Assembly: GCA_017515325.1 (NCBI GenBank)
Contig: JAFWGA010000020.1
Location: forward strand, 1 to 59,823
Direction of reading: 5' to 3'
Origin: Blautia sp.
GTDB taxonomy: Bacteria; Bacillota; Clostridia; Lachnospirales; Lachnospiraceae
DNA: 59,823 bases
A program made the position numbers and the translations under genes. Below, piece by piece: positions 1-59,823 of the stretch. The notes under the pieces were generated by a model. It ran no database searches. It was not told the origin of the DNA and saw only the letters and a program-made list of their open reading frames with translations. Each line of letters opens with the position of its first letter. The first letter of the stretch is position 1.

Positions 1-21
1 TACGGATAGCAACGAGGGTTG

Positions 22-56
22 ATATATTCTGAATTATCTGTTAATTCGGAATATAT
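22..56. repeat. 15-bp near-perfect inverted repeat at the left edge
   Basis: Arms 22-36 and 42-56 are complementary over 15 bp apart from one G-T pair, around a 5-nt loop (tctgt). It lies downstream of the NuoE-like gene on the minus strand, about 50 bp past its stop. There is no T-tract on either side, so a simple terminator is not obvious. It could be an operator or a processing hairpin ahead of the next gene beyond the window. Confidence 0.6.
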
Positions 57-106
57 GAGCCTTGGTGAAGTGCACCCTTTTTGAGGAAATATCCTTGAAA
101 ATTCCT

Positions 107-601
107 TCAAATTTCTATTGACATATCACCAGAATGCTTTTCTCGGATGGACGCCAGCAATTCCTTCACCTTCTCTACCGTCATGGCCGGATGAACCTCG
201 TCTCCGACGACCATAACCGGGGCAAGTCCACAGGCTCCCAGACAGGAAACGGTCTCTACGGTAAACATCATATCATCGGTGGTATTTTTTTGCGGCGTCA
301 CTCCCAGTTCACTGCGGATCTCATTGAGGATCGCTGTAGATTTACGAACATGACAGGCGGTACCGTCACAGCAGCGTATGATATATTTTCCTTTTGCGTC
401 CAGGGAAAAGTTTTCATAGAAGGTGGCGACACCGTAGATTTTTGAAATGGTCACATGCAGGTAATCTGAAATTTTCTCCAGAGCCTTTCTGGGAAGGTAG
501 TTGTAAAGGTTCTGAACATCCTGCATGATGGGGATCAGGCTTGCCTGATCTACCGGGTAGCGCTTCAGAATCTCATCAACCTTTGACAGATCCAGATCCA
601 T
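107..601 (-). CDS. NuoE/HydC-family [2Fe-2S] thioredoxin-like subunit
   Basis: A 164-residue protein of the 24-kDa NADH dehydrogenase subunit family, which holds one [2Fe-2S] cluster and passes electrons in NADH-linked complexes such as electron-bifurcating [FeFe]-hydrogenases or formate dehydrogenases. The N-terminal half is the helical domain. The C-terminal half is thioredoxin-like, with the four expected ligands C78, C83, C120 and C124 (CDGTAC and CLGAC). Length is normal for the family. The start is the ATG at 601, behind AAAGGAGGAA. It has its own promoter at 716-744. In such operons a NuoF-type flavoprotein and a catalytic subunit normally follow; here that would be beyond the left edge, so the complex cannot be named. 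In an anaerobe without other complex I genes in view, a soluble hydrogenase HydC/HndA role is more likely than respiration. That part is inference. Confidence 0.88.
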   Translation of the reverse strand: MDLDLSKVDEILKRYPVDQASLIPIMQDVQNLYNYLPRKALEKISDYLHVTISKIYGVATFYENFSLDAKGKYIIRCCDGTACHVRKSTAILNEIRSELGVTPQKNTTDDMMFTVETVSCLGACGLAPVMVVGDEVHPAMTVEKVKELLASIREKHSGDMSIEI

Positions 602-715
602 GGTTGATCATTCCTCCTTTCTTCTAAGGGAAAATGATATTCAGCGAATAAAACTGTGCTGAATATCCATACGATTCCAAGTTTCCTCCGCAAAACAAGG
701 AAATATAACAAAAAT

Positions 716-744
716 ATTTTATATGATTAACGTATCCTTGTCAA
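716..744 (-). promoter_or_regulatory. Sigma-A promoter of the NuoE-like gene
   Basis: On the minus strand, a -35 TTGACA (739-744) and -10 TAAAAT (716-721) are separated by exactly 17 bp. The predicted leader is about 105 nt. The stretch 602-872 also holds the terminator at 802-836 and no other gene. Confidence 0.8.
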
Positions 745-801
745 CAATATATAGGAAACGAACAAAACACCTGCCATTTGCCCTCAAATGCTATGGGATC
801 A

Positions 802-836
802 AAAAAACCGCTGAGACCAAGGCTCAACGGTTTTTT
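802..836. terminator. Intrinsic terminator of the ABC transporter operon
   Basis: An 8-bp stem (808-815 with 823-830, one internal mismatch) is flanked by A-runs on one side and T-runs on the other, so it can act on both strands. Its main job is probably to end the minus-strand transcript coming from 6854 down to 873. Confidence 0.8.
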
Positions 837-872
837 GAGGCATTATTCCGTTATCATTCGTGGGCGGAATCG

Positions 873-1049
873 TTACTTCTCATTTTCAACGGCCCACCTG
901 ACCATAGTCATCAGATCCGCGTCCTCAGTGTGGGATGCCAGATATTCCTTTACCACCTTCTGGAGATGCATCTGAGGCATGATCCCCTGATCGCCTGCGA
1001 GGACGGCAAAAAGCTCTCGGTTGTTCATCTGGTCAAATGTCTTTTCCAT
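873..1049 (-). CDS. Small 58-residue protein at the end of the ABC operon
   Basis: A short reading frame that begins with MEKTFDQMNNRELFAVLAGD and ends in VENEK. It starts 16 nt after the stop of the preceding gene, behind GAAGGGG, and ends about 40 nt before the operon terminator. It is acidic overall, rich in Met and Gln, and has no signal peptide or membrane segment. The position between gene and terminator and the good ribosome binding site support expression. I do not recognise a family. A small cytoplasmic accessory or regulatory protein of the transporter is possible but is only inferred from position. Confidence 0.55.
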   Translation of the reverse strand: MEKTFDQMNNRELFAVLAGDQGIMPQMHLQKVVKEYLASHTEDADLMTMVRWAVENEK

Positions 1050-1064
1050 ACTACCCCTTCTCCG

Positions 1065-1526
1065 TTACCCTTCTAACGGCATTTCAAACTCATCCGACAA
1101 TATGACTTCCTCGTCCTCCTCTTCGACCGGGGCGGGAATGAACTCGCTCTGGTATACCTCTTCCGGGGCTCCGTTCAAAAGAGCAGGAATATTCAGGATG
1201 ATACCGTCCATGGCATAAGGAAGAGTCAGCTTCACTGCGCTTCCCACCTTCTTGGCATCCTTTTCCGGTGTGATATGCAGGATCATGGAAAAATCCTGAC
1301 CCATAACAGAAACCATTCCTCTGTCACCGGCTCCAAGCTTGGCCACAGATTCATCGTCGACAAAAACCTGGACCTGATAGAAGGGCTCATAGCTTGCGTC
1401 ATCTGTCTCGAGAGCCTTATTGTCAAAATAAACCGTATGCCCGCGTCCGATCACAAACATAACCGCAGCAAGAGCAACCACAGCCAGGATTGCGATGAGA
1501 CGAACCAGAAGTCTTTTCAGCTTCAT
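1065..1526 (-). CDS. Membrane-anchored accessory protein of an ABC transporter operon (DUF6672-like)
   Basis: A 153-residue protein with one N-terminal membrane helix (about residues 8-28), then an extracytoplasmic domain of about 100 residues and an acidic C-terminal tail (EEEDEE). The ATG overlaps the stop of the upstream permease by 4 bp, so it is translationally coupled. I associate this arrangement with the DUF6672 proteins seen beside clostridial DUF3798 transporters, from memory and not from a search. The domain is predicted mostly beta. A role in docking the binding protein or in substrate handling at the outer membrane face is inference. Confidence 0.6.
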   Translation of the reverse strand: MKLKRLLVRLIAILAVVALAAVMFVIGRGHTVYFDNKALETDDASYEPFYQVQVFVDDESVAKLGAGDRGMVSVMGQDFSMILHITPEKDAKKVGSAVKLTLPYAMDGIILNIPALLNGAPEEVYQSEFIPAPVEEEDEEVILSDEFEMPLEG

Positions 1527-2650
1527 TTTGCTTCCTCCTCCATCTGCTCCAGCTTAAGCCGTTCTCCCTCCAGGATTTTGGTTTTCCGCTTGTTCGTTTC
1601 ATACATGATCAGAGCAAGGGTGATAACTGCGTAGGATACAAAAACGCGGAAGTATTCCCCGATCATGGAATCACCGGTGATGGCAGCGCCTGCCCGGGGA
1701 GCAACGATGAACATCAGATGAAACAGTATTACTCCCAGGAAAACATTGCCGATGGATGCCTTGTCTACAGAAGCTCCTCCTACCAGAAGGGTAGCAATAC
1801 AGAACATACCGATCTGAGAGTGGGAGCTGTAGGTCGCAATATTTCCCATGTTCTGAAGATAGATAACCATACCGAAGCCGGCCAGGATGGTGGAGATGAC
1901 GATGGAAATGATGCGGGTGCGGTCCACATTGATGCCGGAATCCCGTGCCACTTCCATGTCCTGTCCGACTGCTCTCATATCCTGTCCCAGCTTGGTACGC
2001 CTGAACCACACGATAAAGAGGCAGAGCACCAGAACCACCAGGAAGGTAGCCACAGGAATCTTTACCCCTTTGATCGTCAAGGGGATCAGATTATCCAGCT
2101 TCTGCCTCATGGACAAAAGGCTGACGGTATTACGGATGCCATACCCCCTGGGAAGCTTAATGGAAGAATGCTTGATGGGGATGACAGACCCCATCAGGTA
2201 AAGAACCACCAGCTGATACACGCCGTTAATAAAGAAGCTCATGATATAGCTGGCAATCATCTCACGCCCTCTCGCCTTGTTCAGCATCTTGCCGCAGAAC
2301 AGGCCCAGGAGGATAGAAAAGGGAATGGACAAAATCATGGCCAGGACCATGCCGGGTATTCCGATGATCTGCCAGTCCGAAACCAGGATCAAGCCGATTT
2401 CTCCCGCCATTGCACCCAGGGTCATACCGAAATTCAGACCCATGCCTGCCATGATCGGGATCAGAAGAGAAATGATCAGGAAAGAATTTCTGCCCATCCG
2501 GGTGACAATCTCATTCACCAGATAAGAAGGAGAAAGCCCGGAAAGAGGAATACATATGGCACAGATGATGATAAACATAATCGGGACAGAGCTATGCCGC
2601 AGAAAAGCGGCAAGACTCCCTCTTTTTCGTACTGTACTGTTCTTACTCAT
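1523..2650 (-). CDS. ABC transporter permease (BPD_transp_2 family)
   Basis: A 375-residue polytopic membrane protein of the RbsC/YufQ type, with about 8-10 hydrophobic helices. The coupling region is visible near residues 215-245 (FRRTKLGQDMRAVGQ and ARDSGINVDRTR), which faces the ATPase. It overlaps the neighbouring permease by 4 bp (ATGA) and the next gene by 4 bp. The two permeases share the GGEM/GREM-type loop and the GGASV(N/D)KAS(I)xN motif, so they probably form a heterodimeric channel. The C-terminus is long and charged (NKRKTKILEGERLKLEQ). The substrate is not determined by the sequence; relatives carry sugars or nucleosides. Confidence 0.88.
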   Translation of the reverse strand: MSKNSTVRKRGSLAAFLRHSSVPIMFIIICAICIPLSGLSPSYLVNEIVTRMGRNSFLIISLLIPIMAGMGLNFGMTLGAMAGEIGLILVSDWQIIGIPGMVLAMILSIPFSILLGLFCGKMLNKARGREMIASYIMSFFINGVYQLVVLYLMGSVIPIKHSSIKLPRGYGIRNTVSLLSMRQKLDNLIPLTIKGVKIPVATFLVVLVLCLFIVWFRRTKLGQDMRAVGQDMEVARDSGINVDRTRIISIVISTILAGFGMVIYLQNMGNIATYSSHSQIGMFCIATLLVGGASVDKASIGNVFLGVILFHLMFIVAPRAGAAITGDSMIGEYFRVFVSYAVITLALIMYETNKRKTKILEGERLKLEQMEEEAK

Positions 2651-3714
2651 TTGGACACCTCCGTCTTTCTTGTCAGAGCGTACAGAATCATGCCCTGAGA
2701 TACAATAATACGGATGACCTCGCTCATGTCCATCTTGATCAGGTTATTCATGACGGTAGGAGTCATAGTCACGATCCCCTGGAAAAGGATCGTCCCGATA
2801 ATCACATTGGTGATGGAAGCTTTGTTGACGGAAGCCCCGCCGATCAGAATGGCCGATACAGCTGGAAGAGCCATATAGAAGGGAGCCATATAAAGCTGAA
2901 TAAAACCGAAGCCCTGCTCATAAACCAGGATGCCCACAGCACCCAGCCAGGTGGACATGATCACGGACAGGAGACGAATCTTGTCAACATTGATACCGGC
3001 CGCCCTGGCAAATGAGGGATTGGAGCCTACAGCCGTCATAGCGGTGCCCGTCTTGGTCCTCAAAAAAGCCCAGATGGCCAGAGCCAGGATAGCAAAAAAC
3101 AAAAGCGTTCCGACAGGAATCGTCAGCTTCCCGATGGAAATCCGCAGGAAATCCGCCAGTACCTGGTTGTAGTATCCCTCCAGTGATATCGTGGTACGCA
3201 GGCCTTTGCCGGACAGACCCCATACCATCGTCGGGCTCTTATAGGGCAGGATCAGCCACATCATACACATGAAGGAAACCGATGAAAAGCCGACATAGGT
3301 AGCAATCATCATTTCTCCGCCCTTGATCCGGTTCAGCAGCCATCCGTAGATACTCCCGAGCAGCAGGGCAAAGGGCGTAGCGATCAGGATAGCGACCACA
3401 AAGGAGAGACCGCCGGTAAATCCGAATTCGATGGACAATGTCGCCCCCAGAAGGCCGGAGATAATGCCAAGGGGAAGGCCGAAATTCAATCCACAGCCTG
3501 AATGTACCATAGGTACCATGGACAGGACCAGGATGCCGTTCCAGGAAAACCTGGCGATAATGTTCGTGATCTGAGAGGGAAGATCCGCTCCCACAAAGGG
3601 GGAGAGAATCAAAAGCACGATCAGGAAGGCCGCAATGATCAGCCTGGGCAGGCCAAAGCTTTTCACAAAACCGCTTATGCTGCCTTTTTCTTTTACTGTT
3701 ACTGTCTCGTTCAT
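2647..3714 (-). CDS. ABC transporter permease (BPD_transp_2 family)
   Basis: A 355-residue membrane protein homologous to the next gene, with the coupling segment FLRTKTGTAMTAVGSNPSFA followed by AAGINVDKIR at about residues 215-245 and a conserved GGASVNKASITN near residue 295. It begins 11 nt after the ATPase stop and shares an ATGA overlap with the second permease. In this family, two different permeases encoded together usually pair in one pore. It acts in the cytoplasmic membrane as part of the importer encoded at 873-6854. Confidence 0.88.
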   Translation of the reverse strand: MNETVTVKEKGSISGFVKSFGLPRLIIAAFLIVLLILSPFVGADLPSQITNIIARFSWNGILVLSMVPMVHSGCGLNFGLPLGIISGLLGATLSIEFGFTGGLSFVVAILIATPFALLLGSIYGWLLNRIKGGEMMIATYVGFSSVSFMCMMWLILPYKSPTMVWGLSGKGLRTTISLEGYYNQVLADFLRISIGKLTIPVGTLLFFAILALAIWAFLRTKTGTAMTAVGSNPSFARAAGINVDKIRLLSVIMSTWLGAVGILVYEQGFGFIQLYMAPFYMALPAVSAILIGGASVNKASITNVIIGTILFQGIVTMTPTVMNNLIKMDMSEVIRIIVSQGMILYALTRKTEVSK

Positions 3715-3725
3715 CTGTCCCTCCT

Positions 3726-5318
3726 TTATCTGACCTGGCTGAGCATCAGGGTTCCAAACTCCTCCACCGAAGAGGAGGCCGGCAGTATGCCTGCAACCTT
3801 CCCGCCGGAGACGATGGCGATCCTGTCACAGCTTGTCCTAAGCTCCTCCAGCTCCGAGGAAACGATCACAATGGTGACATGGTTTTCACGGTTGAACTGC
3901 TTCAGGGCTTCCAGCACCAGGGCTTTAGCCCCCACATCGATCCCTCGGGTCGGTTCGGAGACAAACAGAAGCCTGGGCGAAAGGGCAAAGGCCTTGGCAA
4001 GACAGACCTTCTGCTGATTTCCTCCGGAAAGCTCCCTGGCCTTCTGACGGGAGCTGGTGCATTTGATGGCCAGCTCATCGATATATTTCTGGGTAATCTC
4101 CTGAATGGCTTTCTCATCCCGGAACCTGATCAGTCCTCCCAAAGCCGGCTTCAGGAACCTGTTCTGAATCTGCATGGCAGGAAAGGCGACATTCCACTCC
4201 AATGATTCGTCCAAGAGAAGCCCTACCCCACGGCGGTCCTCCGACACAAAAGCAAAGGAAGCATCCAGGCATTTGCGGGGAGAATTCAAAGGGATTTCCT
4301 TTCCCTCAAAGGTCACCCTTCCACCGGCCTGATACAGCCCCATGATGCCGTTTGGTATCCCCAGCTTGCCCTGGCCGGCCAGGCCTCCGATCCCGAATAT
4401 CTCTCCCTCCTTCACCTCCAGGTTGACATTGCGTACGATCTCTCCCGGCATATCCACCCAAAGCTTTTCCACCTTGAGGATGGTCTCGCCTTCCTTGTCC
4501 TTTGTCTGCCCGTCAGAAGCTGCCACGGTCTTGACCTCCCGGCCGACCATCCAGCGGGTGATCTCGGGCACATTGGTGTCCTGAGCCGGAGATTCATGTA
4601 CCACAAAGCCGTCCCGCATGACAACGACCCGGTTGCAAACCGCCAATATCTCCTGCAGACGGTGGGTGATAAAAATGACGGCGATTCCTCTGCGGGACAT
4701 CCCCCGGATGGATTCCAGCAAAGCTTCCGCTTCCCTCTCCGTCAGTACAGCCGTAGGTTCATCAAGAATCAAAAGCTTCAGATTTTCCTTGGACAACTCT
4801 CTGGCTATTTCCGTAAACTGCTTATGACCTACAGGCATATCTGATATGATCATGTTCCTGTCTATCTCAACCCCCATCATCTCGATGGCTTTTTTTGCCT
4901 GGTCATCCATGGCCGGACGGTTTACGATATCCAGGCGGTCGCCAAAGAGGACGGAAGCTATGTTTCCTTTTTTGGGTTCCCGGTTGAGGAGAATATTCTC
5001 CTTTGTGGTAAAACCGGGGATCAGAGAGAACTCCTGATGTACCATCCCGATACCGGCCGCGATAGCATCAAAGGGCGAAGAGAAATTCACCGGTTCTCCA
5101 TTGAGCCGGATTTCCCCGCCGTAGCCGCCGGTCTCCCGGATCATATCCGCCCCAAACAGAATACGCATCAGGGTGGATTTTCCCGCGCCGTTCTCTCCGA
5201 CCAATCCTATGACTTCTCCTTCCTGAAGTGACAGATTGATATCCGTCAGGACCTGATTTCCGAAAAAGTCCTTACTGATATTCTTCATTTCCAGAAGAGG
5301 AGTGTTCTCATTACTCAT
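3726..5318 (-). CDS. ABC transporter ATP-binding protein with two nucleotide-binding domains
   Basis: A 530-residue RbsA/MglA/NupA-type ATPase that drives the importer. Domain 1 has a full Walker A (GENGAGKST, about residues 38-46), a Walker B (LLILDEPTA) and a weak signature. Domain 2 has a degenerate P-loop (GLAGQGKLG) and the classic signature LSGGNQQK, followed by LLFVSEPTRGIDVGA. This asymmetry is normal for the carbohydrate/nucleoside importer subfamily: one composite site hydrolyses ATP. The ATG at 5318 follows AAAGGTATCAGTT. It is separated from the binding-protein gene by 270 bp that holds structured repeat copy A, which may lower downstream expression relative to the binding protein. 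Confidence 0.92.
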   Translation of the reverse strand: MSNENTPLLEMKNISKDFFGNQVLTDINLSLQEGEVIGLVGENGAGKSTLMRILFGADMIRETGGYGGEIRLNGEPVNFSSPFDAIAAGIGMVHQEFSLIPGFTTKENILLNREPKKGNIASVLFGDRLDIVNRPAMDDQAKKAIEMMGVEIDRNMIISDMPVGHKQFTEIARELSKENLKLLILDEPTAVLTEREAEALLESIRGMSRRGIAVIFITHRLQEILAVCNRVVVMRDGFVVHESPAQDTNVPEITRWMVGREVKTVAASDGQTKDKEGETILKVEKLWVDMPGEIVRNVNLEVKEGEIFGIGGLAGQGKLGIPNGIMGLYQAGGRVTFEGKEIPLNSPRKCLDASFAFVSEDRRGVGLLLDESLEWNVAFPAMQIQNRFLKPALGGLIRFRDEKAIQEITQKYIDELAIKCTSSRQKARELSGGNQQKVCLAKAFALSPRLLFVSEPTRGIDVGAKALVLEALKQFNRENHVTIVIVSSELEELRTSCDRIAIVSGGKVAGILPASSSVEEFGTLMLSQVR

Positions 5319-5418
5319 AACTGATACCTTTCCGGTAACTGTAAAGGAACTTTTGACTGAACAGTTACTCTTTCCACACGTAAAATTGTATAGCCACTTA
5401 CCAGCAAAACTGTTTTAT

Positions 5419-5514
5419 AGTATGCGCACGAATTTACTGCGGAATCATGCCGCTTACAGCGGCGTAAATTCGGCGCGGTAAACGAATCAAAATGCAAGCA
5501 TTTTGTTCGTTTAC
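5419..5514. repeat. Structured intergenic repeat, copy A
   Basis: About 95 bp between the binding-protein gene and the ATPase gene. It folds as an outer stem (GAATTTAC with GTAAATTC, plus GCGC/GCGC), an inner hairpin GCCGCT-tac-AGCGGC, and a second hairpin of 17-18 bp (5478-5513) that ends GTTCGTTTAC. Copies B, C and D elsewhere in the window keep the same plan. The rest of 5319-5588 holds nothing else that I can support. In the minus-strand operon it is transcribed within the message. Confidence 0.85.
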
Positions 5515-5588
5515 TATATTTTTTTGAGAACAGAAGAAAGGGGGAGGAACGAAGGATCCTCCCCCTGGCATTATGAACTCTCGGTTTG

Positions 5589-6854
5589 TTATTTCGTGGT
5601 AAAATATTTTTCAGGTACTTCGACCTTGGTAGAACCCATATAATAGCCGGGATCACCCATAATATAGGTATCCTGATATACCAGGAAGACATTGCCGAGC
5701 TTAACGCCTGTGTCAGCGTTGGTATAGTTGGAACCATTCCACTCGGCCTTGGGAGAGAATACCTGATAAGCCTTGGAGATATCTTCAATGCTCTCAAGCT
5801 CACTGACGCCGTCGATGACGTTCATGGCATGCTGGGCAAGACCTGCAGATACCGTGTAGCCATAAGAATAAGCCCAGGTACCGAAACGGCCGGCACCACC
5901 GTTCGCCACTACAGCTTCCTCAACCTTGGCAAGAATCTTTTCGAAGTCACCTGCCTCCTCGGTCAGATCCAGTCCCAGGGCTCCGGGATAACCCATGAGC
6001 GGTGAAGGAAGGTCAGCCTCAATGAAATAACCGCCGTACTTAAGGAGCTGCTTGAGAAGCGGCTCTGTGTGGGCGTCATTGGTACAGAAATAGGCTGAAT
6101 TCTCTCCGTACTTTTCAACCCATCCGGGAACGCTTTCCAAAATGGCAGCCTGAGCGCCGGGAACGCCTACGTCCGTGGTGGGATCCGGAGCGGTCTCCAT
6201 AACGAACTCCATACCGAATTCCTTGCAGGCAGCCTTCATGATGGCAACACGACGGCTCATGGTTTCATAGGAAAGATGACGCGGGAAGGAAATATGAACA
6301 AAGGTGTCGCAGCCCAACTCATGAGCTGTACGGATAATCAGATAGCCGCGGGCGACAAAGTCATTGTTGCAGACAAGGTCTGCCGCGCTGCCGATCTCCG
6401 GAAGATCCTCATGGGACTCACCAGCGATGCAGAGGATGTCAGGCCTGCGTTCCTTGATCTGACGGAAAGCCTCTGTCGTGCCGGGAACTGCCTGGTTTAC
6501 GATAATGGCCTTCATCTCAGGATCATCGGAAAGGTTGACGATATTCTGAATCGTGGTCTCGAGCTCTTCTGTGAAGTTGTCCGGATAGACGGCAAGCTTT
6601 ACGCGGTCTTCGCCGTACATAGCCTGGAATGCCTCTGCGCCTCTGTAGTCGTCCTCCGACTGGGAGACAGAGCCTGTAACGATACCGATATGGTAATCTC
6701 CCAGGGCTTCACCGGCCTCATCCTCGACAGCTTCTTCTGCTTCTTCCGTTTCTTCATCGCCCAGATCAATGGTCTCTACGCTGGCAGCAAAGCTGCTGGC
6801 AGAAAAGACGATGATCATAGCCAGGGTAAGAAGCAGGCTTATGAGCTTTTTCAT
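5589..6854 (-). CDS. DUF3798 extracytoplasmic substrate-binding protein
   Basis: A 421-residue periplasmic-binding-type protein and the first gene of the ABC operon. The start is the ATG at 6854, behind GGAGGTAACAGTT; the frame is open further upstream but has no ribosome site there. Residues 1-23 are a signal peptide (KKLISLLLTLAMIIVFSASSFA). An acidic spacer (GDEETEEAEEAVEDE) follows. Then comes the ligand-binding fold, starting HIGIVTGSVSQSEDDYRGAE, with two Rossmann-like lobes. No lipobox cysteine is visible, so anchoring is unclear. DUF3798 proteins sit with RbsC-type permeases in Clostridia and their ligand is not established to my knowledge. It has its own promoter at 7004-7032, and its leader holds repeat copy B. 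Confidence 0.85.
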   Translation of the reverse strand: MKKLISLLLTLAMIIVFSASSFAASVETIDLGDEETEEAEEAVEDEAGEALGDYHIGIVTGSVSQSEDDYRGAEAFQAMYGEDRVKLAVYPDNFTEELETTIQNIVNLSDDPEMKAIIVNQAVPGTTEAFRQIKERRPDILCIAGESHEDLPEIGSAADLVCNNDFVARGYLIIRTAHELGCDTFVHISFPRHLSYETMSRRVAIMKAACKEFGMEFVMETAPDPTTDVGVPGAQAAILESVPGWVEKYGENSAYFCTNDAHTEPLLKQLLKYGGYFIEADLPSPLMGYPGALGLDLTEEAGDFEKILAKVEEAVVANGGAGRFGTWAYSYGYTVSAGLAQHAMNVIDGVSELESIEDISKAYQVFSPKAEWNGSNYTNADTGVKLGNVFLVYQDTYIMGDPGYYMGSTKVEVPEKYFTTK

Positions 6855-6885
6855 AACTGTTACCTCCTTGTGCACAGTATAGTAT

Positions 6886-6981
6886 AGTATGCGCACGAAT
6901 TTACTGTGGAATCTTGCCGTTTGCAACGGCGTAAATCCGGCGCGGTAAACGAATCAAAACGCAGGCATTTTGTTCGTTTAC
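6886..6981. repeat. Structured intergenic repeat, copy B, in the leader of the DUF3798 gene
   Basis: Same plan as copy A. The inner hairpin is GCCGTT-tgc-AACGGC: both sides have changed together relative to copy A, a compensatory change. Two other differences are G-U pairs if read on the minus strand. It lies between the promoter (7004-7032) and the start codon at 6854, so it is in the 5' untranslated RNA. Confidence 0.85.
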
Positions 6982-7003
6982 TGTAATTTTGTAATACTGT
7001 TAG

Positions 7004-7032
7004 ATTTTACACCGTATTTCCTTCTTCGTCAA
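7004..7032 (-). promoter_or_regulatory. Sigma-A promoter of the DUF3798 ABC operon
   Basis: Minus-strand -35 TTGACG (7027-7032), 17-bp spacer, -10 TAAAAT (7004-7009). Start of RNA is expected near 6997, giving a leader of about 140 nt that contains repeat copy B. Confidence 0.8.
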
Positions 7033-7116
7033 TGCATTCTGATAAATGATTATACTACTTTCATGGGGGATATGGCTTTTTACACTGGAATCATAAATGC
7101 CTTCCGGAAATTTCTC

Positions 7117-7145
7117 TGGCAGCCTGCCTGAATCTATGCTATGAT
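7117..7145 (+). promoter_or_regulatory. Extended -10 promoter of proA
   Basis: TGGCAG (7117-7122), 17-bp spacer, TATGAT (7140-7145) with an extended TGC just before the -10. The weak -35 fits an extended -10 promoter. Confidence 0.5.
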
Positions 7146-7151
7146 GATCTG

Positions 7152-7186
7152 AGTAACTATAAAGCACAAAGTGCCGGGCAGTTACT
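7152..7186 (+). promoter_or_regulatory. Leader hairpin ahead of proA
   Basis: AGTAACT (7152-7158) pairs with AGTTACT (7180-7186), enclosing a small GCAC-aaa-GTGC hairpin. It lies at the predicted 5' end of the proA message, about 30 nt before the start codon. It could stabilise the RNA or serve as an operator; no T-tract follows. Confidence 0.45.
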
Positions 7187-7217
7187 GTTATGACAGGCGA
7201 TTTAAGAGGAGAAACAT

Positions 7218-8450
7218 ATGAATTATAAAGAAATGTCCAGACAGGTGAAGGAGGCCAGCTATGCCCTTGGTGCGGCTTCGCATGAAGTACGATGCAGAGC
7301 CCTTCTTTCCATAGCCGACGCCCTGGAGGGGGCAAAGGAGGAGATTTTTGCAGCCAACCGGAAGGATCTCGAAGCCGGCGCTTCCCTTCCCGGTCCTATC
7401 CTGGGCAGACTGAAGTTTGATGAACACAAGCTGAATGATACCGTGAAGGGAATCCGGGATCTGATATCTCTGGAGGATCCTGTTTCCAAGATCCTTCTGA
7501 GAAGAGAACTGGATGAGGGCCTAGAACTGACCCGGGTTACCTGTCCCATCGGCGTGATCGGTGTGATCTTTGAATCCCGCCCTGATGCCCTGATCCAGAT
7601 TGCCTCCCTGTGTATCAAAAGCGGCAACGGCACCATTTTAAAGGGTGGCTCCGAGGCAAAGGAATCCAACCGCATTCTCTTTGACCTGATCTATGAGGCG
7701 GGCATCAAAGCGGGACTGCCGGAACACTTTTCCGCTCTGGTGGAAGACCGTGCTGCCATTGATGAACTGATTCTGTGCTCCGACTGCATTGACCTGTTGA
7801 TCCCCAGGGGCTCCAACGCCTTTGTCCGTCATATCATGGAGCATTCCGATATTCCTGTGATGGGTCATGCTGCCGGAATCTGCCATATTTATGTGGATGA
7901 AAGCGCTGATCTGTCCATGGCCGTCCCATTAATCCTTGACGCCAAGACCCAATATGTCGCAGCCTGCAATGCGGCAGAAACCCTTCTCATTCATGAAAAG
8001 CTGGTTCAGCCCCTCATGGAGGAGCTCAGAAAAGCCCAGGGCGTACCGGTGGAGTATATTCCCGCCGTCTCAGAAGCCGATTACCGGGAATACCTGGATT
8101 ACAAAATGACGGTAAAATCAGTGAAAAACCTGGATGAAGCGATTGCCCATATCAACCGCTACGGGTCTCACCATACCGACTGCATCCTCACTGAGGATGC
8201 CGCCGCTGCAGAGCGCTTCCAGAATCTTGTGGACAGTGCCGGTGTCTACTGGAACGCTTCTACCCGCTTTGCCGACGGCTTCCGCTACGGCTTCGGCGCG
8301 GAGGTCGGGATCAGCACCGGCAAGCTCCCCCCCAGAGGCCCGGTGGGTCTGGACGGACTGGTAACCTACAAGTACAGGCTGAAGGGACATGGGCATATCG
8401 TAGGAGACTATGCCTCAGGGAAAAAATCCTTCCACTTTAAAAATCTTTGA
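7218..8450 (+). CDS. proA: Glutamate-5-semialdehyde dehydrogenase
   Basis: A 410-residue NADPH-dependent gamma-glutamyl phosphate reductase, the second step of proline synthesis. It converts gamma-glutamyl phosphate to glutamate 5-semialdehyde in the cytoplasm. Visible family features are the N-terminal cofactor domain (PIGVIGVIFESRPDALIQIA), KGGSEAKESN, and the catalytic cysteine in YVAACNAAETLL. Length is standard. It starts with ATG at 7218 behind AAGAGGAGAAAC. Unusually, proB is not next to it: both flanking genes are on the other strand and terminators bound it. The upstream leader carries a hairpin. Confidence 0.97.
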   Translation: MNYKEMSRQVKEASYALGAASHEVRCRALLSIADALEGAKEEIFAANRKDLEAGASLPGPILGRLKFDEHKLNDTVKGIRDLISLEDPVSKILLRRELDEGLELTRVTCPIGVIGVIFESRPDALIQIASLCIKSGNGTILKGGSEAKESNRILFDLIYEAGIKAGLPEHFSALVEDRAAIDELILCSDCIDLLIPRGSNAFVRHIMEHSDIPVMGHAAGICHIYVDESADLSMAVPLILDAKTQYVAACNAAETLLIHEKLVQPLMEELRKAQGVPVEYIPAVSEADYREYLDYKMTVKSVKNLDEAIAHINRYGSHHTDCILTEDAAAAERFQNLVDSAGVYWNASTRFADGFRYGFGAEVGISTGKLPPRGPVGLDGLVTYKYRLKGHGHIVGDYASGKKSFHFKNL

Positions 8451-8516
8451 AATGCCACACCGATAGAATAGAGGAGGCATAGCCAAACTCTGCCCCACAG
8501 CGAATTGCCGCAAAAA

Positions 8517-8541
8517 AGGACTGCCAATGCAGTCCTTTTTT
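8517..8541. terminator. Bidirectional terminator between proA and the P-loop gene
   Basis: A perfect 8-bp stem AGGACTGC-caat-GCAGTCCT with A-run before and T-run after. It serves proA (plus) and the converging gene at 8556-8975 (minus). Confidence 0.9.
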
Positions 8542-8555
8542 ATTCTTTCTATTTT

Positions 8556-8975
8556 TTATAATGAAACCTTGATGAATTTCTGAACGCTTTCTGGAAGCTC
8601 ATCTGCATCAAGAGATACACTGACAATAATGCTCACTTTGTAGGTCTCGGCAATCCTAGCCAGCTGCTCCAGCGTAGAGGCTGTGTCAGCACCTTCCAGC
8701 TTGGCGATCTTCAGGAAGCTGTCCAGATAAATCTGCTCAAGGTCATGATCCTGAGAAATAATACCGCAAATAAAACCGACAAACTCATCCGCATTCTTCA
8801 GAGGATAAGCAGAGCAATCGATCAACCTGACACGGTTATTCAGCTCAAACATGTGCTTTGTGCTCTTGTCCAGGTAAACGATGCTCCCATTAGCCTCCTT
8901 GATCGCAGCGTTTACCCTGTCCAGAAGAATCTTGGTTTTACCTTTTCCTTTATTGCCCACAATTAACTCAAGCAT
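8556..8975 (-). CDS. Small P-loop ATPase-like protein of unknown role
   Basis: A 139-residue protein with an N-terminal Walker A motif GNKGKGKT (residues 7-14) and a likely Walker-B-type strand (QIYLDSFLKI, near residue 82). No membrane segment. It is much shorter than true PilT or RecA proteins. I recall such Lachnospiraceae proteins being labelled twitching motility PilT, which is not justified by the sequence alone. The gene has a strong promoter (9083-9111), a GC-rich leader hairpin (8997-9018) and AAGGAGGGAACCCTT before its ATG. It is monocistronic. Function unknown; nucleotide binding is likely from the motif. Confidence 0.7.
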   Translation of the reverse strand: MLELIVGNKGKGKTKILLDRVNAAIKEANGSIVYLDKSTKHMFELNNRVRLIDCSAYPLKNADEFVGFICGIISQDHDLEQIYLDSFLKIAKLEGADTASTLEQLARIAETYKVSIIVSVSLDADELPESVQKFIKVSL

Positions 8976-8996
8976 AAGGGTTCCCTCCTTAAAGTC

Positions 8997-9018
8997 AGGC
9001 CGGACAACATCCCGGCCT
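8997..9018 (-). promoter_or_regulatory. GC-rich leader hairpin upstream of the P-loop gene
   Basis: AGGCCGG (8997-9003) pairs with CCGGCCT (9012-9018) around an 8-nt loop. It sits immediately upstream of the ribosome binding site and downstream of the promoter, so it may protect the RNA or affect translation. Confidence 0.55.
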
Positions 9019-9082
9019 TTATGTCAATGTATTCCAAAAAGCATCAAAATTAATATTTTAATATTCCAAAAACTATATTTTC

Positions 9083-9111
9083 ATTATAATCCATTTTCTC
9101 TGACATTTCAA
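9083..9111 (-). promoter_or_regulatory. Promoter of the P-loop gene
   Basis: Minus-strand TTGAAA (9106-9111), 17-bp spacer, TATAAT (9083-9088). A near-consensus sigma-A promoter giving a leader of about 100 nt. Confidence 0.85.
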
Positions 9112-9161
9112 TCCAAAAAACAGAAAAGCCCCTGAAGGAATGACCGTTTGGAGAGAATCCG

Positions 9162-10901
9162 TCACTCCCCATTGATCTTTTCCAACAGCATATTCATCTC
9201 ATCATAAAGCATTTCCTTTTCCGGCGCCCCCATGATGATCGATACATAGGCCTGACCAAAGGCATTGAGAGTCAGAAGCGCAAGACAGTTGCCCGCCTCA
9301 TAGGTCGTTCCTGTCTTACCTCCGAGAACAGTAACATTTTTAGGCAGTACCGCCTCACCCGTCAGGTAATGATCGGTTGCCTCCAGCAGGGTCCGCACTT
9401 CGGTTCCGTCACTGTGCTGATATTCCACCGTGTATGACCCCATCTGAGAGATTTCCGTGAAGGCAGGATATTTTGCCGCCTCCTTCAGCATCAGGTAAAT
9501 ATCATAGGCTGTCGTGTAATGATTCTCATCCTGCAGTCCATGAGGATTAACAAAATGAGTCCCGGTACAGCCCAGATTGACAGCATAGCTGTTCATCATA
9601 TCCACGAAATTGGATATGGTTCCCCCCACATGATGGGCGATGGCACTTGCCGCGTCGTTACCGGAATATACCAGAAGACAATGCAGCAGCTGATTCATGG
9701 TCAGGGTATCGCCCACCCAGAAGCCACACACCTGGGCGCCCTCCTCCAGATTCAGATCCTCGGGTGTGATGGTCACCTTCTCCTCCATGCCGCCATACTG
9801 AAGAGCCAGGATCGCAGTCACCAGCTTTGTCACACTGGCAGGATAGAGCCGGTCCAGGGCTTTCTGGGCAAACATTGTTCTCCTGTTGCTGATATCCATC
9901 AGGAGTCCGCCCTGCTCCGGCGGAATATCCACTCCATCCAGAGCTATATCTCCCTCCACAACACACAGCTTTTCCGCAAAGGGCTCCGCACGCAGGTTTT
10001 CCTTCTCAGAGACAGTCCCCTGATACTCCCGGGCCGAATCATAGGCCAAAACATAATGGGAGAAACTCCTGCCTCTCATCAGATACACAAAGAAGCCCAT
10101 ACCCACAAACAGGAATGCCATAAACATGACCAGCAAAACAGTGATCAGACCCCTGTGCAGATGAATAAGGGGAATTCTTTTCTCCTTTTTCGCGCTTTCC
10201 CTGTCCTGGTTCTCCTCCGGTTGAAACTCCTTGACGGAATCCATTGGCTCTTCGCTGCCTGTCTCAGGCAATTCTTCCTTTGGCTCCTCATCGGCAAGGG
10301 GAAACTCACGCCATTCCTTCAGTCTTTCCGACGCAGAAGGCTTGTTTTCTTTCTCTGACTCCCGCTTTAATCTGGCTTCTGCCCTATCTCTCTCCCGTTC
10401 TTCCTTCTCCCTGAGCTTTTGCTCCTTTTTCTTTTCCGCAAGCTCCCTGGCCAAGGCTTCCTGGGCAGAATGCTCCTCCCAGAGTATATCCGCATAGGAT
10501 TCCTCCGGCCTCTGGGCCTCTCTTTCAGAGGCAGCTTTTTCGATCAGGTGTACGCTGCCGTGGGAAAAATCGATATCCCTTCTTTTTTGATCCCTTTCCC
10601 TTGCTTCCACCACAAAATCCGGCAGAAAGCCCTTATCCCGGGCGGCTCTTCTCCCATCCTCTCTTGGAGAACGAGCTCTGTCTCCCCTGCCTCTGTAACG
10701 CCTGTCCTCTCTCAGAGCATAACTGCCGGATATCTCCTCCTGATCCAACTGACCCAGGATCTTTTCCGACAGAGAATCAAAATTCAGCATCAGCTCGCTG
10801 CCGGCTAAGGCTTCCCCATTGGCTGGGGCTTCCCTCTCGGCAGCTCTATCTGGCTTTATTCTTCCTTCCGGCTGATAGTCTCCTGTTTCTTTCCGAGTCA
10901 T
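9162..10901 (-). CDS. D-alanyl-D-alanine carboxypeptidase with a long cytoplasmic N-terminus
   Basis: A 579-residue DacA/PBP5-type serine peptidase that trims D-Ala from peptidoglycan stem peptides outside the membrane. Motifs are SxxK (ASVTKLVTA), SGN (YSGNDAAS) and KTG (GGKTGTT). The usual enzyme has a cleaved signal peptide and about 400 residues. Here about 235 highly charged residues rich in R, E and K precede a single membrane helix (LITVLLVMFMAFLFVGMGF), making it a type II membrane protein with a cytoplasmic arm. It is the last gene of the mre-pbp2-rodA cluster and overlaps rodA by ATGA, so it is probably part of the elongation machinery. The arm may contact cytoplasmic MreB; that is inference. 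Confidence 0.88.
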   Translation of the reverse strand: MTRKETGDYQPEGRIKPDRAAEREAPANGEALAGSELMLNFDSLSEKILGQLDQEEISGSYALREDRRYRGRGDRARSPREDGRRAARDKGFLPDFVVEARERDQKRRDIDFSHGSVHLIEKAASEREAQRPEESYADILWEEHSAQEALARELAEKKKEQKLREKEERERDRAEARLKRESEKENKPSASERLKEWREFPLADEEPKEELPETGSEEPMDSVKEFQPEENQDRESAKKEKRIPLIHLHRGLITVLLVMFMAFLFVGMGFFVYLMRGRSFSHYVLAYDSAREYQGTVSEKENLRAEPFAEKLCVVEGDIALDGVDIPPEQGGLLMDISNRRTMFAQKALDRLYPASVTKLVTAILALQYGGMEEKVTITPEDLNLEEGAQVCGFWVGDTLTMNQLLHCLLVYSGNDAASAIAHHVGGTISNFVDMMNSYAVNLGCTGTHFVNPHGLQDENHYTTAYDIYLMLKEAAKYPAFTEISQMGSYTVEYQHSDGTEVRTLLEATDHYLTGEAVLPKNVTVLGGKTGTTYEAGNCLALLTLNAFGQAYVSIIMGAPEKEMLYDEMNMLLEKINGE

Positions 10902-12058
10902 AGATATTCTTCCTTCTGTTCATAGTCCGTCAGCAGCAGCTGTTTGTTGTAGGTTCTGCTCTGCAAACCGACATTCAGAACAAAGCCTATTCCGAAAAAC
11001 AGAGATACCATGGACGTCAGTCCATAACTGATAAAGGGCAGCGGAGTACCGGTATTGGGTGCAATCCCGGTAGCCACACAGATATTCATAAAGCTCTGAA
11101 TCGAAACCACACTGCCCACTCCGCAGCAGATCACTTTTCCTGCCAGGTCCTTGGCTCTTAGGCTGGTCCGTATACATTCCACCGCGATCAGAAGCTGCAT
11201 AATGACAATGACGGCACAGCCGACGAAACCGTACTCCTCCCCGGCAACCGCAAAAATAAAATCCGTCTGATTTTCCGCGACAAAATTGCCTTCGTTTACA
11301 GAATAGGCGTCTGTCCGCTTTCCCAGCCTGCGCCCCAGTAGTTCACCGGAGGCAATGGCCGTACGGGAATTGCTCTGCTGCTCGATATCATCCGAATAGG
11401 CATCGTCCTCAGGGTAAAGAAAGGACATGATACGGTCTCTTTGATAGTCACGGATCAATTTCTGATCCGGCTGGACAACAATAGCCAAAAAGATCAGGAG
11501 CAGAGGCACCATCAGAGCGACAATGCTGAAAATGACTCTGTAGCTCAGGCCGGCCATATAATACAGGATACAGAAGAGGATCAGAATGGTAATGGTATTC
11601 TTCAGATCCGGCTGCTGATAGATCAGAAATAAGGGAATCCCCAGCAAAATGACTGACTTGGCCAGCGTCCGAAAGGAATTCAGGTCGTCCTCATGATCCA
11701 TGAAAAATTTGCCGAAAAAAAGAATAATCAGGATTTTGGAAAGTTCCGTAGGCTGGAATCGGATAAAACCAAGATCCATCCATCTGGCGGCACCATTGGC
11801 ACTGTCTCCAAAGGCGTACACAGCCAGCAACATGACGATATTAAAGCCATAAATCGGCCATTGGAAGTTCAGAATCCAGGAGTAATCGAAAACAGAAACA
11901 ACCAGCATGACCACAAAGCCCAGCAGGGCTCCTCCCAGCTGCCTGGTTTTTAAGGAGGGGCTGGCAATTCCCACCAGCTGTACTCCAAACCCGCACAGCA
12001 GGATCAGAAGAAGCACCAGGAAAAAATTGTAATACTGTACTTTATACCGACTCAGCAT
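10898..12058 (-). CDS. rodA: Rod-shape SEDS peptidoglycan glycosyltransferase
   Basis: A 386-residue SEDS-family integral membrane protein with about ten helices. RodA polymerises lipid II glycan strands during cell elongation, working with a class B PBP. Family motifs visible include GAARWMDLGFIRFQPTELSK, LIYQQPDLKNTITIL and the C-terminal NTGTPLPFISYGLTSM, which is the SEDS signature. It lies 32 nt after pbp2 and before the DacA-like gene, the usual elongasome pair. The RodA assignment rather than FtsW or SpoVE rests on this context and on pbp2 next door. Confidence 0.93.
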   Translation of the reverse strand: MLSRYKVQYYNFFLVLLLILLCGFGVQLVGIASPSLKTRQLGGALLGFVVMLVVSVFDYSWILNFQWPIYGFNIVMLLAVYAFGDSANGAARWMDLGFIRFQPTELSKILIILFFGKFFMDHEDDLNSFRTLAKSVILLGIPLFLIYQQPDLKNTITILILFCILYYMAGLSYRVIFSIVALMVPLLLIFLAIVVQPDQKLIRDYQRDRIMSFLYPEDDAYSDDIEQQSNSRTAIASGELLGRRLGKRTDAYSVNEGNFVAENQTDFIFAVAGEEYGFVGCAVIVIMQLLIAVECIRTSLRAKDLAGKVICCGVGSVVSIQSFMNICVATGIAPNTGTPLPFISYGLTSMVSLFFGIGFVLNVGLQSRTYNKQLLLTDYEQKEEYL

Positions 12059-12090
12059 AATAAAATATCCTTGATTACACGGATAGCAGA

Positions 12091-14991
12091 TCAGTCATTG
12101 GATGTGTCGCTGGAATCACCGGCAGCATATCCCGTGATGATCGTATTGGGATCCCTGAGATTGAAAATGTAATTGACAATGTCCGCAGCCACCAGGCAAG
12201 CGTTTCCTGAGGAATAGCCGTTCTCTACGCGGCAGGCTATGGCATACTGCGGATCATAGGAGGGGGCAAAACCCACAAAAAGACCATGGTCAGGATGATA
12301 AAGGTCGATCTGGGCCGTGCCTGTCTTTGCTGACACCTCCAGGTTGACTTTGTCAAACATGGAATGGATCTGAACCACACGGCGCATGCCGTTGTGAATA
12401 TCATCCCAGACGTTTTCCGGAACCTGAGAAATCTGATTTTCTATCACCGGAGGATAATCCTCAATGACAGCCCCGGTAGGACTGAGCTCCTTATCCAGCA
12501 AGGTGAGCTTGAACACCGTGCCTCTTGTGGCCATGACCAGAGCATAGCGGGCCAACTGCACCGTAGAGTACATATGGGTTCCCTGTCCCATATAGGAAGG
12601 AACGGCAAGACTGTCGGAAACGTGGGGCGGCGCTTCATCGATCTCGATTCCCGTCACCCTGTCCAGACCGACCCAGGAGGCATATTTCTGAAGCATAGCC
12701 AGACTCTGCTCCTCGGAGAACTCATTGTCCCCCACCTTTCCCAGCTCGAAGCCGACCATATTGAAGAAATAGTTACAGGACTCCTGGATTGCTTCCGTCA
12801 CCTCGATCGGACCATGACCATAGGTATTCCAGCAGGCAATCGGGGGAGAGACAAAATCAAAGGAACCGGTACAGTTGAAATAGGTACCGTCGTTGATGAC
12901 TCCTTCCATCATACCGGCAATGGTAGACAAGAGCTTCATGGTAGAACCCGGCGCGGTACGCTGCTGGGTTGCTTTATTGAAGAAAGGACTGGACTGATCC
13001 AGAGCCAGCTTGATGAAATAGTCCGTATCCATGTCATTGGTCAGGCGGTTATTGAAGTAACCCGGATAGGAAACCAGGGCTACCACGTCCCCCGTCTTGA
13101 TATCCACCACCACAGCCGATGCGGAAAAGGGCATCAGAGCCAGCATAGCCGGCTCGATATCCAGGGTAAAAATCTTGTTGACGATAAACTCATAAGGCCA
13201 CACTGCACCCGACGCCAAAGCCTCATAGCTTCCATCGTCCTTGTCCAGCACTCCCTGTTCATACAATACCAGGCACAGATCACTGCCGGATATGGTATCC
13301 TCCTTCAGCATATACTTGTACAGAAGCTTGGAGAAGCCATAGTCTGTTTTCAGGGTATCCACGATATAGTTGGTCAGAGCCTGATAAACCTCCAGGGAAT
13401 CCAGATAATCTCCTTCCGGAGAAAAAAGCTCCGTATTCACCCAGTGCTGGGTCGCAGCATAGGTCAGGTATTCCTTCAGGCTGATGCTCTGATCGTCATT
13501 CCATGCCTTGTAGATCGGGTCTCCTACATCCACTGCATCGATGGAGATAACCTGCAGCTCGTCCCGGAGCAGGTTGTTGCAGATATAGGACAGGTATTCC
13601 TGTATCTCTTCGCTCTCCTTATTGAAGGGCTGAGGATTGGCTCCTGTCAGTCTCTCTCTGATCTGAGCGAAGACCTGTTCCTGTTTAATCTGAAATTTCC
13701 CGTACAATGCCTTTTCGATTTCCGAGGCGTCTGTCCGGTCGAAAAGCCGGATATCGATGACGCAGTTATCCACCAGGGCATTATAGACATCGTAGACAGG
13801 GATGTTGATCTGGCCGGAGTCTATGATATAGTCAAAATTGAACTCCTTGGAGGCTTCAATTTTCGACAGCAGGATACCGGCAACCCTCTGTTTGAGTATC
13901 TCATAGATGCCGGCCTGCATCTCGGTATCAATGGTAAGCTGGATATCGTTGCCTGCTATGGGTTCTACCTTGGTATCCTCCTCGATGCTCAGAACCTTTC
14001 CCAGGTTATCCACTGTCACCGTCTCGCGTCCGTCGGTTCCCTGAAGGGTAAGCTCCATGCTCTGCTCTATACCGGCCTTGCCGATAATGGCGTTGTTGGT
14101 GTAATCCGGGTTCTGGGTTCTCAACTGCTCCAGCTCTTCTGCGGATGCCTGCCCGATATAACCCAGGATGGGTCCCATACTGATCTCATCCACATATTCC
14201 CGGGTAGAATCCTCTATAATGTCGATTCCGGTCAGGATCGCCTGATTCTCCATCAGGGCTGCTACCGATTCCTCGCTGACATTGGTAGCGACCGTAACCG
14301 GCATATATTTCTTAAAGCTGTTGGTATTCAGCATATAACGGATCTTGGCAATCTCCAGGAGCTCCTGTTGGGTAAAGGCCTGTGGGAGCCCGTATTTCTC
14401 CAGCTCCTCGGCGGTATAGGCATCCTCCCCCGTCGGAACAATACTGAATCCCTTCACTCCGGCCAGAAAATCTATCATATCCTGGGCAGAGGCATTTTTT
14501 TCTTCCTCTGTGAGCTCATCGATATAGGGATGTCCGAAAACATCAGCTTTAAAACGACTCAGAGTAAAGCCGGGTTCCACATCGTAGACAAAACCGCCGT
14601 TCTCCCCCACCACAATATGAAAGCCGATGGAAACGGAATCCCCGTTTTTCCACAATATGTGGATGATCTTATAGGCAATGGCATTCAGAGCCAGATTTTT
14701 CTGACGCGTAGATTCATAGGAGCCATTGTCCTCAAGGGTGAGGGTATAGGCCAGAGAATTGGAGGCGATCAGACGTCCGTTCCTGTCATAAATCTTGCCT
14801 CTGGCACTTTTTATGACACGGGTCTTGGTCGTCCGGATCTGAAAATCATCAATAAAATCCTGCCCTTCAATGATCTGCAGCTGATAGAGCTCCCTGAGCA
14901 AAACAAAAGACATAAAAAGAAAGGCAGCGATCAGGATGGTTGTCCTCCTGATCCGGAATTTTTTCAAACCGTTTATTATTTTAGTACCCAA
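12091..14991 (-). CDS. mrdA: Penicillin-binding protein 2 (class B transpeptidase), enlarged
   Basis: About 966 residues; classic PBP2 proteins have 600-700. After a short cytoplasmic tail comes a membrane helix (TTILIAAFLFMSFVLL), the dimerisation domain, then the transpeptidase domain with SxxK (PGSTMKL, near residue 682), SxN (ESCNYFF) and KTG (SAKTGTA, near residue 887). Roughly 250 extra residues lie between the dimerisation region and the catalytic core, acidic and partly helical. The start I prefer is TTG at 14991 behind AAAGG with 8-nt spacing; it overlaps the end of mreD by 16 bp. A longer frame exists upstream but would run deep into mreD. It cross-links elongation peptidoglycan with RodA. 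Confidence 0.9.
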   Translation of the reverse strand: MGTKIINGLKKFRIRRTTILIAAFLFMSFVLLRELYQLQIIEGQDFIDDFQIRTTKTRVIKSARGKIYDRNGRLIASNSLAYTLTLEDNGSYESTRQKNLALNAIAYKIIHILWKNGDSVSIGFHIVVGENGGFVYDVEPGFTLSRFKADVFGHPYIDELTEEEKNASAQDMIDFLAGVKGFSIVPTGEDAYTAEELEKYGLPQAFTQQELLEIAKIRYMLNTNSFKKYMPVTVATNVSEESVAALMENQAILTGIDIIEDSTREYVDEISMGPILGYIGQASAEELEQLRTQNPDYTNNAIIGKAGIEQSMELTLQGTDGRETVTVDNLGKVLSIEEDTKVEPIAGNDIQLTIDTEMQAGIYEILKQRVAGILLSKIEASKEFNFDYIIDSGQINIPVYDVYNALVDNCVIDIRLFDRTDASEIEKALYGKFQIKQEQVFAQIRERLTGANPQPFNKESEEIQEYLSYICNNLLRDELQVISIDAVDVGDPIYKAWNDDQSISLKEYLTYAATQHWVNTELFSPEGDYLDSLEVYQALTNYIVDTLKTDYGFSKLLYKYMLKEDTISGSDLCLVLYEQGVLDKDDGSYEALASGAVWPYEFIVNKIFTLDIEPAMLALMPFSASAVVVDIKTGDVVALVSYPGYFNNRLTNDMDTDYFIKLALDQSSPFFNKATQQRTAPGSTMKLLSTIAGMMEGVINDGTYFNCTGSFDFVSPPIACWNTYGHGPIEVTEAIQESCNYFFNMVGFELGKVGDNEFSEEQSLAMLQKYASWVGLDRVTGIEIDEAPPHVSDSLAVPSYMGQGTHMYSTVQLARYALVMATRGTVFKLTLLDKELSPTGAVIEDYPPVIENQISQVPENVWDDIHNGMRRVVQIHSMFDKVNLEVSAKTGTAQIDLYHPDHGLFVGFAPSYDPQYAIACRVENGYSSGNACLVAADIVNYIFNLRDPNTIITGYAAGDSSDTSND

Positions 14992-15503
14992 ACAGAATCC
15001 CTTTCTTTCCAGGGCGATATCAGATAACGATAGTTTAACGCCCTTATCGGCCGATAGACCAGAAGCACCAGCAAGGTGGTATAACACATCTCCGGAAGAA
15101 TAATGCGGATCAGGTATTGGGCTGCCGAAAGCCTGCCCCTGAGAAGAAACTGCAGGGCATAGACAGCGAAATTATACCCAAGGTCTGCCAGCGCCGTCAT
15201 AAACATGGGTACCTTGATATCGTCGTCATACAAGGACCGGTGAGCATATCCGCTCAGGTAACCCACGTACATATAACAAAGGGTATAAAAGCCCAATACC
15301 GGACCAAAAAAAAGATCCACCAGAAGACCGCTGAAAAAGCCTGTCCACATACCGCTTTTGCGTCCTCTCATCAGGCCGAAGCTGACACAGAGAATAATCA
15401 GAAGATTCGGGGTGATAGAACCTATGGCAATCAGATTGACAAGGGTACACTGCAAAAGGAAAACCAGCAAAATGAGGATGCCATGGAGAAGCTTAGTTTT
15501 CAA
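14976..15503 (-). CDS. mreD: Rod shape-determining protein MreD
   Basis: A 175-residue small integral membrane protein with five to six helices, in the standard mreC-mreD-pbp2 order. MreD links MreB and MreC at the membrane. Translation begins at a TTG (15501-15503) that overlaps the TGA of mreC. The ribosome site GAGGAGG that serves it is made by the final Glu-Glu-Asp codons of mreC, so the tail of MreC and initiation of MreD share the same bases. Confidence 0.9.
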   Translation of the reverse strand: MKTKLLHGILILLVFLLQCTLVNLIAIGSITPNLLIILCVSFGLMRGRKSGMWTGFFSGLLVDLFFGPVLGFYTLCYMYVGYLSGYAHRSLYDDDIKVPMFMTALADLGYNFAVYALQFLLRGRLSAAQYLIRIILPEMCYTTLLVLLVYRPIRALNYRYLISPWKERDSVWVLK

Positions 15504-16543
15504 TAGTAATCCTCCTCATAATAATAGTCCTCATCATAGTAGTCCTCATAGTCTTCCTCATAATACTCTGCCTCATCATACTCCCCGCCTTCATTGTCAC
15601 TGTCCTCAGGGTAGCTCCCTGACGCGGCATTTCCCTGGTCTGTCTGGCTGTTTTCCCCGGCCAGGGGAGCCGTTACCGGGATGGAATCATCCTGCTTGTT
15701 GATCGTGATGACAAGCACATTTTTCAGATGGGCAAAGTCAATGGGAGAAACAATGGTCCCGGTCTTTGTCAGATTATTGGAATCCTGGACTACCTCATTG
15801 ATATAGCCTATGAAAAGCCCTTCCACATAATTCTCGCTGATATTGGAGGTAACCACCCTCTCGCCGGCCGTTACCGCCCCGTCAACATCATAGAGCTGCT
15901 CAAACTTAAGCTTTCCTTCATCGATCAGCTCCAGGTCACCGTGCACAATGAAATTGTCCTGGGTACTGACCGTCATGGCACTGACACTGCTGCTGTCGTC
16001 AATGATGGTTCGAACCGTTGCCCAGGAATCGCCCACCTCCGTAACGATTCCGATCAGGCCCTTGCCCGCAATCACGTTGTTATTCACACGGATCCCGTCC
16101 CGGCTTCCCCGGTTGATCATAAAGGTATCATACCAGTTTCCCGGATCCTTTGCTATGATCCTGGCTGCCACCTTGGGAAACTCCGAATATTCCTTGTCCA
16201 ATTCATACATCGCCTTCAGGCGCGCATATTCCTCCCTGTCCAGGATCAGCTTATTATTCTCGTTGGTCAGACTGTCCAGCTCTGCGCGCAGCTCCTCGTT
16301 CTCAAGCAGGAGCTCCTGGACGGTACGCAGCCTGTCATGGATGGCTGTAAAAAAGCTTCCGATCCGTTCCAGACTTTTCTCGAAGGGAACGATCACCAGA
16401 CTGGCCCCTTCCTGGAGAGGAGCCGTGCTGATACCGGAAGCCAGGATGGTAAGAGCAGCGCTTCCGATCAGAAGCGTCATCAGCACCAGCAGATGTTTGC
16501 TCTTGAGATGAATCCGAAATTTACGAAGGCGTGTTTTTTTCAT
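15500..16543 (-). CDS. mreC: Rod shape-determining protein MreC with an acidic-tyrosine tail
   Basis: A 347-residue bitopic protein: a short cytoplasmic part, a membrane helix (LLVLMTLLIGSAALTIL), a coiled coil (about residues 60-115, LLENEELRAELDSLTNENN) and the double beta-barrel domain (IAKDPGNWYDTFMINRGSRD, about residues 125-270). It organises PBPs around MreB outside the membrane. The odd part is the last 35 or so residues, made almost only of D, E and Y. The DNA there is a run of GAG, GAT, TAC and TAT codons, and it also supplies the mreD ribosome site. Confidence 0.93.
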   Translation of the reverse strand: MKKTRLRKFRIHLKSKHLLVLMTLLIGSAALTILASGISTAPLQEGASLVIVPFEKSLERIGSFFTAIHDRLRTVQELLLENEELRAELDSLTNENNKLILDREEYARLKAMYELDKEYSEFPKVAARIIAKDPGNWYDTFMINRGSRDGIRVNNNVIAGKGLIGIVTEVGDSWATVRTIIDDSSSVSAMTVSTQDNFIVHGDLELIDEGKLKFEQLYDVDGAVTAGERVVTSNISENYVEGLFIGYINEVVQDSNNLTKTGTIVSPIDFAHLKNVLVITINKQDDSIPVTAPLAGENSQTDQGNAASGSYPEDSDNEGGEYDEAEYYEEDYEDYYDEDYYYEEDYY

Positions 16544-16544
16544 C

Positions 16545-17555
16545 TTATTTCTTCCTGTCGACCAACCGGAGATAATGCTCCTTGTCCTTTTCGTGAAGGA
16601 GCTTCTCCAGCCCGGAGACTGCGGTGTTTTCGTAAAGCCTGGAGGGGTTAAAGGTTACTCCGGTATAGCTGGCCAGATATCTGTCGATATATGGGATCCT
16701 GGCACTGCCGCCGCTCAGATAAATCCCCTCTCTGGTAACCTGATAGCTGATCTGCGGAGGCATTCTTTCCAGAAATACCTTCATCTGAGCCCCCAGCTCA
16801 TTGATACAGTTCATAATCCCGGCATTTACCACATAGGAGGAAACAACCTCCTCTCGCGGCAGACCGGAAACACTGTCAATCCCAACGACCTGGCGGGAAT
16901 CCTTGCGCTGATCCGCCAGCCTGCCCATGGCAAGCTTCAGCCACTGGGCTGTTTTTTTCCCTACCTGGATATGGTAGCGTCTGCGGATTTCCTGGATGAT
17001 CGCTTCATTGATATGCCATCCTCCGATCGGGATCATACGGCTCATGATCAAGCGTCCATTGCTGAGAATGGAGAGCCGGCTGGTCTGGTCCCCGATGTTT
17101 ACCAGTATCACGCCGACAGATTCCTCAAAAGGTATTTCCATCCCCAGGGCTTCCGCTATGGGAGCCTCCACCAGATAAACCTTACATCTTTTCAGCCAGA
17201 AGCCATTGGCAATCTGGTAATAAGCCCTGCGTTCAAGAGCGCTCAGATCCGGCGGAACGGCAAACAGGACAAGGGAGCCGGTACTCCAGAAGCGGTCCTG
17301 ATACAGCATCATTCGGTAGAGAAGGATTTCCTGAAACTCCAGATTTGAGAAGGTCCCTGCTTCCATGGGCGAGGTAACGATCACGTCAGCCGGCGTTTTC
17401 TCCTCCATCTCATAGGCTTCTGAGCCTACGGCAATAATCTGCCTGCCGGAATAGGCGATCCGGTTATGGGCTGTGAATATCTTATTCCGGAACAGGGAGT
17501 AGACCTTGACCGTATCACTGCCCAGATCTATCCCGAATTTTTTCTCAAAAAACAT
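16545..17555 (-). CDS. MreB-like actin-family protein, divergent
   Basis: A 336-residue protein of the MreB/Hsp70-actin fold. Phosphate-binding and nucleotide motifs are FGIDLGSDTVKVY (residues 7-19), VILVNIGDQTSRLS (phosphate 2 region, about 150-163) and GIYLSGGSARIPYID (adenosine motif, about 276-290). It sits directly before mreC, the usual mreB position. Several loops differ from standard MreB: the first motif has Ser-Asp-Thr where MreB has Thr-Ala-Asn, and phosphate 2 reads NIGDQTS rather than DIGGGTT. It may be the working MreB of this cluster or a paralogue. It overlaps the end of radC by 11 bp. Confidence 0.82.
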   Translation of the reverse strand: MFFEKKFGIDLGSDTVKVYSLFRNKIFTAHNRIAYSGRQIIAVGSEAYEMEEKTPADVIVTSPMEAGTFSNLEFQEILLYRMMLYQDRFWSTGSLVLFAVPPDLSALERRAYYQIANGFWLKRCKVYLVEAPIAEALGMEIPFEESVGVILVNIGDQTSRLSILSNGRLIMSRMIPIGGWHINEAIIQEIRRRYHIQVGKKTAQWLKLAMGRLADQRKDSRQVVGIDSVSGLPREEVVSSYVVNAGIMNCINELGAQMKVFLERMPPQISYQVTREGIYLSGGSARIPYIDRYLASYTGVTFNPSRLYENTAVSGLEKLLHEKDKEHYLRLVDRKK

Positions 17556-18279
17556 GCGCTTTCTCTCTCAGAGAATCCAGCAGCCTTTCTTCCCTAAAGC
17601 TGTAAATCCTTCTGTCTCCGATAATGATATGATCCAAAAGCTCCACACCCACCATATCCCCGCATGCGAGAATCCTTCCCGTAAAGGCAATATCAGAATG
17701 ACTGGGGGCAGGGTCTCCGCTGGGGTGGTTATGAACAAGAATGATTCCAACCGCATGATTGCGAAAAGCATCTACAAAAATTTCCCTGGGCGTGATATGG
17801 GCTTCATTTACCGTCCCCTTGGCCAGAATGCTCTCCGCCAGAAAATTGTTTTTGCTGTCAAGCATCATCATGATCAGGTGCTCCTGCTCTTCATGCCTTA
17901 GCTGTTCCATGTAGTAATCACCTATGGAATAAGGGTCATGAAAGGATAGCTTCCGGCGGGCGGAGGTCATGGAAATCCGACGTGACAGCTCTCCGATACA
18001 CTGAAGCTGTACCGCCTTTACCTGGCCGATGCCCGGAATCCCCATCAGATCTTTTGCGGAAAGATGGAGCAGGCCGGGAAAACCGGGAAAGGGAGAAGCG
18101 TTCAGTTTCTCCAGGATCTGATCCGCAAGCTCAAGGGAATTCATTCCCGGAAGACCACAGCGAAGGATCACCGCAAGCAGGTCTCTGTCGCACAGAGCCT
18201 GGGGACCGGCCTGAAGACATTTTTCGTAAGGGCGTTCTGCTGCCGGAAGGTCTTTGATCCGTTTCTCGTTCTTTTTCAT
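17545..18279 (-). CDS. radC: RadC-family JAB-domain protein
   Basis: About 244 residues. The N-terminal part has a helix-hairpin-helix-like region (AKDLMGIPGIGQVKAVQLQ), and the C-terminal part is the JAB1/MPN metalloprotease-like domain with the zinc signature VHNHPSGDPAPSHSD. Despite its name the biochemical role of RadC is unsettled; relatives cooperate with mobile DNA or replication. The ATG at 18279 follows AAAGGAATCCC; the open frame continues 108 bp upstream without a ribosome site. Its place before mreB is conserved in many Firmicutes. Confidence 0.9.
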   Translation of the reverse strand: MKKNEKRIKDLPAAERPYEKCLQAGPQALCDRDLLAVILRCGLPGMNSLELADQILEKLNASPFPGFPGLLHLSAKDLMGIPGIGQVKAVQLQCIGELSRRISMTSARRKLSFHDPYSIGDYYMEQLRHEEQEHLIMMMLDSKNNFLAESILAKGTVNEAHITPREIFVDAFRNHAVGIILVHNHPSGDPAPSHSDIAFTGRILACGDMVGVELLDHIIIGDRRIYSFREERLLDSLREKAHVF

Positions 18280-18433
18280 GGGATTCCTTTGCTCTCTGCA
18301 GAAATCGGAAAAGGGACATTTCCCATTCCGTCTTGTTATCTTACCATAAAAAGGGGGTACTGTACACTCCCTTTTTCCGTGAACCATTTTGCCGAAGATA
18401 AAGAATACTTCTTACCCTTCGTTTCCGATCGCT

Positions 18434-20062
18434 TCATCTATATGTCAGAGCAATGACTTCCGCCATCTTCAGACCATCCATGGCCGCAGAGGTGATGCCC
18501 CCCGCATAACCGGCCCCTTCTCCACAAGGATAAATCCCGTCAATGTTGGAAAGAAGTGTCTTGGGATCCCGGACGATTCTGACGGGAGAGGAGCTCCTGC
18601 TCTCTACTCCGGAAAGAAGGGCATCCGGGTGGGCAAATCCCTTTATCTTACGGTCAAAGGCCCGAATCCCCTCTTCGATGTCTGCCGCGAGAAAGGGAGG
18701 GAGTATTTCCCGGACATTAGCCCAGGCAAAATCCCCCTTCATGCAGGGCTGCAGGGCACAAAAGCCGTCTCCTCTTCTGTTTTTACAAAAATCCTCAAAG
18801 CGCTGGACCGGAATCCTCCCCGCCCCTGCCCGGTAGGCAGCCTGTTCCAGGCTCCGCTGAAAAGCGATTCCCGCCAGGGCTCCATCCCCCTGATAATCCT
18901 GTGGACGGACGGTAACAATCACCGCCGAATTGGCATTGGCCGAATCCCTGGCCTGATAGCTCATGCCGTTGACGCACAGGCAGTTTTCTTCTGAAGAGGC
19001 ATTTACCACATATCCCCCGGGACACATACAAAAGGAATAGACTCCCCTGCCATCGGCGCAGGTATGGGTCACCTTATAGCTTGCCGCCCCCAGAAGTGGG
19101 TTCTCCTCCTCTCCGTACATAGCCTGGTTGATCCAGGCCTGGGGATGCTCTACCCTGACTCCCACGGCAAAGGGCTTTGCCTCCATATACACGCCTGCCT
19201 GGTGGAGCATAAAAAAGGTATCCCTGGCACTGTGGCCAAGAGCCAGAACACAGACCTGGGCGGGAAGAGAATAGGTTCCCTCCTGCCCCCGCAGAAAGAC
19301 GCCCCTTAGCCTGCCACCGTCCAGATCCAGTCCGGTCAGCTTCGTTCTGAAGCGAAAGCTTCCCCCCATCTGTTCGACCTGCGTGCGCAGGCTTGTCACG
19401 ATGTGGATCAGCTGGTCTGTTCCCAGGTGTGGCTTCTGCACATAGAGAATTTCCTCCGGAGCGCCAGCCTTTACAAATCTTTTCAGGACCTCTGCGTTTC
19501 TCCCGAAGGGATCCTTGACCAGTGTATTGAGTTTTCCGTCAGAAAAAGTACCGGCGCCGCCCTCCCCGAACTGGACATTGCAATCCGGGTCGAGACTTTG
19601 CCCTTTCCAGAAGTCTTCCACCTTTTCCTTTCTTTTGACAGCCTCGTCTCCCCGCTCCACCACAAGGGGGGCATATCCGGCCCTGGCCAGATACCAGGCG
19701 CAAAAAAGCCCTGCCGGACCGCTGCCGACGATCACAGGCCTTTCGTGAAGCGCCACACGCCTGTCCTCTTCCCCCCGGCAGGTGACTTTATCCCTTTCCT
19801 TTACGGGAAATACATAGGGCTTGTCCCGGACAAGGCAGACATCCTTATCCCGGATTCTTTTCAGGATCCGCTCCTCCCCACTTACATCCACATCCACCGT
19901 ATAGACAAAGAGCTTATCCTCCTGATGTCTTGCGTCCAGGGACTGTCTGCGGATGCTGAAGCCAAAGGTCTGTCCCGAAAGGCGCAGTGTCCTGGCGATC
20001 TTTTGTTCCAGTTCCTGCCGGGTGTGTGTGATCGGAAGCTTGAGCTGACTGATCCGTATCAT
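18434..20062 (-). CDS. FAD-dependent dehydrogenase (COG2509-type)
   Basis: A 542-residue flavoprotein. The first 95 residues form an extra N-terminal domain (ISQLKLPITHTRQELEQKIA onward) typical of this group. The FAD-binding motif is VIVGSGPAGLFCAWYLARAG (near residue 90). Further flavoprotein elements are VCVLALGHSARDTF and GIYPCGEGAGYAGGITSAAMDG near the end. Members are annotated as NAD(P)/FAD-dependent oxidoreductases or uncharacterised dehydrogenases; the substrate is unknown. ATG at 20062 follows GGGGAGGAGAT. A perfect 17-bp palindrome lies 36-70 bp upstream, possibly an operator. Confidence 0.85.
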   Translation of the reverse strand: MIRISQLKLPITHTRQELEQKIARTLRLSGQTFGFSIRRQSLDARHQEDKLFVYTVDVDVSGEERILKRIRDKDVCLVRDKPYVFPVKERDKVTCRGEEDRRVALHERPVIVGSGPAGLFCAWYLARAGYAPLVVERGDEAVKRKEKVEDFWKGQSLDPDCNVQFGEGGAGTFSDGKLNTLVKDPFGRNAEVLKRFVKAGAPEEILYVQKPHLGTDQLIHIVTSLRTQVEQMGGSFRFRTKLTGLDLDGGRLRGVFLRGQEGTYSLPAQVCVLALGHSARDTFFMLHQAGVYMEAKPFAVGVRVEHPQAWINQAMYGEEENPLLGAASYKVTHTCADGRGVYSFCMCPGGYVVNASSEENCLCVNGMSYQARDSANANSAVIVTVRPQDYQGDGALAGIAFQRSLEQAAYRAGAGRIPVQRFEDFCKNRRGDGFCALQPCMKGDFAWANVREILPPFLAADIEEGIRAFDRKIKGFAHPDALLSGVESRSSSPVRIVRDPKTLLSNIDGIYPCGEGAGYAGGITSAAMDGLKMAEVIALTYR

Positions 20063-20097
20063 ATCTCCTCCCCATTCTTATCGTATGCTCAATGATA

Positions 20098-20132
20098 GCA
20101 AACGACAAAGTAAACTTTACTTTGTCGTTTGC
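20098..20132. promoter_or_regulatory. Perfect 17-bp inverted repeat upstream of the FAD dehydrogenase
   Basis: Arms 20098-20114 and 20116-20132 are fully complementary around one base. There is no U-tract, so it is not a standard terminator. On the minus strand the right arm runs into TTTGCTATCAT, an extended -10 element, so a bound protein would cover a promoter. The arm core AGCAAACGACAA also occurs at 56229-56240, next to another promoter. Confidence 0.65.
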
Positions 20133-20145
20133 TGCGGGAAAAAAA

Positions 20146-21327
20146 CTATGAAGCTGAATGGTCTTTCTGGGCAAGGCCGGCCAGAGCTCCGCTGGACCAG
20201 GCCCACTGCAGGTTATATCCACCGCACAGTCCATCGATATCCACAAGCTCTCCGCAAAAATACAGTCCCGGACAAAGCAGCGACTCCATCGAAGCCGGAT
20301 CAAGCTCGCTTGTCATGACTCCACCGGAGCATACCTGGGCATGAGAAAAGGAAAGCACCCCTTTCACAGAAAGAGGGAGCTGCTTGATGGCCAGGAGCCA
20401 ATCCTGCTGCCTGATCAGAAGGTCAGCGAGCTTTTCCGGAAAAAGGCCGGTAAGCAGCTGCCTGTCTGTCTTGTAAGGGGTATGCTGCCTCAAGGTCTGC
20501 AGAAAAGACCTCAGCCCTTCTATCGTGAATTCCGGAAAAAAATCCAGGACTGCGCAGACCTGTTTCCCATCCTTCAGTGCCCTTGCCGCGTAGCGGCTGA
20601 CATTAAAGGCCGGAATACCGGATATCCCATATTCTGTCAGCTGAAGCTCTCCGCTGTCGTCAAAACAAGGTTCTTCATCGATCAACAGGGTGATACGGCC
20701 TGCCTGGCGGACTCCGGCCCATCGGGAAAAGGGCAGGCCCTCACAGACAAGCCCGGTCAGGGCGGGCAGGGGCGGAACAATCCGATGCCCCAGCTTTTTT
20801 GCCAATTCATAGCCGTCCCTTGTGCTTCCGGCGATCTGGGAAGCGCAGGAACCACAGGCCAGGATCACAGCATCCGCCGGATAGTGCCAGCCCTCTGTGT
20901 GTACCGTAAACCGAGGTTTCCTGCCGGGAACAATGGCTGTGACTCTTTCCCTGGTCTTCAGCTTTGCCCCCAGAGCCTGCAGCTCCATTCTCATCACATC
21001 AACCAGACTCTGAGCCTGCATACTGCGGGGATACATCCTCCCCTCCTTATTTTCGCTGTATATGCCAAGCTCGGTAAAAAAGCGAAGGGTATCCGAAACG
21101 GAAAAGCGCTCAAGAACCTTCCAGGCAAAGGAGGGATCTGTCCCTCGATAAGCGCCGGGATCCATGCGGACATTGGTAAAATTGCACCTGCCGTTGCCTG
21201 TAGCCGCCAGCTTGCGGCCAGGCCTTTCGTTGGTCTCCAGAACAGTCACCCGGGCTCCCTGCCTGGAAGCCATGATCCCTGCCATCATGCCGGAAGCCCC
21301 GGCTCCTATGATCACCAGCTCTTTCAT
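20146..21327 (-). CDS. HI0933/YhiN-family flavoprotein
   Basis: A 393-residue NAD(P)/FAD-dependent oxidoreductase of the HI0933 (BaiN-like) group. The dinucleotide motif is IIGAGASGMMAGIMASRQG (residues 6-24); GNGRCNFTN near residue 45 is the family hallmark; CGGYNLQWAWSSG near the C-terminus closes the FAD site. The family has one clearly described member in bile acid metabolism (BaiN), but most are unassigned, so no reaction is proposed. ATG at 21327 behind AAAGGATAGAAGA; 18 nt from the PLP-enzyme gene upstream, so co-transcribed. Confidence 0.88.
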   Translation of the reverse strand: MKELVIIGAGASGMMAGIMASRQGARVTVLETNERPGRKLAATGNGRCNFTNVRMDPGAYRGTDPSFAWKVLERFSVSDTLRFFTELGIYSENKEGRMYPRSMQAQSLVDVMRMELQALGAKLKTRERVTAIVPGRKPRFTVHTEGWHYPADAVILACGSCASQIAGSTRDGYELAKKLGHRIVPPLPALTGLVCEGLPFSRWAGVRQAGRITLLIDEEPCFDDSGELQLTEYGISGIPAFNVSRYAARALKDGKQVCAVLDFFPEFTIEGLRSFLQTLRQHTPYKTDRQLLTGLFPEKLADLLIRQQDWLLAIKQLPLSVKGVLSFSHAQVCSGGVMTSELDPASMESLLCPGLYFCGELVDIDGLCGGYNLQWAWSSGALAGLAQKDHSAS

Positions 21328-21345
21328 TCTTCTATCCTTTGTCTA

Positions 21346-22626
21346 TTATAGCTCAACCAGTCCCCGCTCCACCAGCTTCTGTACCGACATCAGGATACCC
21401 AGCTTTGCATGCTCAAAGGTCAGGCCGCCCTGGAAATATACCGCATAGGGCTCCCGGCAGGGGCCGTCGGCGGAAAGCTCGATGGAAGACCCCTGCACAA
21501 AGGCTCCCGCAGCCATTATCACCTGACTGTCATAGCCAGGCATATCGCTGGGTTCCGGTGTCACCATGGAGTCCACCGGCGCACCGGCCTGGATTCCCTT
21601 GCAGAAGGCGGCCAGTCTTTCCTGACTGCCCAGCGTGACGGCCTGTATGATATCCTGGCGGGGTTCCCGGCTGCCTGGCACTACATCGAAGCCAAGCTCT
21701 TCATATATCCTGGCGGCAAAAACCGCCCCCTTTAACGCATTCCGGGTGATCATGGGAGCCAGGAAAAAGCCCTGGAAGAAGGAACGGTTCACCCCCAGTG
21801 TGGCTCCGACCTCCATCCCAAGCCCCGGGCAGGTCATCCGGACGGCTGCATTTTCCACGCACTCCTTTGTGCCGGCAATATAGCCGCCGATGGGAGCCAG
21901 GCCGCCGCCGGGATTCTTGATCAGAGACCCCACTGTCATATCCGCCCCCACATCGCTGGGCTCAATGATATCGACAAATTCTCCGTAGCAGTTGTCCACC
22001 ATGCAGATCACATCCGGGGACAGCCTCCGGATAAAGGCGATCAGCTCCCCGATAGCCTTCACCGAGAAGGAAGGCCTGGTCTGATAGCCCTTGGATCGCT
22101 GGATTTCCACCAGCCTGGTCTTTTTGGTCAGGGCTTTCCGGATTCCCTCATAGTCAAAGCTGCCGTCCTTTAGTAAGTCAACCTGCCGGTAGGTGACCCC
22201 ATATTCCGCCAGAGAACCTCTTGCCGGGCGGATTCCGATCACCTCCTCCAAGGTGTCATAGGGCTTTCCTGCCGGAGCGAGTATCTCATCCCCGGGTCTT
22301 AGATTGCCGAAAAGGGCTATGGCCAAGGCATGTGTTCCACAGGCAATCTGTGGTCTTACCAAGGCTGCCTCCGTGTGGAAGGTATCTGCATAAACCCTTT
22401 CCAGCGTATCTCTTCCATAATCGTTGTAACCGTAGCCCGTACTGGCCCCGAAGCATTCCTCGGTAACCCTGTTTTTCTGCATGGCCAGCAGAACCTTCAG
22501 CTGATTGTATTCCGCCACCTCGTCAAAATGGGAAAAGTCCTCTGACAGGGAACGGCAGGTTTCCTGTCCCAGCTCATAAACCCGGGGACTGATCCCCAGC
22601 CGGATATACATTTCCTTCTGATCCAA
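21346..22626 (-). CDS. Methionine gamma-lyase-like PLP enzyme (YnbB/aluminium-resistance family)
   Basis: About 426 residues, fold type I PLP enzyme of COG4100. The likely Schiff-base lysine lies in GSLIKNPGGGLAP, about residue 230. FGASTGYGYNDYGRDTLE near residue 60 is a family motif. These proteins are annotated as methionine gamma-lyase family or aluminium resistance, but substrate evidence is thin. The best start is a TTG at 22626 behind GGGGAGGGAG; an ATG 15 bp further in is an alternative. In Firmicutes it often follows miaA, as here (30 nt apart). Confidence 0.85.
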   Translation of the reverse strand: MDQKEMYIRLGISPRVYELGQETCRSLSEDFSHFDEVAEYNQLKVLLAMQKNRVTEECFGASTGYGYNDYGRDTLERVYADTFHTEAALVRPQIACGTHALAIALFGNLRPGDEILAPAGKPYDTLEEVIGIRPARGSLAEYGVTYRQVDLLKDGSFDYEGIRKALTKKTRLVEIQRSKGYQTRPSFSVKAIGELIAFIRRLSPDVICMVDNCYGEFVDIIEPSDVGADMTVGSLIKNPGGGLAPIGGYIAGTKECVENAAVRMTCPGLGMEVGATLGVNRSFFQGFFLAPMITRNALKGAVFAARIYEELGFDVVPGSREPRQDIIQAVTLGSQERLAAFCKGIQAGAPVDSMVTPEPSDMPGYDSQVIMAAGAFVQGSSIELSADGPCREPYAVYFQGGLTFEHAKLGILMSVQKLVERGLVEL

Positions 22627-22656
22627 TCTTCTCTCCCTCCCCAAACAAAAGTGCAG

Positions 22657-23628
22657 CTACTCAGCACTTTGTTGAGCATTTATATGTTCTTCATTCAGTA
22701 TCCGGATCATGGCTTTCAGGATGCGGTCCTCGTCATACCCATAGTCCTCCTGATCCAGCCAGATGACCTCTTCCTCCCGCCTGAACCAGGTCAGCTGACG
22801 CTTGGCGAAATGTCGGGTATCCCGTTTCAGAATCCTGACTGCCTCCTCCATAGTGCATAATCCATCCAGGGCATCCAGAATCTCCTTATAGCCCAAAGCC
22901 TGCATAGATGTCATGCCCCGGTGGCAGCCCCGCTTCTTCAGCCGCATGACCTCCTCGGCCAGTCCCTGCTCCATCATCTCATCCACCCTGGCATCGATTC
23001 TCCGGTACAGCAGCTCCCTGGGAGCCGTCAGAACAAAATAAGCCAGATGATAAGGACTGTCCTTCGCTCTTTGCTCCTCGTTATGGGCAGAGATGGGGCG
23101 GGAATTCTGATGATAGTATTCCAAAGCACGGATCACCCGTTTCACATTGTTTTCGTGAATCCTTTCAGCAGAGAGAGGGTCCACCTGGCGCAGCACAAGG
23201 TGAAGAGCTCCTGCCCCCTTTTCCGCGGCAAAACGCTCCAGCTCCCGGCGATAGGAATCCTCCTGCCCCGCCTCGGTAAAATCAATGTCCCTGGTCACGG
23301 CCTGAATATAAAAGCCGGTGCCGCCCACCAGAATCGGGATATGGCCATGAGAATAGATCTGCCCCATCGCCTCCCTGGCCATCCGGGCAAAGCGAACGAC
23401 ATGAAAGTCTTCCTCCGGTTCCAGCACGTCTACCAGGTAATGTGGGATTCCCTGCATCTCGTCCGGACGAATCTTGGCAGAGCCGATGTCCATCCCGCGA
23501 TATACCTGCATAGAATCGGCAGAGATGATCTCCCCACCGATTGCCTTTGCCAGCTCAATGGAAAGTCTTGTCTTTCCCACAGCGGTAGGTCCTGTCAGTA
23601 CCACCAGTGGTGGTTTGCCTTCTCTCAT
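22657..23628 (-). CDS. miaA: tRNA dimethylallyltransferase
   Basis: About 323 residues. It transfers a dimethylallyl group to A37 of tRNAs that read UNN codons. The P-loop is GPTAVGKTRLSIELA (near residue 13), then SADSMQVYRGMDIGSAK and the YLVDVLEP segment that are hallmark substrate-binding parts, and QALGYKEI near residue 235. Start is ATG at 23628 with GGGGGAAGA upstream; a GTG just before is possible. MiaB, which completes the modification to ms2i6A, is encoded 5 kb upstream in the same gene row. Confidence 0.96.
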   Translation of the reverse strand: MREGKPPLVVLTGPTAVGKTRLSIELAKAIGGEIISADSMQVYRGMDIGSAKIRPDEMQGIPHYLVDVLEPEEDFHVVRFARMAREAMGQIYSHGHIPILVGGTGFYIQAVTRDIDFTEAGQEDSYRRELERFAAEKGAGALHLVLRQVDPLSAERIHENNVKRVIRALEYYHQNSRPISAHNEEQRAKDSPYHLAYFVLTAPRELLYRRIDARVDEMMEQGLAEEVMRLKKRGCHRGMTSMQALGYKEILDALDGLCTMEEAVRILKRDTRHFAKRQLTWFRREEEVIWLDQEDYGYDEDRILKAMIRILNEEHINAQQSAE

Positions 23629-23688
23629 CACTCTTCCCCCCTCTCGGCATGCCCGTAACAGATCCGGCCCATATCCCGTCTCAGCCTT

Positions 23689-25908
23689 TCAGACGATTCT
23701 GTGAAATTTCTTTTCGATCTCTGCCTTTGTCATGGCTATGATGGTGGGACGGCCATGCGGACAATGATAGGGCTCATCCAGCTTCAGAAGCGCATCGATC
23801 ATGGTGTTTGCCTCCTCGGCGGAGATTCGGTTCCCCCCCTTGACTGCCGCCTTGCAGGCCATAGTTGCCAACCGATGGGCAAATACTCCCACCGGATCCT
23901 TCTGCAGCTGAGAGGTCAGATGGTCCAAAAGCTCATGAAAAAGCTCCTCCTCCTTAAAGCCATATAAGGTCGAGGGCACCGCACGGATGCAGTATTCTCT
24001 GCCGGAATAGTCGTCTATCTCAAAGCCAAATCCGGTGAAGAGCCCCTCATTCTCTCTCAGCTGGTTCTCCTCCTCCAGGCTTAAGGTGACCACCATGGGC
24101 GGATCAAGAAGCTGGGAATCCATCTTTTGCTCCTGAAACTGCCTGACCAGGCGTTCATAATTGATCTTTTCATGGGCCGCATGCTGGTCGATCATATAGA
24201 ACTGATCCCCAAATTCCACCAGCCAGTAGGTGTCGAAGAGCTGGCCGATCAGTCGATGCCTGGTACGGGAAACCGGGTCCAGCAGACGTTCTTCAAAGAA
24301 CTCCATCTGTTCTCCGCTGATATCCTCCCTGACCCCAAAACCTCCCGGCAAAACTTCCTCCGGCCTGCCGCCTTCGCTTTCCTTATCCACCTGCATGTTC
24401 TGCGGCATCTCCCCCTGCGGCAGGGAAGCTTCCGTCTTTATCCTGTCATCTTCGGACACCGGCAGGGCATCCGTTTCCTTCAGGTCATCCCCAGGCACCG
24501 GCAGGGCATCCGTTTCCCCCAGGTCATCCCCAGGCACCGGCAGGGCATCCGTTTCCCGCGGATTCCCCTTCTCTTGCACAGACACAGTATTGTACGTGGC
24601 CCCCGTCTCTTCGGAGTGTGACTGTCTTGCTTCTGCTGCTGAACTGCCAAAGCCAGAACTTGTCTCCTCCTGTCTGGGCAAAGCTTCCTCCCTCAGGCCT
24701 TCCTGCTCCAGCCTTCCCTGGAAGAGGCTCTCCTCTTCTTCAGAAAGAGCCGTCATCCCTTCCTCTGCCGTAAACAGAGCCTTATCCTCCTGAAGCGCCC
24801 CTTCCTGCTGTCTGTTCATCCGGAAGGGCTGAGGAGCATCACCATGTCTTACCTCCGGCTCCGGCTCCCTTGTCTTCTCCTGCCTGCCCACGGCAACCAC
24901 AGGGATCAGCTCCCGGCTTGTCAGCGCCCGGCGCACAGCCTCTCTTACGGCCTCATACACCTCCGGCTCCCGGGAAAAGCGCAGCTCCAGCTTACGGGGA
25001 TGAACATTCACGTCCACCTCCTGGCCGTCAATCTCCAGCTGCAGGGAAGCAAAGGGAAATTTGTGCTGCATCAGAAAACCCTTGTAGGCATCCTCGATGG
25101 CCTTGGTCAAAATCCTGTTGCGCACATATCTTCCATTGACATAATAGTTTTCGAAGGAGCGGTTTCCTCGGGAAATATCCGGTTTTCCGGCAAAGCCGGA
25201 TATCCTCATGAAATCGTTTTCATAGGAAATCTCCAGAAGCGCCCTGGCGATTTCCCTTCCGTAGACATGGTAGATCACGTCCCTGCCGTTGCCGTTTCCG
25301 GTTGTGGTCAGCTTTACCTGACTGTTCAGAATCAGCTTAAAGGCAATCTCAGGATGGGACAGGGCCAGCTGTTCCATGATACTGCTGATATCAGCCCCCT
25401 CCGCCGTAGCGGATTTGAGGAATTTACTCCTGGCCGGGACATTGTAGAAGAGATTTCGTACCAGAAAGGTCGTCCCCTCAGGCGCCCCTATCTCCTCCCT
25501 GACCGTCTCCTGGCCTCCCTCAATGCAATAGCGGATCCCCGTAAGCGCGGAGGGAGTCCTGGTGATCACCTCGACCTGGGAAACAGCAGCAATACTCGAC
25601 AAGGCTTCTCCACGGAAGCCCATGGTCTGAATACCGGCCAGATCCTCCACCCTCTGGATTTTGGAGGTGGCGTGAGGGTAAAAGGCCACCGGTACCTCTT
25701 CCGCCGCAATACCGGAGCCATTGTCGGTAACACGGATCAGCTTTTTACCTCCCTCGGCAATTTCCACGGTGATAGCCGAGGCTCCGGCATCCATCGCGTT
25801 TTCCACCAGCTCCTTCACCACGGAGGACGGACGCTCCACCACCTCGCCTGCCGCGATCTGATCCACCGTATGGGGATCCAAAACTAAGATTTTTCTGTCT
25901 GCTGTCAT
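23689..25908 (-). CDS. mutL: DNA mismatch repair protein MutL with tandem linker repeats
   Basis: 739 residues. N-terminal GHKL ATPase (about 1-330): IAAGEVVERPSSVVKELVEN, DNGSGI, GFRGEALSSI. Then a linker of about 200 residues, then the C-terminal dimerisation/endonuclease domain with DQHAAHEKINYE and CPHGRPT, so this is a nicking MutL as in bacteria lacking MutH. The linker contains three tandem 13-residue units (ETDALPVPGDDL-type), encoded by a 39-bp DNA repeat at about 24457-24560. Follows mutS after 99 bp. Confidence 0.96.
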   Translation of the reverse strand: MTADRKILVLDPHTVDQIAAGEVVERPSSVVKELVENAMDAGASAITVEIAEGGKKLIRVTDNGSGIAAEEVPVAFYPHATSKIQRVEDLAGIQTMGFRGEALSSIAAVSQVEVITRTPSALTGIRYCIEGGQETVREEIGAPEGTTFLVRNLFYNVPARSKFLKSATAEGADISSIMEQLALSHPEIAFKLILNSQVKLTTTGNGNGRDVIYHVYGREIARALLEISYENDFMRISGFAGKPDISRGNRSFENYYVNGRYVRNRILTKAIEDAYKGFLMQHKFPFASLQLEIDGQEVDVNVHPRKLELRFSREPEVYEAVREAVRRALTSRELIPVVAVGRQEKTREPEPEVRHGDAPQPFRMNRQQEGALQEDKALFTAEEGMTALSEEEESLFQGRLEQEGLREEALPRQEETSSGFGSSAAEARQSHSEETGATYNTVSVQEKGNPRETDALPVPGDDLGETDALPVPGDDLKETDALPVSEDDRIKTEASLPQGEMPQNMQVDKESEGGRPEEVLPGGFGVREDISGEQMEFFEERLLDPVSRTRHRLIGQLFDTYWLVEFGDQFYMIDQHAAHEKINYERLVRQFQEQKMDSQLLDPPMVVTLSLEEENQLRENEGLFTGFGFEIDDYSGREYCIRAVPSTLYGFKEEELFHELLDHLTSQLQKDPVGVFAHRLATMACKAAVKGGNRISAEEANTMIDALLKLDEPYHCPHGRPTIIAMTKAEIEKKFHRIV
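24457..24556. repeat. In-frame 39-bp tandem repeat in mutL
   Basis: Three copies beginning at 24457, 24496 and 24535, starting caccggcagggcatccgttt. Nearly identical in DNA, which points to recent expansion. The unit is a multiple of three, so copy number change would alter linker length without shifting the frame. Confidence 0.85.
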
Positions 25909-26007
25909 GGCTGTCTCCTCTAAAGCTTCCTGTCTGATCTGCCTGAATCCCTTCGGACCCCTTTCCCCAGGTCATCTTCTATGCGGCCTCCAGGGATGTC
26001 GGCTCCT

Positions 26008-28644
26008 TCAGGGTGTCTTCCAGCGGTTGACAATCCTGTTCTGCAGATTATAGAGGAAATTTAAGGCCTCCATGGGGGTCAGATTACCGATATCCAGGCT
26101 CTTGATCTCTTCCAGGATATCCGTATCCTGCATGGTATCAAACAGCGACATTTGCCCCATGTCCACCTCATCATAATGAAGCCTTTTTTTCTGTCCGGTC
26201 AGATCCCTCACAGCAGCGGCAATATCTGCGTTGGACAGCTCCTCCACCAGCTCCTTTGCCCGTCGGATGACGATCTCCGGAACCCCCGCCAGCCTGGCCA
26301 CCTGAATGCCGTAGCTTTTGTCCGCTCCGCCCTGTATGATTTTGCGCAGGAAGACGATGTCTTCCCCCTTCTCCTTGACCGCGATACAGTAATTGTTTAC
26401 CCCGTCGATTTTTCCCTCCAGCTCCGTGAGCTCATGATAGTGGGTGGCAAAAAGGGTCTTCGCCCCACACAGCTGTCTGTTGCTGATATACTCGATCACG
26501 GACCAGGCTATGGCCAGGCCGTCGAAGGTGCTCGTTCCCCGGCCGATCTCGTCCAGGATCAACAGACTCTTGGCCGTGGCATTCTTCAGAATATTCGCCA
26601 CCTCGGTCATCTCTACCATAAAGGTGCTCTGCCCGCTGGCCAGGTCATCAGAAGCCCCTACCCTGGTAAAAATCCGGTCTACAATCCCGATCCGCGCCTT
26701 TTTCGCCGGAACAAAGCTGCCCATCTGGGCCATAAGCACAATCAGGGCTGTCTGTCTCATATAGGTCGATTTCCCCGCCATATTGGGACCGGTTATGACG
26801 GAGATGCGTTTTTTATGATCGTCCAGGTAGGTGTCATTGGGAATAAACATCTCATTGGCCGCCACCTTCTCTACCACGGGATGCCGACCCTCTCTGATAT
26901 CGATCACCCCGCTCTCATCCACTGCGGGACGAACGTACCCCCCCTGCTCTGCCACCAGAGCCAGGGAAGCAAATACATCAAGCCCGGCCAGAGCCCTGGC
27001 TGTTTTCTGGATCCTCACCACCTCTGCGCCGACCTTGTCCCTCACCTGGGAAAAGAGCTCATACTCCAGGGCATAGAGCTTATCCTCGGCTCCCAGGATC
27101 ATATCCTCCAGCTCCTTGAGCTCCTGGGTGATATACCGTTCCGCATTGGCCAGGGTCTGCTTACGGATATAGTAATCCGGAACCTGGCCTTTAAAGGAAT
27201 TGGACACCTCAATGGCATAACCGAAAACCCGGTTAAACTTGACCTTGAGATTTTTGATCCCGGTCTTCTCCTTTTCCCTTGTCTCCAGCTGTGCCAGCCA
27301 GCTCTTTCCGTCTGTGCGGGACCGCCTGAAGGTATCGACCTGTTCATGATATCCTTCCCGGATGATCCCACCCTCCTTCTGGGCCAGGGGGGGATCATCC
27401 GTTATAGCTGCCTGAATCAGGCTGGTCACATCCTTCAGGTCATCCATGTCGTCATAGATCTGGCGAAGCAAGGGAGCCTTGGCTTCCTTGAGCACCTGGC
27501 GGATCGAAGGAATCATGGCCAGAGAGGAGGCAAAGGCCACCATATCTCTGGGATTGGCCGTCTTGAAGCTGATCCTGCTCAGAAGCCTCTCCAGGTCGTA
27601 GACAGGATGCAGATATTCTCTGAGCTCGTCCCGGAGCATGGGATCGGCATTCAGATCCGCAATGGCTTCCAGACGACGATTGATCTCGTCTGTCTCGATC
27701 AGCGGCTCCTCGATCATAGCCCGCATCAGTCTGGCTCCCATGGCGGTACAGGTTCTGTCCAGGACCCACAGAAGAGACCCTCTTTTATTCTTTTCCCGCA
27801 TGGTCTCCACCAGCTCCAGGTTTCTCCGGCTGGAGCTGTCAATCCGCATAAAGCGTTCCGCCCGGTAGGCCCGCAGCTGTGTCATCTGCTCCAGACCGTT
27901 CTTCTGCGTTTCCTTCAGGTAAAGAAAGAGAGAGCCTGCGGCAATCAAACCGATCGAATAACCCGCCAGCCCCAGTTCATTGGGATCTGTCACCTTAAAA
28001 TGCTGACAGATCACTTTCCGGCAGCCCTCATCGTCATAATACCGGGGATCCAGGACAAAAATGCTGAGCTTCATCCTCTCCTTCAGTTCCTCCAGATCGA
28101 TTCCGCTCAGCATAAAGGCTTCGTTGCAGATGATCTCGGAGGGAGTGAATTTCGAGATCTCATCCATGAGACGGGCTGTTTTACTGACCTCAGCCAGGAA
28201 ACAGTCTCCCGTAGAGATGTCCGCAGCCGCTATGCCATAATGATCCTCTATCAAAACAATAGACATCAGATAATTGTTTTTGGTCTCGTCAAGGGAACTG
28301 GGATCCAGGGTTGTCCCAGGGGTGACAACGCGGATCACCTCTCTCTTTACCAGACCCTTGGCCTGCTTCGGATCCTCGACCTGCTCGCAGATCGCCACCT
28401 TATATCCCTTCTCGATCAGGCGATGGATATAGGTATCCGCCGCGTGAAAGGGAATGCCGCACATGGGAGCTCTTTCCTCAAGCCCGCAGTCCTTCCCTGT
28501 CAGGGTAAGCTCCAGCTCCTTGGAAACGCATTTCGCGTCATCGAAGAACATTTCGTAGAAATCACCCAGACGGTAAAAAAGGATACAATCCTTATATTCT
28601 TCTTTTTTGCGCAGGTATTCCTGCATCATTGGGGTCAGAGCCAT
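26008..28644 (-). CDS. mutS: DNA mismatch repair protein MutS
   Basis: 878 residues, full-length MutS. The mismatch-binding N-terminal domain begins LTPMMQEYLRKKEEYKDCIL and includes FYRLGDFYEMFFDDA, containing the Phe-x-Glu wedge (FYEMF). The C-terminal ATPase has GPNMAGKSTYMRQ (Walker A), LLILDEIGRGTSTFDG (Walker B) and ATHYHEL. The helix-turn-helix end is present. ATG at 28644 behind AGAGGAAGGCTC, 30 nt after miaB. Confidence 0.97.
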   Translation of the reverse strand: MALTPMMQEYLRKKEEYKDCILFYRLGDFYEMFFDDAKCVSKELELTLTGKDCGLEERAPMCGIPFHAADTYIHRLIEKGYKVAICEQVEDPKQAKGLVKREVIRVVTPGTTLDPSSLDETKNNYLMSIVLIEDHYGIAAADISTGDCFLAEVSKTARLMDEISKFTPSEIICNEAFMLSGIDLEELKERMKLSIFVLDPRYYDDEGCRKVICQHFKVTDPNELGLAGYSIGLIAAGSLFLYLKETQKNGLEQMTQLRAYRAERFMRIDSSSRRNLELVETMREKNKRGSLLWVLDRTCTAMGARLMRAMIEEPLIETDEINRRLEAIADLNADPMLRDELREYLHPVYDLERLLSRISFKTANPRDMVAFASSLAMIPSIRQVLKEAKAPLLRQIYDDMDDLKDVTSLIQAAITDDPPLAQKEGGIIREGYHEQVDTFRRSRTDGKSWLAQLETREKEKTGIKNLKVKFNRVFGYAIEVSNSFKGQVPDYYIRKQTLANAERYITQELKELEDMILGAEDKLYALEYELFSQVRDKVGAEVVRIQKTARALAGLDVFASLALVAEQGGYVRPAVDESGVIDIREGRHPVVEKVAANEMFIPNDTYLDDHKKRISVITGPNMAGKSTYMRQTALIVLMAQMGSFVPAKKARIGIVDRIFTRVGASDDLASGQSTFMVEMTEVANILKNATAKSLLILDEIGRGTSTFDGLAIAWSVIEYISNRQLCGAKTLFATHYHELTELEGKIDGVNNYCIAVKEKGEDIVFLRKIIQGGADKSYGIQVARLAGVPEIVIRRAKELVEELSNADIAAAVRDLTGQKKRLHYDEVDMGQMSLFDTMQDTDILEEIKSLDIGNLTPMEALNFLYNLQNRIVNRWKTP

Positions 28645-28674
28645 GAGCCTTCCTCTCTTTTCTTAATTTCCTGA

Positions 28675-30138
28675 TCAGTGGCCTTCGCAGTCAGCCGCCA
28701 TTCTGCCCAGATAATAAAAGCCCCTGCATTCCTCCAGACAGACAGGAACATATTTTCCCAGCAGCTCCTTGCTGCCCGGGAAATGCACCAAAAGGTTATA
28801 CTGGGTACGTCCGGTAAGGATTCCTTCTTCCTTGCTCTCGGTCTCCACCAGAACCTCCTGGACGGTATGGGTAAAGCGGGAGGAGGCAGCCCTGCCCTTC
28901 TCCTGAACGAGAGCCAGAAGTGAGTCGAAGCGTTCCTTTACCAGCTCTTCCGGCACCTGATCCGGTCGGCCGGCCGCAGGTGTTCCACTGCGTCTGGAAT
29001 AGATAAAGGTAAAGGCCGTGTCAAAATCCGCCTGTCTGACCACATCCAGGGTGTCGGCAAAATCCTCCTGCGTTTCTCCCGGGTAGCCCACCATGATATC
29101 GGTGGTTAAAGAGATATCCGGAATGGCCGCCCGGATCTTTTCTACCAGGGCAAGGTAGTCCTCCTTGCTGTAATGCCGGTTCATATCCTTCAGAAGACGG
29201 GATGAGCCTGACTGCATGGGAAGATGCAGATGATGACAGATCTTATGGCTTTTCGCCATCACATCGATCAGCTCATCGGACAGATCCTTGGGATGGGAGG
29301 TCATAAAGCGGATGCGGTGCAGTCCCTCAATCTCTTCCACCAGGGAAAGAAGCCGGGCAAAGCTGACCGGATGCTCCAGGGTTTTGCCGTAGGAATTCAC
29401 GTTTTGCCCTAACAGCATAACCTCTGTCACGCCGTCCTCCACCAGAGACCGGATCTCTTTGAGGATAGCCTCAGGCTCCCGACTCCTTTCCCGGCCGCGA
29501 ACATAGGGAACAATGCAGTAGCTGCAGAAATTATTGCAGCCGAACATGATATTGACCCCAGCCTTGAAGGAATAATTTCTCTCCGTCGGCAGTTCTTCGA
29601 CAATCCTGTCCGGCTTTTCCTGAAGATCGATTACCTGCCGCCCTTCCTCCATCATCCGGCAGAAAAGCTCGGCAAATTTATAGTTGTTGTGAGTGCCAAA
29701 GACCAGGTTGACAAAGGGATAATCGGTGCGGATCCTCTCCGCCTCCTCCTTCTCCTGCATCATGCAGCCAAAAAGAACGATCCTCTTGTCAGGCTGGTGT
29801 TTTTTCATATTCTGCAGCCTGCCCAGTCGTCCATAGACCTTCAGGTTGGCATTCTCCCTGACGGTACAGGTGTTATAAAGCGCCAGGTCGGCCTTTTCCT
29901 CACTGTCCGTCCGGACACAGCCGATCTCATCCAGGATACCGGCTACCACCTCGGACTGCTTTTCGTTCATCTGACAGCCAAAGGTCTCAAGGAAATAGCG
30001 ATAGGGATGATTCCGGTCCCTGCCCAGTGCTTCAAGCTTCCTTCCGGCAAGGGCGATATAATAATACTGGCGGGCAGGCTCCTCTGTGGGAGGCTCAGGG
30101 ATCAGGTCAATATCGTGAAAATCATTAGGATAAAACAT
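28675..30138 (-). CDS. miaB: tRNA-2-methylthio-N6-dimethylallyladenosine synthase
   Basis: 487 residues, radical SAM methylthiotransferase. The N-terminal MTTase domain (ETFGCQMNEKQSE, then the cysteines in YNTCTVREN and LFGCMMQE) binds the auxiliary cluster. The radical SAM cluster motif is CNNFCSYCIVPYVRGRERSR. The TRAM domain is at the C-terminus. It methylthiolates i6A37 made by MiaA. The ribosome site AAAGGAG is about 16 nt from the ATG, longer than usual. First gene of the long minus-strand row. Confidence 0.96.
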   Translation of the reverse strand: MFYPNDFHDIDLIPEPPTEEPARQYYYIALAGRKLEALGRDRNHPYRYFLETFGCQMNEKQSEVVAGILDEIGCVRTDSEEKADLALYNTCTVRENANLKVYGRLGRLQNMKKHQPDKRIVLFGCMMQEKEEAERIRTDYPFVNLVFGTHNNYKFAELFCRMMEEGRQVIDLQEKPDRIVEELPTERNYSFKAGVNIMFGCNNFCSYCIVPYVRGRERSREPEAILKEIRSLVEDGVTEVMLLGQNVNSYGKTLEHPVSFARLLSLVEEIEGLHRIRFMTSHPKDLSDELIDVMAKSHKICHHLHLPMQSGSSRLLKDMNRHYSKEDYLALVEKIRAAIPDISLTTDIMVGYPGETQEDFADTLDVVRQADFDTAFTFIYSRRSGTPAAGRPDQVPEELVKERFDSLLALVQEKGRAASSRFTHTVQEVLVETESKEEGILTGRTQYNLLVHFPGSKELLGKYVPVCLEECRGFYYLGRMAADCEGH

Positions 30139-30203
30139 AGCAGAATGAAAAAAACTCCTTTCTGAAAAGCTGTGCCCAGCCCCTTACTGGCAAGATGAAG
30201 CAA

Positions 30204-30227
30204 GGGCAAAACATAATTGTTTTGCCC
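30204..30227. terminator. Probable terminator hairpin after the surface protein gene
   Basis: A 9-bp stem (GGGCAAAAC with GTTTTGCCC) around six bases, followed on the minus strand by TTGCTTC. A smaller AAACGG/CCGTTT hairpin lies at 30250-30266. Both lie between the stop at 30291 and miaB. The U-tract is weak. Confidence 0.5.
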
Positions 30228-30290
30228 CGCCATTCATCTGCTTTATCGTAAACGGACAAACCGTTTGTGCTTTGCTTCCTTTCCTGTGCT

Positions 30291-33200
30291 TCACGCCCTT
30301 TTGTTCCTGCGGATCATGATTGCCCCGCCTGCCATCAGGGACAGGAAGAGGAGCATGAGCAGGGAGGAAACCGGTGAATCATCTGCCGTATTGGCTCCCC
30401 GGGACGCCGCTGCCGCTGCTACCGCTCCGCCACTGGGATGGGCCGCAGGTGTGATCACGCCTGTCACGATGGCTCCATTGGCATCCCTGTAGGTATAGTA
30501 ATTGGAACCCGGCGTGATATAGGCATTGTTCTGACTGTAACTGGTCGTAGAGGTTCCCGTCCCGCTGCTGGTGCCGGAACTGCCCGAAGGTGTGGAGGTA
30601 TAAGCTGCGGACTTAAAGGGAACAGCCTTATGCTCAATGGTGGAGGTGTCCACCCACTGGCTTCCGTCCCATTTCTGAAGCTGGAAGTATACATAGAGGG
30701 TATGATCCCCTGCCGTAGCTATTCCGCCGGCAGAGCCGATCTGCCACCTGGTTTCTTTGGTACGGGCGCTGTTGGTATTTGCATCGTTGTACATGCTCCA
30801 ATAAAGCTTTTTCCAGCGTCCGTCACCCACTACCAGGTTGGAATACTGTGTTTCGGCGGAAGCCTCAATCACCGTAATATCAAACATGGCTCCTGGCGCA
30901 AATGTCATGGTTGTGGCATTGTTGGGGAAAGTCACCGTGTTGGAGTCCACCGGAGGAATATAGGGAGGCCTGGTGGTAGGTGTAGCAGGCGTTTCCCATG
31001 CCTTTGTCTGAAGCACTGTCGTTTTCTCTCCTGTCTTTCCCTCATCGCTGACCCATTCACTACCGTTCCAGGTCTGATGCTGGAAAACTACGGTAAAGAT
31101 ATAATCCTCTGCTGAGGTAATATCCCGTCCGATCTGTACCGCAAAGGAAGCCTCCCGCCCCGTGGGAGTCGTGATCTTCTGCTGTTCGACACTGCTGCCG
31201 GGAGCTGTCCAGTAGAAGGGAAGCCAACGGCCGTCGCCAATGATCCTTTCGCCGGGATATCTGTCCTCGGCACTGGCTCCTATCGCCTTAAAGGAAAAGG
31301 TATCATTCGCGTGGGCTTCCACCGGCATCTCAGCCTCCCAGGTGATTACACTGTCTGTCACAGGGGGATCATAGGGTGCCCTGGGACCCGGCACATCTGT
31401 AGGTGTCGGTGTCGGCGTTTCGGTAGGTGTGGGCGTTGCTGTAGGCGTAGGAGTGGGAGACGGGGTTGCCGTGGGGGTAGGCGTCGGGGTGTTGGTCGGC
31501 GTCCAGGCTTCCGTTTCAAACTGGGTATCCACCTCACCTGTCTCTTCATCTGACTCCCATTTCTCTCCGTCCCAGGTCTGATGCTGCAATACTACCGTAA
31601 TAGGATGGGTCTCCGGTTTGGTTATATCAGCCTTGACGGCATAAGAGAAATCAGCCTCACACTTTTGAGGATTGTCAATTTCCTGCTGTTTGTCTTCGCT
31701 GCCTTCGAGCATCCAGTAAACCGGAAGCCAGCGGCCGTCTCCCTCAAGCCTCTCATCGGGATAGGTATCCTCGGCGCTTGCCCCCATCGCCTTAAACCGG
31801 AAGTTGTCACCGGCATGAGCCTTCACCGGCATCTTGTCCTGCCATGTGATCCTGCTGTCCGTCACCGGAGGATCATAGGGATCTGTTCTTTCCCCGGAGC
31901 CTTCATCTGTCACATAAATCAAGGCGTCGAGGCTGCCTTCGCCCTCCGGGTCTTCCACTCTTTCCCAGCTGCCGGAGGAATAGATTTCCTTGACAAAATA
32001 AACGTAATAGGGAACCCCCTCCTCCACGTCTGCTTCAACCTGAGACAGATCCACCGGTGTTTCCATATCCGTCCATTCCTCGGGCTCCTCCTCAAAACTC
32101 CAGCCGACAGGGTTCCAGCGGATATCCCCCTCCTCAGGGGATTCATTATCCATTCCTGCCCCCTCCACATAAGGGAAGGTATCGTCAGGAGAGTCCTCCA
32201 GAAGAGAAATGGACGGAGTCTTGGTCCTGTCGAGGGGCTCCTCTTCGGACCCGATATCGCTTACCGTACAGTCCTCCAGACGATAGGGCCAGACAAGGTA
32301 GATATAGTTTGCTTCTTCCTCATATTTCAGCTGGCTGTTCTCATCCGCATAGACAAAACGACCTGCCTCATAGTCCTGGCGAAGACGGTGACTGTCGGTC
32401 TCCTCATCCAGGGAAATGACCACCTCTTCGTTTACGGGCGACAGGCAGTATACGCTGACCTTCCCGAGAGCGGAGGTTCCCGCAGCGGCCTTATAGGTGA
32501 TGCCGGCCCCCTCACCCAGAACGAGATCCGCGCTGAGAGGATCATTTTCATTGCTGTTATTTTCCACGCTGGTACGGGAATTGATGGTAATCACCCCACC
32601 TGCCGGCACAGTGATCGCGCCAAAGCCTTCCGCCTGAGAGACCAGACCATTTACAGACAGATTGGAAATATCGACGCTGAGATAATCCTCCTCAATGGCG
32701 ATAGCCGAAGAATCGTCGGCAGACCTGCATTCTGAGACAGCGCAGTCTGTCCGAAAGGCCAGGGAGCCTCCGGAGGCTACCGTAACGGGAGCACAACCGC
32801 AATTTCTGAGCTCCACTCCCTGATCCCTTGAAACCGACTGGGCACCGGAGGGATACAAAACAAAGCTTTCCTTTATCTCCTCATTCGTCAACCCAACGGT
32901 AAGACTGCCCTCCACAAGGAATAAGGGCATTGCCGCGCCAGGAGTGGCCGGAGACAGCCTTGTCGGGATATCCTCGTTCTCACCGGACAATACCCAGAGG
33001 GTGATATCATAGTCTGCCGGTATCGTAATGGTGTCCTCCAAAGAAACCACCATCTCATTACAAATCCCGACAGCATAAGAGTGGTTCCCCTCCATGCTCT
33101 CCGCCAGCTCCTCGGGAGGATTATGAATGGCATCAAAGGCTTCCTCAAGAGTGGCAAAGCTTGCCAGGGCAGGGATCTTTTCTTCTCCTGCTTCCAAGGT

Positions 33201-33833
33201 ATAATACGGGTAAAGGAAATAATGATCCGTCGTGCTGATATCGCCAACCTTGCCGGTTTTCATGGAGGTATCCTCCAGAACCTGTATGGGCTCCGGTGTA
33301 GGGGTCGTCACTACGTCACGGGGAACAAAGGACGGCTCCGCAATAAGCGGGGTGGGCAGGGGAACATCCGTGACCAGAAGCTCCGTCTCTTCGGCCGGGC
33401 CCGGAACAATCATCTGAGGCTCTTCCTCCTGAGGAACCGGATCCTGAACCTGACCGGCAACAAAAGTATCGATAAAAGAGAGATCCTCCTGGGGTTCTTC
33501 CGAATAGACCGGCTCCACAACCTCAGGCAGGGAATAAACCGGCTCTTCAAAAACCGGATCGGTACCAACCGGCTCCTCGATCACAGGATCATAATCCACC
33601 GGTTCCTCGATAACGGGCTCTGTGTAAACCGGCTCTTCGATCATGATATCCTGCTGCAGATCCGAAGACTGGCCTCCGTCTCCCCCGGTAAAATAATCAA
33701 AAAAATCGGATTCCATGTCGTTCGAATCTCCCGTGACGAAGATATCCTCGTCTGCCGTCGTCAGGGCAGCAGGCATCGTCCCCGCCAGCAGTGCCCCTGC
33801 CAGGAAAACGGCAAGGATCTTTTTTCTTTTCAT
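30291..33833 (-). CDS. Large wall-anchored surface protein with a triplicated domain
   Basis: 1180 residues. Signal peptide 1-28 (ending near AALTTADED). Residues about 60-120 are Pro-Glu-Val repeats (EEPVYTEPVIEEPVD). A long middle region with beta-helix-like segments follows. Three homologous units of about 130-160 residues start near 652, 821 and 958, each opening with (Y)xPPV, then A-GASAE or EASAE, and GDGRWLP/K-YW. The first two are separated by a Thr-Pro linker (TPTPTPTATPSPTPTPTAT). The C-terminus has a Thr-Ala-Asp-Asp sorting-like motif (GANTADDSP), a hydrophobic helix and RRNKRA, as for sortase-anchored proteins. Own promoter at 33948-33976 and a leader hairpin. Function probably adhesion or wall structure (inference). 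Confidence 0.8.
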   Translation of the reverse strand: MKRKKILAVFLAGALLAGTMPAALTTADEDIFVTGDSNDMESDFFDYFTGGDGGQSSDLQQDIMIEEPVYTEPVIEEPVDYDPVIEEPVGTDPVFEEPVYSLPEVVEPVYSEEPQEDLSFIDTFVAGQVQDPVPQEEEPQMIVPGPAEETELLVTDVPLPTPLIAEPSFVPRDVVTTPTPEPIQVLEDTSMKTGKVGDISTTDHYFLYPYYTLEAGEEKIPALASFATLEEAFDAIHNPPEELAESMEGNHSYAVGICNEMVVSLEDTITIPADYDITLWVLSGENEDIPTRLSPATPGAAMPLFLVEGSLTVGLTNEEIKESFVLYPSGAQSVSRDQGVELRNCGCAPVTVASGGSLAFRTDCAVSECRSADDSSAIAIEEDYLSVDISNLSVNGLVSQAEGFGAITVPAGGVITINSRTSVENNSNENDPLSADLVLGEGAGITYKAAAGTSALGKVSVYCLSPVNEEVVISLDEETDSHRLRQDYEAGRFVYADENSQLKYEEEANYIYLVWPYRLEDCTVSDIGSEEEPLDRTKTPSISLLEDSPDDTFPYVEGAGMDNESPEEGDIRWNPVGWSFEEEPEEWTDMETPVDLSQVEADVEEGVPYYVYFVKEIYSSGSWERVEDPEGEGSLDALIYVTDEGSGERTDPYDPPVTDSRITWQDKMPVKAHAGDNFRFKAMGASAEDTYPDERLEGDGRWLPVYWMLEGSEDKQQEIDNPQKCEADFSYAVKADITKPETHPITVVLQHQTWDGEKWESDEETGEVDTQFETEAWTPTNTPTPTPTATPSPTPTPTATPTPTETPTPTPTDVPGPRAPYDPPVTDSVITWEAEMPVEAHANDTFSFKAIGASAEDRYPGERIIGDGRWLPFYWTAPGSSVEQQKITTPTGREASFAVQIGRDITSAEDYIFTVVFQHQTWNGSEWVSDEGKTGEKTTVLQTKAWETPATPTTRPPYIPPVDSNTVTFPNNATTMTFAPGAMFDITVIEASAETQYSNLVVGDGRWKKLYWSMYNDANTNSARTKETRWQIGSAGGIATAGDHTLYVYFQLQKWDGSQWVDTSTIEHKAVPFKSAAYTSTPSGSSGTSSGTGTSTTSYSQNNAYITPGSNYYTYRDANGAIVTGVITPAAHPSGGAVAAAAASRGANTADDSPVSSLLMLLFLSLMAGGAIMIRRNKRA

Positions 33834-33872
33834 ATGAGCGGCCCTCCTAATACCATGCTTTTATTCCATCCG

Positions 33873-33915
33873 AAACCGGAGCAACCCAGTTCGCCGATCG
33901 TTCCGCTTCCGGTTT
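33873..33915 (-). promoter_or_regulatory. Leader hairpin of the surface protein gene
   Basis: AAACCGGA (33873-33880) pairs with TCCGGTTT (33908-33915) around a 27-nt loop that itself contains CGATCG. It lies between the promoter and the ribosome site TAGGAGGGCC. It does not match a riboswitch class that I recognise. The remainder of 33834-34164 holds two promoters and no gene. Confidence 0.5.
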
Positions 33916-33947
33916 TGAAAAATACATATGTTCAAAAATTTGTTTCG

Positions 33948-33976
33948 AGTATAGCACAGCATGTCCTGAAAAGCAA
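33948..33976 (-). promoter_or_regulatory. Promoter of the surface protein gene
   Basis: Minus-strand TTGCTT (33971-33976), 17-bp spacer, TATACT (33948-33953), with an extended TGC in front of the -10. Leader of about 110 nt. Confidence 0.7.
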
Positions 33977-34086
33977 ATTGAAGATAAAAAATCCCGCAGC
34001 GGCAGGCGGCAAGCTCTGTGATTCCCGTGCAAAAAGCCTGTTCCCACCTCGCGCTTGCACATCTGAAGGGAAAAGGTAACATATGA

Positions 34087-34115
34087 TTGTCAAACATATT
34101 GAATCATGATAATAT
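34087..34115 (+). promoter_or_regulatory. Promoter of the amylosucrase-like gene
   Basis: TTGTCA (34087-34092), 17-bp spacer, TAATAT (34110-34115). Predicted RNA start near 34122, which places the true start codon downstream at 34165 rather than at earlier in-frame ATGs. Confidence 0.7.
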
Positions 34116-34164
34116 CTATGATAAACAGATGTTCCCTACCATCATAATGAAAGGAAAGAATCAC

Positions 34165-36078
34165 ATGATCAGCAAAGCATGGGATAAAGAATTCCGTCAG
34201 AGACTGGAAAAAGCATATGATGAATTAAAATGGCTGTACTGTGAACTGTATCACGATGACCAGCAGGCCTTCGACTACTTCTGCACCGTTCTCAACCAAT
34301 ATTATGAAGAAAGAAGCTCCGCCCTGAAGGAGCTGGACCGGTATCGGCTGTCCCATCCCGACTGGTATAAAAAGACGGATATGCTGGGCATGCAGATGTA
34401 TGTCAACGCCTTCGCAGGAAATCTGCAGGGCGTGCGTTCCCATCTGGACTATATCAAGGAATGCGGCGTCAATTACATTCATCTGATGCCCCTTCTGGAA
34501 TCTCCTGCCGGCAGAAGCGACGGCGGCTACGCCGTTTCCAATTTCAGAAGAGTCCAGCCGGAGCTGGGCACCATGGAGGATCTGGCAGAGCTGGCGGCGG
34601 ACTGCCATTCCCAGGATATCTGTCTCTGCCTTGATTTCGTCATGAACCATACCAGCGAAGATCATGAATGGGCGGTCAGAGCCAGACAGGGAGAAAAGGA
34701 ATTCCAGGACCGGTATTTCTTCTTTGACAACTGGGACATCCCCATGGCCTATGAGGCGACCGTGCCGCAGGTTTTCCCCACCACTGCCCCCGGAAACTTC
34801 TCCTGGTGTGAAGCCGTCCGCAAGGTTGTCATGACTACCTTCTATCCTTACCAGTGGGATCTCAACTACGCCAACCCCGTGGTCTTCAACGATATGACCG
34901 CCAATATGCTCTATCTTTACAATCAGGGGATCGACATCATCCGTCTGGACGCCGTTCCCTATATCTGGAAATGCCTGGGAACCAACTGCCGTAATCTGCC
35001 CCAGGTGCACAATCTGGTGCGCATGATGCATATCGCGGCGGATATTGTCTGTCCCGGCACCCTGCTGCTGGGAGAGGTGGTGATGGAGCCCTCCAAGGTG
35101 GTACCCTATTTCGGCACTGTCGATAAGCCGGAGTGTCAGATGCTCTACAATGTCACGACCATGGCCAGTACCTGGCATACTGTGGCGACAAGGGATGTCC
35201 GTCTTCTGAAGCATCAGCTGGGTACCGTTTTCGCCCTGCCCCATGAATACATGTTTCTCAATTACCTGCGCTGCCATGATGATATCGGCTGGGGTCTGGA
35301 TTATGACTACCTTCGTCAGTTCGGCCTTCAGGAGGTTGCCCACAAAAAATACCTGAACGATTACCTTACCGGGAAATGGGCCGGCAGCGATATGCGCGGA
35401 GAGCTCTACAATGACGATCCCAGGCTGGGAGACGCCAGACTCTGCGGCACCACTGCCTCCCTGTGCGGCCTGGAGGCTGCCGAATATGAAAATGATCCCG
35501 TCAAGGCCGACCGGGCAATCCAGCTTGATATCATGCTTCACGCCTTCCTCCTGACCCAGAGCGGTGTCCCCATCATCTACAGCGGGGATGAGATCGGCCA
35601 GCTCAACGACTACAGCTACCATGATAATTCCTTAAAGTGGGACGATTCCCGCTATATCCACCGGGGAGACTTCAACTGGGATCAGGTTATGGCAAAGGAT
35701 GACCCCACCACCCGCCAGGGCCGTATTTTCACCGCACTGCGCCGGTTGGAGAAGCTGAGAGCTTCCCATATGGTTTTTGACAATAATGCCGACGCCTGGA
35801 TCATCGAAACCTACAACGACCATGTTCTTGGCATCGGCCGCTATTATGAGGGGGAGAAGCTGATTGCCCTGTTTAATTTCAGCGAGGATCCTCAGGTCGC
35901 CTGGATCCAGGACGAACCGGAATGCCTGAACCTGTGGAATGAAGAGTACTGGGACGCCAGAAATATCGGTTTGCCCGGCTATGGCTTTGTCTGGCTGTAC
36001 AAGGACATGCGCAGCCCTGAGGAAGGGGCAAGAGCCGCTCTGCCCGAAAATAGTAACCGAAGAAAAAAGACGGCATAA
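34165..36078 (+). CDS. Amylosucrase-type GH13 enzyme
   Basis: 637 residues, a size typical of GH13 subfamily 4 (amylosucrase, sucrose hydrolase). An N-terminal helical region precedes the (beta/alpha)8 barrel. Catalytic blocks: LDFVMNHTSEDHEWA, IDIIRLDAVPYIWKCLGTNC (nucleophile Asp), LLLGEVVM (acid/base Glu) and NYLRCHDDIGWG (transition-state Asp). The W-K-x-x-G-T-x-C-x-N-L-P-Q-x-H run is characteristic of amylosucrase, which uses sucrose to extend alpha-1,4-glucan. No signal peptide, so cytoplasmic. Start ATG at 34165 with AAAGGAA upstream. Sucrose-hydrolase activity cannot be excluded. A branching enzyme is encoded at 43943-45940, so storage glucan is plausible. Confidence 0.82.
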   Translation: MISKAWDKEFRQRLEKAYDELKWLYCELYHDDQQAFDYFCTVLNQYYEERSSALKELDRYRLSHPDWYKKTDMLGMQMYVNAFAGNLQGVRSHLDYIKECGVNYIHLMPLLESPAGRSDGGYAVSNFRRVQPELGTMEDLAELAADCHSQDICLCLDFVMNHTSEDHEWAVRARQGEKEFQDRYFFFDNWDIPMAYEATVPQVFPTTAPGNFSWCEAVRKVVMTTFYPYQWDLNYANPVVFNDMTANMLYLYNQGIDIIRLDAVPYIWKCLGTNCRNLPQVHNLVRMMHIAADIVCPGTLLLGEVVMEPSKVVPYFGTVDKPECQMLYNVTTMASTWHTVATRDVRLLKHQLGTVFALPHEYMFLNYLRCHDDIGWGLDYDYLRQFGLQEVAHKKYLNDYLTGKWAGSDMRGELYNDDPRLGDARLCGTTASLCGLEAAEYENDPVKADRAIQLDIMLHAFLLTQSGVPIIYSGDEIGQLNDYSYHDNSLKWDDSRYIHRGDFNWDQVMAKDDPTTRQGRIFTALRRLEKLRASHMVFDNNADAWIIETYNDHVLGIGRYYEGEKLIALFNFSEDPQVAWIQDEPECLNLWNEEYWDARNIGLPGYGFVWLYKDMRSPEEGARAALPENSNRRKKTA

Positions 36079-36084
36079 CTGTCA

Positions 36085-36124
36085 AAAAAGCCCCAAGGGA
36101 GTCAAACACTCCTTTGGGGCTTTT
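36085..36124. terminator. Bidirectional terminator
   Basis: A long stem (AAAAGCCCC...GGGAGT with ACTCC...GGGGCTTTT) with A-run before and T-run after, between the amylosucrase-like gene and the converging DUF4317 gene. Confidence 0.9.
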
Positions 36125-36136
36125 GCCGACTGTCCG

Positions 36137-37258
36137 TCAGGGCTTTACATGGATCCCGTTTACTTCTATCTCTCCCTCCATAGGGATCACCAGGCATTTC
36201 CTTCCGTCAATCACCCGGGTTTCGATCATGGAGGCCTTGGCCGGTTCCGTCGATATCACAATGTCCGATGCCCGGATCTCGGTTTTTCTCGTGTTGGTAA
36301 TATTGGCAGCCATCAAAGCCGGCTGACTTCCCGCTGCCATCTGGTACTGTTCGTCAAAATTCTCCAGCAGGCTATCATCCACTCCGCTTTCTTCCAGCAG
36401 TCTTTTGACCTCCCCGCGGGTCAGGGCAACCGGGTCCGGTTCCTCCTTCTGTGCCTCAATGATCTCATTCAGCTTCTCATGTATCGCTACAACCGTATCG
36501 TAGGCGCAATCCTCTCCCAGCGTGTTTTCCACTAAAATATTGAAGGAATCCTTCTGTGTCCCGGCGCTGAGAGGTACAAGACAACCGAAGAGCTCCTCTA
36601 CCATGCCTTGGTAGAGCTGCTCTGCGTTTTTGGCATAATAGAGCATGCCATGGATATCCGTTGCCCGGTCATTGAACAAGGGAAATAAAAATCCCAGAGC
36701 AGGCATTTCCACCACCCAGTCACGCACCCTGTCGGCAAATTCATTTTCCTTCTCAAAATAAGCCAGTCCCGGCTTGGAAAGCTTTACCGGGCAGACACTG
36801 CAGACCAGATAGGTAAAGACATCATCCGAGGCGTCAAACATGTCCAGCCCGTCAGAAGCCTTGCCCGGCACATCGTAGGCTGCATGCGCCAGCAGGATCA
36901 GATAGTTTTCCGCATAATCATAATTCTCAATGATCTTATCGTAAAACGCATCTAAAAGCGCCTCGTCCTCTAAGCCGCTGTCCCTGAGCTGCAGCAGAAA
37001 ATGCTGCATGCCGCCTTCCGCCTCAGCCTCAAGAGGAAAATCCAGATTCATCAGATTTTTCCCCAGGGTTCCGGAAAGGGATTTTTTCAGGATCTCCAGG
37101 TATTTCAAAAGCTCATCCTCCGGCAGTGCCAGAAAGGTGCGGCTCATGGTCAGCTTTTTGTTTTTCTCTGCGTCTACATAGCATCCACAGATACGGGAAA
37201 TGGCACATTTATCGGGTTTAAACTGCTTCTTGATCTCTGCGATCTCCTTCTTATTCAT
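36137..37258 (-). CDS. DUF4317 protein
   Basis: 373 residues, acidic, cytoplasmic, no membrane segment. The opening MNKKEIAEIKKQFKPDKCAI and the phrase ICGCYVDAEKNKK are what I associate with DUF4317, a Clostridia-restricted family of unknown role. A cysteine pair (CGC) near residue 25 and a second pair (CSVCPVKLSKPG) near residue 155 are notable and could bind metal. It follows mfd by 22 nt and is probably co-transcribed with it. Confidence 0.8.
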   Translation of the reverse strand: MNKKEIAEIKKQFKPDKCAISRICGCYVDAEKNKKLTMSRTFLALPEDELLKYLEILKKSLSGTLGKNLMNLDFPLEAEAEGGMQHFLLQLRDSGLEDEALLDAFYDKIIENYDYAENYLILLAHAAYDVPGKASDGLDMFDASDDVFTYLVCSVCPVKLSKPGLAYFEKENEFADRVRDWVVEMPALGFLFPLFNDRATDIHGMLYYAKNAEQLYQGMVEELFGCLVPLSAGTQKDSFNILVENTLGEDCAYDTVVAIHEKLNEIIEAQKEEPDPVALTRGEVKRLLEESGVDDSLLENFDEQYQMAAGSQPALMAANITNTRKTEIRASDIVISTEPAKASMIETRVIDGRKCLVIPMEGEIEVNGIHVKP

Positions 37259-37280
37259 CTATACTCCTTTCTTACCCTTC

Positions 37281-40200
37281 TCATCCTTCCATAGCAAGGC
37301 TGCCAAGCTCCCTGACGAAGGTGATCAGCTCTGTCAGAAGGTCTGCATTCGGGATCAGGACAAAACACGGTTCCGCCCCTCCCACGAACTGAGCGCGGCG
37401 CCGGTAGCGGTTCAGCAAAGGCCAGATGCCCTTGTCGTCAAGCCTGGCCGTAGGCAAAAGCTTCAGCCGGATATCCTTTGGCGACTGTCGGATCTCCGTC
37501 ACATAAGCCTGATGGGCCAGTGCCTTGGCCAAGGCGATGGCCAAAAGGTTCAGCGCCGATCTGGGCGGCTCTCCAAAGCGGTCCACCAGCTCATCGAGCA
37601 TCTCCTCATAATCGGACTGGCCCTCAATCGCAGCGATGCGCTTATAGACATCCAGCTTTTGGAATTCGTTGGGGATATATCGGTTCGGAATAAAGGCGTC
37701 TATATTCAGCTCAATGACAGTCTCGAAATCCTCCTGGACCTTGAGCCCCTTCGCTTCACGGACTGCCTCACTCAGCATCTTGCAGTAGAGGTCATAGCCT
37801 ACCGCCAGCATATGTCCATGCTGTGCCGCCCCCAGAATATTCCCGGCCCCGCGAAGCTCGAGATCACGCATGGCGATCCTGAAGCCACTGCCCAGGTCTG
37901 TATATTCTCTGATAGCGGCAAGCCTTTTTTCCGCCGTTTCCTTGAGAACCTTATCCTTCTTGTACATCAAAAAGGCGTAGGCTGTCCTGTTTGACCTTCC
38001 GATCCTGCCTCTGAGCTGATACAGCTGTGAAAGGCCATACCGGTCCGAATCATGGATGATCATGGTATTGACATTGGAGATATCCAGTCCTGTCTCAATG
38101 ATCGTGGTGGAAACCAGTACATCCAGCTCTCCTTCAATGAACTGGAACATCACATCTTCCAGCTCCCTCTCCGACATCTGCCCATGGGCATAGCCCACCT
38201 TCGCCTCCGGCACAAGGGAGGAAAGACGGGAAGCAATGTCCGCGATATCGACCACACGGTTGTAGACATAGTAAACCTGACCCTGGCGGCGCAGCTCCCG
38301 GCTGATTGCCTCTCTGACCGTCTCTTCATCGTACTCCATCACATAGGTCTGGATGGGAACCCTGTCCAAAGGTGGTTCCTCCAGCACACTCATATCCCTG
38401 ATTCCGATCAGACTCATATGCAGAGTACGGGGAATGGGTGTCGCCGTCAAGGTCAGCACATCCACATCCTTGCGCAGCTGCTTGATCTTCTCCTTGTGGG
38501 TCACGCCAAAGCGCTGCTCTTCGTCAATGATCAGAAGACCAAGATTTTTATAATGAATATCCTTGGAGAGCACCCGGTGGGTACCGATCACAATATCCAC
38601 CAGACCCTTGCCCAGATCCTCAATGGTCTTTTTCTGCTGGGCTGAAGTACGGAAGCGGCAGAGCAGGTCCACTCTGACAGGAAAGTCCTTCATTCTCTCA
38701 ACGAAGGTATTGTAATGCTGCTGAGCAAGAATCGTAGTGGGAACCAGATATACCACCTGCCGGCTTTCCTGCACCTCCTTAAAGGCGGCCCGAAGGGCAA
38801 CCTCTGTCTTTCCATAGCCCACATCCCCGCAGATCAGACGATCCATGATTTTTGTGCTTTCCATATCCTGCTTGGTGTCTTCGATGGCGGCCAGCTGGTC
38901 CGGCGTTTCCTCGTAGGGAAAAAGCTCCTCAAATTCCCGCTGCCAGGTCGTATCGGGTCCGCAGACGTATCCCTCCTTCTGTTGGCGCTGGGCGTAAAGC
39001 TCCACCAGGTCCCTGGCGATTTCGGCAACAGCTTTTTTCACCTTTGTTTTGGTCTTTGTCCATTGGGGCGACCCAAGCTTACTGATCTGAGGGGGGGAAT
39101 CCGTATCCGAGCCGGCATATTTCTGAAGGACATCCATCCCTGTCGCCGGGACATAGACTGCACCGCTGCCCTGATACTGGATCTTAACATAGTCCTTGGC
39201 AGCGCCATTCATCTCCACCTGTTCTATTCCCTTATAAATGCCGATTCCATATTTTTCGTGAATGACATAATCCCCTATCGAAAGCTCATTAAAGCTTCGA
39301 ATTCCCTTGCCTTCCCTGGCTTTCTTCTTTTTCCCCTGATCCCTGCGACCAAAGATCTCACTTTCCGTCATGATGGCAAAACGAATGGCAGGATAGGAAA
39401 AGCCCTTATGGGCATGGCCATAGGCTACCAGCATTTCTCCGGGTAAAAGAATTCTGTCATAATCCTCTGTGCAGAAGGCCGGTATTCCTTCATTGGTCAG
39501 ATCTTTTGCCAGACGTCCCGCCCTGGTACGGGAGGCAGAAAAGAGGATGATCCGAAACCCCTGCTCCTTGAACTTTTTCAGGTCCTTCACCAGCAGGTCA
39601 AAGCTTCCGTTGTAATTTTCCGTCGACTTGATATTTAAAGTAAAGCTGTGTCTGATCCTCCAGTCCTTTTTCGAAGGCTCAAGGACAGACAGGCTCAAGG
39701 CGCCCCGTTCGTTCAGTCGGGCCTGAAGCTGATCAAACCCGGTAAGCCAGCTCTCATCCAGGGTCTGCTCTCCTTTTTCTCGTCTGTTGGCAACGCTTGT
39801 GGTAAATTCCCTCTCAACACCCTCGCCCAATTCCGCCAGCCGGTTGGGTTCATCCAGGAAGATCTTTGTCCCATCAGGAAAATAATCCAGAAAAGAGACT
39901 GCTTCATCCTCCCCTACCTCCTCAGAAGCGGGATAGATGGTAATCCGCTCCAGGGCTTCAAGAGATCTCTGGCTTGCCGCGTCAAAGCTTCGGATCGAAT
40001 CCACTTCGTCATCCCACAGCTCAACCCGCCAGGGATTATCCTCTGTCAGAGCGTAGATATCCAGGATCCCCCCTCTAAGCGCGAACTGTCCGGGAAGCTC
40101 CACCTGAACCTCCCGTTCATAGCCCATGGCCACCAGGCGGCGCGTCATGTCCTCAACATCCAACACATCGGAGACAGAGATCGTCAAAAGGCTTTCCCGG

Positions 40201-40595
40201 ATTTTGTCCAGGCTTTTCAGTGAATCCATACAGGCATCTATCGTGGTCACAACACTCAGGCTTTCCTTTTCCAAAAGCGCCTTCACCACACGCATTCTCT
40301 GACGCAGAAGCAGATTGCCGTGAATATCCGCATGAAAGAAAAGAAGATCCCTGGCGGGATAAAACAGAGTCTGTCTCCTGTAAAACCGACAGTCCTCATA
40401 CAGATCCTTGGCTTTCTTTTCCTCATAGGAGATGATCAGGCTAAGTGAAGAATCCTCAGACAATCCGCAAATCAGATGAGCCTTCTGGGAATCCATGCAG
40501 CCGGCCACTGCCGTGATGCCGTCCGGATTATCTGTCAGGTATCTCAGATCGTTATATTCTGCCAATTCTTTCAAGGGCTCCAGAAATGTTTTCAT
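37281..40595 (-). CDS. mfd: Transcription-repair coupling factor
   Basis: About 1104 residues. Mfd removes stalled RNA polymerase and recruits UvrAB. Order: UvrB-like module, RNA polymerase-interaction domain ([19 protein letters not shown], near 470), superfamily 2 motor with [40 protein letters not shown] and [15 protein letters not shown], then the C-terminal autoinhibitory domain. The start is the ATG at 40595, behind AAAGGAGACTGTCTC; a longer frame adds seven residues that only encode the ribosome site. Confidence 0.97.
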
Positions 40596-40633
40596 GAGAC
40601 AGTCTCCTTTTTTCATTATCCTGATTACCTAAG

Positions 40634-40667
40634 AAAGCCGTTCCTGTCATTCGACAGGAACGGCTTT
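40634..40667. terminator. Intrinsic terminator after pth
   Basis: A perfect 15-bp stem (40634-40648 with 40653-40667) around four bases, with a modest T-rich flank on the minus strand. It probably ends or attenuates the CobW-pth transcript ahead of mfd. Confidence 0.8.
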
Positions 40668-40685
40668 GGCCTGAAATGATCCGGA

Positions 40686-41273
40686 TCAGACTTGGGGATC
40701 AGGCACACGTTTTTTATTAAAACGGTTCATGGCAGTGTCCACGCCTTCAGAGAGAATCTGAGCCACCGCATCAGCGGCATCCTTTACCGCCTCATCGATC
40801 TCCCTGCGTTCTGCGGAAGAAAAATGTCCTAAAACATAATCGGCCAGATCATAGCCGGAGGGTTTTGAACCGACACCGATGCGGACACGGGTAAACTGCT
40901 GTGTTCCCAAAGACGAAATAATACTTTTCATCCCATTATGCCCTCCCGCGCTTCCACCCTTGCGGATGCGGATCTGCCCAGGCATCAGGTTAATGTCATC
41001 GCAAACGACAATCAGATCCTTTTCGGGATCAATCCGGTAATAGGCAGCCAACTGCCGGATGGGATCTCCGGAAAGGTTCATATAGGAAAGGGGCTTTACC
41101 AGGACAACCTTCTGTCCCTGAATGATACCCGTTCCGTACATCGCATGATATTTCACTCCGCTGGAAGGAATCCCCTCCCTGTCGATCAGTTCATCGATCA
41201 CATCAAATCCGATATTGTGACGGGTTCCCTGATACTCGCGTCCCGGATTCCCCAAACCGGCAATCATAACCAT
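40686..41273 (-). CDS. pth: Peptidyl-tRNA hydrolase
   Basis: About 195 residues. It frees tRNA from peptidyl-tRNA that drops off ribosomes. Motifs: MIAGLGNPGREYQGTRHNIG with the catalytic His, VKPLSYMNLSG, and VVCDDINLMPGQIRIRKGGS with the catalytic Asp, followed by GGHNG. Start ATG at 41273 with AAAGG nine bases upstream; the frame is open 60 bp further. It begins 13 nt after the CobW-fusion gene, so it is in that operon; pth-mfd order is common in Firmicutes. Confidence 0.96.
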   Translation of the reverse strand: MVMIAGLGNPGREYQGTRHNIGFDVIDELIDREGIPSSGVKYHAMYGTGIIQGQKVVLVKPLSYMNLSGDPIRQLAAYYRIDPEKDLIVVCDDINLMPGQIRIRKGGSAGGHNGMKSIISSLGTQQFTRVRIGVGSKPSGYDLADYVLGHFSSAERREIDEAVKDAADAVAQILSEGVDTAMNRFNKKRVPDPQV

Positions 41274-41286
41274 AATCTGCAGCCTT

Positions 41287-42243
41287 TCAGTTAAAATAGA
41301 CCATCTCCTGCGCAAGGGGCTCGCATGGCACAATCTTCTCTCCTCGCAGAACGATACCGGACTCCCCTCTATACTCCCTGCGTTTTTCCCAGGATACCTT
41401 CGCCGTCACATCCACCCAGGCATTCGGAAAGAGATGCGGAACCTGTTCGCTCTCACAGAGAAAGCCCAGGAAGGACACATCATCCGCGCAGCAGGTCATG
41501 GCCGGGCGGCCTGGGACAAAGCAATTGGGAGCAAGCCTGTCGCTCTTATGGACCCTTCCCTGGAAATGAACCTTTTTACCGATATAGACATCGGGATGTT
41601 CATTTGCGTCCACAAACCAGATCCCGTAATCCTCCGGGGGCAGCTCGATCACGGGGGCATCCAGGTCATAGGGCAGACTATCCTGGAAGATGTCCTGGAT
41701 CTCTCCGTTCTGCGTTTCAAAAACCACCTCGATGGCAGGGTTTACCACCTTGATGCTGCGCCGGAAATTCGCCAGCGGCATCGTCATATCGCAGCGGTTA
41801 AATACTACCATATCCGCATTGCGGACCATATCCATGAAAAGGGATTTCATATTCTTCATGTATACCTGGAAAGTACTGGCATCCACACATACGATATGCT
41901 GATCGATAGCCCACCCTTCAGGCAAATCCATCTGCTCTAAGTGGCTCACCAGCCACATACCATTGTATTCCATGACCACCCGCTCCGGCTGATGGATCAT
42001 TTCAAGAGCTGCAAGCTTCTCCTTTGTCAGCTCCTCCTGAGATCCGATGGTCTCTATCACCGTATTATAGCGGGCAAGCTTCTTTGCATTATACTCCTCT
42101 TCGCCTTCTTCACATACGATGAGGAGAGTCTTTCCATCGATCCGGAAATATTCCTGTTCAAGGGTAAACTGCAGGAATGTCGTCTTCCCGCTGTCAAGAA
42201 ATCCTGCAATCAGATAAATGGGAATCTCATAATCCTGATCCAT
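41287..42243 (-). CDS. CobW-type GTPase fused to a YcgQ/TIGR03943-like domain
   Basis: 318 residues. Residues 1-195: COG0523 GTPase domain with Walker A GFLDSGKTT and the guanine motif NRCD (VVFNRCDM). The CxCC metal motif expected after switch I is absent; that position reads LLIVCEEGEEEY. Residues about 205-318 look like the OB-like DUF1980/TIGR03943 domain of B. subtilis YcgQ, with IGKKVHFQGRVHKS and the PAMTCCADDVSFLGF signature. In B. subtilis CobW, YcgR and YcgQ proteins are separate and zinc-linked. Here two parts are joined and no YcgR permease is seen. Role in metal delivery is inferred. Confidence 0.75.
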   Translation of the reverse strand: MDQDYEIPIYLIAGFLDSGKTTFLQFTLEQEYFRIDGKTLLIVCEEGEEEYNAKKLARYNTVIETIGSQEELTKEKLAALEMIHQPERVVMEYNGMWLVSHLEQMDLPEGWAIDQHIVCVDASTFQVYMKNMKSLFMDMVRNADMVVFNRCDMTMPLANFRRSIKVVNPAIEVVFETQNGEIQDIFQDSLPYDLDAPVIELPPEDYGIWFVDANEHPDVYIGKKVHFQGRVHKSDRLAPNCFVPGRPAMTCCADDVSFLGFLCESEQVPHLFPNAWVDVTAKVSWEKRREYRGESGIVLRGEKIVPCEPLAQEMVYFN

Positions 42244-42304
42244 AACACAGCTCCTCCCAAAACGAAGTGTTGTCCGTAGCTTTCCTCTATAAACGACTGT
42301 TTGT

Positions 42305-42368
42305 ATCTGACTGAGTCCGTTTGGATGCCACTCCCGTAACTCGCCGCTGCCCGGCTTCGAACGGTATC
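42305..42368. repeat. Leader repeat family 2, copy 1
   Basis: A 64-bp element matching 49879-49942. Both begin atctgactga, and 34 bp on both carry actcgccgctgcncggcttc. The core folds as CCGT-aac-TCG...CGA-ACGG. It lies between the two CobW genes, in the leader of the second one. Nothing else is seen in 42244-42411. Confidence 0.65.
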
Positions 42369-42411
42369 TGGCTCATCACTTCGTGCTTTGCAGTTAACGC
42401 AAAAAACAAAA

Positions 42412-43629
42412 TCAGCAGCCGAAAAGCTCTGCCAGCTTATCCTCCTTCAGCCTGGAACCGATCACGCAGATCTTTCCGGTAAGGAAGGGGCTTCCTTCCC
42501 GCAGCTCGACTTCTTCAGGTACCATGTCAAAATAGATCCAGCTTCCGTCCGGAGACGGCAGCATCCCCTTGGCCCGGAGCACAGCCCCATATACAGCCTC
42601 GTCGGAAAGAGCCGCCAGGATATTCTCGATCTGTTCTCTGCTATACTTCCTGACAGTCTCCTTCCCCCAGCTGGTAAAGATCTCGTCAGCGTGATGATGC
42701 CCCTCATGCCCATGATGATGATGGTGCTCATGCTCCTCGTCGTCATGATGATGATGGTGCTCATGCTCCTCGTCGTCATGGTGATGATGGTGCTCATGCT
42801 CCTCGTCGTCATTATGATGATGGTGCTCATGCTCCTCGTCGTCATGGTGATGATGGTGCTCATGCTCCTCGTCGTCATGGTGATGATGGTGCTCATGCTC
42901 CTCGTCGTCATGGTGATGATGGTGCTCGTGCTCCTCGTCATCATGATGATGATGGTGCCCGTGCTCCTCGTCGTCATGGTGATGATGATGATGGTGCTCT
43001 ATCTCAGCGTCCAGGAGCTCCTGCTCGAAGGAAGCCGGGTGCTCCATGGTCTCAAAAATCTTTTTCCCATCCAGCTCTGCAATAGGCGTGGTGATCACGG
43101 CGGCATTGGGATTGATGGAATGAACCAGCTCTAAGGCAGCCTCTGTTTTCTCTTCATCGATAATATCGGTACGGCTCAGGATCACTGTTCCGGCATACTG
43201 AATCTGATTGACAAAGAACTCCCCGAAATTTCGCATATAAACCTTGGCCTTTTTGGCATCTACCACAGTGGTATAAGAGTTGAGCTCCATCTCAACATCC
43301 TTCTGGACACCCTGGACAGCCTTAATCACATCAGACAGCTTGCCGACGCCGGAGGGCTCGATCAGAATACGGTCCGGGTGATAGGTCTGAATCACTTCCC
43401 TGAGAGACTCGCCAAAATCTCCCACCAGGGAACAGCAGATACATCCGGAATTCATCTCTCTGATCTGGATTCCAGACTCCTTTAAGAAGGCACCGTCCAC
43501 GCCGATCTCACCGAATTCATTCTCGATCAGGACAACCTGCTGCCCGGCGAGGACCTCCGCCAGAAGCTTTTTGATCAGGGTCGTCTTCCCTGCCCCGAGA
43601 AAGCCTGAGATAATATCAATTTTTACCAT
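42412..43629 (-). CDS. CobW/COG0523 GTPase with a giant histidine repeat
   Basis: About 405 residues. N-terminal G3E GTPase: GFLGAGKTT (Walker A), NSGCICCSLVGDF containing the CxCC metal motif, and SRTD as guanine motif. The C-terminal CobW domain begins near EIFTSWGKETVRKYSREQIE. Between them are about 105 residues with eight DDEEH units separated by runs of 4-7 His, over 50 histidines in all. Such proteins act as metallochaperones, mostly for zinc; the repeat should bind many metal ions or store them. Start ATG at 43629 behind AAAGGA. Leader is structured (43666-43789). Followed by the CobW-fusion gene. Confidence 0.9.
   Translation of the reverse strand: MVKIDIISGFLGAGKTTLIKKLLAEVLAGQQVVLIENEFGEIGVDGAFLKESGIQIREMNSGCICCSLVGDFGESLREVIQTYHPDRILIEPSGVGKLSDVIKAVQGVQKDVEMELNSYTTVVDAKKAKVYMRNFGEFFVNQIQYAGTVILSRTDIIDEEKTEAALELVHSINPNAAVITTPIAELDGKKIFETMEHPASFEQELLDAEIEHHHHHHHDDEEHGHHHHHDDEEHEHHHHHDDEEHEHHHHHDDEEHEHHHHHDDEEHEHHHHNDDEEHEHHHHHDDEEHEHHHHHDDEEHEHHHHHGHEGHHHADEIFTSWGKETVRKYSREQIENILAALSDEAVYGAVLRAKGMLPSPDGSWIYFDMVPEEVELREGSPFLTGKICVIGSRLKEDKLAELFGC
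42708..42995. repeat. 33-bp tandem repeat encoding His-rich units
   Basis: Eight copies with a period of 33 bp, each containing ctcctcgtcgtcat or a one-base variant. It encodes the HHHHHDDEEHE unit in frame. Copies differ by only a few bases, so copy number is likely variable between strains. Confidence 0.9.
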
Positions 43630-43665
43630 TTCGATCAGATCCTTTCTTATCATTAACGAACGATG

Positions 43666-43789
43666 ACCAGGGAGTATAGAATACCCCCTGGTTTATCGAT
43701 GTACTTGCTCTGTTTTCTTTTGCGCACAGAAGAACAGCGGATGAGTGCTGTTATGGTGCAAATCCGATTCCTGTGACTGTCCTATTATA
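43666..43789 (-). promoter_or_regulatory. Structured leader of the CobW metal operon
   Basis: Within the 5' region are: a 12-bp stem-loop at 43666-43692 (one G-U pair on the minus strand), and a nested structure at 43720-43761 in which TTGC-AC pairs with GTGCAA and AACAGC pairs with GCTGTT. A TATAAT sits at 43784-43789 on the minus strand, but the -35 is poor (TAGAAT). This could be a metal-sensing leader; no known riboswitch is recognised. The rest of 43630-43942 shows no gene. Confidence 0.45.
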
Positions 43790-43942
43790 TCTTTCCTTCC
43801 CTCTTTATTCTACTGACGAAAAAGACAAATTATTCCTCTTTCAACTGCCTTTTTCAATCAAAACTGCTATCCATACATGGAAGGGGAAGAAAAACCAGGG
43901 CAAAGAAGAAGCCCCAAATGCCGAATCGTTACAACCGGAAAT

Positions 43943-45940
<1,998 letters not shown>

Positions 45941-46008
45941 CAATGTACCTCCTTGTGTTCACTCCCTGTATCTGTTTGGCATCTACTGCCTGAAACGAAT
46001 GAATATCT

Positions 46009-47241
46009 TTAGGCTGCTATCTCATCTTCTGTCTCCTCGGTCTGTGAATCGTCCGTCCCCTCAGTCTGGGAATCGTCCGTCGTTCCGTCTGTCCGGACAT
46101 CCAGGGTCTGGGGGGTAATGGCATCCTCCCCACGATATCCTGGCACAAGGCCCGCCTCAAGGGATGTATCCCAGAAATCCGTATAGGCAGAGGAAATCAG
46201 ATCCACATTTTTTGCCCGTGCCATCTCACTGATGGTCACCAGACGATAGCCCTGGGAAATAAGCGCCGGGATCAGCATCTCTGCACAGGCGACAGAGGGT
46301 TCATAAATATCGTGCATCAGAATAATCGAACCGTCCTGAATGGCTCCGGAATTCATAATGGAATCGTAGTCCAGCTTGGCGTCCTTCAGGCTCCAATCCA
46401 GGGAATCCACACACCAGAGAATAAAGGGCTTGTCTATCGCAGCAATCACTTCATCTGAATAAGAACCGTAGGGCGGCCTGACTACCGTTGATTCCTGTCC
46501 GCAGATGGCCTCCAACTCAGCGTCTGTATCCCGGATCTGCTGTATAGCAGTCTCGATCGTCTGCTGCGGCAGATTCACGTGATTCCAGGAATGGTTTCCT
46601 ATCTCGCAGCCGATCTCAAGCATTCTGCGGATACAGCCAGCCTGCTCCTCCGCGATCCATCCCAGCATGAAAAAGGTAGCGTGGGCTCCGTTTGCTTCCA
46701 GAGCATCCAAAAGGCGATCGGTATATTCACTTGGCCCATCGTCAAAGGTTAGAGCAATCATCGGTCTCTCCTGCCCCGGAATGTAAGAGCCATTCGCATC
46801 GAAATAATACTCCACGCCGCCTCGGACAACCCAGTCCGACACTACGATATGTCCGTCATCGTCAAAATAATACTGAATTCCGTCTATACTCTGAAATCCA
46901 TCAGCAAAATAGGTGCCGTCGGCATTCTGAAACCATCTCCCCTTCGAATCTTCATGCCATCCGATGGTATTTACCGATAGCTTTTCAATATCATCCTTCC
47001 CTTTCAGGGGACGTCGGACCGCAGCGTCGGGATCAGTCCTGGCCACATCCGTCTGCAGAGTTGTGGAATCGTCTGTCCCACTTCCGAAAAACCGGGTCCA
47101 GACCGGCCTGAGAAGCCCTCTGCCGAGAAGGACAGCAGCCAGGATGAATCCTGACGCAAAAATACAGAGCTTCAGCCTTCGCCTTCTCTTGAGCTGTTGT
47201 TCCTTTCTTTTCCTGTTCCTACGCAGGATTTCATTGTCCAT
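46009..47241 (-). CDS. Membrane-anchored polysaccharide deacetylase with wall-binding repeats
   Basis: 410 residues. A short basic cytoplasmic start (RRNRKRKEQQLKRRRRLK), a membrane helix, then two to three Gly-Tyr/Trp wall-binding repeats of the choline-binding type (GWHEDSKGRWFQNADGTYFA; YYFDDDGHIVVSDW), then a NodB domain with TFDDGPS, HSWNHVNLP and RPPYGSY for metal and catalysis. The tail is Thr/Asp/Glu-rich with a DDSQTE repeat. Likely deacetylates peptidoglycan or another wall glycan. Own promoter at 47278-47306. Confidence 0.88.
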   Translation of the reverse strand: MDNEILRRNRKRKEQQLKRRRRLKLCIFASGFILAAVLLGRGLLRPVWTRFFGSGTDDSTTLQTDVARTDPDAAVRRPLKGKDDIEKLSVNTIGWHEDSKGRWFQNADGTYFADGFQSIDGIQYYFDDDGHIVVSDWVVRGGVEYYFDANGSYIPGQERPMIALTFDDGPSEYTDRLLDALEANGAHATFFMLGWIAEEQAGCIRRMLEIGCEIGNHSWNHVNLPQQTIETAIQQIRDTDAELEAICGQESTVVRPPYGSYSDEVIAAIDKPFILWCVDSLDWSLKDAKLDYDSIMNSGAIQDGSIILMHDIYEPSVACAEMLIPALISQGYRLVTISEMARAKNVDLISSAYTDFWDTSLEAGLVPGYRGEDAITPQTLDVRTDGTTDDSQTEGTDDSQTEETEDEIAA

Positions 47242-47277
47242 TTTCGAAATTCCCCTAAATTATTTATACTAACCTTA

Positions 47278-47306
47278 ATTATACTACTAATTTCGCCTTA
47301 TGACAA
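47278..47306 (-). promoter_or_regulatory. Promoter of the polysaccharide deacetylase gene
   Basis: Minus-strand TTGTCA (47301-47306), 17-bp spacer, TATAAT (47278-47283). Near consensus. It is read away from the preceding lipoprotein gene end. Confidence 0.85.
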
Positions 47307-47343
47307 TAATTAACCGCTATTCGGCACCGCCCAAGTGTCAGAT

Positions 47344-48462
47344 TCAGTAGACCACACCCATCAGAAAAGATTCTGCCCGGTTCAAAGCGATTGCCTCGTT
47401 CACTCTCTGGACAGAGAAGGCCGCCTCCAAATCCTGTCGGCTTGACATGCCATAAGCCTCAAGCAATCCTTCAAGCTCCTCCTGACATGCCTCATCACCA
47501 AGAGAAAAGCCCTCCTGGTCAAAGATTGCCTGCAAGATCAGGTTTTCTTTTACCCGCTCCTGGGAATATGCCAACATTTCCTTCTGTAGTTCCACCTGAG
47601 ACAGATCCTGGGAAGCCAGAAAATCCTGCATGGTCATCTTTGACGTCTTTGCGTAGGCCTGCAGAATATCGGAAAATTCCTTCTGTGCCAACAGAATATC
47701 TGCCTGCGGATACCCATAAACCCGGCTCTCCTCACAGACTGCCCTGAAGGCAGCCTCCCGGAGCAACTCGCTGGACTCGGAGCGTGCTTCAAAGAGCTCC
47801 TGACGAACCGCTTCCCGGTAAGCCTCCTGGCTGTCGTAGCCTTGCGTCCTTGCCCACTCGTCTGACAGAACCGGGGGGCGACGGATCGTCTGAAGGGTTA
47901 CCTGATAGGTCACCTCGCTTCCCGCCAGTAAGGCTTCTTTGGCATCCTGTGGATAGGAGACGGAAAACCTTTTTGTCTGACCGGGTCTCATCCCCAAAAG
48001 GGCATCTTCAAAGCCCGGAACCATTTCACCGCTTCCCACCTCAAGGATATAACTTTCCTTCCCTGCATCCTGGATCGTCTCATATCCGACCATACCGATG
48101 AAAGAGATTTTCACAATATCCTTTTCCTGTACCTGGGCCTGACTCCCGCTTAATTCCTCCGCCGCTGCGACAAGCCTCCTGCCGATCTCCTGCCCCACCG
48201 CCTCGTCCGTAATCTGTGATACCGAAAAGGAAGGACTCCGGTAATCCGCCAGCTTGATATAGGAAGAAAGCTCCACATCAGAAACCAGCCTGTCTCCAAA
48301 ATGATCCGGGATCGTTACCGTTTCCGCCGAAGCCGCTTCTCCCACAGAAGCGGTATCCTGCGCCGGCTTCGCAACCCCGGGAAGGCCGGCTCCCTCCCAT
48401 GAGCATCCTGTCATCACGATTCCCATAAACAAGGGCCAAAAGACCCGCCATCTTGCTTTCAT
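47344..48462 (-). CDS. Extracytoplasmic FKBP/trigger-factor-like lipoprotein
   Basis: 372 residues. Lipoprotein signal with lipobox Met-Thr-Gly-Cys (Cys20). The middle (about 105-195) resembles an FKBP peptidyl-prolyl isomerase domain as in trigger factor: VKISFIGMVGYE, YILEVGSGEMVPGFEDALLGM and GQTKRFSVSYPQD. The rest resembles the helical C-terminal chaperone domain of trigger factor. So it is a membrane-tethered folding factor outside the cell, analogous in place to PrsA but of a different family. It follows the NodB-like gene by 29 nt and may help fold that enzyme or others (inference). Confidence 0.82.
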   Translation of the reverse strand: MKARWRVFWPLFMGIVMTGCSWEGAGLPGVAKPAQDTASVGEAASAETVTIPDHFGDRLVSDVELSSYIKLADYRSPSFSVSQITDEAVGQEIGRRLVAAAEELSGSQAQVQEKDIVKISFIGMVGYETIQDAGKESYILEVGSGEMVPGFEDALLGMRPGQTKRFSVSYPQDAKEALLAGSEVTYQVTLQTIRRPPVLSDEWARTQGYDSQEAYREAVRQELFEARSESSELLREAAFRAVCEESRVYGYPQADILLAQKEFSDILQAYAKTSKMTMQDFLASQDLSQVELQKEMLAYSQERVKENLILQAIFDQEGFSLGDEACQEELEGLLEAYGMSSRQDLEAAFSVQRVNEAIALNRAESFLMGVVY

Positions 48463-48491
48463 AGCATCCCCCTCTCCAGCCGGAATCCCTC

Positions 48492-49859
48492 TCAGTACTG
48501 AACTCCCATGGCCGAAACCGGCACAGGCCTGCTCCGGTCCCAGACCGCATCCACATCGAACAGGTCACTGAGCATCTCAGGGTTATAGTACATACGGTAT
48601 CCGTCCGCGTTTCTTCTTCCCATCCGCAGAAAGCTATCTGTCAGCTGCAGCCAGTACTGGTTGGAATCCACATTGCAATAGTAATGGTATCCGGCGTTCT
48701 TATAATATGAATACTTCGGATTGTCTCCGGCATAAGGATTCCAGTCTCCGATATCGGCCCCGAAGGCAAAAATAATCATGTCCGTGCTGCCAAGAATAGG
48801 GGCCACGTTTTTCATCCAGCGCTCGTTGTCCTTTGCCAGGGTCTCCCAGCTGGAGGTCGTAGCGTTGAGATGTCCCCAGGTATGACTGGCAAATTCCCAG
48901 CCATTGGCCTTCATTGCCTCTGCCACAGCCCTTGCCTGGGAAACCTCCGCGTCAAAATCAAAATCAGGATGCTGGGCAAGAAAGGCTCTCTGGTCATCCT
49001 GAAGGTTTGCCCCGGTCTTGTATGCTTCATCTGTCCGGTAGCCCAGCACACCATTGTAGCCAGTCATCGCCAGTATCCCTTTTCTCCCATGATAGGAAAA
49101 ATCAGGATGAAGCTCGATAAAGTCGTCGAGGATAGGAACGAGATCAAAATCTCCCGTCATGACACTTCCGTCGTCATTGACATACTCGCATTTTACTTTC
49201 CCGTCCCCGTCAAGCACCAGACGGCTGGCAAAGCCGTCTCCATCCATATAGTGATAATAGCTGACATCATCCTGGGAAATGACGATGGGAGTTTTCCCTT
49301 CCGGCAGCATGATCCTGCCCGGCTTCATCACACCGTTCTCATCCACCTGGGCCATGTCATGGAGGCTGACAAGAACATACCCCTTCCTGTACAGGCTGTT
49401 TATGATCCATTTGAACTCACTGACGGTAGTCATGACCTGATTATAGCCATCCGCATCCTCATCCGAGTCAAAAGCCTTGCCGGTATCGTAGATCAGGGTA
49501 TGGAAAAAAATATGGGTAATCTGATCCAACGGATATTCCCTGCACTGATTCATTAAATCCTGATAATGGGAAATGGCCTCCGTAACCGGCTCATACTGTT
49601 CATAATTCTGGATACTGGACAGGCGTTTTATCGCCGCGTAATAATAATACTGCTGGGCGTCCTTTCTTGCCTTTTTCAGATGGTAGGCCACCGAAGCGGG
49701 AAGTTGCGCCCCTTCTGTTTCTGCTTCCCCGGATAATGCGGCCGTCTGCGCATAAACTATCATTCCTGTTTTCCCGCCTTCACGCCATAACAGGAAAACA
49801 CAGCTCAAGGCCAGGATCACAGGCAGGCAGACGATAACCCTTATCATCCGTTCTTTCAT
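48492..49859 (-). CDS. Secreted NodB-like polysaccharide deacetylase homologue
   Basis: 455 residues. N-terminal signal anchor (VIVCLPVILALSCVFLLW). Residues 60-120 are helical with a Tyr-rich patch (QQYYYYAAIKRL). The remainder resembles a deacetylase barrel: HIFFHTLIYD, VISQDDVSYYHYMDGDGF and FASHTWGHLNATTSSW, where the His-x-x-x-His metal pair is present and the first Asp motif has drifted. Activity is therefore less certain than for 46009-47241. Promoter at 50046-50074 and a long structured leader precede it. Confidence 0.72.
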   Translation of the reverse strand: MKERMIRVIVCLPVILALSCVFLLWREGGKTGMIVYAQTAALSGEAETEGAQLPASVAYHLKKARKDAQQYYYYAAIKRLSSIQNYEQYEPVTEAISHYQDLMNQCREYPLDQITHIFFHTLIYDTGKAFDSDEDADGYNQVMTTVSEFKWIINSLYRKGYVLVSLHDMAQVDENGVMKPGRIMLPEGKTPIVISQDDVSYYHYMDGDGFASRLVLDGDGKVKCEYVNDDGSVMTGDFDLVPILDDFIELHPDFSYHGRKGILAMTGYNGVLGYRTDEAYKTGANLQDDQRAFLAQHPDFDFDAEVSQARAVAEAMKANGWEFASHTWGHLNATTSSWETLAKDNERWMKNVAPILGSTDMIIFAFGADIGDWNPYAGDNPKYSYYKNAGYHYYCNVDSNQYWLQLTDSFLRMGRRNADGYRMYYNPEMLSDLFDVDAVWDRSRPVPVSAMGVQY

Positions 49860-49878
49860 ATGATCACCTCTATCAAAG

Positions 49879-49942
49879 ATCTGACTGAAATCGGCCGGGC
49901 ACCGATCCTGTCACTCGCCGCTGCGCGGCTTCGAGCGGGATC
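49879..49942. repeat. Leader repeat family 2, copy 2
   Basis: Matches 42305-42368 at the same internal spacing. Hairpins: ATCGG/CCGAT and a core CTCG-CCGC-tgc-GCGG-ctt-CGAG. It lies in the predicted leader of the NodB-like gene, 20 bp before its start codon. Confidence 0.65.
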
Positions 49943-50002
49943 CGTCCCCTCCGAAAGGCAGTTTTGTACCAGAAAAACCCACTGCCCTTACGGTCACAGA
50001 CA

Positions 50003-50031
50003 CAGCTCGCAGCAAGTGCAGGCTGCTGACC
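50003..50031. repeat. 29-bp dispersed repeat, copy 1
   Basis: 25 of 29 bases match 51617-51645. It contains GCAGC/GCTGC self-complementarity and lies in the leader of the NodB-like gene. On the minus strand an outer GGTCA...TGACC stem surrounds it. Confidence 0.6.
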
Positions 50032-50045
50032 TGAGTAGCTTCACT

Positions 50046-50074
50046 ATTATACCTTCTCACTCGATAAATTTCCA
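50046..50074 (-). promoter_or_regulatory. Promoter of the NodB-like/lipoprotein operon
   Basis: Minus-strand TGGAAA (50069-50074), 17-bp spacer, TATAAT (50046-50051). The leader is about 180 nt and carries two repeat elements. Confidence 0.65.
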
Positions 50075-50139
50075 CCCCTTTTCCATGATAATGGAAAAAG
50101 CCCACCTGCCTGCCTTGAATGCTCCTGCTGAATTAGTGA

Positions 50140-50168
50140 TTGACAAAAATGTGAGATTGTTGTACGAA
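50140..50168 (+). promoter_or_regulatory. Probable promoter of the murI operon
   Basis: TTGACA (50140-50145), 17-bp spacer, TACGAA (50163-50168). Perfect -35, weak -10. Start of RNA would be near 50175, so repeat copy C is in the leader. Confidence 0.5.
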
Positions 50169-50175
50169 TAAGGAT

Positions 50176-50272
50176 AGTATGCGCACGAATTTATCGTGGG
50201 ATCATGCCGCCTGCAGCGGCGCAAATTCGGCGCAGGAAACGAATCAGAATGCAGGCATTCTGTTCGTTTACC
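50176..50272. repeat. Structured intergenic repeat, copy C
   Basis: Same plan as copies A and B, in the same orientation on the plus strand. In the second hairpin CAGAATGC pairs with GCATTCTG, where copy A has CAAAATGC with GCATTTTG: a paired A-T to G-C change. It ends 30 bp before the murI start codon. Confidence 0.85.
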
Positions 50273-50301
50273 AGAATAGTGAATGAAGCGGAGTGATAAA
50301 G

Positions 50302-51123
50302 ATGAACACAGATCCCAATGCCCCCATCGGAGTATTTGACTCCGGTATCGGAGGGCTTACTGTTGCAAGAGAGATCATGCGAAATCTCCCTGCAGAAAAA
50401 ATAGTGTATTTCGGTGACACGGCCAGGGTGCCTTATGGAAGTAAATCCCGTGAAACCGTTCTTCGGTTTTCCCGTCAGATTATCCGTTTTCTGTTAGAGC
50501 AGGAGGTCAAAGCCATCGTCATCGCCTGCAATACGGCAAGCTCCTTTGCCCTGGATGCCGTAAGGCAGGAATTCTCCCTTCCTATCCTTGGCGTGATCGA
50601 TGCCGGCACCATCGTTGCCGCCAAGGAGACCCGTAACGGCAGGATCGGCGTTATCGGCACGGAAGGGACAATACGGAGCCGGATCCATGAGATATTTCTG
50701 AAAAAGCTCAATCCGAATGTCACGGTCTATGGCAGGCCCTGCCCTCTTTTCGTTCCCCTTGTGGAGGAAGGCTGGACCCATGATCCTATCACACGGGAGA
50801 TTGCCGTTCGTTATCTGGGAGAACTCAAGGAAAAAGATATCGATACCCTGATCCTTGGCTGTACCCATTACCCCCTGCTGCGCACTCTGATCCAGGAGGT
50901 CATGGGAGAACATGTCAGGCTGGTCAATCCTGCCTACGAGACTTCTCTTGAACTGAAAAGCCTTTTAGCGGATAATGGTCTGATCCGTCAGGGAACAGAC
51001 CGGGAGGAATTTCCCTATCGTTTTTTTGTCAGTGACCTGGCGGAAAAATTTACCATGTTTGCCAATACCATTCTCCCCTATGACGTATCCATGACCCAAA
51101 AGATCGATATAGAAAAATATTGA
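50302..51123 (+). CDS. murI: Glutamate racemase
   Basis: About 273 residues. It converts L-glutamate to D-glutamate for peptidoglycan. Two catalytic cysteines lie in IACNTASSFALD and LGCTHYPLLRTL. PIGVFDSGIGGLTVAREI opens the protein and is the family signature. The ATG at 50302 has GGAG eight bases upstream; an in-frame GTG at 50293 overlaps that site. Followed 15 nt later by the DUF1934 gene. Confidence 0.96.
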   Translation: MNTDPNAPIGVFDSGIGGLTVAREIMRNLPAEKIVYFGDTARVPYGSKSRETVLRFSRQIIRFLLEQEVKAIVIACNTASSFALDAVRQEFSLPILGVIDAGTIVAAKETRNGRIGVIGTEGTIRSRIHEIFLKKLNPNVTVYGRPCPLFVPLVEEGWTHDPITREIAVRYLGELKEKDIDTLILGCTHYPLLRTLIQEVMGEHVRLVNPAYETSLELKSLLADNGLIRQGTDREEFPYRFFVSDLAEKFTMFANTILPYDVSMTQKIDIEKY

Positions 51124-51138
51124 GCAGGAGCTTCTTTG

Positions 51139-51588
51139 ATGAATAAAGATGTTCTCATCCGGATCACCAGTATCCAGATACCCGAAGGAGAGGATGCTCT
51201 TCCTGAAATCTCTCTCCTCCTTCCGGGCTCCTATTACCAGCGCAACGGCTGCCACTATCTTCACTATGAAGAAAGTATCGATGGCCTTCCTGCTGCCGTT
51301 TCCAATTTTGTCAAACTCAAGGGCGATAACATGGAGGTAAGGAAAAATGGCGCCATTCGTACAAGAATGGCCTTTTCTCCCGGCAGCAGCCAGGAAACGC
51401 TCTATGCAACAGATTTTGGTACTTTTTCCATGGAGCTTTGTACCAGTTCCCTTACCTGGGATAGGATCGAACATGGACTGACGGTACAGGTGGTTTACAC
51501 TCTCAGCCAAAACAAGATGCCCATCTCTGAATGTCGCCTCAGGATCGATGCCATGGAAGCGGAATATGCTTCTCCCCTTTTTTCGTAA
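51139..51588 (+). CDS. DUF1934 (YwiB-like) protein
   Basis: About 149 residues, beta-barrel (calycin-like) protein. YHYEESIDGLP-type text, RKNGAIRTRMAF and LYATDFGTF, followed by an even beta pattern, fit DUF1934, found in Firmicutes and often near murI or argS. Function unknown. ATG at 51139 behind GAGCAGGAG. No membrane segment. Confidence 0.82.
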   Translation: MNKDVLIRITSIQIPEGEDALPEISLLLPGSYYQRNGCHYLHYEESIDGLPAAVSNFVKLKGDNMEVRKNGAIRTRMAFSPGSSQETLYATDFGTFSMELCTSSLTWDRIEHGLTVQVVYTLSQNKMPISECRLRIDAMEAEYASPLFS

Positions 51589-51616
51589 GCCTTGGTTCAC
51601 TTTATATGCTCATATG

Positions 51617-51645
51617 CAGCTTGCAGCAAGTGCAAAATGCTGACC
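51617..51645. repeat. 29-bp dispersed repeat, copy 2
   Basis: Matches 50003-50031 (25 of 29). It lies in the 157-bp gap between the DUF1934 gene and ispE. Confidence 0.6.
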
Positions 51646-51745
51646 GTTTTATTTATTTGTTATCCCAAAGTTCGCTGTTTCTAACTTTGCCCATACCGGT
51701 ATTGTTTTTTTCCAAAATACCATATAAAATTAGGAGAGGATGCCT

Positions 51746-52600
51746 ATGCAGATTCGAATTTCAGCCAAAGCAAAGATTAATCTGGGATTGGATGTTCTGA
51801 ACAGACGGCCTGACGGCTACCATAATATCCGAACCGTCATGCAGACCGTCACATTATGTGATGATCTCATCTTTTCCGAATCGTCGGAAAAGGGAATCCG
51901 GCTCTTTAGTGACTCTCAGGCCGTTCCCTTAAACGAAAGCAACCTGATCTGGAAAGCTGCCCAGCTTATGATAAACGAATTCTCTCTGACCAAAGGGATC
52001 TTCATCCGGCTGGAAAAAAACATTCCCGTTGCTGCCGGTCTGGCTGGCGGAAGTACAGACGCGGCCGCGACGTTGTCCGCTGTCAACCGCCTTTTTTCCC
52101 TGGAGCTTGACGATCGGGCTCTTGCCGGCCTGGGTGCCAGACTGGGAGCGGATGTTCCCTTCTGCATCTACGGCGGAACCATGCTGGCCGAGGGAATCGG
52201 TGAACTTCTGACCCCCTTGCCCCCCTTACAGGGCTGTCCGGTCATCATTGGCAAGCCTAAGGTTTCAGTCTCTACCAGAATGGCCTACGAGAGCCTCGAT
52301 CTTTCCAGCCTGGAACATCCCGACATGGCAGCAATCCTTTCTTCGATCCAAAAAGAAGATCCGACCCTTTTGCCCCTTCATCCCGGCAATGTATTTGCGC
52401 CAGGCGTGATAAAAATGTTTCCCGTCATCGAAAACATCATAGGAAAAATGGAAGAGCTTGGCTCTTTCTGCAGCCAGATGAGTGGAAGCGGTCCTTCTGT
52501 CTTTGGCCTTTTCCCTGACCGGAGGAGTGCAGAGCAAGCCTGCTCCAATCTGTCTGTGACATTCCCGGACAGTGAATTCCACCTGGCTTTTCTGGGCTGA
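51746..52600 (+). CDS. ispE: 4-diphosphocytidyl-2-C-methyl-D-erythritol kinase
   Basis: About 284 residues, GHMP kinase of the MEP isoprenoid pathway. The ATP-binding loop is PVAAGLAGGSTDAAATL; the start SAKAKINLGLDVLNRRPDGYH is the substrate region; QMSGSGPSVFGLF is motif 3. ATG at 51746 chosen over 51740 because AGGAG would be only a few bases from the earlier ATG. Confidence 0.96.
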   Translation: MQIRISAKAKINLGLDVLNRRPDGYHNIRTVMQTVTLCDDLIFSESSEKGIRLFSDSQAVPLNESNLIWKAAQLMINEFSLTKGIFIRLEKNIPVAAGLAGGSTDAAATLSAVNRLFSLELDDRALAGLGARLGADVPFCIYGGTMLAEGIGELLTPLPPLQGCPVIIGKPKVSVSTRMAYESLDLSSLEHPDMAAILSSIQKEDPTLLPLHPGNVFAPGVIKMFPVIENIIGKMEELGSFCSQMSGSGPSVFGLFPDRRSAEQACSNLSVTFPDSEFHLAFLG

Positions 52601-52644
52601 AACATTGAGTTAACGTACAAACTGCGTTATAGGAGGAGGATTTC

Positions 52645-53328
52645 GTGGCTTCAAACATTACATATGAACATTCCGATGATCCCAACGATTATCTGCCGCT
52701 GCGAGATGTTGTCTTCAATTCCATCAGAAAAGCCATCTTAATGGGTGAGCTTAAACCAGGAGAACGCCTTATGGAGATTGCTCTGGCGGAAAGGATGGGT
52801 GTAAGCCGCACCCCGATCCGCGAAGCCATGCGAAAGCTTGAGCTTGAAGGCCTTGTGGTTATGATTCCCAGAAAAGGGGCTCAGGTCGCCCATTTGACCG
52901 AATCAGATCTGAACGATGTCCTTGAGGTGCGGATCGCGCTGGAAAAGCTGGCCATTGAAAAAGCCTGCTTCCGCATGACGGATGCTGAGTATATCGAGCT
53001 TTTATCTGCCTCAGAAGATTTCGAACGGCTCATTCCCACGGGAAGTCTCGAAGAGCTTGCCCAGGCAGACGAGGATTTCCATGAAGCCATATACCGGGCA
53101 GCAGGCAATAAACGGCTTCTGCAGGTTCTGCATAACCTTCGGGAACAGATCTACCGCTACCGCATTGAATACCTCAAGGAAGAAAGAAGCAGAGAGCTGC
53201 TGGTCAAAGAACATCACGAGATGACAAACGCAATCAAAAGCCGTGACGTCGCAAAAGCGCAGGAGCTTTCCTTTGCGCATTTAGAAAACCAGCGAAAAGC
53301 CATCCTTCATTCGATTCGGCAGAAATAG
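52645..53328 (+). CDS. GntR-family (FadR/FCD) transcription regulator
   Basis: 227 residues. N-terminal winged helix with MGVSRTPIREAMRKLELEGL; C-terminal all-helical FCD ligand domain with the metal-ligand pattern D-x-x-F-H (DEDFHEAIY), H-N and H (KEHHEM). Start GTG at 52645 behind AGGAGGAGG. FCD regulators sense small organic acids or sugars. Its target is not obvious here; ispE upstream and plsC downstream are unlikely direct clues. Confidence 0.9.
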   Translation: MASNITYEHSDDPNDYLPLRDVVFNSIRKAILMGELKPGERLMEIALAERMGVSRTPIREAMRKLELEGLVVMIPRKGAQVAHLTESDLNDVLEVRIALEKLAIEKACFRMTDAEYIELLSASEDFERLIPTGSLEELAQADEDFHEAIYRAAGNKRLLQVLHNLREQIYRYRIEYLKEERSRELLVKEHHEMTNAIKSRDVAKAQELSFAHLENQRKAILHSIRQK

Positions 53329-53357
53329 TTGCCTTTTGGACTGTTCGATGGTACAAT
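53329..53357 (+). promoter_or_regulatory. Promoter before the 166-residue protein gene
   Basis: TTGCCT (53329-53334), 17-bp spacer, TACAAT (53352-53357) with extended TGG. Starts 1 bp after the GntR stop. Confidence 0.6.
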
Positions 53358-53400
53358 GACAGATATTGTGTAACTACTACCCTTAATATAGGAGGAAGCC

Positions 53401-53901
53401 ATGAGTAAAGTGACTATTGTTCTTCTGGTCATCCTGGTTATATTGATCGGTTTGCTGATCGGTCTATATTTTTTCGGGAAAAAGACACAGAAGAAACAGG
53501 AAGAGCAGCAAGCGCAGATCCAGGCAATGAAAACAACCGTTTCCATGCTTGTCATAGACAAGAAACGGCTGCCAATCAAGGAATCCGGCCTGCCGCAGAT
53601 GGTGATCGATCAGACCCCCAAGCTGATGCGGCGCCAAAAGCTGCCGATCGTAAAGGCTAAGGTCGGACCGAGGATCCAGACTCTGATCGCCGATGAAAAG
53701 GTCTTTGACCTGATCCCTGTCAAAAAAGAAATCAAGGCAGAGGTAAGCGGCCTGTATATCGTTGGTGTGAAAGGCCTTCGCGGTAATCTTGAAACTCCCC
53801 CGCCTAAGAAAAAAGGCATACTGAACCGTCTTCGCAGCCGCGCAGAGGCAACTGTTTCCAGTCAGAGTTCATCCAGTGCGAAACAGAAAAAAAAGAAATA
53901 G
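53401..53901 (+). CDS. Membrane-anchored basic protein of unknown function
   Basis: 166 residues. One N-terminal helix (IVLLVILVILIGLLIGLYFF), then a basic stretch (GKKTQKKQEEQQAQIQ), a conserved-looking central domain (about 55-135, with VIDKKRLPIKESGLPQMVID and a KVFDLIPVKKEIKAEVSG tract) and a Ser/Lys tail. ATG behind GGAGGAAGCC. It resembles small membrane proteins found beside plsC in Lachnospiraceae, but I cannot name the family. The soluble part is probably cytoplasmic, because the positive residues follow the helix. Confidence 0.65.
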   Translation: MSKVTIVLLVILVILIGLLIGLYFFGKKTQKKQEEQQAQIQAMKTTVSMLVIDKKRLPIKESGLPQMVIDQTPKLMRRQKLPIVKAKVGPRIQTLIADEKVFDLIPVKKEIKAEVSGLYIVGVKGLRGNLETPPPKKKGILNRLRSRAEATVSSQSSSSAKQKKKK

Positions 53902-53955
53902 TGTCACTGTGAAGGAACCGATGACTATGCAGTGACGAGATCGTGAGGTTCTGCC

Positions 53956-54690
53956 ATGGTAAGATTGATCCTTTGCCTTATAGCGGTTATTTTATTTCTG
54001 ATCCTTTTTATCCCTGTCCTGATTCTTGAATGGGTTTTAGGAAAGAGAAGGCCTGACCTCAGGGATATCAGTTCTATGCATATCATCCATGGGATTTTCC
54101 GGATCGTACTCTTCTTAGCAGGGGTAAAGGTCACGGTAAAGGGGAAGGAGAAAATACCCAGGGATCAGGCTGTTTTGTATATCGCAAATCATCGCAGTAT
54201 CTTTGATATTCTTGTCATATACACGCAGTTCCAGATTCCGACCAGTTTTATTGCCAAGAAGGAACTGGCCCGTATTCCTCTTCTGGCTTCATGGATGCGT
54301 ATGATCCGTTGTCTGTTTCTGGACCGGAAGGATATGCGTCAGGGTATGAAGATCATCCTCACTGCCATCGATTATATCAAGGAGGGGCTGTGCGTATGTA
54401 TCTTCCCGGAAGGAACCCGTAGTAAGAGCAAGGATGAGTCTGAGCTTCTTGCCTTCCATGAGGGAAGCTTCCGCGTCGCGACCAGGACAGGATGTCCCAT
54501 CGTGCCTGTCAGTATCAACAATACAGCCAGTGTCTTTGAGGATCACCTTCCTTTTATCCGATCCGCTCATGTTATTCTGGAGTTTTTGGATCCGATCTAT
54601 CCTGCAGCGCTTTCCAGGGAGGAGCAGAAGCATCTGGGCGAACAGACCAGGCAGCTAATCATGGTTGCCATAAAGAAAAATCATGAGTAG
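53956..54690 (+). CDS. plsC: 1-acyl-sn-glycerol-3-phosphate acyltransferase
   Basis: 244 residues. It adds the second acyl chain to lysophosphatidic acid at the membrane. Motifs: NHRSIFD (HX4D catalytic pair), LDRKDMRQG, FPEGTRSKSKD (glycerol-phosphate binding) and VPVSIN. N-terminal hydrophobic helix (LILCLIAVILFLILFIPVLIL). Last gene of the plus-strand row; terminator at 54696-54743. Confidence 0.93.
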   Translation: MVRLILCLIAVILFLILFIPVLILEWVLGKRRPDLRDISSMHIIHGIFRIVLFLAGVKVTVKGKEKIPRDQAVLYIANHRSIFDILVIYTQFQIPTSFIAKKELARIPLLASWMRMIRCLFLDRKDMRQGMKIILTAIDYIKEGLCVCIFPEGTRSKSKDESELLAFHEGSFRVATRTGCPIVPVSINNTASVFEDHLPFIRSAHVILEFLDPIYPAALSREEQKHLGEQTRQLIMVAIKKNHE

Positions 54691-54695
54691 CTGAC

Positions 54696-54743
54696 AAAGA
54701 GCCTGAAACAAGGAATTCTTTTTTCCTTTGTCCAGGCTCTTTT
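54696..54743. terminator. Bidirectional terminator after plsC
   Basis: AAAGAGCCTG (54696-54705) pairs with CAGGCTCTTT (54733-54742), with an inner CAAGGAA/TTCCTTTG stem. T-rich on the plus side, A-rich on the other. Confidence 0.85.
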
Positions 54744-54761
54744 CATATATATGATTCTACT

Positions 54762-56195
54762 TTACTTTACCCTTACCCCGGTCCAATTACTCCACGGACT
54801 GAAATACCTTTTCCCGCCATAGTCCCTGTAGCTTCTCACGATAAAATAATATACTTTCCCACTAACCAGGCCGGAGAATTGTCTGGTACCTCCGGAAGCC
54901 CCTATGCTGCGGGCATTGGTAAAGGATCGATTGGTAGCCATCTTAATATGATAGCCTGATGCCTTTGCGTTTCGGAGCCAGGTAAGATTGACTGTCCGTT
55001 TTTGAGGGGATGAGACTACCAGTTTTGGCGCCGTTAGGCGAATAATCCGTACACCAGTCGACGGTTTACTGGATAAGACGTTTACAGAAGACATTCTGTA
55101 GCCAAGAGCCTGTACATAATAGGTGATACGGGCGCCATTTGTCACTTTTTCGTCCGTGTAGGTGAGGGATTTTGTCTTTGCCACCTGATAGTACTTGCCG
55201 TTGAAGCTATAACAAATCAGGTAATAACGTGCCTTGGGAACCTCTTTCCAGTTCAGACGGATTCCGGAAACGATGTTAGTCGCTGTCAGGTCTTCCGGCG
55301 TAGACAAAGTACGGGTCGGAGTGGTATCAACAAATGGGATGTTATTGTCCCTGGCATAGGTATGGGCCACTGACCCGTAGTAGCCATGAATGGTAAGGTT
55401 AGGGAGCAGGGAATAGGTCCCTGTATCATCCTTGTCCAGGAAGGCTCCTATCCCTATTTGTGCCACACTTCTCGGAATTCCGACTGTTGTGAGACTAAGG
55501 CAGCTTCCAAATGCATCAGCCCCGATATCCATCAACCCCTCAGGCAAGGCAACATTCTTTAAATTCGTGCAATATGAAAATGCCTGATCCCCTATATTCG
55601 TAATACCTTGATCCACGATAAGGGTATCTATTATTTCAGAATATTTTCCCCATGGAGCAGAGGAAATGAATCTGTCATCTATGCTCAGAAGCTCAAAATC
55701 CTCCATCTCCCCTGTTCCGCTGACGATAAGGATTCCCTCACTGTCTAACTGCCAGGCCAGATTTGCCCCGCAAATACCGGAATCCACAATACTTCCGGCT
55801 CCAACCTCCTTGATCTCTTCCTTAACGGGAATCATTTCTTTTTCCGCCATCGGATCTCCCGCGGTGAAGAGATCGGCATTTTCCCGTCCACTTCCGACGG
55901 AGAAGATGGCAGCAGATTCCTCATTTCCCGAAAGAAAGAGCTTCTCCTCCCTGTCTCCTTCCTGGAAGAGATCAGGTTTATTCTCCTCTGTTCCGGCGGT
56001 AAAAAGATCAATATCATTGGATGGAGGCATGGATAAGGAAGAAACTGTCCCCACCTCTGGAAGAAGCGGTTCACCTCCTGCGAAAAGGTCTGAGCTTCCG
56101 TCACCTCCTGATATAAAAAGATCCTCAGCCCTGACAACATTTCCGGCCAAAAAGAAAAACACCATCAGTGCCCAAAGAATTCTTTTCATTTTCAT
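54762..56195 (-). CDS. Secreted BspA-like LRR and fibronectin-III protein
   Basis: 477 residues. Signal peptide (ILWALMVFFFLAGNVVRA). Residues 24-115 carry a repeated short motif of the form DLF-x-x-G (DLFISGG, DLFAGG, DLFTAG, DLFQEG, LFLSGN, DLFTAG). Then a leucine-rich BspA-type segment (YCTNLKNVALPEGLMDIGAD; GSCLSLTTVGIP) near 200-265, then FnIII-like domains to the end. No sorting signal, so it is probably released or bound non-covalently. The start ATG follows AGGAGAAATGG. Promoter at 56244-56272. Confidence 0.82.
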   Translation of the reverse strand: MKMKRILWALMVFFFLAGNVVRAEDLFISGGDGSSDLFAGGEPLLPEVGTVSSLSMPPSNDIDLFTAGTEENKPDLFQEGDREEKLFLSGNEESAAIFSVGSGRENADLFTAGDPMAEKEMIPVKEEIKEVGAGSIVDSGICGANLAWQLDSEGILIVSGTGEMEDFELLSIDDRFISSAPWGKYSEIIDTLIVDQGITNIGDQAFSYCTNLKNVALPEGLMDIGADAFGSCLSLTTVGIPRSVAQIGIGAFLDKDDTGTYSLLPNLTIHGYYGSVAHTYARDNNIPFVDTTPTRTLSTPEDLTATNIVSGIRLNWKEVPKARYYLICYSFNGKYYQVAKTKSLTYTDEKVTNGARITYYVQALGYRMSSVNVLSSKPSTGVRIIRLTAPKLVVSSPQKRTVNLTWLRNAKASGYHIKMATNRSFTNARSIGASGGTRQFSGLVSGKVYYFIVRSYRDYGGKRYFSPWSNWTGVRVK

Positions 56196-56228
56196 CCATT
56201 TCTCCTAATCGAAACAAAGGAAAATAAG

Positions 56229-56242
56229 TTGTCGTTTGCTAT
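56229..56242. promoter_or_regulatory. Operator-like site shared with 20098-20132
   Basis: ttgtcgtttgctat here also occurs as one arm of the palindrome at 20098-20132 (TTGTCGTTTGCTAT on the minus strand there). It lies over the predicted RNA start of the BspA-like gene. The second arm is only weakly kept (ctttgtttcg). Confidence 0.45.
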
Positions 56243-56243
56243 G

Positions 56244-56272
56244 ATTTTACCTCTTTATGGTCCTATTTTCAA
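56244..56272 (-). promoter_or_regulatory. Promoter of the BspA-like gene
   Basis: Minus-strand TTGAAA (56267-56272), 17-bp spacer, TAAAAT (56244-56249). Confidence 0.75.
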
Positions 56273-56579
56273 GGAAAAGAGCAGCGCCAAATCTGTTTTT
56301 TCTGTGTCTTAAACCGGAATCTGCGGCAAAATACCATTATTTGCTGTAGATTGTCTGTACAAAGTACCATTATTTGCTGTAGATTGTCTGTACCAACGCC
56401 AATACAACAACCCTGTCCGCCGGTCTTGCAAAAATTCTTCCGGAAACAGTTCGTGGAAGAGATTACCACTTCAGGCGGAAAGCTGTGACCTGCCAAAGCT
56501 TGGTCTGAATGAAGAACGGCCTGTTTTCTGCTGTGATAATAGAAGAAAAACTCAAGGACTGGCAGCCTGTGATGAAAAA
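56273..56579. other. Gene-free stretch with a 29-bp direct repeat
   Basis: Between the BspA-like promoter and the terminator of the SH3-like gene. It holds two identical 29-bp copies (56332-56360 and 56365-56393, period 33 bp) beginning taccattatttgctgtagat. A short frame across it exists only because the period is a multiple of three; no ribosome site was found. No RNA gene seen. Confidence 0.6.
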
Positions 56580-56625
56580 AGCCCTCCGAAGGGAGAGGCT
56601 GATCTTCCTCTTCCTTCGGAGGGCT
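56580..56625 (-). terminator. Terminator of the SH3-like gene
   Basis: A 13-bp stem (56580-56592 with 56613-56625), followed on the minus strand by six T residues. Strong intrinsic terminator 30 bp after the stop. Confidence 0.9.
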
Positions 56626-56656
56626 GAAATGACATCCTTACGTGCTAATCACTCAA

Positions 56657-56953
56657 TCAATCCAATAAGGTCACAAAGCTAGAATTTACCCAACCCCAGG
56701 TTCCGTTATAGTTGGCCCAGTAGTAGAGATAGCCGGATCCCGATGCGGTATTCCTAACATCTACATAAAAACGGTTGCCAGGATAAATCTGTACAAGGAT
56801 ATTGGAGTCATCCCACACGGCCTGGGAACGTAAAGCAAGATATGTGCCAGCCTTAACATTGGGTACTGCTACATGAAGTTCACCCTGGGGATATCCGTTG
56901 CCGCCTACTACCTGCTCAAGATTAGAATCGGAAAGGTTTTTTGCGTCGCTCAT
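56657..56953 (-). CDS. Double-glycine leader joined to an SH3-like domain
   Basis: 98 residues, no cysteine. Residues 1-18 are MSDAKNLSDSNLEQVVGG, a textbook double-glycine leader: Leu at -12, Ser at -11, Leu at -7, Val at -4, Gly-Gly at -2/-1. Peptidase-containing ABC exporters cut after such Gly-Gly. The remaining 80 residues are not bacteriocin-like but read as an SH3b-type barrel: TYLALRSQAVWDDSNILVQI, YPGNRFYVD and GTWGWVNSSFV, matching the LRSxPs...ixxlpxGxxvxV...GWV pattern. So a small wall-binding domain may be exported by a peptide route. AAAAAAAGGAGGA precedes the ATG. No exporter is in view. Single-gene unit with its own promoter region and terminator. Confidence 0.8.
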   Translation of the reverse strand: MSDAKNLSDSNLEQVVGGNGYPQGELHVAVPNVKAGTYLALRSQAVWDDSNILVQIYPGNRFYVDVRNTASGSGYLYYWANYNGTWGWVNSSFVTLLD

Positions 56954-56974
56954 AAATTATGTCCTCCTTTTTTT

Positions 56975-57044
56975 ATCCTGATCTTTGTCAGGATTGTTAT
57001 TATAATGGTATAGTCAACTACAAATGGATTTCTCATTGACTATA
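56975..57044 (-). promoter_or_regulatory. Control region of the SH3-like gene
   Basis: A TATAAT lies at 56999-57004 (minus strand) without a recognisable -35. Instead, a perfect 9-bp inverted repeat (TATAGTCAA 57009-57017, TTGACTATA 57036-57044) is centred near -34. This is the place for an activator or repressor dimer. A 7-bp leader hairpin (56975-56981 with 56988-56994) sits just before the ribosome site. The rest of 56954-57276 holds repeat copy D and a small palindrome at 57214-57228. Confidence 0.6.
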
Positions 57045-57055
57045 AACCTCTGACA

Positions 57056-57150
57056 GGATGCGCTTGGATTTGCTAAGGAAAGATGCCGCCCAGCGGCGGC
57101 GCGAATCCAGCGCCGCAAACGCCAAAGAAAGATCTCTTTGTTGTTCACAA
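57056..57150. repeat. Structured intergenic repeat, copy D (diverged)
   Basis: Aligns end to end with copy A: ATGCGC, GGATTTGC with GCGAATCC, GCCGC-cca-GCGGC, GCGC, AAACG, and a second weaker hairpin ending TTTGTTGTTC. Relative to copy A two outer-stem pairs have changed on both sides (A-T to G-C), so the fold is kept although the sequence has drifted. Confidence 0.65.
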
Positions 57151-57276
57151 TAAAATATACGTCAAGCGCGATGGGAATCCACGTTAATCTGAAAAAAAAT
57201 TTTTTTCTCGCGACTTGATGCCATCAAGAAATGATTATACTGTAAAAAATGATTCCTACAGATTAATAAGGAAGAT

Positions 57277-59262
57277 TCAGCTGAATGTCAATCCTTCAAT
57301 GATGCTTGCCGACGCCCAGGGCATCAGGGCAAACCAGGTGCTTGCCGGGGAGCCATCCGGATATTTTTCTGTAAGCAAACCCTGGCAAAAACAAAATCTC
57401 TCCGACATCCATCCGGCTTTCCCATACCCGTATTCCTTATCATAGCTGTTGAAGGTCTGAAGACTCCACCGAATGGTATCGTCCAGCCTGGATCTCATGT
57501 ATTCGTCAGCGCTGGCTTCAACATAATATCTCATTTCCGGTATAATCGTGCTGGACATCGGATGAATGTGGGGATTGGCCACAGAAGTAATACTGCCGCC
57601 GCAAGAAGACCAGCCTATTTTGCTTAAAGGCAGGACTGAAATCGGCGTATTGTAGGAAAGCTTGAAGGAGCACTCGTAATGCAGTGCGTCATGCATATGT
57701 TCTAAAAGGAAGTCTTCCTTTGTGATCTCGTGAATGCTCCTGACGGCCCGAATGTAGGCCAATATCCCTTCATCATCCACAGCTTTGTCTGTGTCAAGCG
57801 GTCCTCCGTAACACTCACACCTTTTCACGAATGTGTCAAAGTAGTGCTGCTCACTTTTTTTGATTTTGTCCAGGTATTTCCTTCTCTTCGTGACAGATTC
57901 ATACAGGGCCGTTGCAGCAAGGCACCACGCCCCTCCCATTGAATCATACTCAAGCCCTGCGCCAGTCTGATCGGACATCGAAAAGGGGTACTCATAATCT
58001 GAATTAAGCTCCCGGTTCATCTTGTCTATCACCGGGTCGATGAAGGAGATCCAGTCATTGTGTGTCAGACCGCGCTCATTTCTCTCGGAAAGGTATGCTT
58101 TCAGGATATAATATACTGCCTGACCGTTTATGTAAGCGCTGTGGCCTCCAGAGTGCATGCCATTATACCACCAACCGTAGACGGACCATTTTCCATCCTC
58201 CACGGCATCATACAATAATTGAGAGTGCGGATTAAAGCTGTTTTGTATTACGTTATCTATAAAGGCAAGACTCTGATATCTTGCCACATCATCCTTTAAC
58301 CGATTGGCGGCAACGAGCATGGGAACTGCAACAGACAACCCGTTTGTCCAGGACAAAGAGCCGATCTTATTGATCTCTCGACCCTTTTCCCTGTCGTATA
58401 CAAAACCGGAGTACATTTTCTCTGCTTCCAGCCATGCTGCATCCCGGATTGCGCCGGTAAGAAGAATAAGGGCTTTGTCTTCATCCATGCCTGGTATGGA
58501 TCTGGGCTTTTCATGAAAACAGCCATAGGCGTGTTCCAAAGCTCTGTAAATTGCTCTTTCATCCTCATCCTCGTAATCGTAAATCAAAAGGGGGAAGCAA
58601 ACCGTTTCGCCCGATCTGATACAGAACGAATTCTGCTCTCCCAAAGCTTCTCTTTCCCGTACTGTTGCCGTCTGGACAAAGAGCCAGGGAGCATTTTCGT
58701 AACCCAGCGTATATCCGACGCTTATCCTGCCATCATCATGGATATTACAGCTAAATCCCCCATATTGAAGGAAGCCGGCCTGCTTCGGCTCCCTAATCCC
58801 TTCCTGAAAGGAAACGGGCATTGTTCTTCCTTGATCGGACACCCAATAGGGAGGGCCGGCTATTCCCCGTACCTTTCCCGAACAATATACCAGACTGATC
58901 GGTTCTGCCAGCCTGTCGCTTCTTGTCATGAAAAACTCCGATTCCGGCATGGATCCTGGATTTCGCTTTATTCTGGGAAAGGCTCTTCTTCCCGAAGAAG
59001 GCTTGTCTGCCGTATTCGTGTTATACATAAATCCAGGCATAAAAAACTTAGGTGTTACCTCATCAATCATCAGCTTGATGTGAATGACACCCATAAAATC
59101 CTCTTCCGCAGTATTGGTGATTCGCATATTCAGCCTGGTGCAGACTGAGCTCTTTCCACTTTCATCCTGAGAAAACTCCATACGAATGCCCATAAGCTCT
59201 GCAGGGTGATAAACATCGATCTCACTTTCCGCCCTTCTTGCCACACATTGTATTTCCGGCAT
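57277..59262 (-). CDS. Putative six-hairpin-glycosidase-like protein
   Basis: 661 residues, no signal peptide. Residues 1-230 are beta-rich (supersandwich-like), with RLNMRITNTAEEDFMGVIHI at the start and an arm that recalls glycosidase N-domains. Residues 250-661 are helical with periodic W/Y/G motifs (WYNGMHSGGHSAYINGQAVY; SMGGAWCLAATALYESV; FALMPWASASIIEGL), suggesting an (alpha/alpha)6 toroid. A family was not identified and catalytic acids cannot be assigned with confidence. ATG at 59262, AGGGGGT upstream. Not linked to a visible transporter. Base composition is more AT-rich than the core of the window, hinting at a different history. Confidence 0.6.
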   Translation of the reverse strand: MPEIQCVARRAESEIDVYHPAELMGIRMEFSQDESGKSSVCTRLNMRITNTAEEDFMGVIHIKLMIDEVTPKFFMPGFMYNTNTADKPSSGRRAFPRIKRNPGSMPESEFFMTRSDRLAEPISLVYCSGKVRGIAGPPYWVSDQGRTMPVSFQEGIREPKQAGFLQYGGFSCNIHDDGRISVGYTLGYENAPWLFVQTATVREREALGEQNSFCIRSGETVCFPLLIYDYEDEDERAIYRALEHAYGCFHEKPRSIPGMDEDKALILLTGAIRDAAWLEAEKMYSGFVYDREKGREINKIGSLSWTNGLSVAVPMLVAANRLKDDVARYQSLAFIDNVIQNSFNPHSQLLYDAVEDGKWSVYGWWYNGMHSGGHSAYINGQAVYYILKAYLSERNERGLTHNDWISFIDPVIDKMNRELNSDYEYPFSMSDQTGAGLEYDSMGGAWCLAATALYESVTKRRKYLDKIKKSEQHYFDTFVKRCECYGGPLDTDKAVDDEGILAYIRAVRSIHEITKEDFLLEHMHDALHYECSFKLSYNTPISVLPLSKIGWSSCGGSITSVANPHIHPMSSTIIPEMRYYVEASADEYMRSRLDDTIRWSLQTFNSYDKEYGYGKAGWMSERFCFCQGLLTEKYPDGSPASTWFALMPWASASIIEGLTFS

Positions 59263-59460
59263 TCACATTACCCCCTGGCCTGTCTTCTGTTCCTCCAATA
59301 TCCAATCAAAATGATATCCTGAAAATGATATGTTTCGTTGGTGGTCATTCCGAAGTAGAAGATCCCTGATCTGGGTCTTTTTAACCTGGACAAGTACGAT
59401 TTTGTCGCTGTTGCAGCAGATCAACCTTTTTCTGATCTTTACCGGAAAAAATGTTGCCAT
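59263..59460 (-). CDS. Possible short protein just before the glycosidase-like gene
   Basis: 65 codons whose TGA overlaps the next ATG region (ATGTGAATG). The sequence is basic and has a Cys-Cys pair (KRLICCNSDKIVL). No clear ribosome site is seen before its ATG. It could be a real coupled peptide, the remnant of an older gene, or chance. Low support. Confidence 0.25.
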   Translation of the reverse strand: MATFFPVKIRKRLICCNSDKIVLVQVKKTQIRDLLLRNDHQRNISFSGYHFDWILEEQKTGQGVM

Positions 59461-59481
59461 GCCCGGCGTGTAATCCAGCGG

Positions 59482-59701
59482 ATTATTTGAACCAAAACTC
59501 GCTCCTTATTTGAGCCAACATTTGGTTCATCTATTTCTCTTGTTGACCTGGCGTGTCACGCCAGGTAATTACCTTGACAAGGGGATCAGTTGAAAAAAAA
59601 GCCATCAAGGACGATACTTACCGTACATTATTTGATCCAGCGACGGCTACTTTGACGGCTCAAATAATCTGCATGAAAATAGCCGATCTGGCTCAAATAA
59701 T
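59482..59701. repeat. Cluster of ATTATTTGAnCC motifs
   Basis: The motif (A/C)TTATTTGA(A/G/T)CCA occurs at 59482-59494, 59505-59517 and 59627-59639 on the plus strand and as GGCTCAAATAAT at 59657-59668 and 59690-59701. A half copy (TTTGGTTCA) lies at 59521-59529. Several such motifs near an end is typical of transposase-binding ends, or of a multi-site operator. No transposase gene is visible inside the window. Confidence 0.7.
59546..59566. repeat. Perfect palindrome
   Basis: ACCTGGCGTG and CACGCCAGGT flank one base. It lies among the ATTATTTGAnCC motifs. No T-tract, so an operator or element-end site is more likely than a terminator. Another perfect 16-bp palindrome, CTTCATCATGATGAAG, lies at 59736-59751. 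No gene was found in 59461-59823. Confidence 0.6.
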
Positions 59702-59823
59702 GTGCGAGATTACATTAATCGATCAGTAGTTTCCTCTTCATCATGATGAAGCTCCGCCAAAGACAGTAAGCAAAGCACCAACGAGGTAGAAGAGGGTTGT
59801 ACACGGGCCACCAATGCAAGGAA

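Follow-up and report, generated by a model that had tools for sequence, protein, structure and literature searches.

A predicted cell-wall-binding SH3b protein with a double-glycine leader in Blautia sp. and its possible export by NHLP-type systems

In a draft genome of Blautia sp. we found a gene whose product joins a double-glycine leader to a predicted SH3b-like domain. In our judgment, the chances are about even that this product is a secreted, cell-wall-binding SH3b protein which belongs to a partly co-regulated set, is exported by an NHLP-type system and serves to coat or shield the wall or to inhibit competitively. Double-glycine leaders are usually taken to indicate a bacteriocin or a signal peptide, and double-glycine peptides are often signals. 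The leader and the SH3b domain are each already known; their combination is unreported in the literature searched. The proposed role builds on computed features, namely the gene, its leader, the SH3 relation, the predicted fold, the exporters, their co-occurrence with the gene family and a shared upstream motif.

The analyzed window is 59,823 nucleotides long and represents the entire contig C27 of the 3.31 Mb draft genome (G000). The open reading frame is a genuine gene, with a strong ribosome site and its own terminator (Table 1). Between the gene and its downstream neighbor, at positions 56320-56400, inspection by eye revealed the repeat taccattatttgctgtagattgtctgtac in two neighboring copies.

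Table 1 Features of the gene for the double-glycine-leader SH3 protein in the window.
Feature	Position	Strand	Basis
Gene for double-glycine-leader SH3 protein, 98 residues	56657..56953	-	ORF and ATG
Double-glycine leader, 18 residues	56900..56953	-	L-12, L-7, V-4, G-2, G-1
SH3b-like mature domain, 80 residues, start NGYPQG	56660..56899	-	Profile and predicted fold
Shine-Dalgarno AGGAGG	56963..56968	-	9 bases upstream of ATG, read from sequence
Intrinsic terminator	56575..56625	-	Hairpin 56580-56625 and T-tract
Promoter-like motif GTGGA-N16-CGTATAT	57155..57182	-	Common to other double-glycine SH3 genes

Leader and mature domain of the window protein

The preliminary description of this DNA had reported a leader that matches the export consensus at its key positions, and this is borne out by the 18 residues ending in VVGG, with L-12, L-7 and V-4 ahead of the double glycine. 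According to the accessible part of its description, the peptidase LahT requires hydrophobic residues at -12, -7 and -4 ahead of GG (PMC6363468), and a charged residue at -7 or -4 was not tolerated there; the L, L and V of the window leader satisfy this measured requirement. The leader likewise has the features by which we define a substrate of PCAT/C39 export, i.e. hydrophobic residues at -12, -7 and -4 followed by GG, GA or GS, and at 18 residues it is not one of the long nitrile-hydratase-alpha-like or Nif11-like leaders by which NHLP substrates are defined. Among the 32 leader proteins listed, position -12 is hydrophobic (I, L or M) in all 32, position -7 holds L or M in 30 and position -4 holds V or I in 31; as the proteins were chosen partly by their leader, these counts describe the set rather than test it.

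With respect to class II bacteriocins, defined here by a match to PF10439 or TIGR01847 over the cut-off, neither model is among the matches of the window protein, and the sole match to NCBIfam was a sub-threshold one to BLP (11.4 bits versus a cut-off of 40). Weak matches to Bacteriocin_IIc (PF10439) occur in three of the 18 core members of the family described below (best E 0.00062), presumably via the leader, and weak matches to TIGR01847 in four (best E 0.014).

The mature part had been described as a likely SH3b barrel, which agrees with the SH3-like predicted fold of the window protein. Its nearest structural relatives are SH3b domains of wall-acting proteins, and the structural match spans model residues 25-97, nearly all of the 80 mature residues. 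On its own, the window protein had no match in the Pfam search; at the level of the family, the SH3_3 profile (PF08239) matches 10 of the 18 core members and all four members of subtype 2, three of the latter over the curated cut-off and one below it. The 80 mature residues have no further family match and thus no catalytic wall-hydrolase domain as in bacteriolysins or endolysins. The net charge of the mature part is -1, within a range from -5 to +11 across the set.

Family members and their association with C39 exporters

We list 28 sequences with leader and SH3 domain from ten related genomes, which fall into three subtypes (core, 18; divergent, 6; subtype 2, 4). A protein search of 61 genomes gave some match in 26 at E 0.01, and phmmer on stretches from part of those 26 genomes yielded 14 further ORFs, nine of which have a double-glycine leader. 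Together with the window gene these make ten genes in G000, G003, G027, G032 and G036, and L12, G17, G18 and N19 are kept in all ten; the leader, on whose presence in homologues the preliminary description had made its reading depend, is hence kept by close homologues. The remaining five ORFs are four Sec-type proteins with SH3 domains, as judged by reading, and one fragment. Other relatives of the window SH3 domain are Sec-type proteins without a double-glycine leader. A chance leader was rejected as an explanation, since leader and SH3 domain occur together in ten genomes.

The search for paralogues with the same leader, proposed in the preliminary description, revealed at least three leader-bearing SH3 copies in G000. 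The third of them, an SH3-like protein of 116 residues (L168:2058-2408, on contig C39), was found by the upstream motif alone. Seven distinct copies are present in G141 (four core, three subtype 2). When 397 genomes of the bacterial family were searched with a profile, 13 matched at E 1e-9, and leader-bearing genes are present in five of them (G000, G070, G141, G286, G433); among the other eight, seven matched solely within frames of at least 324 residues and G202 matched within a 150-residue ORF without leader. At the same threshold, 391 genomes of the class gave no match beyond G000 itself. In this sample and at this threshold, the family therefore looks largely restricted to its own bacterial family. 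Phage or plasmid origin was rejected: tblastn at E 1e-3 gave zero matches in 50,697 phage and 72,556 plasmid records, and nothing in PHROGs and PADLOC matched up to E 0.1.

The divergent subtype is linked to the core by an hhalign probability of 97.8%, by weak profile scores in a 12-sequence set and by L205, which matches SH3_2 over the cut-off; the AlphaFold model of this subtype reaches a pLDDT of just 66.5, and no Pfam model matched L213, L215, L037:3205, L168 or L106. Subtype 2 gave an hhalign probability of 14% against the core, which is no link.

The preliminary description had made export depend on a C39 exporter in the genome, as would be needed for a double-glycine substrate. G000 encodes three C39 ABC exporters, all of the NHLP/NHLM type and none of them adjacent to the window gene. 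They score 895.5, 871.7 and 931.8 bits against TIGR03796 (cut-off 853.3), and behind each of them is a partner with a best match to TIGR03797, over its cut-off in two of the three cases. The HlyD-like gene of G000 is short (36.3 bits versus 156.2) and covers model positions 1-49 of 421. For all three exporter peptidases, LahT (6mpz) is the best solved match (E 8.2e-64, 1.4e-72 and 1.5e-64).

Among 37 genomes of the genus, the NHLM ABC1 protein was detected with at least 500 bits in 11, in nine of them over the cut-off, in G018 with 839.7 bits and in G003 as a 526.7-bit fragment. All six genomes of the genus with leader-bearing SH3 genes (G000, G003, G018, G027, G032, G036) are within these 11 (hypergeometric P 0.0002, relatedness ignored); P values obtained in this way are too small because the genomes are related, and the genus count may miss members too divergent for the initial protein search. 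In the other five of the 11 NHLM genomes, no family member was found. In the sample of the bacterial family, ABC1 was present at E 1e-200 in 40 of 397 genomes and in four of the five genomes with leader-bearing SH3 genes. The draft genome G070 has two such genes and zero C39 peptidase matches.

Physical linkage was observed in G036, where a 134-residue protein with leader and SH3 domain (L106:12836-13240; core profile E 0.0065) is encoded immediately upstream of an HlyD-like ORF, an ABC1 gene over the cut-off and an ABC2-like ORF and is in line with them, the HlyD-like and ABC2-like assignments being made by reading. In G003 and G027, a family member is followed by a secreted protein of 422-424 residues (in G003 with an SH3_3 domain, E 3.8e-13) and by a small protein; in G018, relatives of the 422-424-residue protein (58% identity) and of the small protein come after ABC1-ABC2-STAS. 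Two further peptides were noted. L112:7500-7781 in G141 is a double-glycine peptide encoded just ahead of an NHLM exporter, and SH3 identity of its mature part was not demonstrable; L034:18667-18891 is an ORF of 74 residues in which a good double-glycine leader is followed by just 18 residues.

A promoter-like motif upstream of family members

The motif GTGGA-N15-17-CGTATAT was first spotted by reading upstream regions. It is a putative promoter, whose -10 part resembles an ECF-type sigma site, and, if the exporters do carry wall-binding domains, it gives a direct handle on a set of secreted proteins. At the window gene, the end of the motif lies 201 bases from the ATG, a longer distance than in most family members, and a terminator-like hairpin sits in between. 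With two mismatches allowed, the window contains three matches versus 2.85 expected, the exact one solely at the gene. In G000 as a whole, GTGGA-N14-18-CGTATAT matches six times versus two for the reversed control. These six sites include those of the window gene and of L168; a further one is behind an NHLM cluster and ahead of a small protein, one is near a contig end, one precedes a 627-residue ORF by 121 bases and one is without a likely gene. A motif site at G000:C13:32359-32386 is about 170 bases from the contig end, and the assembly gap may hold a further family gene.

With spacers of 15-17, we counted 35 sites in the six family genomes versus 30 in the other 31 genomes of the genus, and 8 versus 37 for the reversed motif (rank test for the difference in sites, P 9e-5, relatedness ignored). 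Eleven of the 35 sites are ahead of a double-glycine gene, nine of these encoding SH3 proteins. Since five of the 11 had served to see the motif, 30 sites remain for a test; six of them are ahead of a double-glycine gene, compared with 257 of 20,000 randomly chosen background positions (P 2e-6). The six genes found in this way encode SH3 proteins (L168, L205, L213, L215) or proteins of another kind (L201, L204). By comparison, 18 sites were retrieved from genomes lacking the family, 17 being from the genus's 30 and one from another genus, and none of them is ahead of a double-glycine gene. The remainder of the 35 sites comprises four ahead of a conserved small protein, two ahead of Sec-type SH3 proteins (L208, L209), one ahead of a relative of the 422-residue protein (L218) and 17 that fall within frames, close to contig ends or ahead of ORFs that are unrelated or unclear. 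L207, L218 and L230, flagged by a loose rule, were left out of the double-glycine count as they are without a GG leader.

Viewed from the genes, the motif occurs within 420 bases upstream of 12 of the 16 leader-bearing SH3 genes of Blautia with at most one mismatch and of nine in exact form, a count that is partly circular because four of the 16 were found through the motif. Two G032 members, L035 (2 mismatches) and L037:9259 (3) are without a good motif. The second kind of small double-glycine protein behind the motif, L201:267-500 and L204:1401-1640 in G036, is not SH3 by profile. In G141, a conserved upstream block (TTGGACAT... and CACAAAAGATAA...), unlike the Blautia signal, is present at five leader-bearing SH3 genes (L083, L084, L086, L082).

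The motif may be read by a sigma factor. The ECF sigma factor adjacent to the NHLM cluster of G000 was attractive as a regulator and is unsupported, being absent at E 1e-20 from G018, G032 and G036. Across 61 genomes, relatives with 64-68% identity were found solely in G003, G027 and G031, and one with 30% in G010; in 14 regions ahead of exporter operons and sigma genes, the best motif match had at least three mismatches. This sigma factor is thus not established as the regulator, because its close relatives are restricted and the motif is missing both at its own gene and at the exporter operons. The conserved small protein behind the same motif (L034:10047-10325, L041:2732-2971, L043:3779-4018, L111:5423-5704) is encoded beside NHLM or accessory genes and ends like a double-glycine leader with AA instead (e.g. 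LSDDQVELVNAAQG). Such a protein could bind to the C39 peptidase yet not offer the usual cut site, and is perhaps a regulator.

Candidate role and relation to known systems

Taken together, we propose that the C39 peptidase of an NHLP/NHLM-type, LahT-like ABC exporter would recognize the precursor via L-12, L-7, V-4 and GG, cut it after the double glycine and allow the 80-residue SH3 domain starting with NGYPQG to be pumped out. The gene would belong to a dispersed family, many members of which would be under an alternative-sigma-type promoter motif common to other small double-glycine proteins, Sec-secreted SH3 proteins and the small protein encoded at the NHLM locus. Once outside the cell, the SH3 domain would most likely bind peptidoglycan, either of the producing cell or of its sisters. 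Being without an enzyme part, it may coat the wall, shield it or inhibit competitively, and would thereby counter wall hydrolases, phage lysins or the lysins of rivals. Wall binding and shielding are suggested by the predicted fold, and a wall coat or competitive inhibitor fits because the SH3b domain is non-catalytic, the copies are many and dispersed, and the motif is shared with Sec-type SH3 proteins.

An antagonistic effector, i.e. a bacteriocin that binds or disturbs the wall or lipid II of competitors through its SH3 domain, with immunity provided by other means, would account for the bacteriocin-type leader and the Bacteriocin_IIc matches of three core members, and NHLP exporters are named after bacteriocins. 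We nevertheless regard it as unlikely. Gene lists that cover part of the members' surroundings and were inspected by eye revealed no recurrent immunity-like neighbor or small co-directional partner, and the missing immunity-like neighbor and enzyme domain speak against a classic bacteriocin, as do the charge of -1, the seven distinct copies in G141 and the motif shared with Sec-secreted SH3 proteins. A wall-decorating role is favored over a toxin because of the missing immunity-like neighbor, the dispersed genes and this shared motif.

Rather unlikely, too, is an adhesion or biofilm protein whose SH3 domain links cells together or to mucin or feed polymers, or forms a surface layer, as one small domain gives little for bridging and a partner domain is absent. 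That the small protein bears a signal or pheromone sensed by a surface receptor appears improbable: the members have the motif in common and double-glycine peptides are frequently signals according to the accessible part of the literature (PMC7018657), but an 80-residue domain is big for a pheromone and no recurrent sensor gene was noticed by eye in the gene lists. We can largely dismiss a vestigial or chance leader on a protein that remains intracellular, for which the G070 members without a C39 match and the missing exporter beside the window gene could be cited, in view of the conserved leader positions (in a set partly chosen by leader), the co-occurrence with NHLM and the SH3 relatives in Sec-type proteins.

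A broader possibility, which we put forward tentatively, is that the NHLP-type C39 exporters of Blautia and its relatives have a regulon of wall-binding SH3 proteins of their own to export. In this pathway of envelope defense, a bacteriocin exporter would lay a protein coat on the cell wall, and an alternative sigma factor would switch it on together with Sec-secreted SH3 proteins. Our data suggest that a bacteriocin exporter delivers wall-binding proteins too. If this is true, some of the predicted bacteriocin systems of Lachnospiraceae from gut and rumen serve another purpose.

Classic NHLP/NHLM substrates have long nitrile-hydratase-like or Nif11-like leaders. The system described here resembles NHLP/NHLM (TIGR03796, TIGR03797, TIGR03794) in its three exporters over the ABC1 cut-off, and peptides near NHLM exporters of other genera also end in L...L..V.GG, long leaders being seen there as well; it differs in the short leader joined to an SH3 domain and in the short HlyD-like gene. 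LahT of Lachnospiraceae (6MPZ) is the best solved match of the three peptidases and recognizes the same leader positions, but the substrates given for it in the accessible part of that work, LahA and ProcA among them, are RiPP precursors (PMC6363468). The size of the cargo is not unusual, because PCAT1, also a C39 exporter, handles the 90-residue precursor CtA; the CtA cargo is described as unstructured within the transporter, and no SH3 relation is described in the available portion of the report (PMC6959990). Class II bacteriocins (PF10439) share the leader, whereas the mature part here is an SH3 domain and no recurrent immunity-like gene was seen.

The preliminary description knew of no system of this kind, and none was found in the open literature, subscription papers being mostly outside its scope; nor did this literature, in its accessible parts, describe a double-glycine leader on an SH3 protein. 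Within those parts, both terms occur in unrelated table rows of PMC9610097, "SH3 domain" occurs once in PMC3482391, where the leader term is absent, and "SH3" does not occur in PMC13289728. Known SH3_3 (PF08239) and SH3b wall-binding domains, such as that of the phiSM101 endolysin (4KRT), resemble the window domain in sequence profile and predicted fold; the SH3b domain of 4KRT is joined to a hydrolase, whereas here it stands alone after a double-glycine leader. Several copies of this kind of SH3 domain are present in longer same-genome proteins (G000:C3:155912-156877 and L035:9565-10125).
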